Source: a virus
Length of the DNA stretch: 36,775 nucleotides
Virus record (IMG/VR): IMGVR_UViG_3300027784_000684
Location: 1 to 36,775 of that record
Direction: 5' to 3' (one strand)
Under the pieces are notes generated by a model. It had not been told where the DNA came from and ran no database searches. It was given only the letters and a program-made list of their open reading frames with translations. Shown in pieces: positions 1-36,775 of the stretch. How positions within the stretch are numbered: the first letter of the stretch is position 1; each line of letters begins with the position of its first letter. The translations under genes were made by a program, and so were the position numbers.

Positions 1-98
1 GCACTGGCCTCGGACATAAAACCCAAATCTTCAATCCTCATACCAGTATGTTGTAGCACATCGTCAACAGAACTATAGTATTTCTTTTCCTCCGCCAT
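1..98 (-). CDS. Partial CDS, probable head-tail connector/adaptor
   Basis: Only the first 32 codons are inside the window; the gene runs off the left edge. The ATG at 98 follows the stop of the zinc-finger gene by one base, and GGTGG lies just upstream. The visible protein begins MAEEKKYYSSVDDVLQHTG and then has an acidic, helical-looking stretch (MRIEDLGFMSEAS). An opening with 'ysSvddVl..tG' is common in gp6-like head-tail connector proteins, and the position after the capsid and another small head gene fits. The function is inferred mainly from position, since too little sequence is visible to be sure. Confidence 0.5.
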   Translation of the reverse strand, partial: MAEEKKYYSSVDDVLQHTGMRIEDLGFMSEAS

Positions 99-99
99 A

Positions 100-357
100 C
101 TAACCACCATCCTTGCGATGTTTACGCTTATGATTCTGCAGTCCGCGTTCACTCTTTGCCGTAAAATCACATCCGGGGCAATCACACTTTAAACCATTAG
201 TGTAAATAACAAGTGCGCCACAAGCCTCGAGTTCTGCATAACCGTTCTTCGTCACAGAAACCTTTCTTTCCGCCTTTGGTCGGAAAACAAAACCCGCCCT
301 ATAAACAATTTCGTCAAGCATATTCACAACAACTATATTTTCCTTTGAGCGAGCCAT
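100..357 (-). CDS. Small head-region protein with C-terminal C2H2 zinc finger
   Basis: This 85-residue protein ends in a classical C2H2 zinc finger: CPGC, 12 residues, then H-KRK-H, with the usual Leu three residues before the first His. The N-terminal 50 residues (FRPKAERKVSVTKNG... then EACGALVIYTNG) resemble the short beta-rich YqbF/FluMu N-terminal module that follows capsid genes in many phages; this resemblance is by eye. The ATG at 357 has GGAGGG at good spacing. It lies between the decoration cassette and a likely connector gene, so a role in head completion or DNA contact is plausible. A eukaryotic-style C2H2 finger is uncommon in a bacterial virus. Confidence 0.7.
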   Translation of the reverse strand: MARSKENIVVVNMLDEIVYRAGFVFRPKAERKVSVTKNGYAELEACGALVIYTNGLKCDCPGCDFTAKSERGLQNHKRKHRKDGG

Positions 358-370
358 GACTACCCTCCAT

Positions 371-2080
371 TCATCGTTGTATAACTCTTAAATGTTGACA
401 GCTCTTTACTTCGGCAAAATTTGGCTTCGTTTTATTAACCAGAACAGGTGAGCTCGGCATAAAAAGCAACCCTGCCCGTTCGATTGGCTTGTCCGATTCG
501 TTTATAACAATAGTGTCCCCGGCTACATGCTGTAACTTCAAGCTTGTCCGTGCCGTGCCTCCGCTATAATGGAGTATGATGTCCACCCTGTTTTCTCCGG
601 CATGGTTCGTAAAACTATTCCACTCGCTCCCGAGAATCAAAGCACGGACTTTATTTTTAAAGAATGAACGCAACATCGATGACTGATCACGATATCGTCC
701 ATCGCCCCATTCACTTATCCAGCCATCAAGAAATCGCTTTGCGCCCGCACACCTACGAAACGCCCAAACTCCACCAGCGAGAGCCATCTCCCTTTCTGAA
801 CCAACCAACTTGACTGTTTCTTCATATTCGGGCCCTGACTTGCCCCGTTTGAGATGCTTCACACAATCCCTTGAATTGACATCTTTGGTCAAGACCATCT
901 CCCAGCCTTGTTCCAAAGCCCAAAATATAAACTCAACACTTTCGTTTAGTTCGGTATCAGCATCGAGATAAATTACTTCCTTCCAATTACCGGGTGCGTA
1001 TTCGTAAGCTTTTATTTTGGCTAATCGACCACCGGGATCAACATCTTCCGGCAAGGTTAAGCTGTAGTCGGCTTCGGGCATTTTCTTGTCCGAAATAACA
1101 GCAACCTCGGTCTCCGGCATACGCTCTCGAATACTGCGCAACAATCTTCTGGCACAGCGCCGGGCGTTACTGCCATAAGCTACCACATAAATACCCCGGT
1201 CGGAACGCCGCTTAATATCTTGTCTTGTTGTTTTCGCAACCACGTTCTCGTATTCAACAAAAACTTTAGCGTGAGCTTCGACCCAGCCATCGATAGAATA
1301 AACAGTTGTAGTTTCCCTTAAATCTTCCGGTTTTGCTTTTATTTCAGCTACTCGCTTGATAGCCTGAATCATACTTTCAATATCTCCGACATCATACCTC
1401 TCTATGCCAGCTAACTCTGGAATATCGTCTAAGAGTCCTACACCTCTCGGAATTACTACCTTAACCCCACAAGCCAGTGCCTCCAACGGTGGATAGGGTA
1501 TGCCTTCGATGCTCGAAGTGCAAAGGAAAATATCTATGCTGTGATAAAACTCATGCAGCCGGTCAATCGAAACATGCTGTGTCGGAATCGGCCACCCACT
1601 ACCGATCGCCTTGAACTCAAACCCGGGCAACCTTTTGACCGCTTCGGCGACCAGGTGTTCGCCTTTTCTTCCTCCACGATAGACGAATCCCGCGACTCCG
1701 ATCTTAGGAACACTGTTTTTGATCGGCACGAGCCTTGGCGAGAACTTGTCCCTATCCAACGGTGGCAATATTCGAACGGTCGGGCCGTATTGTGAAAGAT
1801 CATCGTAATACTGTTTTGCTGAGGTTATTCTTATTAAGGCATCTTTAGCCCGGCGTTCCCAAATTTCAACCTTATCCGGCAAACAATCTTCCCGGTGAGT
1901 AAAGTAAGCAATGAAAGGGACATCGGAATTGCGTCCGTCTAAATACGGAAACGAATAATTGATAAAAGCGTCCGGGTCAGGTGACGCTCCGATTGTCCAA
2001 CCGAGTTCTTCGGCCAGGTATCGCGCTTTCCTGCTCAGGATACTCGAGTCTGTTGGGTTCTGCCTAATGATATGGACCAT
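371..2080 (-). CDS. Two-domain glycosyltransferase (GT-B plus GT-A)
   Basis: This 569-residue protein joins two sugar transferases. Residues about 1-270 form a GT-B half whose C-terminal nucleotide-sugar site carries EGIPYPPLEALACG (from about 192), the E-x7-E signature region of GT1/GT4-like enzymes. Residues about 297-530 form a GT-A half starting with YVVAYGSNARRC and containing the metal-binding DxD at D373/D375 in YLDADTEL; the rest resembles nucleotide-diphospho-sugar transferases. The start at 2080 has AAGGAGAAGG. It is the last gene of the overlapping cassette behind the capsid gene, so one polypeptide could add two sugars in sequence to a capsid, neck or host acceptor. The sugars and the acceptor cannot be read from the sequence. 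Confidence 0.85.
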   Translation of the reverse strand: MVHIIRQNPTDSSILSRKARYLAEELGWTIGASPDPDAFINYSFPYLDGRNSDVPFIAYFTHREDCLPDKVEIWERRAKDALIRITSAKQYYDDLSQYGPTVRILPPLDRDKFSPRLVPIKNSVPKIGVAGFVYRGGRKGEHLVAEAVKRLPGFEFKAIGSGWPIPTQHVSIDRLHEFYHSIDIFLCTSSIEGIPYPPLEALACGVKVVIPRGVGLLDDIPELAGIERYDVGDIESMIQAIKRVAEIKAKPEDLRETTTVYSIDGWVEAHAKVFVEYENVVAKTTRQDIKRRSDRGIYVVAYGSNARRCARRLLRSIRERMPETEVAVISDKKMPEADYSLTLPEDVDPGGRLAKIKAYEYAPGNWKEVIYLDADTELNESVEFIFWALEQGWEMVLTKDVNSRDCVKHLKRGKSGPEYEETVKLVGSEREMALAGGVWAFRRCAGAKRFLDGWISEWGDGRYRDQSSMLRSFFKNKVRALILGSEWNSFTNHAGENRVDIILHYSGGTARTSLKLQHVAGDTIVINESDKPIERAGLLFMPSSPVLVNKTKPNFAEVKSCQHLRVIQR

Positions 2081-2091
2081 TCGCCTTCTCC

Positions 2092-2703
2092 TTAGATAAA
2101 AGTCTTTAAATCTTTTACCGCCAATTCTTCGTTCCTTGCCCGGTCATTACGGAACCCTGCCACTCCGGTATTCGTCGGCGTCTTCCAGTCCCTATACTGC
2201 CACTCAAGATATTTGACCACTTCTGCCGGAACCGGATATTTTTGACCTCTGATACGCGCCTGCCCAGGTGATGCAAAGAATATCTCCGGCAACCAGGCCG
2301 TCCCAAACGCTTCCTTCACCGGCTTCTGCTGCCTTAGACCTTTGTTCTCACTCTTGTAATAAAGTAAAATATGTCCGAATAAAGGCTCCTGCTCAAAATG
2401 GATCAACGTATCTTCACCGGTAACCTCGGCTTGAACAACCTTAACTTCAAAACCCAGCTTCTTCAGGCTCTTGACTATTTGCTTCTTAACGGGCAGGGCT
2501 TCTTCAGCCTTTACCGCAATATCAACATCATAGTCATAAACAATAAAATCTCCCTCACGAACTGCGCCCAACGCCGCACCAAGCACCAACTGCCACCAGA
2601 TACCTTGCTTGTTTAAAGCATTTCTTATTTGAGCCAGGTAAATGCCTTTTTGCTCTCTTTCTTCTTCAGTAAATATCCTGGCCTCTGGTCCTCGTTTAAC
2701 CAA
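2092..2703 (-). CDS. LicD-family phospho-alcohol transferase
   Basis: This 203-residue protein matches the LicD/fukutin fold. Residues 39-63 contain the family core LVLGAALGAVREG followed by DFIVYDYDVDIAV, in which D57, D59 and D61 occupy the positions of the metal-binding acidic residues of the usual 'GtLLGAvRhg.fipwDdDiDi'. Near the C-terminus YPVPAEVVKYLEWQYRDW matches the family's 'vPvp.n.e.yL...YgdW'. LicD proteins transfer phosphocholine or similar groups from a CDP-alcohol to glycans. The start is TTG at 2703, one base after the stop of the cytidylyltransferase. The adjacent cytidylyltransferase could supply its CDP-linked donor. Substrate unknown. Confidence 0.8.
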   Translation of the reverse strand: MVKRGPEARIFTEEEREQKGIYLAQIRNALNKQGIWWQLVLGAALGAVREGDFIVYDYDVDIAVKAEEALPVKKQIVKSLKKLGFEVKVVQAEVTGEDTLIHFEQEPLFGHILLYYKSENKGLRQQKPVKEAFGTAWLPEIFFASPGQARIRGQKYPVPAEVVKYLEWQYRDWKTPTNTGVAGFRNDRARNEELAVKDLKTFI

Positions 2704-2704
2704 C

Positions 2705-3112
2705 CTATTTCACCTGCCCAGTCAGTATTGTCGATGAGATGCCCTGCGTATATGGCAAATAAATCACCTTAACCTCATGCTGCATTAATCTACTCTCCCA
2801 CTCAATCCAGCGATCTTCCCCGTAATGGTCATCAGCTACAAAAACTATATCGAACTGTAGTTTTAACCAAGCTTCATATTTATCTCTACTGCCACTTTGT
2901 GCGATGGCGATATCAACATACTCTATTGCCCTAACTATCTGTATTCGCTCCTCAAACGGAATCAACGGCAACTTGCCTTTATCTTTTTGGGTTAGCTCAT
3001 CGGTGGTAACCCCAACTATTAGCCGATCACACAGACCTCGAGCCGCCCGCAACAGGTTTAGATGCCCGATATGAAACAAATCAAAAACGCCTGTCGTATA
3101 ACCAGTAATCAT
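2705..3112 (-). CDS. TagD-like cytidylyltransferase
   Basis: This protein of about 135 residues has the nucleotidyltransferase core TTGVFDLFHIGHLNLL with a literal HIGH at 14-17, and the C-terminal ISSTI region of glycerol-3-phosphate/choline-phosphate cytidylyltransferases. Length matches TagD. The chosen start is the ATG at 3112, which overlaps the previous stop as ATGA and has GGAGAAGG upstream; a longer frame begins at 3148 but would add twelve residues not expected in the family. In TagD the second signature reads R-x-x-GIST; here it is YTQGISST, so the usual Arg is missing and the substrate may differ. It probably makes a CDP-alcohol for the LicD-like protein that follows. Confidence 0.85.
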   Translation of the reverse strand: MITGYTTGVFDLFHIGHLNLLRAARGLCDRLIVGVTTDELTQKDKGKLPLIPFEERIQIVRAIEYVDIAIAQSGSRDKYEAWLKLQFDIVFVADDHYGEDRWIEWESRLMQHEVKVIYLPYTQGISSTILTGQVK

Positions 3113-3579
3113 TTGACCTTCTCCATTATCGCAAAGATACTTTTCCAAATCCCCTCAGCATTCTTGTTGCCGGCTCCGCCCTTATCAACAATCTTCCATT
3201 TACGATCTGTGTAAAAACTAAAACCAACGTCATTCACCTTATAATCGAAATACTTCACAAAGGTTAAGGTGTAAGGCCGGCGATGTGTTGGATCTCCCCA
3301 AACTGCAACCGGGTCTTCAGCGTTAGGGACTTTAATGTAAAGCGTTCCGCCAGGCTCCAGGATCCGCCAGCACTCATCGAGCACCTTCACCAAATCTATG
3401 TCCAAATGCTCAAACACATTTTTAGCTTCAATTTTGCTCGCTGATTCATCATCCCAGGGCCAGGGCAACTCATTTAAGTCATGCACAACATCAATCTCAG
3501 GACGGTGTTTGTGTAAATCATGATTCACCCATCCATTACCCTCATTAATATGATTCCCAGCCCCAAGATTCAGTTTCAA
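3109..3579 (-). CDS. Class I SAM-dependent methyltransferase
   Basis: The protein begins with motif I (KLNLGAGNHINEGNGWVNHD), the SAM-binding glycine loop, and continues with DVVHDLNELPWPWDDES, VFEHL and WRILEPGGTLYIKVPN, all typical of Methyltransf_11-type enzymes that often sit in glycan clusters. I chose the TTG at 3579, which overlaps the upstream stop as TTGA and has GGGAAG upstream; the ATG at 3630 has no clear ribosome binding site and would extend 51 bases into the previous gene. It sits in the overlapping cassette with the cytidylyltransferase and glycosyltransferases, so it may methylate a sugar or a sugar-modified acceptor. Substrate unknown. Confidence 0.8.
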   Translation of the reverse strand: MKLNLGAGNHINEGNGWVNHDLHKHRPEIDVVHDLNELPWPWDDESASKIEAKNVFEHLDIDLVKVLDECWRILEPGGTLYIKVPNAEDPVAVWGDPTHRRPYTLTFVKYFDYKVNDVGFSFYTDRKWKIVDKGGAGNKNAEGIWKSIFAIMEKVK

Positions 3580-4004
3580 GTAATCCACTTCCCAGCAGGT
3601 AATAATTTGTAATACGGCTTCAGATACCAAATTGCTATAAGTAAGGCCAAGTGTTCATTATACTCATTTTTTAAAACGAGCCAGTTTTCATAAGTGCTTC
3701 TTGCCTTCTGGCTATCTTTCAAGAACATCGCCCGGCTATCGGGCAACGGGACTCTCAAATCTCCAAGCGTCTTTAAAGCTTTTTCTCTGTTTTTATCCGT
3801 TACAACGTCCATCGCCAACTCATTATACGGACGAGAAGCCACAATCAAGTCCCAACGATCGAGCCACTTAAACCCTTGCTCGAGGACGTCTTTGCCAATT
3901 AAACAGTCACCCCAGACAAACACTTTGCCTTTCGGCATCTCTGTAACGTGCTCGAATCCATTGGTGCTTTTAATCTTCCTATTTTGCGTGTCAAGTATCT
4001 TCAT
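3576..4004 (-). CDS. Hypothetical protein at head of decoration cassette
   Basis: I do not recognise this 142-residue protein. Visible pieces are KVFVWGDCLIGKDVLEQGF, a middle stretch SRPYNELAMDVVTDKNREKA, and a hydrophobic segment near the C-terminus (HLALLIAIWYLKPYYKLL) that could contact a membrane or a partner. It overlaps the methyltransferase by 4 bases and is translated first in the cassette. The ATG at 4004 has no ribosome binding site. The frame stays open upstream for about 24 codons, where AAAGGAGTGAGG could serve as one, but contains no ATG, GTG or TTG. The true start is therefore uncertain. Confidence 0.6.
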   Translation of the reverse strand: MKILDTQNRKIKSTNGFEHVTEMPKGKVFVWGDCLIGKDVLEQGFKWLDRWDLIVASRPYNELAMDVVTDKNREKALKTLGDLRVPLPDSRAMFLKDSQKARSTYENWLVLKNEYNEHLALLIAIWYLKPYYKLLPAGKWIT

Positions 4005-4014
4005 TTTAAAGATA

Positions 4015-4060
4015 AGGCAGGGCCACGGACTTACACCGCCATAGGTTATCTTCCCTGCCT
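4015..4060 (-). other. Inverted repeat between capsid and decoration genes
   Basis: In the 106-base gap after the capsid gene the arms AGGCAGGG (4060-4053 on the minus strand) and CCCTGCCT (4022-4015) can pair across 30 nt, and an inner CGG/CCG hairpin holds the loop TGTAAGT. It could damp transcription from the very highly expressed capsid gene or form a translation-control element. It is not a clear intrinsic terminator because no run of T follows. The same bases are also open in the frame of the next gene, so the pairing may be incidental. Confidence 0.35.
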
Positions 4061-4110
4061 CACTCCTTTCACCAACTATTTACACTTTAGCTACAAGACC
4101 TCATTAATGC

Positions 4111-5085
4111 TTAACTGCCAGGAGTCTCCTTATCGATGAACGCTACAACGGCAGCATTTTCGTCTTCATAATCAGCGTCTCCCTCTAATGTGAGAACAAA
4201 ATCAGTCTTGCGCTCTTTAGGTATCCGATCACGTTCGATGGTTACCTCATGGAACAGACCCCAGACCATGTTATCCGGGTGCTGTAATTGAGCGACATCG
4301 CCAGCATGGCCAGATTGGCTGCGCTCCTGCATGGGAACGTAAGTAACCGGGATTCCTTTATAGGGAAGATTAGCGCCTTCTGTCCAGGCTCTATCCCCAA
4401 GGTTAGTCCCGCGAGCTTTCAGCAGATTGTAGTAATCATTCTGGGTCTCCCAATCAACATAAAAGCGCCATTCCGCCGGGTTCTGTAGATACTGCTTCGG
4501 ACATGCTTTCAACATTGCCTCGAACATGTTTTCGGGGTAATCCTTATCAGCAGGATCGAAGTCCTTACTACCACCAGAGCCATAAACCTTGTTAGCTGCT
4601 CGCTTAACCCAACCATCGATCAGCTTCAGAACAGCATCGTCGCCTATAGCTTTGTCAGCCAGGATAAACCATTCTTCGAGGTCGCGGCCAGCGGCTTCAC
4701 CAAAGAGGTCAATAAGAGTGTCCTCAAAGTTACCTCTTTCAATGTTTCTCCGCAGTGCCTGGTCTTTAATACCGGTAATTGCCTGCAGTTCCTGAGCAAT
4801 CAGTTTATTGGTATAAAAAGTAGGCTTGACATGATCTGCGGAATCCAGCGCATCGCCTTCAGAAGCAGCTTTAAGAATCCGACCGATAAATCCTACCCGA
4901 TCGATATCTACTTGATGGCTCTGCATAGCGATAAAACGAGCTTCCTCCAGGATAACAGTCCTGTGCTGTATAACTTCGATAAAGCGATCGAACTTTTCAG
5001 CGAGCAAAACCCCTTCGTTAAGATCGCCAATTGAAATGGCCTTGAAAGCCTGATCCAATCTCGCTAACATTTCAGCGTTATTCAT
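4111..5085 (-). CDS. Major capsid protein (HK97-fold type)
   Basis: This 324-residue protein follows the protease-scaffold gene directly and precedes head-completion genes, the standard place of the major capsid protein. It has the usual profile: a helical N-terminus (MLARLDQAFKAISIGDL), a long middle part, then WRFYVDWETQNDYYNLLKAR and LPYKGIPVTYVPM, where the G-I-P-V turn is typical of the P/A-domain region of HK97-fold capsids. The start at 5085 has AAAGGAGGAG at ideal spacing. There is no long N-terminal delta domain, in keeping with a separate scaffold. No decoration domain is visible. Confidence 0.85.
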   Translation of the reverse strand: MNNAEMLARLDQAFKAISIGDLNEGVLLAEKFDRFIEVIQHRTVILEEARFIAMQSHQVDIDRVGFIGRILKAASEGDALDSADHVKPTFYTNKLIAQELQAITGIKDQALRRNIERGNFEDTLIDLFGEAAGRDLEEWFILADKAIGDDAVLKLIDGWVKRAANKVYGSGGSKDFDPADKDYPENMFEAMLKACPKQYLQNPAEWRFYVDWETQNDYYNLLKARGTNLGDRAWTEGANLPYKGIPVTYVPMQERSQSGHAGDVAQLQHPDNMVWGLFHEVTIERDRIPKERKTDFVLTLEGDADYEDENAAVVAFIDKETPGS

Positions 5086-5112
5086 TATTTATCTCCTCCT
5101 TTCTCAAAGTGA

Positions 5113-5586
5113 TTATTTCTCTTTCCTGCGCCGGCCGTGCAGGTCACGACCAAGTTTATCAGCGCGGTCTTTGGGATCCTCTTGCCCATCTTGCCCTTTG
5201 ATAGCTTTGCTCTCTGACCTGATTCCTTTTTTTGCCTCGACTTTATCCAGGCGTTTTATGATTTCAGATTTAAAGGACTCAAATTCATTTTCGTCTTCGG
5301 ACGAGCACTCATCTTCGTCGGACGATTCTTCGCTGGACTTGGATTCGGTATTCCCAGTCTCGGTTCCTGTGGTGTTTTTATCCTTCTTATCTTCAGCTTC
5401 AGCTTCAGTGGTAGTGGTATTTACCGATTCTGTAGATTCCTCTTGCTCGCCACTCTCATCTTTATTTTCAACTTCGTTCTCTGATTCAGGAGCTGCCTTC
5501 AACGCATCTTTTACTATCAACGTTAATTCGTCCTTTGCTTCCTTAACGGCTTCTTGCACAATGGCGCGGACTTCTTCCTCCTTCAT
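5113..5586 (-). CDS. Nested scaffolding protein (internal start)
   Basis: Inside the protease gene, in the same frame, an ATG at 5586 (codon 403 of the long protein) is preceded by AAAGGAGG about ten bases upstream, as good as the best sites in this genome. It would produce a separate protein of 157 residues, MKEEEVRAIVQEAVKEAK onward, made of a helical segment, a long acidic low-complexity stretch, a second helix (FKSEIIKRLDKVEAKK) and a basic C-terminus. This is the arrangement of lambda C/Nu3, in which the scaffold is made in excess from an in-frame start within the protease gene. Inferred from the ribosome binding site and composition. Confidence 0.6.
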   Translation of the reverse strand: MKEEEVRAIVQEAVKEAKDELTLIVKDALKAAPESENEVENKDESGEQEESTESVNTTTTEAEAEDKKDKNTTGTETGNTESKSSEESSDEDECSSEDENEFESFKSEIIKRLDKVEAKKGIRSESKAIKGQDGQEDPKDRADKLGRDLHGRRRKEK

Positions 5587-6792
5587 ATCTTCTTCGCCTC
5601 CTTTCTGGCTTCTTTCGTTTTCAGCATCGCGGACAAGCTCATCGATAACATTTTTAGCTTCCCGCAATTTATTTAAAACTGATTGAGAGTAAGTTCTACC
5701 TTCTTTCTCAACAGTATTGCCTCCGGAAAGAGTATCCATCACTCTTTCAAAAAAGGACTTGTTTTCCTTCACAACAACATCTTCCACGATCTTTTTATTG
5801 CTTTTGAGTGCAAAGAATTTGGCTTTTGGAACGGCCGGACTGTCAACAAAACTTACATAAGCCGCGACCCAATCATCGCCAAGATCGCTCAAGAGTGTTC
5901 GCTTCAACGCTTCGTCGGACTTCTTCGCACTATCTGACTTTAAAGCACTTCGTCTGATTCCCATTATAGAGTAACCTGTTAAATCACCTTTCTCAACGGC
6001 CTCCCATGTTGTTTCATCAGTCTTGCTTCCGAGTATCCACGAACCTTTGGGCAGTAACATTTCCTCGCCATCATAAACGTTTTTCACGGTCATTTCCTGC
6101 GGTAACAAGTAAGACTCAACCGGTACTCCGACATTGTTCAAGCTGTGTTGAAGATCAACATTCCGGTAACTTTCCATCCATTCATGAGCTGCCTTTTCAA
6201 CCCGTTCCTCGGTCAAGGCCGGTTCCCCGAGAACATCAGTTTCTCCCGGAACCAAAACAGCAGCATAAGCTATGCGCTTCGCTGCGTTCTTCATTACTAT
6301 TGGTCCCGTGAGTTCGGGCTTTCGAGCTTTCTCTGCCGGCCACTTTCCTTCGGCCTGATAATGTAACCAGGCACACAGAGCATAAGGGTCACTAATCCCC
6401 GGCCTGCTTTCCAGGGAGGCTATGCACCCGTTGAAATCACCGGCCCAGCTATCCCAATCGCTTATGATTCCTTCCACATCCTTAAGAGAAAGGTCAGGAT
6501 TGCTCGCCAATATTTTCTTTTGCACGTAAAGGGACTCAACTTCTCTGGGTTGTCCGAGTGTAATTTCACCGGAGAGGTCTGAATAATCAATTTCGTAGAG
6601 ATTTTCATTCTCGTAATCTTGAACTATAACTGCATCATCGAAGGTCGCTATAACATTTGGCAGAGGTTCAGCCATAACTTCATCTTCACCAGAGAACTCT
6701 TCGCTCATTGAACTAAAAAAGCTCCAAACTTTCTCTCGGACACGATTCATCCTGCTCTCAAGAGAATTTGCAGCATTCCACTGTTCAGGCAT
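5113..6792 (-). CDS. XkdF-like prohead protease fused to scaffold
   Basis: The ATG at 6792 is preceded by AAAGGAGGTG at ideal spacing; an in-frame ATG at 6825 lies upstream of that site and is not used. The product has 559 residues. Residues about 120-155 carry the phage-head segment DPYALCAWLHYQAEGKWP. Residues about 170-280 match the Peptidase_S78_2/XkdF fold: NVDLQHSLNNVGVPVESY gives the candidate His216 and Ser227, followed by GYSIMGI. From about 400 the sequence becomes an acidic, Ser/Glu/Thr-rich, coiled-coil-like region (EEVRAIVQEAVKEAKDEL, then DEDECSSEDENEFESF) ending in a basic tail, as expected of a scaffold. A strong promoter lies just upstream. Confidence 0.85.
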   Translation of the reverse strand: MPEQWNAANSLESRMNRVREKVWSFFSSMSEEFSGEDEVMAEPLPNVIATFDDAVIVQDYENENLYEIDYSDLSGEITLGQPREVESLYVQKKILASNPDLSLKDVEGIISDWDSWAGDFNGCIASLESRPGISDPYALCAWLHYQAEGKWPAEKARKPELTGPIVMKNAAKRIAYAAVLVPGETDVLGEPALTEERVEKAAHEWMESYRNVDLQHSLNNVGVPVESYLLPQEMTVKNVYDGEEMLLPKGSWILGSKTDETTWEAVEKGDLTGYSIMGIRRSALKSDSAKKSDEALKRTLLSDLGDDWVAAYVSFVDSPAVPKAKFFALKSNKKIVEDVVVKENKSFFERVMDTLSGGNTVEKEGRTYSQSVLNKLREAKNVIDELVRDAENERSQKGGEEDMKEEEVRAIVQEAVKEAKDELTLIVKDALKAAPESENEVENKDESGEQEESTESVNTTTTEAEAEDKKDKNTTGTETGNTESKSSEESSDEDECSSEDENEFESFKSEIIKRLDKVEAKKGIRSESKAIKGQDGQEDPKDRADKLGRDLHGRRRKEK

Positions 6793-6854
6793 ATATGTTT
6801 TCACCTCCTTTATATTGCACACCACTCCTGTTTAATTTTCTTACAATTTCATAA

Positions 6855-6884
6855 ATTATACTACAGGTAAACATTATCTGTCAA
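6855..6884 (-). promoter_or_regulatory. Consensus promoter before protease and capsid genes
   Basis: TTGACA (6884-6879), 18 bases, TATAAT (6860-6855): both hexamers match the sigma-A/sigma-70 consensus exactly. It begins just outside the stop codon of the Mu F-like gene, and transcription would start near 6848, about 56 bases before the protease start. It would add transcripts for protease, scaffold, capsid and the decoration cassette. Confidence 0.75.
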
Positions 6885-6885
6885 C

Positions 6886-7773
6886 TCAAGCAGCACTAAC
6901 CAGATCATTTTCGTAAAATGTAATCCTGCCTGGAGGAGCCATCATTCCACGAGGCATGATAAATGGCACTTCCGTGCATCTACAGTTAATCCACTCTTCG
7001 ATTGGCCCGGATTTGTCTCCCGGATGTTTGAGCCCGTTCCTGAAGTTATCCTCCACCCTTGTTATTTGCCCGTGTAAGTCTTGGTGTGAGTCACGGACAT
7101 TTTCATCTTCGGCCGACCACCACTGCTTGAACCGAGATAGTTCTTTTATTTTTTCGTGTATCGCCTGATTCTGGGCACTATTTATTTCAGTCCGAGCAAT
7201 ACGTCCAAGTTCTCTATCCGAAAGTCCGTCCACTCTTTCCCGAAGAACTCCCACTGCATCATCTATTCCAAGTCCTTTTTCGTATGCCTCCACCAATCCT
7301 TCCCGAAGTTCAGTTTTGATCCGACCGATAGCACTTTCAGCTGATTCAAGCGCTGTGCGGGCTATGCGCTCTTTAACCTTAGGATTTATCTTATCGAACC
7401 GAATATCAATTCCAAAGAGTTCGGCATCGCGAATAACGCCATCTACTCCACGCTCGGCTGCAGTTGAAACAGCATCGAAGATCAAGTTCTTCATTTCCGG
7501 CTTGTGTCGCTCCATATACTGCATTAGCTGGTTTACAAACATACGATCTCTGGGGATACGGTCTTTTTCGATGAGCTTTTGAATAATCTCTTGCCCCACG
7601 CGTCCCATCACACTTTTTAGTTCTCTGGCTAACCGATTCTCTGCCCTGATAGTATCATGGATTGCAGTTTTGCTTGCGACAATGTAGTTTAGATGTCTAT
7701 CTATTATCAAAGCTTTCTCCAGATTTCTTATGGTCTTTATCTGAGATAACTTTTGTGACATCATCGTATTCAT
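6886..7773 (-). CDS. Phage Mu F-like minor head protein
   Basis: The C-terminal half carries the complete Mu F signature: ARTEINSAQNQAIHEKIKEL, then WWSAEDENVRDSHQDLHGQ, and finally EWINCRCTEVPFIMP with the C-x-C near the end. The N-terminal half is a helical region rich in Arg and Glu. Proteins of this family (SPP1 gp7 type) bind the portal inside the procapsid and help DNA ejection or head assembly. The start at 7773 has GGAGGTGG and overlaps the portal gene by 77 bases, suggesting coupled translation with the portal. Full length for the family at 295 residues. Confidence 0.9.
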   Translation of the reverse strand: MNTMMSQKLSQIKTIRNLEKALIIDRHLNYIVASKTAIHDTIRAENRLARELKSVMGRVGQEIIQKLIEKDRIPRDRMFVNQLMQYMERHKPEMKNLIFDAVSTAAERGVDGVIRDAELFGIDIRFDKINPKVKERIARTALESAESAIGRIKTELREGLVEAYEKGLGIDDAVGVLRERVDGLSDRELGRIARTEINSAQNQAIHEKIKELSRFKQWWSAEDENVRDSHQDLHGQITRVEDNFRNGLKHPGDKSGPIEEWINCRCTEVPFIMPRGMMAPPGRITFYENDLVSAA

Positions 7774-9307
7774 TATCCACCTCCAGAAGCTGACGTTTTA
7801 AACTACGCATTGCCATAACAGCCGAACTATTGTTCGTTTCAACAGATTCGAGTGGAACTCCTTTTACAAAGCGCATGTCCAGTCTTGGATCATCCGGGTC
7901 ATCTTCGAGTCCGTAATTAGAGCCATAAAGTTGGATCACGTCACGAATTCGCATTGCGCCCATATCGAACAGTCCCCGAACGATTTCAAGTTCCTGTTTT
8001 TCGTCCTCGGTATCGATATCAACAAACTGAAAAGCCCAATCTGTAACTTCGAAGCCTTCGCGCACAATCCAATGATTGAGCAGTTCTTCAAGCACTTCCT
8101 GCCTGGGTTCGATTACGCTGTTCTTGTAAATTCTTGTGCTTTCAATCGCTGTTGAACCGCCCAGACTGCCGGTCTCTGCGATCCCAGCCCGGTAAGGCGG
8201 CACTCCATGAGCAGTAATAATTTCATCCCGGTTGTCCTTTCTAAACAACCTGAAAGAAGCATCTTTTGTTTCAACTGACAAAGGTTGAAACTCAATCTTA
8301 ACATCGCCCGAAGCTCCTTCCCTCGAAGGCACGGTTAAGATAAGTGTAGAGTGTGGATTCTCTGCTAACTCGCTAAAATGATCTTCAATACTTTGCTCTA
8401 GTTCAGTCTTCCCGGTTTTTTCATCAATCTCGCCGGGATCGTAATCCCCGGTAATAAATACAGCGTAGGCCGGGACCCCGAAGTTATCAAAAAAACTCAA
8501 GTTGTAATCACGCCTGGACATGTCACCATGGACAGCACCAAGGGCAGGGATGATATCAGCGATCCCGTAGTAATCACTTCTTTGAGAATACATCGAATTC
8601 CAAATTATCTCGGAAGCTCTACGCTCTGGGTCCAAGCTCCCAAGTGGACGCTCCTCTCCAGTCATTAAATCAATATCAACTTCAGCCCCGATAACTTTAA
8701 AATATCGCTTCTTGTTTGCCCGGCGCTGCATGATCTTGTTCCCGCCTACATGTACTCGCAACGTATGAGCAGGAACATGGAATAAACCTACTGGTTCTCC
8801 ATCGTGGTGGTAGTCTTCACGCACTAACTCCAAGGCCCCGTAACTTATGACCTCAATATCATACTGATGCTGATAAAGAGTGTGAATAAAACCGGACTGA
8901 TCATTGATAAAAACTTCCAGTCGCTCTTTTTGTTCAGGCGAGGGATTCTCAACCAAAGGAACAAGCATCCACCCGAGTCCTGCGGTATCTCTGGCTTTCA
9001 CCTGACAACACCGGGCATGGTAGGCATTGATCTCGATAATGCCCGCCAGAATCTCCGGACTATAAAGCGGTTGGACTAACTTCTCACTGACATAAGAATC
9101 GCGGAACCTATCAATCGGCATCTGCCGAGAGGTTTCACCTTCTTTCTTGGCTGCGTATTGGTCGAGCACGTCCCCTCGGATTGAGCGCCCGTCCTTGGTC
9201 ACAACACAGAAAGGCTCTCTTTTAAGCGAAGGCTTACCCTTCGCCCGCTGTTCACGCTTATAATTACGCTGGTATTCACGACTTTTCTCTGGATCTTTAT
9301 GCGGCAC
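7697..9307 (-). CDS. Portal protein (PBSX-like)
   Basis: This 536-residue portal forms the dodecameric DNA entry ring. Family features include the N-terminal LYSPEILAGIIEINAYHARCC, GLGWMLVPL, the central PVGLFHVPAHTLRVH, YYGIADIIPALGAVHGD and NLSFFDNFGVPAYAVFITGDY, then GVPPYRAGIAETGSLGGST, all typical of Bacillota phage portals of the PBSX family. The N-terminal 35 residues are strongly basic (KDPEKSREYQRNYKREQRAKGK). The start is GTG at 9307 with AGGAGG about nine bases upstream, two bases after the TerL stop. Confidence 0.92.
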   Translation of the reverse strand: MPHKDPEKSREYQRNYKREQRAKGKPSLKREPFCVVTKDGRSIRGDVLDQYAAKKEGETSRQMPIDRFRDSYVSEKLVQPLYSPEILAGIIEINAYHARCCQVKARDTAGLGWMLVPLVENPSPEQKERLEVFINDQSGFIHTLYQHQYDIEVISYGALELVREDYHHDGEPVGLFHVPAHTLRVHVGGNKIMQRRANKKRYFKVIGAEVDIDLMTGEERPLGSLDPERRASEIIWNSMYSQRSDYYGIADIIPALGAVHGDMSRRDYNLSFFDNFGVPAYAVFITGDYDPGEIDEKTGKTELEQSIEDHFSELAENPHSTLILTVPSREGASGDVKIEFQPLSVETKDASFRLFRKDNRDEIITAHGVPPYRAGIAETGSLGGSTAIESTRIYKNSVIEPRQEVLEELLNHWIVREGFEVTDWAFQFVDIDTEDEKQELEIVRGLFDMGAMRIRDVIQLYGSNYGLEDDPDDPRLDMRFVKGVPLESVETNNSSAVMAMRSLKRQLLEVDNEYDDVTKVISDKDHKKSGESFDNR

Positions 9308-9309
9308 TA

Positions 9310-10869
9310 TTATCGCCTCCTTTTACTTTTGACGCTTGCTGCTCTGGCTGGAGCTCTCCGTTTATGCTTGGTCATGCAATTTATAGCTTGAGTAAAGGCA
9401 TCAAACTGGTCGTCTGATAGTCCCCATGGTGCCGTTGCACATTCTTCGATGAAATCTTCCACCCAGGGATAAAGCGCCGGGTGAGGAATAAATACATTCC
9501 CGGCCTCAACTTCATGACTGATTGCGTGCCCCCTTGCCTCCTTGTTCCCTTCCGGTTTAACTCCAATAATGCCAGAAATTTTGTTCTGCAAAGCCTGCAT
9601 AACTGCGGGACCGTTTGCTGCGAATTCTACCCATTTCGGCCCCGTTTGCGGCCACTTTGCACATAAACTTTCAAAAGCCCTTAGCGTTCCCGGAAAATCT
9701 AACTTCTCCCTAACTATATCAAGCAAGTAAAAGTTTGCTCCCAATTGTCCGAACACTTCACCGACCACATAACTTCGTCCGGCCTCGTTGCCCATAAATG
9801 TCATGTCCCAACTCTGGATAATCCGATCGAAATTGGTCGGTAATTCTACGGGCTTAAATTCGACAACCTTCCCCTTGACTTCTTCATCGTTTGATGGCAT
9901 AAAAACCGCAATTGGTTTAAATTGTTTCGATTTTCCAGTCGGAACCCAGTACTGCCACCAGTGACGCTTGAGTATCGCTCCACCACTCGGAGCTGGGCGC
10001 TGTTGATAAAGTGCTGTCCAAGCTCTACTCCCGATTTCTTTCTTTCTTTGTTCGCCCCAAGCTTTATCAAAACCGTACGAAGGCCAGAGAAAATCTCCTT
10101 TCTTTCGGCCTATCGGGTCATCGTCATCTTCACACTCACAGGGCAAGCTAACAACCGACCATTCGTCGCCTTCGTTCTCCAATAATCTCCCGGCCAGGTC
10201 ATCCTCATGCCAGCGGGTTACGATAACGATAATTGACGCATCCGGCTGCAAACGAGTAAGCATCGAGTTTCGGTATTCGTTCCACAAGTTTTCGCGGTAA
10301 CTTATGCTATCTGCTTCTTTCCTGCTTTTGATCGGGTCATCAATAATGAGCAAATCCGCACCTTCACCCGTGATCCCGGAGCCGACCCCCACGCTTTTCA
10401 TTCCGCCTCTATGGCCTTCAATTTCCCAAATAGTTTGAGAACTTGTGCTTCTCGATAACCGGACTCCGAATATTTTTTGCCCAAATTCGGCTATTTTATT
10501 CTTGTTGGCGCGGCCGAATTTTTGTGCTAAATCTTGACTATAGCTGACTACAATTACTCGGCGATCGGGGTCTTTCCCGATAAAGTAACTCGGAAGCGTT
10601 TCTGTTACGGTCATCGATTTACTGTGCCGTGGAGGCATCAGCAGCATCATTTTCCTGATTTCGCCAAGCTCAACCTGTCTTAACTTCTGACAAATATATT
10701 CGGTATGCTTCGCGTGCCGGTATCTCCCCCGATGCACTAGCTCAAGATAGAAGCTATAATCAATCTTTGCTAAATCTTTCCGTAAAGCTTGATCTGAAAT
10801 GTTGTTTAATAGATTCGGCAACGCCAGGATCTCTGACGAGTTCCCTGATGAGTAGTCCATGTTCTCCAT
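9310..10869 (-). CDS. terL: Terminase large subunit
   Basis: This is the packaging motor ATPase and nuclease, 519 residues. Walker A is MPPRHSKS (about 78-85), Walker B is LLIIDDPIKS with the acidic pair near 177-178, and the coupling region VIVTRWHEDDLAGRL follows. The RNase H-like nuclease domain begins with IIQSWDMTF (D355). It ends in a very basic tail (KHKRRAPARAASVKSKRRR). I chose the ATG at 10869, which has CAGGAGG upstream, rather than the longer frame from 10920. It still overlaps the TerS gene by 110 bases, which probably couples their translation. Confidence 0.93.
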   Translation of the reverse strand: MENMDYSSGNSSEILALPNLLNNISDQALRKDLAKIDYSFYLELVHRGRYRHAKHTEYICQKLRQVELGEIRKMMLLMPPRHSKSMTVTETLPSYFIGKDPDRRVIVVSYSQDLAQKFGRANKNKIAEFGQKIFGVRLSRSTSSQTIWEIEGHRGGMKSVGVGSGITGEGADLLIIDDPIKSRKEADSISYRENLWNEYRNSMLTRLQPDASIIVIVTRWHEDDLAGRLLENEGDEWSVVSLPCECEDDDDPIGRKKGDFLWPSYGFDKAWGEQRKKEIGSRAWTALYQQRPAPSGGAILKRHWWQYWVPTGKSKQFKPIAVFMPSNDEEVKGKVVEFKPVELPTNFDRIIQSWDMTFMGNEAGRSYVVGEVFGQLGANFYLLDIVREKLDFPGTLRAFESLCAKWPQTGPKWVEFAANGPAVMQALQNKISGIIGVKPEGNKEARGHAISHEVEAGNVFIPHPALYPWVEDFIEECATAPWGLSDDQFDAFTQAINCMTKHKRRAPARAASVKSKRRR

Positions 10870-11359
10870 CCCGTTCGCCTCCTGGCATATCAGTCGGCTC
10901 TCCAAGCGCAAGGCGACCAATCCGCTGCAGTCTTTCCAGCGCTCTGCTCAAGTTCTCCATCTGACTCAAGGCCATTGCTTGAAGCTCTGCGTCTTCTTCC
11001 CCCCTGGCACTTGCTTCAGCTTCGCTCCGTTTCAGGCGATTATTTGCGTTGATAAAGTGAATCTTCAAGTGGTTAACCCCTATATCGGCGAGCCTGAATA
11101 TTTGAGCGTCAAACTCCGATGATTTGCCTGCAAGGATATCTGTTTTAGATTCCATACGTTTGCGTTCCAGTGTTGCTCTAAAAATGTTCTTTTCTGTCGC
11201 CCAGTCATCTGCGGCCGAACGCTTACGAATGGTTGATTCTGATATATTGTGCATATCTGAAAGAGTCTGAAGCGTTGGAAACATAATGTTCCCATCCCCG
11301 TCCATAATTCCTTCAACATATTGTTGTTTTACTAAGTCCCAATCGTGTCTTTTCCCCAT
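10760..11359 (-). CDS. terS: Terminase small subunit
   Basis: This 199-residue protein has the N-terminal DNA-binding helix-turn-helix of small terminases: FPTLQTLSDMHNISESTIRK followed by ADDWATEKNIFR, where the W is the usual residue after the recognition helix. The middle is a long coiled-coil-like region (QMENLSRALERLQRIGRLALG) suited to ring assembly. It recognises the packaging site and recruits TerL, whose gene it overlaps. A pac or cos site could lie within or near this gene, but I cannot see one. Confidence 0.88.
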   Translation of the reverse strand: MGKRHDWDLVKQQYVEGIMDGDGNIMFPTLQTLSDMHNISESTIRKRSAADDWATEKNIFRATLERKRMESKTDILAGKSSEFDAQIFRLADIGVNHLKIHFINANNRLKRSEAEASARGEEDAELQAMALSQMENLSRALERLQRIGRLALGEPTDMPGGERDGEHGLLIRELVRDPGVAESIKQHFRSSFTERFSKD

Positions 11360-11384
11360 GAAAAATAACCTCCATTTACATGGT

Positions 11385-11927
11385 TTACAGCTTGGTTATA
11401 TATTGAGCCTTGCTGTACTTGCGTTCCTGTGCCATCATCTTCAAGAAATCTTCTTTATTAAAATCGGTGAGCCTGAATATTTCTTCTTCTTTCATGCCAA
11501 GTTGTTGACTGATTTCTTTGGTTGTTTTCCCATTATCGAGCAACTGTTTTACGATAGCTTTCATCGGTCCAAGCAAGTGCGTTCCTCTCGCCCGGTTGTG
11601 AGTTACAGTCCCGTAGATATTTTTATCTTCGTCGTCAGCATGATCAACAAAAACGACCGGGACTTTTCCTCTGAGAATATTTTTAAGCGGTTCTTCGCCT
11701 GCGACCATCCAACGATGGAAACCGTCAATGATAGTATAGTCCGGTCTTGCTACAATAGGCTGCGTAAATCCGTTTGTCAGAATTGACTGTTTGAGCAGCT
11801 CTAAATTCTGACGTGGAACCTTGTTCGGGTTATAGTTGTTCGGTTTTAATTTATCTCGGTCAACGATCTGCACGTTCTTGAGCGGTTTTAAGATATCCTT
11901 TTCCTCGACCTTAGTTTCTTCAGTCAT
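11385..11927 (-). CDS. ParB/sulfiredoxin-like protein of IbrB type
   Basis: The 180-residue protein has a ParB-like nuclease/sulfiredoxin fold: LKPNNYNPNKVP, LKQSILTNGFTQPIVARPDY, then the nucleotide-binding core IIDGFHRWMVAG with D68 and R72, and THNRARGTH. A helical segment resembling a helix-turn-helix follows (TKEISQQLGMKEEEIFRLT). It sits directly after a DUF3440-like PAPS reductase, the arrangement known as IbrA/IbrB in coliphages and common beside phage terminases. Its true reaction is not established. It is encoded 12 bases after its partner with AAGGAGG, and TerS follows 25 bases later. Confidence 0.82.
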   Translation of the reverse strand: MTEETKVEEKDILKPLKNVQIVDRDKLKPNNYNPNKVPRQNLELLKQSILTNGFTQPIVARPDYTIIDGFHRWMVAGEEPLKNILRGKVPVVFVDHADDEDKNIYGTVTHNRARGTHLLGPMKAIVKQLLDNGKTTKEISQQLGMKEEEIFRLTDFNKEDFLKMMAQERKYSKAQYITKL

Positions 11928-11939
11928 AACATGACCTCC

Positions 11940-13115
11940 TTAATCTTTCTCCGTGATGTCTTTTTCCAGAGAAGCGTGCTTTTCTTCCTGCATGTCTTTT
12001 CGATGTTTCGGTATATCGATCATCATTGCTCTCATTTTACGAAGCTTGGGGTCGCCGGCGAGCAGAGTTTCGTAAACTTCTCTCCAGTGGTAAGGCTTCA
12101 AGAACTCCATATATTGCATAACGATGTTCTTCCGATATTTAGCAGCAACATCACGCTTCGCCGGAGTATCAAAATAACGAGGAATATCGTTTAACATCAC
12201 CAAAGCCAGGGCGCGGTAATCCTTGTTATCGCTTTGATTGCCCTCCATCTCCCGGCGTTTCTTGGTATGACGCTTAAACATTTCGGAATCCCAATACATT
12301 GCAGCGAGATAAGCGCCCGGTTCCCGGCGAGTAATTCTGTCCATCAAGTCCGGATAATATTCATTTAACCGAACTAAAGAGCCGGCCGTGTCCGTGCTAA
12401 AGAATTGTGAGATTCTAAGTTCTTTTTTGCTGCGTCCAATCTGCCACATATGAACGTATGCTTCCGGAAAATCAATTTTGTTTTCTAAAAGATAAAGCCA
12501 AACATCGCTATCGCGCCAGTCATAAATAGGCCAAATAATATTCTCTTTCGTAATATTGTGCTTCGCTTTAGTGAACCCAACATAGTAATAAAGCCTCTGC
12601 ACCGACTCCGCTACACGAATACCGATAAGCGTAATCCCGTCCTTAAAGATTCTTGAACAAAAGTCCTGATAAGCGTCTTTACGTGGTTGCAATAACGGGT
12701 GACTGCGTATCGCAAAATCGGGTGGTTGCCTGACCCAGCGGTCTTTTAAATACCGATCAAAGCAAATGAACGTTTCTTCGGTCTCAAGGCTGCGAAAACA
12801 GTTATAATGTTTAACCTCGATAGCATACCAATCGAACTTGGCGCCGACCTTCAAGAACTTCTCTCTCCATTCGAGGACGGTTTGTTCTAAGCAGGGATAA
12901 ATAGCTTCCTCATCAATAAAGTAGCAGGTTAGCTGTTTAGGGTCAATTTTGCCCTGACGAATTAACTGGTAAACAATATGTGCCATACAGAGTGTATCTT
13001 TGCCCCCTGAAAATGCGAGGTAAATAGGCAGTCCGTTTTTAAATACATTCAAAGTGCGTCTTTTAGCAGCCTCCACGACATCAATATTGGCCTCTATTCG
13101 CTTAATACCACCCAT
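11940..13115 (-). CDS. PAPS reductase-like protein of IbrA/DUF3440 type
   Basis: This 391-residue protein has the PP-loop IYLAFSGGKDTLCMAH (SGGKDT at 36-41), an ATP-pyrophosphatase site that adenylates a substrate. LIGIRVAESVQR and IIWPIYDWRDSDVWLYL are typical of PAPS reductase-like enzymes, and the long C-terminal part (LNEYYPDLMDRITRREPGA onward) is the DUF3440 extension found in IbrA. No CxxC or C-terminal ECGLH-type redox motif is evident, so it may not reduce sulfate. With the ParB-like partner immediately downstream, a nucleic-acid or protein modification or a regulatory role is the usual suggestion. The start at 13115 has GGAGG. Confidence 0.85.
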   Translation of the reverse strand: MGGIKRIEANIDVVEAAKRRTLNVFKNGLPIYLAFSGGKDTLCMAHIVYQLIRQGKIDPKQLTCYFIDEEAIYPCLEQTVLEWREKFLKVGAKFDWYAIEVKHYNCFRSLETEETFICFDRYLKDRWVRQPPDFAIRSHPLLQPRKDAYQDFCSRIFKDGITLIGIRVAESVQRLYYYVGFTKAKHNITKENIIWPIYDWRDSDVWLYLLENKIDFPEAYVHMWQIGRSKKELRISQFFSTDTAGSLVRLNEYYPDLMDRITRREPGAYLAAMYWDSEMFKRHTKKRREMEGNQSDNKDYRALALVMLNDIPRYFDTPAKRDVAAKYRKNIVMQYMEFLKPYHWREVYETLLAGDPKLRKMRAMMIDIPKHRKDMQEEKHASLEKDITEKD

Positions 13116-13118
13116 GGG

Positions 13119-13736
13119 TTAGCCCTCCGTTTCTACCCAAACTACACCACCGCAATGCGGACAATGAATAGCTTTCATATTATCCGGTATGCCTTCATCT
13201 TCTTTGAATTCTTCCGTGCTTCCTCCCTTAACCTTATTTTCGTTGCCCAAAATACGTTTCATATCGTCCTCGTCCAATTTCCCATATTGCGAAAGGTCTT
13301 GAGTGATTTCACTTGATTCTTTCATCAGGTTCTCCAGAATTTCTGTATCGTAGCCCGGGATATCAAGGTCGTCTTTCAGGATACGCAAAATTTCGTCCAC
13401 GGTATCGAAGTCATCGCCACCAAGATCATAGATTCGATTGTCCGAAAGCATTAGTTTGTATTTTTCGTTTTCGGTCAATCCATTGAGCTGCATGACTTTT
13501 GCTTTCTCCCAACCGGCTTCGCGCATCGCCATAACCAGACCGTTTCCAGCCAGAATGGTCAGATTCTCATCTACTACGGCCGGACGTAACTGCCCAAATA
13601 GCTCTAAACTGCGGGCGAGTTCCTGTATTTGATATTGCCCGTGAACTCGAACGTTCTTTTCCGGGTGAACCAACTTTTTAATCTTTTCCGTGTAATCCCT
13701 GGTCGTTAAACGGTCTTTCAGTTCTTTTTTACTCAT
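13119..13736 (-). CDS. ParB-like protein of the methylase-associated type
   Basis: This 205-residue protein contains HGQYQIQELARSLELFGQLR, then TILAGNGLVMAMREAGWEKA, and LTENEKYKLMLSDNRIYDLG. The order 'aGnG...A...G...v...LtE.ek...l.DNri..l' is that of the ParB domain found at the N-terminus of phage DNA methylases. Here no methylase domain follows, only about 80 residues ending in IHCPHCGGVVWVETEG, a single zinc-knuckle-like CPHC. The arginine usual in the G-x-x-R core is replaced (GNGLVMA). It overlaps the upstream PAPS reductase by 4 bases (ATGA), so the two work as a pair. Confidence 0.8.
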   Translation of the reverse strand: MSKKELKDRLTTRDYTEKIKKLVHPEKNVRVHGQYQIQELARSLELFGQLRPAVVDENLTILAGNGLVMAMREAGWEKAKVMQLNGLTENEKYKLMLSDNRIYDLGGDDFDTVDEILRILKDDLDIPGYDTEILENLMKESSEITQDLSQYGKLDEDDMKRILGNENKVKGGSTEEFKEDEGIPDNMKAIHCPHCGGVVWVETEG

Positions 13737-14530
13737 GTTTCGTTCCTCCTTGGAACAGTATTTTTGTTGATGTATTTTTGTGCTGAAGTAATCCCGTAAT
13801 CAGCCGCTTCGATAACAAGCTCGGGTTGAACTTGACAGGTTTCCAACCATCCTTGTTCATGGTTTTTAGTCCCAGGTCTTGCCGGCCAAGGACCGGTTCC
13901 AACACGCCAGCCACGAGGCCACTCATAGATCGGTGGCAAAGGAAGATTGTAATGTTTTACTAGTGCTAAAACTTGTTCGTGGCTCCAATCTGCGATCGGG
14001 CTATACCGCCTAATTCCTCTTTTGTTAGTATAAATATTGTTTTCACCTGAAAAGTTCCCGTCCGCTTTCCTACGTCCCAGTAGAATAAAGCTAAGTTTAT
14101 GTTTCCTGAAATATCTCTCCTGAACCGTATGTTGAACAATCTTATACCACTTACCGAGGACGTTTGCTTTCTGAGGGAAAAGCATTCCCTGATTTTCGGA
14201 AAGCCATCTCATATCATGTTCTGTTCGCATTATCTCTAAACCCGGGGGAGCAAACTTTCTTATCCATTCTTCGAATTTGCGAAACTCTAGCTGACTCAAG
14301 GCGAGGACACAGTTTTGTATCCCCGCCGCTTCCGATACGTAACCGAGGGCGATTGAGTCCTTTCCACCTGACCACCCGTAAGCGGCCATCTTCCCCTCGA
14401 CAGTACTTTTGATGTTTTCAACAGTTCTATCAACAAGATTATCGATCTCTTGTTTAGTGACAACTTCATCTATCTGCGCGTAAGCTTTGACCCAATCTTC
14501 ATGTTCTGCCCTCTGTTTACGTGGGATCAT
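13733..14530 (-). CDS. PAPS reductase-like PP-loop protein
   Basis: This 265-residue protein has AAYGWSGGKDSIALGYV, a PP-loop with SGGKDS at 54-59. FILLGRRKADGN and RRYSPIADWSHEQVLALVKHYNLPLPPIYE follow the PAPS reductase/DndC-like pattern. A late Cys (LETCQVQPE) is present but no CxxC pair. It is shorter than the second PAPS reductase in this operon (391 residues) and differs in its C-terminal half, so the two are distant relatives rather than a recent duplication. Its stop overlaps the start of the following ParB-like gene. The start at 14530 has AAGGAGCG. Confidence 0.82.
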   Translation of the reverse strand: MIPRKQRAEHEDWVKAYAQIDEVVTKQEIDNLVDRTVENIKSTVEGKMAAYGWSGGKDSIALGYVSEAAGIQNCVLALSQLEFRKFEEWIRKFAPPGLEIMRTEHDMRWLSENQGMLFPQKANVLGKWYKIVQHTVQERYFRKHKLSFILLGRRKADGNFSGENNIYTNKRGIRRYSPIADWSHEQVLALVKHYNLPLPPIYEWPRGWRVGTGPWPARPGTKNHEQGWLETCQVQPELVIEAADYGITSAQKYINKNTVPRRNET

Positions 14531-14542
14531 TTAATTCGCTCC

Positions 14543-15946
14543 TTATTGTTTCTGGAATTTGGTCATCAACATCGTTATTCCACCAGAAAGACCGATTACC
14601 AACAACGATCCAGCAATGCTCCAGTTCACAAGCCCGTTAAAGTTACCATATCCGAAAATAGGGACTCCTACAAATAAAGCCGAAGCAATCCCCCAGAACA
14701 CGCCTTTCTCGGATATTTTTACCTGTGGTTTTAATAAAGAAATAACTGTCGGTGCAAGCACGACAGCCCTCAATATACCGTAAAACAGAAATAAATAGAG
14801 AATTTGCATTCCCGGCAGATTGGCAATTACCAAGGCGATAACCGCCAGGACAATCATCGACACTCGTCCTCTATAGGTTGCTTTTTCCTTCAGTGAAAAG
14901 TCATGTCCTACAATTGAAGCTATTGCGCACAAATTACTATCAAGCGTAGAGACAAGCCCGCACATGATCATGTAGGTAAAGGCAACAACCGCCCAAATAG
15001 GCAGGTATGCGACAACAACTTCAAGGTTAACCCATTGTGGATTATCGATCTGCATACCCGTTCCTGCTGCTGCGAATCCCAGCATTGACATGGTTAAAGG
15101 GACAAGTCCGAAAATAAAAGCACCGAGGATAAAAGACTTCTTGATCGCATCTTTCTTTAGAGCAAAAGAACGCTGCCAGAAAGATTGATCCCCGAACGGT
15201 CCTGCGATTAAACCTATTGTGGTAGCTATCCCGAAAGAGTAGAACACGGTTGCCCCATCACCGCTAAAGATGCTGGTGTAAGTACCGGTATAGCCACCGA
15301 TTCCATCAATAACGGTCTGAAAGCCACCGGCCTGCGACACAGCCCATGGCGCTAAAGTGAAACCAACCACAAGGATTAGTACCATTTGCGCATAATCTGT
15401 TATGACCGAAGCTTTCAAGCCTGACCACAATGAGTAACTAATCGCGATCCCAGCCATGGTTAAAGTTATCCAAATAAATGGTATCCCGGTAAGTAGAGAA
15501 AGTATCCCTGCCCCCGCTAGTAATTGCACTGCGAAAGAACAGACAGCTAATCCTCCGAGTTCGATAACATAAAGATTTCGGACTCGTTTAGAATACCTCT
15601 CCGTCATATAATCCGACAGTGTGTAGCCGTTAGGAACGAGATCCCGAATTCTCACCGCAAAGTATGCAAAGATTATCAAACATAAGATATTGGGCACAGT
15701 AAACCAAAACAATCCCGCTATTCCTTCCGTAAATGCTTTTTGCGCGGCTACAAATAAAGCCGGCGCCCAAATCCAGGTAGCAGCGATTGAAGTTGCGCCC
15801 TTCCACGCCCCGATTTCCCTGTTTGCGACCAAGAAGAACTCCTTTGTCCTCGTTTTACCGATAGATGTAGCCCAGGTAAGCAAAAGAACAAAAGCAAAAT
15901 AGGTCGCTAATAATAAAACACCTTGAATCTGAGTGAAAATCTGCAT
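14543..15946 (-). CDS. Sodium:solute symporter (SSS family)
   Basis: This complete integral membrane transporter of 467 residues has about 12-13 hydrophobic spans. SSS features include REIGAWKGATSIAATWIWAP near the start, TDYAQMVLILVVGF, GPFGDQSFWQRSFALKKDA (similar to the urea/solute branch) and MCGLVSTLDSNLCAIASIVGHD, in the place of the sodium-site helix with S-T-L-D-S. I chose the ATG at 15946, which has AAAGGAGAG upstream; the frame reaches 16036 but those extra 30 residues are encoded by a tandem repeat and lack a ribosome site. It is the first gene after the late promoters and terminator. Transporters of this size are rare in phages. Substrate unknown. Confidence 0.88.
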   Translation of the reverse strand: MQIFTQIQGVLLLATYFAFVLLLTWATSIGKTRTKEFFLVANREIGAWKGATSIAATWIWAPALFVAAQKAFTEGIAGLFWFTVPNILCLIIFAYFAVRIRDLVPNGYTLSDYMTERYSKRVRNLYVIELGGLAVCSFAVQLLAGAGILSLLTGIPFIWITLTMAGIAISYSLWSGLKASVITDYAQMVLILVVGFTLAPWAVSQAGGFQTVIDGIGGYTGTYTSIFSGDGATVFYSFGIATTIGLIAGPFGDQSFWQRSFALKKDAIKKSFILGAFIFGLVPLTMSMLGFAAAGTGMQIDNPQWVNLEVVVAYLPIWAVVAFTYMIMCGLVSTLDSNLCAIASIVGHDFSLKEKATYRGRVSMIVLAVIALVIANLPGMQILYLFLFYGILRAVVLAPTVISLLKPQVKISEKGVFWGIASALFVGVPIFGYGNFNGLVNWSIAGSLLVIGLSGGITMLMTKFQKQ

Positions 15947-15960
15947 TAGTTTCTCTCCTT

Positions 15961-15995
15961 TGGCATGATTAGCCGAGTTTTTGGCATGATTAGCC
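15961..15995 (-). repeat. Tandem 14-bp repeats upstream of symporter
   Basis: TGGCATGATTAGCC occurs at 15961-15974 and again, unchanged, at 15982-15995 on the plus strand. The 21-base offset is two turns of the helix, so a protein could bind both on the same face of the DNA. They lie just before the ribosome binding site of the symporter, a good place for a repressor site or an mRNA-binding site. Confidence 0.6.
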
Positions 15996-15998
15996 AGT

Positions 15999-16027
15999 TT
16001 AATATGTAAAAGCGCTTTCGATGACCA
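15999..16027 (-). promoter_or_regulatory. cre-like operator in a weak putative promoter
   Basis: On the plus strand TAAAAGCGCTTTCG (16007-16020) matches 12 of 14 positions of the palindrome TGAAAGCGCTTTCA bound by CcpA and other LacI-family regulators. On the minus strand it fills the 17-base spacer of a poor promoter, TGGTCA (16027-16022) and TATTAA (16004-15999). If real, host carbon-catabolite control could act on the phage symporter. The operator is the better supported part. Confidence 0.4.
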
Positions 16028-16065
16028 GTCGAACACGCGAACATCAGCAACTCAAGGTAAAAGGA

Positions 16066-16102
16066 CAAAATAAAAGGCGTAACTCGCAAATGGAGTTACG
16101 CC
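16066..16102 (-). terminator. Intrinsic terminator between late promoters and symporter
   Basis: On the minus strand GGCGTAACTC (16102-16093) pairs perfectly with GAGTTACGCC (16085-16076) around a 7-base loop, and TTTTATTTTG follows at once. A ten-pair stem with a T-rich tail is a textbook intrinsic terminator. It begins only about 27 bases after the expected start of transcription from the nearer promoter, so most late transcripts would stop here unless antitermination or an altered fold allows passage. Confidence 0.82.
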
Positions 16103-16129
16103 AAGTGTGGAGGTAACAATGAACAGCTT
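16066..16129 (-). ncRNA. Short leader or small RNA from late promoter
   Basis: Transcription from the TTGCAC/TATAAT promoter should start near 16129 and end at the terminator near 16066, giving an RNA of about 60-65 nt with a short unpaired 5' part (TAAGCTGTTCATTGTTACC) and a strong 3' hairpin. It resembles the short lambda PR' transcript that ends at tR' until Q acts. It could equally be an independent small RNA. Evidence is promoter and terminator placement only. Confidence 0.4.
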
Positions 16130-16135
16130 ACTTAA

Positions 16136-16164
16136 ATTATAACGCTTTTCCATTTTTTGTGCAA
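16136..16164 (-). promoter_or_regulatory. Late promoter P2
   Basis: TTGCAC (16164-16159), 17 bases, TATAAT (16141-16136). The -35 differs from consensus at one base; the -10 and spacing are perfect. It lies directly upstream of the terminator and the symporter-to-capsid gene run. Its -35 overlaps one arm (GTGCAAC, 16159-16165) of an inverted repeat whose other arm GTTGCAC is at 16192-16198 inside the spacer of the upstream promoter, so one regulator could bridge both. Confidence 0.7.
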
Positions 16165-16178
16165 CTCCCTTGCCTGTA

Positions 16179-16208
16179 ATTATAAACGCAGGTTGCACGT
16201 ATTGTCAA
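16179..16208 (-). promoter_or_regulatory. Late promoter P1 (consensus)
   Basis: TTGACA (16208-16203), 18 bases, TATAAT (16184-16179): both hexamers perfect. A second GGGTTTGACA lies 14 bases upstream (16217-16226), giving a direct repeat of the -35 region that reaches the stop codon of the previous gene. Tandem with P2, it should feed the whole late operon. Confidence 0.75.
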
Positions 16209-16226
16209 ACCCATAATGTCAAACCC

Positions 16227-16790
16227 TTAGAAAAGAGTCATTTGAGCTTTAATTTCTCCAGAAAGAATATAGTCCGCAAGCTCTTTGTAGGTGATTATTC
16301 CTTCTCGAGTTATTTCATCTCCTTCCCGATCTTCAATTCGGCACAGGAATCCTTTCTGATAAGTTTGTATATTATCGCAGCTTACTCCACCGCCATAACT
16401 TCCACCCTGTCCGACAGCATCTTTAACAGCCTGTTCGGGACTCTCGTAACCGAGCTTTTCCCAATCCTCAGTAGTTCGGATGATATAATCGTTTGCAATT
16501 CTTTTAACGATTTTCTTTATAAACATTACCCGGTCGTCGATACTGAGCTTCGTGGTCGGTTCTTTTTCTTTAACCATATTCGCAGCTGCGCTCATGCCGG
16601 TTTCTTTTCTTTCGCTCCTTGATGATTGATATTTTTTAACATGATCTTCGCAAACTTCGATATGGCTACCGTAACCACCGGGCAATTTACGGTCAACCAC
16701 AAACTCCGCTTTCTTGCCGCAACCGTACCAGCAATCTTTACCGATTGACGCTCTGAATTCTTCGATCGGATGAATTGTCGCTTTGCCCAT
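16227..16790 (-). CDS. Hypothetical protein with N-terminal zinc-binding motif
   Basis: I do not recognise this 187-residue protein. Residues 20-50 contain CWYGCGKKAEFVVDR and HIEVCEDH, a C-x3-C ... C-x2-H pattern suited to one zinc ion. The second half (RVMFIKKIVKRIANDYIIRTTEDWEKLGYES, then AVGQGGSYGGGVSCD) looks globular. It is the last gene before the late promoters, so it ends the early transcript. Late-gene activators often occupy such a place, but nothing in the sequence proves that role. The start at 16790 has AAGGAGG, and the gene overlaps its neighbour by 53 bases. Confidence 0.7.
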   Translation of the reverse strand: MGKATIHPIEEFRASIGKDCWYGCGKKAEFVVDRKLPGGYGSHIEVCEDHVKKYQSSRSERKETGMSAAANMVKEKEPTTKLSIDDRVMFIKKIVKRIANDYIIRTTEDWEKLGYESPEQAVKDAVGQGGSYGGGVSCDNIQTYQKGFLCRIEDREGDEITREGIITYKELADYILSGEIKAQMTLF

Positions 16791-17112
16791 TATTATTATC
16801 CTCCTTAAAAGGTCTTTTCGTGTAATCGTCCAGTGTTTCCAAGAACTCCTTATCTATAGCCTCAAGCAATCCGGATAAGTGAATAGCTACCCTTACTAAA
16901 CCATTTGTATTGAGGAAAAGCTCTTTTTCAATTTCTTTTCCAATCTTTCCAGCAAAAGAGCGTGCTATATATCTCTGTTGACTTCTTCCAAGCGATTCGA
17001 ACTTTCTTTGGATTTCTTTCGGCAATTGCTCGTAAACGTCCCTGAAAGTAACCTTGAGCTGGTAAACGATTGGATTGTAACTGGGATCCAACTTATGAAT
17101 TCTGCTCATCAT
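16738..17112 (-). CDS. Hypothetical protein, helical and charged
   Basis: This protein of about 124 residues (one fewer from the second Met) is not recognised. It is rich in helix-forming charged residues: VTFRDVYEQLPKEIQRKFESL, SQQRYIARSFAGKIGKEIEKELF and LLEAIDKEFLETLDDYTKRPF, followed by an Asn/Ser/Asp-rich tail. Short helical proteins of this kind next to a VRR-NUC nuclease may assist replication or recombination, but that is guesswork. It overlaps the nuclease gene by 20 bases and the following gene by 53. Confidence 0.65.
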   Translation of the reverse strand: MMSRIHKLDPSYNPIVYQLKVTFRDVYEQLPKEIQRKFESLGRSQQRYIARSFAGKIGKEIEKELFLNTNGLVRVAIHLSGLLEAIDKEFLETLDDYTKRPFKEDNNNGQSDNSSDRRIQSVNR

Positions 17113-17533
17113 TATCTCCTTTCCGCAGGGATTCCAGCAATCGTTTCACTTCCTCCCGGTCATGGACGACAACGGAAACACACCCTGCTTGCTCAAGCTT
17201 TTTTAAAGTTTCTTCCTGCAGTTTTGTCGCTTTCTTTCCCGGACACTTGGCTTCTAAAGCAAGAACCCAGGCGCCACCGTTCTTTCTTTTTTCGAAATAG
17301 AAAATATCGGGCAGCCCCGCTTTTGCTGAAAAAGCGCCACCGTGCACTTTCCAATGAAAGCCCGGTTGCTTGTTCAGGTAACCGATGATCGCTTTTACGA
17401 TGCTCTTTTCTGTCGGTTTTTGAAAGCTAAAGCTATCTTTGTCCGCTTTCTTTTTCTTTTTCGAGGACTCGGCCGGAAAAAAGGTTACTTTGCCGGAAAA
17501 AAAGGTTACTTTCCCGTCCTTAATTATGTACAT
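17093..17533 (-). CDS. VRR-NUC domain nuclease
   Basis: The C-terminal 110 residues form a VRR-NUC (PD-(D/E)xK superfamily) domain: EKSIVKAIIGYLNKQ, then AGLPDIFYF with D76, LALEAKCPGKK with E94 and K96 as the E-x-K pair, and the family's KLQEETLKKLEQAGCVSVVV. Phage proteins of this family act as structure-specific or Holliday-junction-type nucleases in replication and packaging. The N-terminus contains a seven-residue duplication (GKVTFF twice) from a DNA tandem repeat, then a lysine run. The start at 17533 has AAAGGAG. Confidence 0.85.
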   Translation of the reverse strand: MYIIKDGKVTFFSGKVTFFPAESSKKKKKADKDSFSFQKPTEKSIVKAIIGYLNKQPGFHWKVHGGAFSAKAGLPDIFYFEKRKNGGAWVLALEAKCPGKKATKLQEETLKKLEQAGCVSVVVHDREEVKRLLESLRKGDNDEQNS

Positions 17534-17705
17534 TTAAACATCTCCTTTCTTTTCTTACGGGATCTTCGATCAACCTGAATTCCGAGTCCAATGACTCCCG
17601 GTGATATCTTTTAAAAAACCATGTCCCCTTATACCAAACAGGAACGTGTTTGTAATGCAGGTTCGGTGGTATTAGCATCGGGCGACTATCTCTCCATTGA
17701 AACAT
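17520..17705 (-). CDS. Small hypothetical protein, aromatic and basic
   Basis: This protein of 61 residues, MFQWRDSRPMLIPPNLHYKH onward, is rich in Trp, Tyr, Arg and His (YKGTWFFKRYHRES). I chose the ATG at 17705, which has AAGGTGG at good spacing, over an in-frame GTG at 17717. It overlaps the nuclease start by 14 bases and the gene before it by 20. Not recognised. Confidence 0.6.
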   Translation of the reverse strand: MFQWRDSRPMLIPPNLHYKHVPVWYKGTWFFKRYHRESLDSEFRLIEDPVRKERRCLNVHN

Positions 17706-17907
17706 TATCACTTCCACCTTCTTTCAATTCTTGAAAATCGAGCTCTTCCACATCTACCGCTAACTTACTGCAAAAGTCCTCTACTATTGAGAGGGTTGTA
17801 TTCTTTTGAAAATCATTAGCTCCTTCAATTTGAACGGTCATAATTGTTTTACCTGTCGATGATAATAATCCCTCTTGCACCTCAATGGTAATTTTAATAT
17901 CGTTCAT
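17686..17907 (-). CDS. Small hypothetical protein
   Basis: This 73-residue acidic protein starts MNDIKITIEVQEGLLSSTGK and then has LSIVEDFCSKLAVDVEELDF. It looks like a small beta-alpha protein. The start at 17907 has AAGGAGGATATC at ideal spacing. Not recognised; it belongs to the run of small early genes between the clamp and the nuclease. Confidence 0.6.
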   Translation of the reverse strand: MNDIKITIEVQEGLLSSTGKTIMTVQIEGANDFQKNTTLSIVEDFCSKLAVDVEELDFQELKEGGSDNVSMER

Positions 17908-17921
17908 GATATCCTCCTTAT

Positions 17922-18083
17922 TTATTTCTCTTTGAGAGACAGTCCGTGAACTTTAACGAGTTCGAGCGCTTGCTGTTCGCTGAAGCCTCGTTCGATTAAC
18001 GACTCGTAATAAGAACGATTTACAACCGATATAGAATTGGTAACCTCAATAAGATACCTAGAGCCTTCTTTCAACTGATCCAC
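17922..18083 (-). CDS. Small helical protein, possible frameshift at its start
   Basis: From a GTG at 18083 this frame encodes 53 residues: VDQLKEGSRYLIEVTNSISV, then SYYESLIERGFSEQQALELV and SLKEK, where 'SLIERGFSEQQALELV' looks like a UBA-type helix pair. The GTG has only a weak ribosome site. A far better one (GAGGAGG) precedes an ATG at 18115 that opens M-D-E-K and then meets a stop after seven codons in the other frame. One more A in the five-A run at about 18103-18107 would join the two into one protein of about 64 residues. Either the run slips, the gene is broken or the assembly lost a base. Confidence 0.55.
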   Translation of the reverse strand: MDQLKEGSRYLIEVTNSISVVNRSYYESLIERGFSEQQALELVKVHGLSLKEK

Positions 18084-18139
18084 AGCTTCTTTCAGCCTGC
18101 GTGTTTTTCATCCATGCTGTCTCCTCCTCGTTAACTATG

Positions 18140-18289
18140 TTAGCTGTTTTCCAAAATAACCAGTAAAGCGATTATAAGTATCAACAGAAACCACATTTTT
18201 ATAATATGCGGTCCTAAAACATCAACGATTTTACTCCATATGGTTTCAATACCGTCCGCCAAATACTTATATATTTCATAGTCGTTCAC
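18140..18289 (-). CDS. Tiny single-span membrane protein
   Basis: This 49-residue gene with a GTG start at 18289 has AGGAGG seven bases upstream. It opens with a soluble acidic/aromatic part (VNDYEIYKYLADGIETIWSK) and ends in one strong transmembrane helix, MWFLLILIIALLVILENS. Its stop lies just before the next ribosome site. The ribosome site, ordered composition and operon position support it despite its size. It could be an inner-membrane early effector, for example in superinfection exclusion or anti-host action; function unknown. Confidence 0.65.
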   Translation of the reverse strand: MNDYEIYKYLADGIETIWSKIVDVLGPHIIKMWFLLILIIALLVILENS

Positions 18290-18441
18290 ACATATCAGCC
18301 TCCTCTGCATTCATTAATCGCACCTACCTTTCCACCAGTGTTGGGTTATTTTATCATGCTCTTCAACCATTCCTGCTATAATCAAGATAATTGATGTTCT
18401 TCCACACACATTGAATCATAGAAAAATGTGTATCGTTTCAT
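18290..18441 (-). other. Gap with very short reading frames
   Basis: A ribosome site (AAAGGAGGAAGGGG) lies upstream of ATGs near 18435-18440, but the frames that follow are only 9 and 19 codons. A further frame, MVEEHDKITQHWWKGRCD, runs from an ATG at 18370 to a stop at 18314 and looks protein-like in composition, with a weak AGCAGGA in front. This may be an eroded small gene or a very short real one. No RNA gene or repeat is evident. Confidence 0.3.
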
Positions 18442-18645
18442 TCATTCCCCTTCCTCCTTTAAATATACCGTCAATGGTTCAGTAACAACCTTTAAGTGTT
18501 TCTCCGGATCAGGAACTCTCTTGGTTCCATAAGGCGTTTTAACATCTGCCCAGTTCGCACCAACCCTGCGGATTATTGAAGTGTTGCCCGGTGTTGGCTC
18601 GCTACCCCAATTACATTTAAATTGAACTATATCGCCTCGCTTCAT
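18442..18645 (-). CDS. Small KOW-like beta-barrel protein
   Basis: This 67-residue protein begins MKRGDIVQFKCNWGSEPTPG and continues IIRRVGANWADVKTPYGTKRV. The 'rGDiVqfk ... rvg.nwadV.t..G.krv' pattern is that of small SH3/KOW-like barrels common among phage accessory proteins. I chose the ATG at 18645, two bases after the stop of the preceding gene; the frame continues to 18666. The actual ligand, if any, is unknown. Confidence 0.6.
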   Translation of the reverse strand: MKRGDIVQFKCNWGSEPTPGNTSIIRRVGANWADVKTPYGTKRVPDPEKHLKVVTEPLTVYLKEEGE

Positions 18646-18647
18646 AT

Positions 18648-18908
18648 TCACCATCCCTTCATCCAAGCATCATGTATTTCTTTATCTAAGTCCTCATTCG
18701 GATTCGATTTCGGATTCGATTTCGCTGCGCTCAGCATCTCCCTATTCCTATAACTTTTTGTTGATGGAGCGTTTAGATGCTCCTCGCATTTTTTATCGAA
18801 TTCACGCTGGCACTTTTCGCAAAGGTAAGTTTCTGTTATCGGCAGGAACCTACATTCCGTTTTATCGAAGTCTTCTCTACAGAGAACACACATTATTTTA
18901 TCGATCAT
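18648..18908 (-). CDS. Small zinc-ribbon protein
   Basis: The first 35 residues carry two CxxC knuckles, CVLC and CEKC, about 23 residues apart, forming one zinc ribbon; the rest is charged and helical. A short DNA duplication gives KSNPKSNPNED in the C-terminal part. The start at 18908 overlaps the previous gene's stop by 4 bases. Such ribbons often bind RNA polymerase, DNA or other proteins; no specific family recognised. Confidence 0.65.
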   Translation of the reverse strand: MIDKIMCVLCREDFDKTECRFLPITETYLCEKCQREFDKKCEEHLNAPSTKSYRNREMLSAAKSNPKSNPNEDLDKEIHDAWMKGW

Positions 18909-19075
18909 TGTTTAACCTCCCTATCTATAGTTCTCAAAAGTTCCGATGGGAGTACATAGTGAGTAAAGGTTTTTATTGGTTCTTCCGAGCCTTTCTTATA
19001 CAGATAAACACAGTCAACATCTTCCCACAATTCGTATTCTTCCGGTAAATGAAAGTTTGGTTTTACTTTCCACAT
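18905..19075 (-). CDS. Small hypothetical protein
   Basis: This 56-residue protein from the ATG at 19075, which has AGGAGG upstream, starts MWKVKPNFHLPEEYELWEDV and continues YLYKKGSEEPIKTFTHYVLP. Alternating hydrophobic and charged residues suggest a small beta-sheet protein. The frame continues upstream to 19123 but that part overlaps the tiny membrane protein gene. Not recognised. Confidence 0.6.
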   Translation of the reverse strand: MWKVKPNFHLPEEYELWEDVDCVYLYKKGSEEPIKTFTHYVLPSELLRTIDREVKQ

Positions 19076-19088
19076 TTTACTCAACCTC

Positions 19089-19217
19089 CTATACAAATAG
19101 TGTTGCAATATAAAACAACCCAAACACTACAAGACTGATAATCGGTCCGAACGCATATAGCATAATCACACCTCCTCGTATTTTCATTAAATCGGAAAAT
19201 GATTTGATCTCTTTCAT
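19089..19217 (-). CDS. Tiny single-span membrane protein
   Basis: This 42-residue protein, MKEIKSFSDLMKIRGG followed by a transmembrane helix (GPIISLVVFGLFYIATLFV), has GGGAGGTGAA before its ATG at 19217, nine bases after the clamp gene's stop. A second site, GGAGGTGTGATT, precedes an in-frame ATG at 19163, so a shorter 24-residue peptide made almost entirely of the membrane helix may also be produced, a dual start reminiscent of holin/antiholin pairs. The two clean ribosome sites make it credible. Function unknown. Confidence 0.6.
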   Translation of the reverse strand: MKEIKSFSDLMKIRGGVIMLYAFGPIISLVVFGLFYIATLFV

Positions 19218-19226
19218 TTCACCTCC

Positions 19227-20321
19227 CTAATTATTTTTAATGATTGGCAGCATAAGATAGTAATATCCCGGCCACTTAAAAACTAAAGCTCCACGTTCTC
19301 CGTGAAGCTCGAACTTAATATCTTCTTGTCCTTCATCTATCACCTCCAAGACATCGAGCAAGTATCGAGCGTCACAGATAATATTAACGGGATCTCCCGT
19401 CCACGGCATTTCGATTGATTCTTCCATGCCACCGAGTTCGCCCTCAGCTTTCAATGAAAAACCTTGTCCGTCGTCACTTTCCCCAAAAATCATAGTAACC
19501 GGTTTCTTTTTATCCCGGCCTTCGACCATGATTATCGCTCTCTGTAGGGCATCTTTTAAGCTCGTAACATCGGGCTGTAAGACCTGGGTCTGATGTTCCT
19601 TAGGGATAACTCCACTTACGTCCGGAAACTTAGCATCAATTAAAAGCGAAGTGATTGAGCAAACACTATCGGAGAACGTTATCGCAGGATCCGACCATGA
19701 GATTGTTATATTTCGGCCTTTTATATTTCGAGCGACCTGTTTTATAGCTTCGATAGGGATAAGCTTCGCAGATTCTTCATCAATTCCTTCCATCTCACAA
19801 TCGGTAAAAGCAAGCCTGTAAATATCGGACGCCATCATTCTTTTTCCATCGAAAACTACGCACCCCCACGGTATTACACCTTCCTGCCCGGAAGCAAACA
19901 TTACTTCCGTTAAACCATTTTTAAATGCTGTGTTTTCAAGTTTCACCAAACCTTTTTCTTCCTCGGTGTTTAAACGTGGAAAGTCGTCGGCTTTTAACCC
20001 AAACAGCGTAAACTTCGCTGTCCCTCCGCGTACGTAAACTTTCAACTCCTCGATTTCAATCTCTACGGTTTCGCTGCTCAAGTTTTTTACTATCTGTAAC
20101 AACTTGGCCGGCAGCAATATCTGTCCTTGTTTTTCTTTACACCCGTAATAAAGATCAAACACAGTTGAGGTCAAAAGGTTGTTGGTTGTAACCTTCGTTT
20201 TATTTTCTTCAATCTCGAATAAAAAGTAGCTGAGATTTTCCAGTAGATTTGTCTTTGGTAAGCTGCCCGATACGGTCGTTAAAGCGCTCACTAACTCTCG
20301 TTTCGGAATTTCGATTTTCAT
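19227..20321 (-). CDS. dnaN: DNA polymerase III beta sliding clamp
   Basis: This 364-residue protein has full clamp length. It begins MKIEIPKRELVSALTTVSGSL, the usual first helix of DnaN, and proceeds through the three-domain pattern with ILLPAKLLQIVKNL, DDFPRL, GCVVFDGKRMMASDIYRLA ('asD.yRla'), LIPIEAIKQVAR, ARYLLDVLEVI, and the C-terminal YYLMLPI, where host clamps have 'h.imPv'. It would encircle DNA and tether a polymerase. No polymerase is visible here, so it may capture the host polymerase or one encoded outside the window. It sits next to the origin-like iterons and the primase-helicase. A phage-encoded DnaN is unusual. Confidence 0.9.
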   Translation of the reverse strand: MKIEIPKRELVSALTTVSGSLPKTNLLENLSYFLFEIEENKTKVTTNNLLTSTVFDLYYGCKEKQGQILLPAKLLQIVKNLSSETVEIEIEELKVYVRGGTAKFTLFGLKADDFPRLNTEEEKGLVKLENTAFKNGLTEVMFASGQEGVIPWGCVVFDGKRMMASDIYRLAFTDCEMEGIDEESAKLIPIEAIKQVARNIKGRNITISWSDPAITFSDSVCSITSLLIDAKFPDVSGVIPKEHQTQVLQPDVTSLKDALQRAIIMVEGRDKKKPVTMIFGESDDGQGFSLKAEGELGGMEESIEMPWTGDPVNIICDARYLLDVLEVIDEGQEDIKFELHGERGALVFKWPGYYYLMLPIIKNN

Positions 20322-20346
20322 TGTTCACCCTCCAGTAATTTAATTT

Positions 20347-20676
20347 GTAACCATGTAACCGTGTAACCGGTAAAAACACCATGTGTATATTTATGTAATG
20401 AACGTACTTTTATATATTGATTTAGATTGCACTTGTGCATAGTATAGTACTATGGTTACAATGGTTACTATGGTTACAATGTATATATAGCCCCTATTTT
20501 AAAGGGTTTTTTCTGTAACCAACTTGTTACCAAAATAGCCATTGTAACCGGTAAAACTCTCAATTTTCCAGAATATTGCATATCCCACTTTTGGGAAAGA
20601 TAGCCTTTTGTGTTATATTTCATCAATAACTCCTTCCATATCCAATTTCGAGCTAAGTTTTGGTTACAATGGTTAC
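20347..20676. repeat. Iteron array, putative replication origin
   Basis: The 350-base gap between the clamp and the primase-helicase holds ten copies of the core GGTTAC/GTAACC: GTAACC at 20347, 20355, 20363, 20515 and 20544, and GGTTAC at 20454, 20463, 20472, 20662 and 20671. They form groups of three, three and two with 8-9 base steps; chance would give far less than one copy. Both orientations occur and AT-rich stretches lie between. This is the layout of an iteron-type origin beside replication genes. It could also be an operator array for the clamp promoter, and no clear promoter is seen here. Confidence 0.7.
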
Positions 20677-20677
20677 A

Positions 20678-23215
20678 TCATTTATTCCAATATTTATCAT
20701 TCAAGGGGTCATCTTCCTCATGATATTCATCGCCGTTTTCTGGAATTTCAAGCTCGTAAAATCTAGAAACAACATCTCCGATTCGCTTAACTTTCGCATA
20801 CCGACCTTCCTTATCTGGCAATTTCAGGTAACCCTTCTCGGTGAAATTCTGTAAGGTTGAACGATAATTAAAACCCTGTTTTTCTAAAGCGTCCTTCATT
20901 ATCGTGGGGAAAATATAATACTTAAATGACTCGTAAAAACCAAAACGAGGTTCTCTGGCATCATCAGTAAATTGTTTAGGGTTAGATTTTATCCAATCCT
21001 GCAAAAACTCCCAAGCCCTTTCTCCGGCATCGGCCTCACTGGCTCGAATCAGTTTTTCTGCAATCTCCATCGCCATATCTAACGAAGCTCCGCGTGCTTC
21101 GTCTTTGCTTGCTTCGGGATTAAATAACAACTGCTCAATTAACGTGTCCGCTATACAAATTACCGACAAGGCCGAAATATGAGTCTGCAGGTATTCTTCC
21201 TTATTAGAATTTAAATGCTCGGTTAAGAATTGTAAGAACCACTTGTGCTGATCCCTTAATTCGTCGCCTTTCATTTTAATAATCTCTTTAATAAACGCTG
21301 GCCCAGCTGCACCGTAACTGCCTAATGCGTGAGCTTTTTGTGCCTCGATCTCGTTATCAAATGGAGCGCCGTAAACTTCAAGCACCCGGGAATGAACTCC
21401 TGAATAAGAACCTTGATGCGTTAACGGTTCCTCTCCGGTCGTCAAAACTATCGTTCGCCAGGATTGTGTGGCCTGTAAACCACCTTGTTTCGCACCACGA
21501 ATCTTACCTGTGCCAAGAGCGAGCATATACATTAAGTTATCCGAGAAATCCGTATGTGTATTGACCTGTCTTTCATCGACTCCAAGCGGTAAATCCCTGA
21601 AAAAACCAGCAAGTCTCTCAATCCCAACTTTTGTGGTAAAGAACGAAGCCATAAGTGAATCAGGTTCGCCCCAGGCCGATAAAGCTGCTTTCAAAGCAGC
21701 GGTCTTTCCTGAACGTGTTTTGCCCCAATTGTGAACAATGAATATTCTGTGCCCAATAATCCTCAAAAGCGGAGCCGCGAAACTGGCCGCAAGTATAAAC
21801 CTAAAGATCGGATTTTTTCTGAACGGGGCAACCGTAGTTATCCAATCTTCAAGCGTCCCAGCTTCGTGGTAACCCTCAAGCCATTGACGCGTGGAGTCAT
21901 CTACATCAATTACAAGGTCTTCATTGTGTCCTGGAATGAACTGCTTACCGTGCCAGCCTAACTGGCTTACACAAGTCGCTCTTTGTAAAATGTCGATATT
22001 TTCTGCCTCTAAAGAGGACAAAAATTTAACCAGCATACGGGCATTTTCACTCGTTGCCGTAACTCCATATTCTGCTAATATGGGAATTGATTTAGCTTGG
22101 AATACCGTCGTTCGCTGAGTGATTATACTCTGCCACTTTCCATCTCGTCTAAAAGCTACCTCGATTTTCTCTTGCCCGGTCTCCGCTGAAGTGAGTCTTC
22201 TGACTATCAAAATAGGTGTTCGACATACACATACTGGATGCCCGGTCTTTTCATCTATCACATAAATACCATCTTTCGTGAAACGCCAGTTCGAAACTTG
22301 CCTTAACTGAACCGGAGCATCGCTTATTACATCTTCGGGCTTGCCGGCCACTTGCTGATAGTCGATTTCTTCAGCTATCGAAAGAGCTTTTTCCCAATGT
22401 TCTTTGAAATCATCCGGACTCTTACAGTGCAGCTCTGATGGATCCTTCGCACTTATTAAAGTTAAGACCTTAACGTCGCCCTTCTCCCATGGTGGGTTCG
22501 CTTGATGAAGCGCTTCGCATATTTTACGGACAAAAGTTTCTCCGCCCGCATCTTCCTCCCGGAAGATATAAATATTAAGCCCTCTCATATACTCTACCCA
22601 CCCAGGTTGGAATACCGATGCTCCAGGAACTCCCAAAGCATGGAATCCGTGATACCATAATGTATGACAATCACTTTCTCCTTCAACAATAACCACGTAA
22701 CCAGCCTCACGTACTTTCGGTAATCTCCATAGGCCGTAAAGCGAAACCTTGCTGCCTCGAGTCCAGGTGAAACGTGGACCTGACCCCGAATCACCATAAC
22801 GCTGTCGGTTACTTATTGCATTTCCGCTCTCGTCGAGATATGGAATAGAAATGCCCGTTTTAGAGTTTTGGATTTTAAGTTCTTTCAAAAACTCAACAGG
22901 TAACTTCTTGGCTTTTGCATAATCCTCAAGTGTGTATTTCCGAGGTTTGTTTTTAATCCCGGCTCTTTCATTTAATATCTTCAAAGCTTCGGCGTTCGTT
23001 ATTTGCATGTATTCTTGGAGGAAAGTTTGCGCGTTACCTTTCTTATCGCACCCGTAACACTTCCACTGACCCGTTTGAACACTTGCCGTAAAACTCGGGT
23101 CAGTGTCATTGTGCAGCGGACACAAACCTTTCAGCTCATCTCCACTGATTGATGGTTCTTTTATAAATTCAGAGTAAAACTCTGCCCAATTAATCTTTTC
23201 GTCATATTCTGCCAC
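20678..23215 (-). CDS. Toprim primase / DUF927 helicase fusion
   Basis: This 845-residue replication protein has a CHC2-like zinc finger (CPLH and CYGC; C32, H35, C53, C56), a Toprim domain with VVIVEGESD near 174-182 and REEDAG as the later acidic motif, a DUF927 region, and a helicase-type P-loop GKTRSGKT at 498-505 followed by GVDERQ and FSDNLMYMLA. It would synthesise primers and unwind DNA at the phage fork. The GTG at 23215 has AAAGGAGGTAG at ideal spacing, so the longer frame to 23269 is not used. The adjacent iterons suggest origin binding by it or a partner. Confidence 0.88.
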   Translation of the reverse strand: MAEYDEKINWAEFYSEFIKEPSISGDELKGLCPLHNDTDPSFTASVQTGQWKCYGCDKKGNAQTFLQEYMQITNAEALKILNERAGIKNKPRKYTLEDYAKAKKLPVEFLKELKIQNSKTGISIPYLDESGNAISNRQRYGDSGSGPRFTWTRGSKVSLYGLWRLPKVREAGYVVIVEGESDCHTLWYHGFHALGVPGASVFQPGWVEYMRGLNIYIFREEDAGGETFVRKICEALHQANPPWEKGDVKVLTLISAKDPSELHCKSPDDFKEHWEKALSIAEEIDYQQVAGKPEDVISDAPVQLRQVSNWRFTKDGIYVIDEKTGHPVCVCRTPILIVRRLTSAETGQEKIEVAFRRDGKWQSIITQRTTVFQAKSIPILAEYGVTATSENARMLVKFLSSLEAENIDILQRATCVSQLGWHGKQFIPGHNEDLVIDVDDSTRQWLEGYHEAGTLEDWITTVAPFRKNPIFRFILAASFAAPLLRIIGHRIFIVHNWGKTRSGKTAALKAALSAWGEPDSLMASFFTTKVGIERLAGFFRDLPLGVDERQVNTHTDFSDNLMYMLALGTGKIRGAKQGGLQATQSWRTIVLTTGEEPLTHQGSYSGVHSRVLEVYGAPFDNEIEAQKAHALGSYGAAGPAFIKEIIKMKGDELRDQHKWFLQFLTEHLNSNKEEYLQTHISALSVICIADTLIEQLLFNPEASKDEARGASLDMAMEIAEKLIRASEADAGERAWEFLQDWIKSNPKQFTDDAREPRFGFYESFKYYIFPTIMKDALEKQGFNYRSTLQNFTEKGYLKLPDKEGRYAKVKRIGDVVSRFYELEIPENGDEYHEEDDPLNDKYWNK

Positions 23216-23245
23216 CTTGCTACCTCCTTTACTGAGAATGAAAAT

Positions 23246-23283
23246 GGGAGTAAAGCGAGGAGCAACCACTCTTGATTACTCCC
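23246..23283 (-). other. Hairpin before primase-helicase gene
   Basis: Within the 104-base gap upstream of the primase-helicase, GGGAGTAA (23283-23276 on the minus strand) can pair with TTACTCCC (23253-23246) across 22 bases, followed by ATTTTCATT. It is weak as a terminator but could lower readthrough or shape the leader before the ribosome site. Another TACTCCC lies at about 23296-23302. Confidence 0.4.
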
Positions 23284-23319
23284 CGTTTACAGGGATACTC
23301 CCACTGTTCGAGGGAACGA

Positions 23320-24069
23320 TTAAACTTGCTTCCCTTTAAATTCAACGCCATCAACGTCGAACGTATCGCTACCGTTTTCTTTGCCCTCAACTTCTTCGAT
23401 AGAAATACCAGCAGCAAGGTCTTTAATTGCCAGCGAGTAATCTTTCATTTCGCCAGTTGTCTTTTCGTCAAGCTGCCCAATTACACTCCAGTTCACCTGC
23501 GAATACTCAATGCCGCTTTTGTTAGTAGCTTTCTTAAGTTTTGCTTTTACAATCAACTGGTAAGAACGCTTGGACTTTTGCAGTACCGACCGGGAAATAA
23601 AGTTACTGAAATTACCCAGTGATGTCGGAGGTAAGCTAATTAGGATCGGGAATATTTCATCTTTGCGGAGAATGTAAATTCGCCTGCGATTTTGACAGGC
23701 TTTACCTACACCATCGCGCCCGGTTCCCCATTCGTTCATCGGGCAAGTCTTGCAATTACCACCCGGTTCTCCGGTTCCTAATTTACCATCCATACTTGAG
23801 CAGTCAGGTGGTTCGTTACCGCCCGTGTATTCTTCAGCCCAGTAAGCATTAACCGGGTGATGATGGACTATCACGCCTTCGATCTCCTTTACAATATCCG
23901 GCTCGTCATCATCACCGGGAACTTCAAATCCAAGCCCTCCACCGCTTGGAATTTTAATATGAGTGAACGAAAACTGCAGTCCGTCCATTTCCTCCAAAAC
24001 ATCTTGCTGGTTTAAAACCTGTGGCACCTTGATATCTTTTACTACTGCCAACTCTTTCTTTTCAACCAT
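23320..24069 (-). CDS. Probable ssDNA-binding replication accessory protein
   Basis: This 249-residue protein has QFSFTHIKIPSGGGLGFEVP near the start, then a cysteine cluster, CKTCPMNEWGTGRDGVGKACQNRRRIYIL, and a beta-rich part (SYQLIVKAKLKKATNKSGIEYSQVNW). The pattern 'C..Cp.n.wg.......kgkaC...rr.y.l' followed by an OB-like strand set occurs in phage proteins placed like single-stranded DNA-binding proteins; this is a by-eye match. The acidic C-terminal part fits that role. It is encoded directly upstream of the primase-helicase. The start at 24069 has AAAGGAGG. Confidence 0.6.
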   Translation of the reverse strand: MVEKKELAVVKDIKVPQVLNQQDVLEEMDGLQFSFTHIKIPSGGGLGFEVPGDDDEPDIVKEIEGVIVHHHPVNAYWAEEYTGGNEPPDCSSMDGKLGTGEPGGNCKTCPMNEWGTGRDGVGKACQNRRRIYILRKDEIFPILISLPPTSLGNFSNFISRSVLQKSKRSYQLIVKAKLKKATNKSGIEYSQVNWSVIGQLDEKTTGEMKDYSLAIKDLAAGISIEEVEGKENGSDTFDVDGVEFKGKQV

Positions 24070-24084
24070 TCTTTAATTCCTCCT

Positions 24085-24495
24085 TTAAGATTTCTTTCTC
24101 ACTACAACTTGCTCCCTTTGGTGAACGCTTACGAGTCCCTCCAACCACTCCGGTATTTGATCATTGTTTTCTGCTACCTGCTCCTTGATAAACGCTTTCA
24201 AGGTTTGCGGGTGCACCGTTTCCTGTATAATATCTTCAAAACCATTTGCCCGGAGCGTTTCAATTAACACCTCCCTTCTATCAGCAGCGACGCTCGGATG
24301 AAGATCGGTTCTAATGTAAAATGATTTATTTCGCCTGTCGAACCGAGGAACTTCTGCATTTACCATCTCTGCTACAAGATGCTCATTCACGCTTTCTATT
24401 TCAGCGTTGATTTCTTTCAGTGACAGTTCTAACTTAGCTTTTGTTTCTCGTAGCTCGTCCAAGCGATCGGCCAAAACAAGCATATCATCCGTCAA
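24085..24495 (-). CDS. Coiled-coil phage protein, unknown function
   Basis: The first 50 residues form a coiled coil (LADRLDELRETKAKLELSLK, EINAEIESVNEHLVAEMV). A compact domain follows with VPRFDRRNKSFYIRTDLHPS and RREVLIETLRANGFEDIIQETVHPQTLKAFIKE. This resembles widespread phage proteins found with recombination and ssDNA-binding genes. Possible starts are TTG at 24495, which has AAGGAGG nine bases upstream, or GTG at 24501, whose spacing is too short; I prefer the TTG. It overlaps the previous gene by 11 bases. Confidence 0.6.
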   Translation of the reverse strand: MTDDMLVLADRLDELRETKAKLELSLKEINAEIESVNEHLVAEMVNAEVPRFDRRNKSFYIRTDLHPSVAADRREVLIETLRANGFEDIIQETVHPQTLKAFIKEQVAENNDQIPEWLEGLVSVHQREQVVVRKKS

Positions 24496-24724
24496 AGTCA
24501 CACACCTCCTTGAGCAATTTTGCAAGCATAATTAAAAGCGGTTCCTTGCACTCATTAGGAACGCAAGCAAATCCTTCGGCCTTGATTGTTGCTTCGCTAT
24601 CGGATACTGGTTGAGTCGAGAATCCGATAAGTACGAATTTATCGTAGCCCATAATCTTCTTGTGGTTATTCGCTTGATGAAGCTTTACGCAAGCTTCTGC
24701 GTTTTCGAGCTGCTCAACGTCCAT
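24485..24724 (-). CDS. Hypothetical protein
   Basis: This 79-residue protein from the ATG at 24724 (GAGAGGAG upstream) begins MDVEQLENAEACVKLHQANN and continues YDKFVLIGFSTQPVSDSEAT. It looks like a small alpha/beta protein and contains three Cys. The frame extends to 24793, but the extra part overlaps the previous gene by 80 bases, so the shorter form is preferred. Not recognised. Confidence 0.55.
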   Translation of the reverse strand: MDVEQLENAEACVKLHQANNHKKIMGYDKFVLIGFSTQPVSDSEATIKAEGFACVPNECKEPLLIMLAKLLKEVCDFDG

Positions 24725-24917
24725 TTCCAATTTTCTCCTCTCTTGGGCAATATCCAAGCCCTCTGTGTGCTGAATCCATAAGCTCCAAAACAAATCTCAG
24801 TTCTCTTTCTTCGTCACAGTTTAAATTATCCTGTGTCAAACGTTGTTGTAAGTTTTTAATCAAATGATCCCAACGAGAATTTTGATTGAGATAAGCCTCT
24901 TTATAAATATCACTCAA
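24714..24917 (-). CDS. Small helical protein
   Basis: This protein of about 67 residues is mostly helical: SDIYKEAYLNQNSRWDHLIK then LTQDNLNCDEERELRFVLEL. A TTG at 24917 has GGGAG eight bases upstream and gives a natural length; a GTG at 24932 touches the stop of the helicase gene. It follows the SNF2 helicase directly and may be a small partner of it. Not recognised. Confidence 0.55.
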   Translation of the reverse strand: MSDIYKEAYLNQNSRWDHLIKNLQQRLTQDNLNCDEERELRFVLELMDSAHRGLGYCPREEKIGNGR

Positions 24918-24931
24918 TGTTACCACTCCCA

Positions 24932-26659
24932 CTACTTGAGATATGCCCGCCAGTTATCTACCACATCATCAGCAATCGATTTCTTTTCGGCGAGCGCTTT
25001 GTATATCTTTTCATCAACCGTATTTTGAACAATCAAATGAATATGATTAACTACATTTCGTTGTCCGATACGATGCAACCTTGCTCGACATTGGTCGTAA
25101 TTTGCGTAATTGAAATCGGCTGAGTAAAATATGGACGTGCTTGCAGCGTGCAGCGTGATTCCAAGCCCGGCCGTTTGTATCTGCGCTATAAAAACCTTGC
25201 AATCAGGATCAGTTTGAAATTCGAGGACTTTATCTCCGCGTGTAGGCTCTGTTTTAGAGTTCGTAGGAACTGAACCCATGATATAGGCATGTTTAAAATC
25301 ACCGACACCGAAATCGTTTTCTTCGAGCATGTTTATTATAGCATTTATCTCTGGAATGAATCTGGCAAATATAACAACTTTCTTCCCTGATTGCAAAATA
25401 TCTGCCACGGTTTCTTTTAATAGATTTAATTTAGCAGAGCTAATTTGAACTGAGCCTGATTCTTCCGTGTTCACAAAACCACCAACCATTTGCTGTAACC
25501 TGAGCAACCGGGTAAGAACATTGGAAGCGACTACCTTGTGCTGCCGTTCACTAACTTCAACGTCTTTCATATATTCTTCCATTTCTGCTACACTCAAGTT
25601 GACCATCTCACGGTAAGCGCCAAAAGCTTTTGGCTCAAGCTCACAAAAGAGGTTTTGGTCTATCTGCTCTGGCAGGTCAAGTGCTTCTGCTTTTGTTACA
25701 CGATGAGCAATTGAATGAGCTTTTGTGATGAGCTCATTTTTGTTCTTGTAACCGACCACTTGTTTGTTCTGCCAACCACCCATTTGCGCATATCTATTCC
25801 GGAAAGCATAAAAGAACTTTCCGAAAATGTTCGGTTGTAAAAATCGATATTGCGACCAAAAGTCCATCGGAGTCGCCGTTACCGGAGTTCCGGTTAAAAT
25901 CATCTTGTATTCGGCGTAGTCTCCAATCATGTGCATCCCCTTCGATTGTTTGGTTTTCGGTCCCTTGATTTTTTGTGACTCATCACAAATAACCATGTCC
26001 GGTTTCCACTTGAGAATAGCTTGCAGTAAGCCTCTCCGCCACACGGCCTCGTAATTGGTAACAACTACATGCAGTTCATCAAGTTTTTTCGGTTGTAGCT
26101 GCTTGATCCTGTTCTGCAGATTCCCAACAAGCGCTTGCAAGTTAAACGGGTAATCAGCGAACTTCTCAAACTCGTATTCCCAGACCGGAATAACCGAAAG
26201 CGGAGCGACAATCAGGACTCTTTTAATTTCGCCACGATTCCAACGTGCGCCCACTACTGCTATTGCGCTTAAAGTTTTTCCACAACCCTGCTCATGTAAT
26301 AACCCTGCGTTTGTAAGTTTAAGGGCAATATTGAAAGCTATAATCTGGTGAGCAAACGGTTCGGCTTTAATCAGCATGGGCTCAAGAGGTTTTGGTTTTT
26401 CTTCCTCTTTCATCAAACGTGCCATTTCTTGTGATTCTTCTTGAATCTGTAACGCTACATAAACTTCATTTGTGATCTTAATATTTTGGAAGTCCTGAAG
26501 CGCATTCACGGCATCTTTCGTGAGCGGCATCACCCACTCTTTTCTATGCCGATCGAACATTCTTCCGGGAACTTCTTTGATAGCTTCAACTACGTGAGTA
26601 TCGTAGGGACCCCGATAAACGAGGTCCCCTTTTGATGTTGTAAAAAGCATTCCTGACAA
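24932..26659 (-). CDS. SNF2-family helicase
   Basis: This 575-residue ATPase of superfamily 2 begins with a HARP-like segment (VPGRMFDRHRKEWVMPL), followed by Walker A EQGCGKT (123-129), motif II DESQ (226-229, where most relatives have DEAH/DESH), motif III LTGTP, and the C-terminal helicase lobe with VVIFARFIPEINAI and motif VI YDQCRARLHRIGQ. Phage SNF2 proteins of this kind (SMARCAL1-like) are thought to remodel or reanneal DNA at forks. The TTG at 26659 lies directly after the DUF932 stop with GAGGCGGTGG upstream; an ATG three codons later has no proper site. Confidence 0.87.
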   Translation of the reverse strand: MSGMLFTTSKGDLVYRGPYDTHVVEAIKEVPGRMFDRHRKEWVMPLTKDAVNALQDFQNIKITNEVYVALQIQEESQEMARLMKEEEKPKPLEPMLIKAEPFAHQIIAFNIALKLTNAGLLHEQGCGKTLSAIAVVGARWNRGEIKRVLIVAPLSVIPVWEYEFEKFADYPFNLQALVGNLQNRIKQLQPKKLDELHVVVTNYEAVWRRGLLQAILKWKPDMVICDESQKIKGPKTKQSKGMHMIGDYAEYKMILTGTPVTATPMDFWSQYRFLQPNIFGKFFYAFRNRYAQMGGWQNKQVVGYKNKNELITKAHSIAHRVTKAEALDLPEQIDQNLFCELEPKAFGAYREMVNLSVAEMEEYMKDVEVSERQHKVVASNVLTRLLRLQQMVGGFVNTEESGSVQISSAKLNLLKETVADILQSGKKVVIFARFIPEINAIINMLEENDFGVGDFKHAYIMGSVPTNSKTEPTRGDKVLEFQTDPDCKVFIAQIQTAGLGITLHAASTSIFYSADFNYANYDQCRARLHRIGQRNVVNHIHLIVQNTVDEKIYKALAEKKSIADDVVDNWRAYLK

Positions 26660-27754
26660 TTAAACCACCGCCTCGTCCTCAATCCCTTCACCGACCATTT
26701 CTTCCGTCTGGACTTGTTTCCACTTGCTTGCTGGAAATCGAATTAATTTACCGGCAAACTTTTCAGCGTCCAGCCTTTGTTCGTTCGGGAGCTCACGGGC
26801 TGCTCTGGTAAAAGCATTCACTACTCCGTAAGCTGTGTTGTCACCTTCGTATTGTTCTTTCACGACGTCTGTAAATTTACTACTGAAATCTCCTTCTTCC
26901 GCTAAACGCTTTATTGCATTGAACGGATTTTCTATCTGCTGTTCTTGCATTTTTTGGTATTCGTCCAAAAGACCCTGGCTTGCATCGAGCGATTTTACCA
27001 TTGCTTCTGCGACCCTGGACTGAAATTCAATCGGGCGCAGGTGAATATGTCTTTGAACAAATGTCCAATCTCTACCCCAACCTCTTAATCCGTTTGAACA
27101 AATAAGTCTCCACAATAGCGCTGTCAAGTTAAACGAGGCAGCACCTACTTCAGAATTAACTATATCTGTTCCGATTCTTGAGTAGTCCGGATTTCCATCC
27201 GGTAGCGTGCGAAGATTCTTCGTAAGCGTTGGGTAAGATAGTCGTAAGTGGAATCTTCTGTCATCGAGGTAGAAATCATTAATCTCAAAATCATCCTTGT
27301 TCTCGCGTAGAATTTTCTCCATAATCTCTCCGACTTGAACATTATCCAGCGGGGCATATTTTGTGCTGACAGCTCCGCGAATCAATGCTTGGTCGGTAAA
27401 CATTTTTGTTCTCAATCTTATTCTGTCCTCATTTACGTTAGTCCAATAGTTGAAGTGCTGTGCGAAAAGTTCTGGGTCGGCTTCTTTTGCTTTACGGAAA
27501 TAAGCTGCTGGCATTCCCAATCTTGAAAGCAATTGGTTATCTGCCCAATCCGTGGTGTCGAACACAACTCCATCGAGGTTTTTTTCAGGCGTACCGTTTT
27601 CGCTATAAACTTCGTTTGTGTTTTTCAAGGTTATGCGACCGTCATTACGAGCAATTAAGTTACTGGTCTCAACGAAAAAGTCTTTCTTGTGTTCTGCATC
27701 TCTGTTTAGTTCATCTAAAACACGGTCAAGTGAATGTTCCTTTAAGCTGTTCAT
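26660..27754 (-). CDS. DUF932 phage/plasmid-like protein
   Basis: This 364-residue protein fits the DUF932 family of phage and plasmid proteins: LLSRLGMPAAYFRKAKEADPEL, the conserved 'r...vS.kY.plDn..v' in ALIRGAVSTKYAPLDNVQVG, LRLSYP, and VGAASFNLTALLWRLICSNGL, matching the family's 'E.G..sl.....l.rliCsNGl'. Biochemical function is not established; genes of this family accompany replication and helicase genes. The start at 27754 has GGGAGG, and the gene is joined to the SNF2 helicase without a gap. Confidence 0.85.
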   Translation of the reverse strand: MNSLKEHSLDRVLDELNRDAEHKKDFFVETSNLIARNDGRITLKNTNEVYSENGTPEKNLDGVVFDTTDWADNQLLSRLGMPAAYFRKAKEADPELFAQHFNYWTNVNEDRIRLRTKMFTDQALIRGAVSTKYAPLDNVQVGEIMEKILRENKDDFEINDFYLDDRRFHLRLSYPTLTKNLRTLPDGNPDYSRIGTDIVNSEVGAASFNLTALLWRLICSNGLRGWGRDWTFVQRHIHLRPIEFQSRVAEAMVKSLDASQGLLDEYQKMQEQQIENPFNAIKRLAEEGDFSSKFTDVVKEQYEGDNTAYGVVNAFTRAARELPNEQRLDAEKFAGKLIRFPASKWKQVQTEEMVGEGIEDEAVV

Positions 27755-27777
27755 TTGAATACCTCCCTTTCCTTAGA

Positions 27778-28002
27778 TTAGTTTTTCTCTATGTTTTTCA
27801 CTAACTCCCAAACTAATTTCATTCCAACTCCATACAGTCGAGCAAATTTATCTGCCCGGTCCATCGTCATCCTGCGTTTACCGTGTTCAAGCAAACTAAC
27901 CAGGGACGGGTCAACACCTAACTCTGCACCCACTTGGTCCAGAGTCAAACCCTTACTTTTTCGCAAATCACTAAGGGTCTTGAACTCCGTCCTTGTTTCC
28001 AT
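27778..28002 (-). CDS. XRE-family repressor
   Basis: This 74-residue protein is a single Cro/CI-type helix-turn-helix domain: LSDLRKSKGLTLDQVGAELG with the recognition helix in VDPSLVSLLEHGKRRM, then TMDRADKFARLYGV. There is no peptidase or oligomerisation domain. Its promoter is overlapped by TTGACA-N3-TGTCAA, and the same 15 bases occur at the early promoter at 36.2 kb, so it very likely represses both itself and early transcription. Unlike typical repressors it is encoded within the early gene run on the same strand, more like a Cro-type feedback regulator. Confidence 0.9.
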   Translation of the reverse strand: METRTEFKTLSDLRKSKGLTLDQVGAELGVDPSLVSLLEHGKRRMTMDRADKFARLYGVGMKLVWELVKNIEKN

Positions 28003-28022
28003 AAAAACACCTCCTTGCTATC

Positions 28023-28051
28023 AATATACCAAAAAATTGACAAAATGTCAA
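28023..28051 (-). promoter_or_regulatory. XRE gene promoter with palindromic operator
   Basis: TTGACA (28051-28046), 17 bases, TATATT (28028-28023). The palindrome TTGACATTTTGTCAA (28051-28037) covers the -35 and part of the spacer, so a bound repressor would block polymerase. The 15-base palindrome and the promoter geometry are identical to those at 36.2 kb. About 20 bases separate the -10 from the XRE start codon. Confidence 0.85.
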
Positions 28052-28087
28052 ACATTTTTGCCACCGACTAATCTTTCCTGTCCATAC

Positions 28088-28453
28088 TTAACACCCTCCC
28101 CTGATTTTGCTGCCCCTGCAATCCGGACACCGTTCCATTCTCGGCTCCAAAGCTATAGGACTCTGACAGAGCGCTTGAACTTCTCCTTCGTCATTACAGG
28201 TAGGGCATTCCCAAACACCATGTTCCTCAGCGCAAACTGCGCAATATGTTTCCCCTTCTAAGTCATGCTCCATAACATCATCTTCATTTTCGATGTCGTC
28301 ATCAATATCCCAGGCAGTCAGACCACATTCAGCACACTTTTTCGCATTCGATAAATCTGGGACATTGTAATTACAGTAAGGACAACCGTGACTCTCTGGC
28401 ATTTCGTCGTCCATTACTCTAAATCTCTTGTGACACTTTGGGCACTTAGCCAT
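28088..28453 (-). CDS. Multi-zinc-ribbon protein
   Basis: This protein of about 121 residues contains six CxxC knuckles: CPKC, CPYC, CAEC, CAVC, CPTC and CPDC, enough for three zinc ribbons. The last pair (CPTCNDEGEVQALC ... CPDCRGSK) resembles a DnaJ-type zinc finger, and the first pair a small ribbon (KCPKCHKRFRV). A very acidic linker (DIDDDIENEDDVMEHDLEGE) separates the ribbons. Such proteins often bind other proteins or nucleic acid. The ATG at 28453 has GGTGG and overlaps the previous stop. Confidence 0.7.
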   Translation of the reverse strand: MAKCPKCHKRFRVMDDEMPESHGCPYCNYNVPDLSNAKKCAECGLTAWDIDDDIENEDDVMEHDLEGETYCAVCAEEHGVWECPTCNDEGEVQALCQSPIALEPRMERCPDCRGSKIRGGC

Positions 28454-28712
28454 TATTAATACCACCTTTCTCTATCCAAGCTTTGACTTTTTCGCTACTA
28501 CCCCAACACTGACTTGGCGCTTCATTGTAGAGCCATCTAACGATATCAAATAATAGATATCGGTTATGAATATCGGCTTGAGCAAAGGAGCCCATCAAGT
28601 CGTTTCTCAAAACCGCTTGCAGGAAACTCCCGGGCTCAATACCATGTTCAATGTATCGCTGCAAACCACCTTTCAGGCCTTCTGGTAAACCGTTGTAATT
28701 AATATCCATCAT
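28446..28712 (-). CDS. Conserved phage hypothetical protein
   Basis: This 88-residue protein contains LKGGLQRYIEHGIEPGSFLQ, AVLRNDLMGSFAQADIHNRY and LFDIVRWLYNEAP, then CWGSSEKVKAWIEKGG. I recognise this as a common phage and prophage small protein ('L..Yv..Gi.pGgFL.AVL.NdL......AD..Nr..l.div.wLyn.aP..cWGs.ekv..W') of unknown function. It is complete, with AAGGAG before the start at 28712. Confidence 0.75.
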   Translation of the reverse strand: MMDINYNGLPEGLKGGLQRYIEHGIEPGSFLQAVLRNDLMGSFAQADIHNRYLLFDIVRWLYNEAPSQCWGSSEKVKAWIEKGGINNG

Positions 28713-28729
28713 TGTTCTCCTTTCGATAT

Positions 28730-29344
28730 TTATTCATTCAATAATTTAAATTCTAATCCGTAACCCAGAACCATCTGACAAAGTTGCTTGCTGTCAAACC
28801 ATTGTTCGGCTGTGCCATCACTCATAATTTTGATATAGCCACCAAGATAGTGTTGTGCGATAATAAGACAGCATGTAACAGCAAGGTCGTATGGTTTGTA
28901 CGCGGTCTTACAAAACGCAAAATACCTTCCATACGGATCGTCTTTTGCGTATTCTTCCGCAAATTCTTTCTCCCAATCTGCAGGTTCGTAAATTCGTGGG
29001 AGAGAAAATGTTTCGTGGCTGCAATCTCCGTCGCAAGTTCGATTATTCAGCAATCTCCCGGCGAACCAATTTTGACCGCTGTCACCATCTTTTACATTAA
29101 CGCCCCCAGCGACGTCCGCCGGCCATGTGATCCCCAGAGGTCGTTGGGCATGATTGCATTCGCTGTTACCATTAAATCTTATACAATCATTATTAATCTC
29201 TGGCTCTCCTACACCGAGTCCTCCATACAGAATCACACCGTTTTTTTCAATTTCTTCCACAACCTTTTTAAAGTCAGCGACCACCCTAACAAAAATATGT
29301 TCGGGTAGCTCTTTCGAACGTCTCCAGTAATGTGTATAACCCAT
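28730..29344 (-). CDS. Conserved phage protein of the MGYTHYW type
   Basis: This 204-residue protein begins MGYTHYWRRSKELPEHIF, the hallmark of a family of uncharacterised phage proteins, then VILYGGLGVGEPEINNDCIRFNG and YKPYDLAVTCCLIIAQHYLG near the end. Several Cys and His (CNHAQ, CDGDCSHETF) could bind a metal. Function is not known. The start at 29344 has GAAAGGATGACGAGG. Confidence 0.7.
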   Translation of the reverse strand: MGYTHYWRRSKELPEHIFVRVVADFKKVVEEIEKNGVILYGGLGVGEPEINNDCIRFNGNSECNHAQRPLGITWPADVAGGVNVKDGDSGQNWFAGRLLNNRTCDGDCSHETFSLPRIYEPADWEKEFAEEYAKDDPYGRYFAFCKTAYKPYDLAVTCCLIIAQHYLGGYIKIMSDGTAEQWFDSKQLCQMVLGYGLEFKLLNE

Positions 29345-29366
29345 AACCTCGTCATCCTTTCTTTCT

Positions 29367-30695
29367 TTAATTTAATAACAAAAGCACATGCGTGGCTGCG
29401 TTCGTTAGTGCTTCCTCGAACTCAGCAGAACAATCTCCGTGACCGGAAACTTTATGAACTGTTTCATGTAAAATGATCCTGGTTGTTCCTACGAGTGTAT
29501 CTAACTCCCTGCGGACGATTAGTATCTCGTCCGTCCTGCGACAATAAGCACCATTTAATCGCCTGTCGCTTGATTCCGGAACGCCCATAAAGTAATTTAA
29601 ACTATCTACCACTTTAACGGTCCCGCAGGAAGCGTAATTGTTAGAAACAAGAGCAATAGCTCTTGATAGGTTAATCTTTTCAAGTTCGCTCAGCTGGCTT
29701 TCACAAATGTATGGTGGTTTCTTTTGAGCTGCTTCCGTTAAAACCTCTACTGCGGTTTTAACTCCGCAGAACTTTAACGCTTCTCGCCACATACTCGGTG
29801 CATCGAACGGAGTAAACCCTAAATACTTTGCTTGAGCTGCAGCCTTGTCACTGTCGTTAATCACAGCGGTTTTTCCAAGAACTTTATTAATCGCATATCG
29901 CCAGATAGGTTTCTTTAACTGCCAGTGCCATGCTCCAATACTTCTTTCAAAGTCATAAACTTTATCGGTAGAGCGAACCATATTCACTAAACAGAGTTCC
30001 GCAACCTTTCTTGAATTTGTCTCGGATATAAAGTCTCGAGCAACCATGCGTAAGGCATCTTTATTCACCATATCCCGATCGCTGCTCATTACTGTATTAG
30101 CGTTCTTGTGATCAAGCGAATAACTAAACATTGCATCGTCGATCGTGCCAACCAAACTACCGTTGACAAACACATTTCCTCCCGGCAGCATTATCCGACC
30201 ATCAAGTGACTTCGGACGATTAAACTTCATAAAGTATTTCTTTCCAGACTCAAGCTCTTCTTTCGAGCAATCGAAAGCAATCAAGGTTCCTTGAATATCT
30301 TTCAAACGTCCGTTTGTTTTTTCAATCGTAAAGTGCAACATTTCGGTTTCGTAGTCTTTGTTATAATCAATCGTAGGAATTATAGCTATCCCGTTTGAAT
30401 AAACTGCTGCGTTTCTTTTCTCTCGAGTAAGAACAAGCAATGCCTGTTTAAGCCCTTTCCCAAAGATACCAATGCTTTCTTCAGATTTATCACTAACACC
30501 GAGCGCTAAATGCTTCATCTTTAATCCCGGCCCGTGGTCACGAATTTTTGCTTGTCCTTTATTCCACAATATTTTTCCATCGCATCCGAATTCCGAACGA
30601 CTGTCCAAGTAGTTTTGGACAATTTCTCTGATTGCCTGCTCCGCTGTCCACTTTTGAACGAAGTCCGGACTAATACCCGTGCAAATCGTTTTCAT
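29367..30695 (-). CDS. GHKL ATPase fused to HExxH metallopeptidase-like domain
   Basis: In this 442-residue protein the first 90 residues hold a complete GHKL (Hsp90/MutL/histidine-kinase-like) ATP site: the N-box AIREIVQNYLDS with E24 and N28, DHGPG (53-57), and GIFGKGLKQAL (76-86). A long middle region follows. The last 35 residues carry ILHETVHKVSGHGDCSAEFEEA, an HExxH zinc-protease motif (H410, E411, H414) followed by G-H-G, similar in style to SprT-like proteases. I do not know a named family with this order. It could be an ATP-gated protease or an anti-defence/anti-host protein. The start at 30695 has AAAGGAGG. Confidence 0.75.
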   Translation of the reverse strand: MKTICTGISPDFVQKWTAEQAIREIVQNYLDSRSEFGCDGKILWNKGQAKIRDHGPGLKMKHLALGVSDKSEESIGIFGKGLKQALLVLTREKRNAAVYSNGIAIIPTIDYNKDYETEMLHFTIEKTNGRLKDIQGTLIAFDCSKEELESGKKYFMKFNRPKSLDGRIMLPGGNVFVNGSLVGTIDDAMFSYSLDHKNANTVMSSDRDMVNKDALRMVARDFISETNSRKVAELCLVNMVRSTDKVYDFERSIGAWHWQLKKPIWRYAINKVLGKTAVINDSDKAAAQAKYLGFTPFDAPSMWREALKFCGVKTAVEVLTEAAQKKPPYICESQLSELEKINLSRAIALVSNNYASCGTVKVVDSLNYFMGVPESSDRRLNGAYCRRTDEILIVRRELDTLVGTTRIILHETVHKVSGHGDCSAEFEEALTNAATHVLLLLN

Positions 30696-30722
30696 TTTAT
30701 TACCTCCTTTGGACGTTTGGAG

Positions 30723-30923
30723 TTATATATATTTCATCTCTCCGAAAACGTAACCAGTATCAGTTTTTTCTACTTCTGCCCAAATACGTTCATCGTCTCT
30801 CTTAAGATGTATTACTATTTCAAACTTGTTGTTATCACCTCCCCTTACCTGCACTTTTTTAATCTCGCCCAATTTCATCTTTAAGAAATACTGCAAATCT
30901 TCGCTCAAGAAATCTAAACTCAT
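30723..30923 (-). CDS. Small hypothetical protein
   Basis: This 66-residue protein from the ATG at 30923 (AAAGGAGCGG upstream) reads MSLDFLSEDLQYFLKMKLGE, then KVQVRGGDNNKFEIVIHLKR and ERIWAEVEKTDTGYVFGEMK. It looks like a helix followed by a four-stranded sheet. Not recognised. It follows the 121-residue gene and precedes the GHKL gene. Confidence 0.55.
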   Translation of the reverse strand: MSLDFLSEDLQYFLKMKLGEIKKVQVRGGDNNKFEIVIHLKRDDERIWAEVEKTDTGYVFGEMKYI

Positions 30924-30937
30924 GTTCACCGCTCCTT

Positions 30938-31303
30938 TTACCAAAAGTATTCGTGATCGTTGTCAATTAAAAACTCTTCAAGCTCCTGCATTTTCGGTCT
31001 TACTTCTTCACTAACTGTCAAAGTCCCATCCCTGTAGTGATAAAGAATATCTCGTAATCTCGCCCACATCTCTTGCTCAGTAGTGAATGTTTTCTTTACG
31101 TTCTTTTTGTGAAAACTTGATTCGCAATTCTCATCACAAGCGACACGTTCGCAGCCTTCAAGGGCGTGGATAATGATGCCCTCATTAGTAAGGCCTTCGA
31201 TTACTTTGAGTTCGGCATCGGACTCACTGCTGGCCTCTTGTAAGAAAGAGTGCAGAGAAGTTTCACCATCAACTTCAACACGTGCACTAACTTTAAATTT
31301 CAT
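30938..31303 (-). CDS. Hypothetical protein
   Basis: This 121-residue protein has a beta-rich N-terminal part (MKFKVSARVEVDGETSLHSF) and a helical acidic C-terminal part (TEQEMWARLRDILYHYRDGT, then EEVRPKMQELEEFLIDNDHE). Three Cys and one His in ERVACDENCESSFH could hold a metal. Its start has GGAGGAG and is preceded by a strong hairpin leader. Not recognised. Confidence 0.6.
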   Translation of the reverse strand: MKFKVSARVEVDGETSLHSFLQEASSESDAELKVIEGLTNEGIIIHALEGCERVACDENCESSFHKKNVKKTFTTEQEMWARLRDILYHYRDGTLTVSEEVRPKMQELEEFLIDNDHEYFW

Positions 31304-31337
31304 CTTTTTCTCCTCCTTTAATTGTTAAACACTCCAT

Positions 31338-31363
31338 CCTGCCCACCGTGCGGGGTGAGCAGG
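31338..31363 (-). other. Hairpin leader A
   Basis: On the minus strand CCTGCTCACC (31363-31354) and GGTGGGCAGG (31347-31338) form a ten-pair stem, one pair G-T, around CCGCAC. It lies between a zinc-ribbon gene and the 121-residue gene, about 35 bases before the start codon. There is no T run, so it is an mRNA-processing, stability or translation element rather than a terminator. The segment TGCACCTGCTCA is shared with leader C. Confidence 0.55.
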
Positions 31364-31369
31364 TGCAAC

Positions 31370-31570
31370 CTACAGGTAGTAGTCAACGCAGGTGTCGCAG
31401 ACCTTAGCGGACTCCCACTTATGAGCGAGGTTCATAGCATTCATGATTTCCTCGAACTCATCAATTTCAACATTGTTCAGTTTCTGGGAACCAAGGTCTA
31501 TCCTCTGTGGTTCAACCATTTTACCACAGACTTCGCATTTAACAGGGTCCAGGATGTTGTGTTCTTTCAT
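31370..31570 (-). CDS. Small zinc-ribbon protein, paralog 1
   Basis: This 66-residue protein carries KCEVCGKMVEPQRIDLGSQK, then NNVEIDEFEEIMNAMNLAHK and SAKVCDTCVDYYL. The two CxxC pairs make one zinc ribbon. It aligns over its whole length with the 60-residue protein at 32066-32248, so the two are clear paralogs. I chose the ATG at 31570, which has GGAGGTGCTGAA upstream; the open frame reaches 31624 through leader B. Function unknown. Confidence 0.7.
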   Translation of the reverse strand: MKEHNILDPVKCEVCGKMVEPQRIDLGSQKLNNVEIDEFEEIMNAMNLAHKWESAKVCDTCVDYYL

Positions 31571-31576
31571 TTCAGC

Positions 31577-31632
31577 ACCTCCATTTAGTGTGAACCATAA
31601 GCTCCAGCGAACCGCCTCAAACAAGGCGGCTC
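31577..31632 (-). other. Hairpin leader B
   Basis: The stem GAGCCGCCT (31632-31624) and AGGCGGTTC (31617-31609), nine pairs with one G-T, encloses TGTTTG. It is followed by a segment ending in the ribosome site (31607-31577) that is nearly the same as in leader C: CTGGAGCTTA, then a G-containing turn, TCACA and TAAATGGAGGT. The repeated UTR suggests a shared translation or processing control for the two genes. Confidence 0.55.
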
Positions 31633-31639
31633 AAGCAAC

Positions 31640-31948
31640 TTATGCTGTGGGGTGTTTCATGTGAACCATGTCCGGTGCAACCTCGACCAACATGGTAAGA
31701 ACTTTAAGCGCAAACTCAAGTTGTTGTTGCATCTTAATGGCTTCTTCCAAATTCATGTGAGTTCCGACTGTCGCCAAGGTGAACCGCCCTGACCAGTATT
31801 CGACCTTCACAAACAACTGGCGCCGACGTTCATCTTCGAGAAGATGTTCGGGCTGTGTGATGCTCCACCAAAGATGCTTGTTGATTTCAGTAAATCCAAA
31901 ATGCTCCAGAACCTTAACGATTTGCTCTTCCTGAATACTCATTTTCAT
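31640..31948 (-). CDS. Hypothetical protein
   Basis: This 102-residue protein begins MKMSIQEEQIVKVLEHFGFT and continues HLWWSITQPEHLLEDERRRQ, LFVKVEYWSGRFTLATVGTH and NLEEAIKMQQQLEFALKVLT. It looks like an alpha/beta domain with a helical C-terminus. I chose the ATG at 31948, which has TTGGAGG at ideal spacing from leader C; the frame runs on to 31996 through the leader. Not recognised. Confidence 0.6.
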   Translation of the reverse strand: MKMSIQEEQIVKVLEHFGFTEINKHLWWSITQPEHLLEDERRRQLFVKVEYWSGRFTLATVGTHMNLEEAIKMQQQLEFALKVLTMLVEVAPDMVHMKHPTA

Positions 31949-31955
31949 TTCAAAT

Positions 31956-32030
31956 ACCTCCAATTTAATGTGAGCTGTAAGCTCCAGAAGGCCCACCGTT
32001 TCCGATGAGCAGGTGCAGGGTTTAACCTGC
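31956..32030 (-). other. Hairpin leader C with GNRA loop
   Basis: It starts with GCAGG (32030-32026) pairing CCTGC (32019-32015). GCTCATCG (32010-32003) and CGGTGGGC (31998-31991) then pair around a GAAA tetraloop, and the segment CTGGAGCTTA...TCACA...TTGGAGG shared with leader B follows. GAGCT and AGCTC within this segment can form another small hairpin. A ribosome site (GGAGGTGTTTAAA) at the start of this region precedes a four-codon frame (M-N-A-G), possibly a leader peptide or a remnant. Confidence 0.55.
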
Positions 32031-32065
32031 GTTCATTTTAAACACCTCCGTTCAAGATTAACAGT

Positions 32066-32248
32066 TTATGCGTAATACTCTACACATTCGATACAGATTT
32101 TAGCGTTCTGCCAATCCTGACCAAGGCCAAGAGTTTCGATAATGTCCTCGAACTTTTCGATCGGTATTTCGTTCAGAACTTTTGTTCCCATGTTTATTTT
32201 CTCTTCCGCAACATTTCGACCACATGAATCACACTTGATATTTATCAT
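32066..32248 (-). CDS. Small zinc-ribbon protein, paralog 2
   Basis: This 60-residue protein has CDSCGRNVAEEKINMGTKVL, then IPIEKFEDIIETLGLGQDWQ and AKICIECVEYYA. The CxxC pairs and the segment between them line up with paralog 1 at 31370-31570, including the I/L-G-S/T-x-K-L-N motif and the closing C-x2-C-V-x-Y-Y. The start at 32248 overlaps the previous stop as ATGA with GGGAGG upstream. Function unknown. Confidence 0.7.
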   Translation of the reverse strand: MINIKCDSCGRNVAEEKINMGTKVLNEIPIEKFEDIIETLGLGQDWQNAKICIECVEYYA

Positions 32249-32472
32249 AGTCTTTTACCTCCCGTAGGTCCGAATTCTTTAAAGATTTCTTGCTCGTTAA
32301 ACTTACCCATTACCCTGAACTTGTCGTGCGGATAATGATAAGTCAGACCATTAACAATCATTTCTGCTTTCTTAGAAATCCCGAGGTCCACAATCCAGTT
32401 GGTACCGGGATCAACTGTGCACAATGTTTCGTAACCGTGAGCGTCCGTTAAGACTTGAACATACTCTGCCAT
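32245..32472 (-). CDS. Small hypothetical protein
   Basis: This 75-residue protein, MAEYVQVLTDAHGYETLCTV then DLGISKKAEMIVNGLTYHYP and DKFRVMGKFNEQEIFKEFGP, has a pattern suggesting a small beta-sheet protein. The start lies just past the stop of the preceding gene; an additional ATG at 32475 precedes it. Not recognised. Confidence 0.55.
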   Translation of the reverse strand: MAEYVQVLTDAHGYETLCTVDPGTNWIVDLGISKKAEMIVNGLTYHYPHDKFRVMGKFNEQEIFKEFGPTGGKRL

Positions 32473-32475
32473 CAT

Positions 32476-32859
32476 TTAACAATCCTCCTCGTAGCACTCT
32501 TCTTCACCGTCTGTATCGAAGAATTCCATCATGGTTTGGAGTAAGTTGTTGTAATCTCCGGAGGTCGCTTGATTTTGCATTTTCTCTATCTGCTCTTTCG
32601 ACCAGCCAGCCTTTCGTGCTGCGTTACGGGCGCGTCCTATAATAGCAAACGCGTTCCCATCTTCACCGACCAATTTCAACTTTGGTTTGGGCTTGTTCAT
32701 TTTTTCTGTAACGTCCTCGATAATTCCGTGCTTCAGCGTTTCTTCGTTATCAATGTCCTTTTGCGCTAACTCTTGTGCCTGTTCTGCGGTTTCTGCTTGG
32801 ACTTCCCACTTGTGATGATCACCGGACTCAAAACTTACTGTTACAATAAAGCTTTTCAT
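32476..32859 (-). CDS. Conserved phage hypothetical protein
   Basis: In this 127-residue protein the N-terminal part (MKSFIVTVSFESGDHHKWEV) is a beta-alpha module with AETAEQAQELAQKDI, as in DUFs that bind small ligands. The C-terminal part, PKPKLKLVGEDGNAFAIIGR followed by ARKAGWSKEQIEKMQNQATS and GDYNNLLQTMMEFF, is a motif I recognise from many phage genomes ('LvG.dGNaFailgra...lr.aG....ei..f..eA.sgdYd.lL.t...y'). The two modules seem fused here. Function unknown. The acidic tail ends in EEECYEEDC. Confidence 0.7.
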   Translation of the reverse strand: MKSFIVTVSFESGDHHKWEVQAETAEQAQELAQKDIDNEETLKHGIIEDVTEKMNKPKPKLKLVGEDGNAFAIIGRARNAARKAGWSKEQIEKMQNQATSGDYNNLLQTMMEFFDTDGEEECYEEDC

Positions 32860-32889
32860 ATCAATTACCTCCTATTATTTATCTACATA

Positions 32890-33444
32890 TTACAAACAAT
32901 ATTCATCTACCTCTCGTTGAAACTGTTTCCCTGCATCACATTCCATGCAAGCATACGTCCGCTCAACCCCGTCCATGTCTTCCGGAATTATAACCACACC
33001 CGTATTTTCGCATCTTTCGCAGTAGGACATACCAACGCCAATATTGGGCTTCAAGATATCTTGTTCGGGCTTAATCTTAAAATCTTTATACCCTTGCAAT
33101 ATACTTTGAAGATACCAGGCAGACGGTTGTTTGTAGTGGGAGCTGTTCATGTGGTAAACCATTGCCAGTACATGCTTGTTATGTTCCGGAAGATATACTG
33201 CATAATAAAGCCGACCGTAAAGTTTCGGATACCCTTCATAACGGTCAAGTGCTTTTAAACACTTTTTCGTTATCTTCCAAACAGCGCCCTTGACCTCTGA
33301 CCCGAAGGACGGGATAACGTCTGCCACGTCCCTGAACACGAGCCTGTGGTCTTCAAGAACCGCAAACCCGATAGGCTTCGCCTTCGGACAGCGAGCTTTC
33401 ATTTGTTCCTTATTTAAGTTTGAGCCGTAAGCGAAATATAGCAT
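32890..33444 (-). CDS. Gamma-glutamylcyclotransferase-like protein with zinc ribbon
   Basis: Residues 1-130 form a GGCT/AIG2 fold: YFAYGSNLNKEQM at the start, VLEDHRLVFRDV, KGAVWKITKKCLKALDRYEG with the catalytic Glu70 in DRYEGYP, and LYGRLYYAVYL. Enzymes of this fold release 5-oxoproline from gamma-glutamyl amines or peptides. A C-terminal zinc ribbon follows: C142-x2-C145 and C166-x2-C169. The fusion is unusual and may target the enzyme to a protein partner. The start touches the stop of the previous gene. Genes for an amidoligase and a DNA ligase lie just upstream. Confidence 0.85.
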   Translation of the reverse strand: MLYFAYGSNLNKEQMKARCPKAKPIGFAVLEDHRLVFRDVADVIPSFGSEVKGAVWKITKKCLKALDRYEGYPKLYGRLYYAVYLPEHNKHVLAMVYHMNSSHYKQPSAWYLQSILQGYKDFKIKPEQDILKPNIGVGMSYCERCENTGVVIIPEDMDGVERTYACMECDAGKQFQREVDEYCL

Positions 33445-33686
33445 TATAATTTCTCCCTTCCGAACAAGATTACTAAGATTTCGGCTTTCTCTAACTCTTG
33501 GATAAACTCTTTCGGAGTACTGTAGCTCATTTCGTATTCGTTATAAATCTGACATCTTTGAGATACGCCCTCCATATACTCAACCTTGTTTTCTTGCAAG
33601 CAAGCTGAGTTTTTCATATTCTCTACGATTTCCTCGAAACTTAATCCGGTAACTATCTGACCGTTCATTAGTTTTACGACTATCAT
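33444..33686 (-). CDS. Small hypothetical protein
   Basis: This 80-residue protein, MIVVKLMNGQIVTGLSFEEI, then SQRCQIYNEYEMSYSTPKEF and KAEILVILFGREKL, has a strand-helix layout like small phage proteins that begin with an 'MiVvklmnG..v.G.s.eei' module. Start at 33686 with AGGGAGG. It lies between the DNA ligase and the cyclotransferase in what looks like one operon. Not recognised. Confidence 0.55.
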   Translation of the reverse strand: MIVVKLMNGQIVTGLSFEEIVENMKNSACLQENKVEYMEGVSQRCQIYNEYEMSYSTPKEFIQELEKAEILVILFGREKL

Positions 33687-33701
33687 ATTATCTCTGCCTC
33701 C

Positions 33702-34544
33702 CTATTTTAATATTTCTTTGTTCACAAAACGTAATTGCTCGGTAGTGCAATCTTCTGGCTCTTTATCTGGACGATTGCGTAAGTGTGTCGGTTGAACTAA
33801 CGCTCCGCCTGCGCCTGTATAAAGATACTTGACCTCAATCACTTCACCGATATTCGCTACCGGTTTTCCGATTGTCGAACAACGTCCAACCTCAACCTCA
33901 TGGCCTTCGTTATCATACAAGGCCAATCGAACCCAATTACCCTGACCGTTACGACCGTTGCCAGGACCACGTTCGATTACAAACACGTCAACCGTATGGG
34001 TAATTTTCGCTTTAAGCACATGGTTGACCCGTTCCCCATCAACCAATTTACCGTCCTTATGTTTGAACACTCCACCCTCGACACCGGCTTCGACGATACG
34101 CTTCCAGGCATCGCGCTTTTGTGCGGTTCCGGTCCACGTGGGCGACAATCTCACCCAATCGTTTTCCGGGGAAAACTGTATTAGCGGAAAAACCTCCCGG
34201 CTCAATGCTGTCCAACGCTCGCGCCAAGGACTATCATACTCAACTTCTGCGAAGTCCCAACCGCTGCATCGTGGCATATCGAACAAATACCATTTGCCAT
34301 CGACAATCTCGCCCTCAAGCTCAATAAACCCTGTAAAATCTCTTGCTAAAAGCTTTATCTTTTCAACGACCGGAGCAGCGGTTGAACTCACAAGCTCTTC
34401 ACCTCTGCCACCGATTACTTTAATTTCTCCGTTTACGATGAGCCTGGCTCTAATTCCGTCAATCTTTTGCTGTAAATCCCAGTTGTCATTTGCCAGCCAC
34501 TCGTCAACCTCATTTAAGTCTATTGAGTTATAACGCATTAACAT
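33702..34544 (-). CDS. ATP-dependent DNA ligase
   Basis: This protein of about 280 residues is the length of a minimal phage ligase. Motif I KIDG holds the nucleotide-accepting Lys27 in LQQKIDGIRARL; motif III/IIIa is FIELEGEIVDGKWYLFDM; motif IV is EGGVFKHK; motif V is LKAKITHTVDVFV. After it comes an OB-fold part ending GEVIEVKYLYTGAGGALVQP. It seals nicks with ATP in replication or repair. I chose the ATG at 34544, which has GGGAGG eight bases upstream; two other ATGs lie within six bases on each side and the frame runs to 34628. Confidence 0.87.
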   Translation of the reverse strand: MLMRYNSIDLNEVDEWLANDNWDLQQKIDGIRARLIVNGEIKVIGGRGEELVSSTAAPVVEKIKLLARDFTGFIELEGEIVDGKWYLFDMPRCSGWDFAEVEYDSPWRERWTALSREVFPLIQFSPENDWVRLSPTWTGTAQKRDAWKRIVEAGVEGGVFKHKDGKLVDGERVNHVLKAKITHTVDVFVIERGPGNGRNGQGNWVRLALYDNEGHEVEVGRCSTIGKPVANIGEVIEVKYLYTGAGGALVQPTHLRNRPDKEPEDCTTEQLRFVNKEILK

Positions 34545-34569
34545 TATCATTACCTCCCGTTTGATTAAA

Positions 34570-35463
34570 TCAAACGGCCAGCTTACGCTGACGCTTCTTG
34601 TAATATTTGATAACATCGTCAAGCACATTGCTTGTGCTCTTGAACTTTAGCATGGTTGTAAACCGCTGCCAGTTGTCAACCTGTCCGTCCTTGCGACTGA
34701 CAATCTTGCCTCTAAACGTCCGCTCAACCATTGCTTGAGTCAAGCAAACCCAATTGGCGATCTTGGTAAACTCAAGAGTTCCGCTATGGTGACGAAACTC
34801 AATCGTGCTGTGAGTGACAAACGAGCGGAAGTTGAGCTTCAAGAACCTTGAGCCCCTGAAGAAATTAACGATCTCTCTTACGCTGTTGCAGCCTTCAATT
34901 GCCCGGTTTGCTCGCTCGAGGTCATAAATGTCTCCGAAGTAACTACTGTTACTTTGGCAATATTGGTTGTTATTCCCTCTCCGGCTGTTCGGCATCAGCG
35001 AGTCGAGCGTATTTTCAAAGCGTGCGTATATTTTAGCTAAGTCCCGGAAGTTTTGAATGCCAAAATCTTGTGTCCCGTGATGAATGTGAAGCCCGCAAGT
35101 ACGGTTGACCTCACAATCGCTTTCCTGTAAATCTTCGCATACACTCTTGAGCTGACGCAATCCCTCTGCGCCATCGCTTTCCTGTAAAGCTTCGCATACA
35201 ATCTTGAGCTGACGCAATCCCTCTGCGCCCTTCAGTATCGGCGATACAATCTCCCGTGCCGTCCGAACGCCACGGTTTCGCTGCGCCATGTTCGGTTTTA
35301 CCGAGCTATCAGTTACGATTTTCCACCAGGTGCGTGTTTCGTGGTTGTAATTTTCGCAACGAACGTCGATGCCTTTATTGCGAATCCTGCGGGTCAAGCC
35401 CTGCACATTCTTGCAAATGAACTCAATCTCGATACCGTATGTTCGCTCGTTATTGATAAGCAT
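34570..35463 (-). CDS. Amidoligase-family protein
   Basis: This 297-residue protein shows the Amidoligase_2 pattern (COOH-NH2 ligase related to glutamine synthetase): YGIEIEF at 9-15 with the metal-binding Glu pair, WWKIVTDSSVKP, REIVSPIL, and CGLHIHHG with H126/H128/H129; later FRSFVTHSTIEFRHHSGTLE. Such enzymes form amide or peptide bonds to glutamate-like carboxylates, and phage copies have been described with gamma-glutamylcyclotransferases, as here. Residues 79-97 and 98-116 are near-identical duplicates of a 19-residue helix. The start at 35463 has GGGAGG. Confidence 0.87.
   Translation of the reverse strand: MLINNERTYGIEIEFICKNVQGLTRRIRNKGIDVRCENYNHETRTWWKIVTDSSVKPNMAQRNRGVRTAREIVSPILKGAEGLRQLKIVCEALQESDGAEGLRQLKSVCEDLQESDCEVNRTCGLHIHHGTQDFGIQNFRDLAKIYARFENTLDSLMPNSRRGNNNQYCQSNSSYFGDIYDLERANRAIEGCNSVREIVNFFRGSRFLKLNFRSFVTHSTIEFRHHSGTLEFTKIANWVCLTQAMVERTFRGKIVSRKDGQVDNWQRFTTMLKFKSTSNVLDDVIKYYKKRQRKLAV
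35116..35229 (-). repeat. 57-bp tandem duplication inside amidoligase gene
   Basis: Bases 35116-35172 and 35173-35229 are two direct copies that differ at only two positions. They encode residues 79-97 and 98-116, GAEGLRQLK followed by I or S, VCE, A or D, and LQESD. The exact 57-base unit keeps the frame. The near identity points to a recent event. Confidence 0.9.
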
Positions 35464-35488
35464 GTTGTTACCTCCCGGTTTTAATTGG

Positions 35489-35674
35489 TCAAGCTATTGA
35501 TACGAACTCTCTAAATATCTGTCTTGCTTCGCTCTCATTTACCCACCCAAGGTTTTCAATCGTCTCATATTTTTTCTTCGAGGTAAGCACTTGAATCGCG
35601 TAACCTCTTGACCAGCCAAGGCTTGCTAACCTGTAAACACTACCTCTGACTTTTTCTCTCTTGACCGTCCTCAT
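35489..35674 (-). CDS. Small hypothetical protein, first gene of early operon
   Basis: This 61-residue basic protein (MRTVKREKVRGSVYRLASLG, then WSRGYAIQVLTSKKKYETIE and NESEARQIFREFVSIA) is the first open frame after the terminator of the GC-rich leader. AAGGAGG stands before its ATG at 35674. The basic N-terminus suggests nucleic-acid binding. Not recognised; position makes it a candidate early regulator. Confidence 0.6.
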   Translation of the reverse strand: MRTVKREKVRGSVYRLASLGWSRGYAIQVLTSKKKYETIENLGWVNESEARQIFREFVSIA

Positions 35675-35705
35675 TGTATCACCTCCTTAAATTTGAACAT
35701 CATAA

Positions 35706-35735
35706 AAGGCATTAGGTTTGTTGCCCTAATGCCTT
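35706..35735 (-). terminator. Hairpin terminator after the early leader RNA
   Basis: AAGGCATTAGG (35735-35725) and CCTAATGCCTT (35716-35706) pair over eleven bases around an 8-base loop on the minus strand, followed by TTATG so that the transcript ends CCTTTTAT. The stem is strong and the T tract moderate. It would end most transcripts from the 36.2 kb promoter before the early genes unless read through. Confidence 0.75.
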
Positions 35736-36191
35736 ATGTTGATAATCAAATTCGATTGGTTTCTCTGACTTCCTCACCCTTCGTTAACTTCGGGCTCCCC
35801 GGCGCTTCCGTCTTTAGCGTCTCTGTTGGCTCATCGCCTCCACCCTCTAAGGCACACTGCCTCTCGGGGTTTCTCTGACTCGCCTGCTGCTGACGCCCTT
35901 CCACGACTTACGGCTCTTCGCAATCCGATGTTTCTGGGCTCGTGATATCCGGTGTCGTCCGGGAGCTAACGGGGTCGTCCAATCGCTCGCCCGCGTTATC
36001 TCTTTTTATCTTCCGTCCGCTTGCCCTCAGCCGTTCTTTCAGCCTCTCCCAATCTCCCTAACTTACTTTAGCGAGGTCTCTCTTTCAGTATCTTCAGGAG
36101 CTTGAGCTTGCTTGGTAGCGTGAGCTTTAGTCAAGCTTTCGGTTGTAAAAGAACAGTCATTCTTCGTGCTTGTTAGTCTATTGCCTCTTTC
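35706..36191 (-). ncRNA. Candidate large structured RNA under operator control
   Basis: About 485 nt lie between a strong operator-regulated promoter and an intrinsic terminator and contain no minus-strand frame of 60 codons. By direct count 35761-36060 is about 58% GC, visibly richer than the flanking genes, a usual sign of structured RNA in AT-rich phages. Visible helices include AGCTTGA with TCAAGCT (36137-36131 and 36105-36099), ACCC/GGGT enclosing AGGCA/TGCCT (35870-35842), a possible CACGA/TCGTG plus GCCC/GGGC pseudoknot near 35900-35944, and the direct repeat AGTCAGAGAAACC at 35880 and 35770. It may be a large phage ncRNA of the ROOL/GOLLD kind or a leader for RNA-based antitermination; I cannot assign a known family. 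Confidence 0.6.
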
Positions 36192-36197
36192 ATATAT

Positions 36198-36249
36198 AAT
36201 ATAGCATTTTCTTGACAAAATGTCAAGAAAAAAGTTGTCAAAATGTCAA
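36198..36249 (-). promoter_or_regulatory. Early promoter with two repressor operators
   Basis: TTGACA (36226-36221), 17 bases, TATATT (36203-36198). Operator 1, TTGACATTTTGTCAA (36226-36212), is identical in all 15 bases to the operator at the XRE gene and covers the -35. Operator 2 (36249-36235) has one changed base and lies 23 bases upstream. Transcription would start near 36191. The pairing of operator and promoter geometry with the XRE gene makes repression by its product very likely. Confidence 0.85.
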
Positions 36250-36441
36250 AAAAAACTCGTTTCCGATGCAGATTAATTTAATAGACATCGAAATCAGCTT
36301 AATTCACCCATAAATTGTAAAACCTCTCAGAGAGCCTGTATTTGCCCTCTATGGCGATTTTATAAAAACGTGACATTTACCCTTCGGTAGTATGTTAGAA
36401 TCGAACCTACCCCCAAAAATATTGGTGTTGTCACAAGAGAA
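36250..36441. other. Intergenic control region without genes
   Basis: I see no coding sequence here. It holds a short CTCTCAGAGAG palindrome (about 36326-36336) and, on the minus strand at 36411-36384, a sequence like the 3' end of a tRNA: GTAGGTTCGATTC, then TAACATACTACC. The latter could be an attachment-site core, but no tRNA body or integrase is present. Confidence 0.4.
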
Positions 36442-36467
36442 AGACCTCCCGTTTTCACGAGAGGTCT
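36442..36467 (-). terminator. Terminator after the holin-like gene
   Basis: On the minus strand AGACCTCTCGT (36467-36457) pairs with ACGGGAGGTCT (36452-36442) around a GAAA tetraloop, eleven pairs with one G-T, and TTCTCTT follows. It lies 35 bases after the holin-like gene and separates the end of the late operon from the early control region. Confidence 0.82.
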
Positions 36468-36501
36468 AAATAATGGCGTACACGCCACCAAGGGGGTAAC
36501 T

Positions 36502-36708
36502 TTACTTCAGATCGTCAAGTTGCGACCATTCCACACCCAGGATAGCGGATAGAAGGGTAAGTCCACCAACTATCAGCCAGCCAACTACGACATCAGGGAT
36601 CTCGATATCAAGCAAGAACTTTACTGCGAATGAAGCGGATGTTACGATACCAGTTACAAGCGGGAACCAAAACTTGAACTTCATCCAAATCGGTTTTTTA
36701 GCAGGCAT
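36502..36708 (-). CDS. Holin-like membrane protein
   Basis: This 68-residue protein has two hydrophobic spans: FWFPLVTGIVTSASFAVKFL and VVVGWLIVGGLTLLSAILGV, separated by a short acidic turn (DIEIPD). It has a lysine-rich N-terminus (MPAKKPIWMKFK) and a charged tail. Size and two-span layout are those of small phage holins that open the membrane at lysis. The ATG at 36708 has GGAGG eight bases upstream; a GTG three codons earlier is less likely. It ends an operon, as lysis genes often do, but no endolysin is visible in this window. Confidence 0.65.
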   Translation of the reverse strand: MPAKKPIWMKFKFWFPLVTGIVTSASFAVKFLLDIEIPDVVVGWLIVGGLTLLSAILGVEWSQLDDLK

Positions 36709-36775
36709 CTTTTTCACCTCCTTCAGTAACTTATCGAAATATCTATAGTGATCAGGGCTATTATAATCCGGCCCT
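36709..36775 (-). other. Leader of the holin-like gene at the window edge
   Basis: It contains the ribosome site GAAGGAGGTG and, near the edge, AGGGC/GCCCT inverted arms (36754-36775) enclosing TATTATAATCCG, which holds TATAAT on the minus strand. A promoter may lie here, but its -35 would be at or beyond the edge. Confidence 0.3.

Follow-up and report, generated by a model that had tools for sequence, protein, structure and literature searches.

The put RNA of phage HK022 is a leader that lets RNA polymerase pass the terminators of the early operon, and it acts as a folded RNA without a boxA. The short signal boxA allows bacterial RNA polymerase to continue through the rRNA genes. On its own, the boxA of E. 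coli acts mainly against Rho, and phage lambda needs the protein N at intrinsic terminators (PMC5725501, PMC4807359). In Gram-positive bacteria, the EAR, LoaP and conAn systems provide processive antitermination past intrinsic hairpins, and boxA is not described as a component of these systems (PMC12691694).

The phage leader analyzed here resembles each of these systems in part. As in the rRNA operons, a boxA soon follows a strong promoter, ahead of a long, untranslated and GC-richer RNA, whereas the RNA is not rRNA, is apparently controlled by a repressor, and is followed by a terminator and then by protein genes. As at a lambda nut site, the boxA stands at the start of a phage early operon with a putative repressor and a terminator ahead of the early genes, and a possible 5-bp hairpin follows about 10 nt on; however, no N protein is recognised, the hairpin is weak, and the leader is several times longer. 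The leader is comparable to put in that it may act as an RNA leader, but its signal is a linear boxA and its folding is ordinary. Past intrinsic hairpins, it would act as EAR, LoaP and conAn do, although an Rfam search of the leader gave no match to EAR. Like GOLLD and ROOL, it is phage-encoded, untranslated and hundreds of nucleotides long, and three GOLLD loci among the matches listed also lie behind a promoter and a boxA; unlike them, it has no Rfam match, no tRNA neighbours and no sign of extensive structure, and heads an early operon. We rate the chances as about even that a boxA (NusB-S10) antitermination leader heads a repressor-controlled early operon here, the untranslated product of which may also accumulate.

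The locus, its promoter and a candidate repressor

The window, by which we mean the whole stretch of DNA analyzed, is the linear IMG/VR virus record IMGVR_UViG_3300027784_000684 of 36,775 bases, the recognisable genes of which all lie on the minus strand. The terminase, portal and head genes that it encodes, together with a primase/helicase with 48% identity to its counterpart in Thermoanaerobacterium phage THSA-485A, suggest that the phage infects Bacillota-like hosts. The longest gene-free same-strand gap of the contig, at 35675-36501, spans 827 nt (runner-up, 356 nt). On its upstream side, the unit is isolated by the terminator of the lysis-side genes (36442-36467, minus strand), which has an 11-bp stem, a T-rich tail and a d-score of 27.1. 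The first early gene (35489-35674, minus strand) encodes a 61-aa protein with a basic N-terminus, for which no family was recognised and the model obtained is a single-sequence one. In the same gap, the minus-strand sequence GGTAGGTTCGATTCTAACATACTACC at 36385-36420 looks like the T arm and 3' end of a tRNA, a common property of attachment sites; no tRNA was called at this position.

The original prediction placed a promoter and a repressor operator ahead of the leader, and both were confirmed. The promoter P1 (36198-36226, minus strand) reads TTGACA-17-TATATT, has 11 of the 12 consensus bases and carries a TG before the -10 element; transcription would start at about 36191. The first operator is the perfect palindrome TTGACAAAATGTCAA at 36212-36226, which overlaps the -35 element of P1, and the second, TTGTCAAAATGTCAA at 36235-36249, lies 23 bases upstream and has one change relative to the first. 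Perfect matches to TTGNCAAAATGTCAA occur three times in the whole window, at these two sites and at 28037-28051. The third site covers the -35 element of a second promoter, P2 (28023-28051, minus strand), which also has 11 of 12 consensus bases and the same geometry as P1, and which stands just before the gene for a 74-aa Cro/CI-type helix-turn-helix protein (27778-28002, minus strand; Pfam HTH_3, 6e-10). The operator common to the early promoter P1 and to the regulator's own promoter links this gene to the leader unit, and the simplest inference from these sites is that the 74-aa protein represses both P1 and P2.

Elsewhere in the window, an AT-rich gap with iterons on both sides directly follows the DUF927 primase/helicase gene, at 20322-20677. 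Gaps of this kind, of 320-406 nt, are also seen in related phages (L046, 10771-11135; L049, 12536-12941; L045, 10545-10869; L044, after the primase). The layout is common to these phages and the iteron sequence is phage-specific (TGGTTACA, GGTAACCG, CTGGTAAGG, TAGTGGTAAC and AGACGTAAC). The gap probably serves as the origin of replication, its iterons changing in step with the initiator.

The leader stretch could also be a DNA element, a replication origin or an attachment site, rather than an RNA. It is flanked by the lysis side and the early genes, a frequent place for attachment sites. However, none of the window proteins scanned was recognised as an integrase, the leader stretch contains no iterons, and 20322-20677 holds a candidate iteron-type origin whose layout matches that of the relatives. 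In view of this candidate elsewhere, a replication origin at the leader was rejected, and we regard a DNA element of either kind as very improbable.

The untranslated body of the leader

The body of the leader (35756-36146, minus strand) is U-poor, purine-rich and GC-richer, and carries no coding signal. The codon-usage scores of the three minus-strand frames were 0.05, 0.09 and -0.09 bits per codon, compared to about 0.14-0.39 for real genes, and the open fragments of the leader had no match in Pfam or PHROG. On these results, coding in any frame was rejected, and the proposed absence of coding capacity holds, over about 440 nt. A search for tRNA in about 36191-35706 found none.

The composition of the leader was less extreme in GC than the roughly 58% originally given. 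The GC content of the 485 nt is 51.3%, which corresponds to the 99.8th percentile of the contig, and 60% is reached only at 35800-35999. The U content, 13.3% over 436 nt, is practically the contig minimum (contig mean, 25%). As the best U-poor segment of the contig, 36146-35756 scored 29.8, compared to 23.4 for the next segment and 19.5 for the maximum of 200 mononucleotide shuffles, and it covers the sequence between the end of boxA and the end hairpin. The body also contains the 13-base direct repeat that had been noticed, AGTCAGAGAAACC, at 35868-35880 and 35758-35770 (minus strand).

For the full 485 nt, the folding z-score was -3.0, and it was -1.5 when the end hairpin was removed. The z-scores of 25 control segments taken from elsewhere in the contig had a mean of -0.5 and a standard deviation of 1.3, and the leader interior thus lies within the range of the contig, so that extensive structure is unsupported by energy alone. 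The only strong structure in the leader is the terminal hairpin; once it is removed, the several helices originally described are not borne out by a folding energy beyond that of the controls. Searches against Rfam at gathering and relaxed thresholds, which had been proposed for all models including ROOL, GOLLD, OLE and HEARO, yielded only chance families and no match to these four. The interior z-score and the absence of an Rfam match leave the suggestion of a large structured phage RNA unsupported, although the boxA-led units of other phages, some of which carry tRNA arrays or GOLLD, give it some probability.

The nucleotide searches for homologs, also proposed, found none for the RNA body in INPHARED, PLSDB and the related loci, nor in two draws of about 400 Bacillota genomes, the searches of which had no positive control. 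Three Bacillota matches to the DNA query were confined to the promoter stretch, which is AT-rich, and were not counted as homologs. In IMG/VR, the exact promoter and repeat-pair patterns gave no match. The searches there turned up no close relative of the phage: single queries with the amidoligase, the primase or the 61-aa gene recovered none; the terminase recovered five distant relatives (30-45% identity), and a search with a primase alignment yielded 95 loci, none of which contained the RNA. The ROOL and GOLLD models gave no match in 398 Bacillota genomes, in which the controls were silent too.

Ordinary folding energy and the lack of homologs would fit a body that is neutral or decaying, such as a dead gene or a foreign insert, with only the promoter and operators being of importance and the boxA present by chance. 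The GC content unusual for the contig and the small internal repeats are also consistent with this explanation. However, there is no residual coding signal or family match, the compositional island coincides with the span from boxA to the hairpin, and a chance boxA at this place has an expectation of about 1e-4, as described below. A decaying body is therefore unlikely. The same island, which starts where boxA ends and stops just short of the hairpin, would also be expected if the unit produced a stable and functional non-coding RNA, about 440-485 nt long, with its 3' end at the hairpin; against this, the interior folds no better than shuffles, and neither an Rfam match nor a homolog was found.

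boxA in the leader and in other phages

The sequence TGTTCTTTTACAAC at 36142-36155 (minus strand), at about +36 and hence in the 5' part of the transcript, is a boxA and contains the sole perfect TGYTCTTTNANAAC in the window. With both strands of the window counted, TGYTCTTTNANA matches twice, compared to 0.29 expected from shuffles, and on the minus strand there is no match other than that in the leader. About 1e-4 chance matches are expected in the 31 positions that lie 25-55 nt behind the -10 element of P1, a number to which hindsight applies, as the motif was spotted by reading.

As a positive control, the Bacillota rRNA form TGNTCTTTGAAAACT was searched in 25 Bacillota genomes, of which six had matches. 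In most of the fetched Bacillota loci, it is located 87-126 nt before the 5' end of the 16S rRNA; matches to a looser boxA pattern, searched in four different genomes, were not near rRNA. The boxA of the window differs from TGNTCTTTGAAAACT at positions 9 and 11, and is one position off the published consensus GYTCTTTAANA (PMC5725501), which is gamma-proteobacterial (E. coli). Downstream of boxA, the sequence AGCTT-GACTA-AAGCT (36123-36137, minus strand) forms a possible boxB-like hairpin of 5 bp in one local fold, and is replaced by other pairing in a second fold.

A similar layout was found in L005, one of the terminase relatives. After its integrase gene and ahead of its early genes, L005 carries the promoter TTGACA-17-TACAAT with a TGACA/TGTCA palindrome, then a boxA 33 nt after the -10 element and a GC-rich leader, the first gene lying about 130 nt beyond boxA. 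The leaders of the window and of L005 showed weak similarity (p 0.01-0.02 against shuffles), which was not taken as proof of homology.

The pattern TTGACA-16..18-TANNNT-25..55-TGYTCTTTNANAA was used to scan IMG/VR, and at least 120 stretches with a promoter followed by boxA were found. Among the matches listed, 82 places were readable, and 61 remained after near-duplicates were removed. The gap from the -10 element to boxA was 25-31 nt in 41 of these 61 non-redundant places, compared to 14 expected (p about 1e-13, among the matches listed); the 42-nt gap in the window is longer than usual. In 31 of the 82 places read among the matches listed, a tRNA array follows boxA, mostly starting 14-19 nt after it. 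Rfam GOLLD RNA lies downstream on the same strand in three listed loci: in L180, no same-strand open frame of 60 aa separates boxA from GOLLD, L144 has a 67-aa same-strand open frame between them, and in L156 tRNAs precede GOLLD behind boxA. Other listed places have protein genes up to a few hundred nucleotides downstream. An enrichment of promoter-boxA pairs in IMG/VR is indicated by the distribution of the gap and by the sequences found behind boxA. The tRNA arrays, GOLLD RNAs and long leaders found downstream suggest that a promoter-boxA pair in phages often marks untranslated RNA units and, in some cases, long leaders.

In the loci L107-L186, a short hairpin such as GTTGAGAAATCAAC is often found just before boxA, behind a sigma-70-type promoter.

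These loci also bear on the stable-RNA explanation, according to which boxA would serve the RNA itself, by aiding its folding or shielding it from Rho, similarly to rRNA, the tRNA arrays of phages and the GOLLD units; read-through into the early genes would then be secondary. The boxA-led phage units among the listed IMG/VR loci often carry stable RNAs, and the leader of the window exceeds what antitermination needs, as judged from the about 130 nt between boxA and the first gene in L005.

The end hairpin and probable read-through into the early genes

The leader ends in a terminator-type hairpin at 35706-35735 (minus strand), as had been predicted, with a z-score of -7.8 for 35680-35760. It has a GC-containing stem of 9 bp and a U-rich tail, UUUUAU, as expected for an intrinsic terminator, and its d-score of 19.6 is exceeded on the minus strand only by those of two clear terminators, although a simpler scan missed it. 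Outer pairs lengthen the stem to about 35753-35689, and the hairpin stops at the ribosome-binding site of the 61-aa gene.

Strong GC-rich hairpins right before ribosome-binding sites are seen at 31304-32065, about 34544-34590, 35680-35760 and 23215-23300. The presence of similar hairpins before other early genes suggests that a role of the end hairpin in mRNA stability or translation is possible. The hairpins at 31304-31369 and 31949-32065 have CACCTGCTCA...CGGTGGGC in common, which looks like the copying of an element between genes.

From the end hairpin to 28051, no minus-strand promoter above the shuffle level was found, and the early genes therefore probably need read-through from P1. In this respect, the leader is not clearly the free-standing unit that was originally described. 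The terminator score of the hairpin is good enough for a stable RNA to end there, but such an RNA would leave the early genes without a promoter; together with the folding and homology results, we consider a stable functional RNA a possible but doubtful explanation.

Several other genes of the window are noted here as separate observations. The early operon encodes a gamma-glutamyl cyclotransferase (GGACT/AIG2) and an amidoligase (32890-33444 and 34570-35463), which are possibly a peptide-tagging or peptide-trimming pair. Two similar small cysteine-containing proteins with CEVCGK and CDSCGR motifs, encoded in one operon at 31370-31624 and 32066-32248, are apparently paralogs. At 14543-16036, a sodium:solute symporter (Pfam SSF, 3e-24), which is unusual phage cargo, lies amid phage genes; it adjoins two PAPS-reductase-like genes and has a promoter with 12 of 12 consensus bases ahead, at 16208-16179.

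The antitermination-leader explanation would operate as follows. The Cro/CI-type protein would repress P1 and its own promoter, and, when repression is lifted, the P1 transcript would start with about 485 untranslated bases. The host NusB-S10 would bind boxA at about +36 and, with other Nus factors, would make RNA polymerase resistant to termination, as in the rRNA operons and at lambda nut sites. Polymerase modified in this way would pass through the leader and, in a share of the cases, also through the hairpin at 35735-35706, to transcribe the early genes (35674 to about 28088), for which no other promoter is recognisable. Transcripts ending at the hairpin would constitute a 485-nt RNA that may accumulate. 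A boxB might be provided by the 5-bp hairpin downstream of boxA, and an N-like partner by the basic protein of 61 aa, both being weak candidates.

This explanation draws on the unique perfect boxA, the rRNA control, the layout of L005 and the gap preference in IMG/VR, as well as on the hairpin before the first gene, the lack of another early promoter and the operators that link P1 to the regulator. Against it weigh the hindsight in spotting the motif, the mismatches to the consensus forms, the 42-nt gap, the lack of homologs in the collections searched and the possible role of the hairpin in translation or stability, and also the fact that boxA of E. coli without N mainly opposes Rho, not intrinsic terminators. 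Taken together, these observations suggest, without proving it, that the phage uses boxA to read through the leader and the terminator. A put-like read-through leader had been one of the two original suggestions; it agrees in kind, given the boxA, the Bacillota rRNA control and the phage-wide association, but the element itself is not put.

More tentatively, and with considerable doubt, the leader could represent a new class of untranslated phage RNA that is led by a promoter and boxA, is controlled by a repressor, and both accumulates and passes a termination-resistant polymerase on, with boxA being a general front of stable-RNA units such as tRNA arrays and GOLLD. Among the open-licence papers searched, none connected GOLLD with boxA in this sense, and none connected phage tRNA with both boxA and antitermination.

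Should boxA be functional in this leader, a phage that is similar to those of Bacillota would run its early operon by lambda-like logic without a recognised N protein. A boxA behind the promoters of phage tRNA arrays and GOLLD would offer a simple handle to find untranslated RNA units in phage genomes, and the boxA-GOLLD pattern provides a testable clue to the transcription of giant phage RNAs. The phage-wide association of boxA may thus be more generally useful than the single case of the window.
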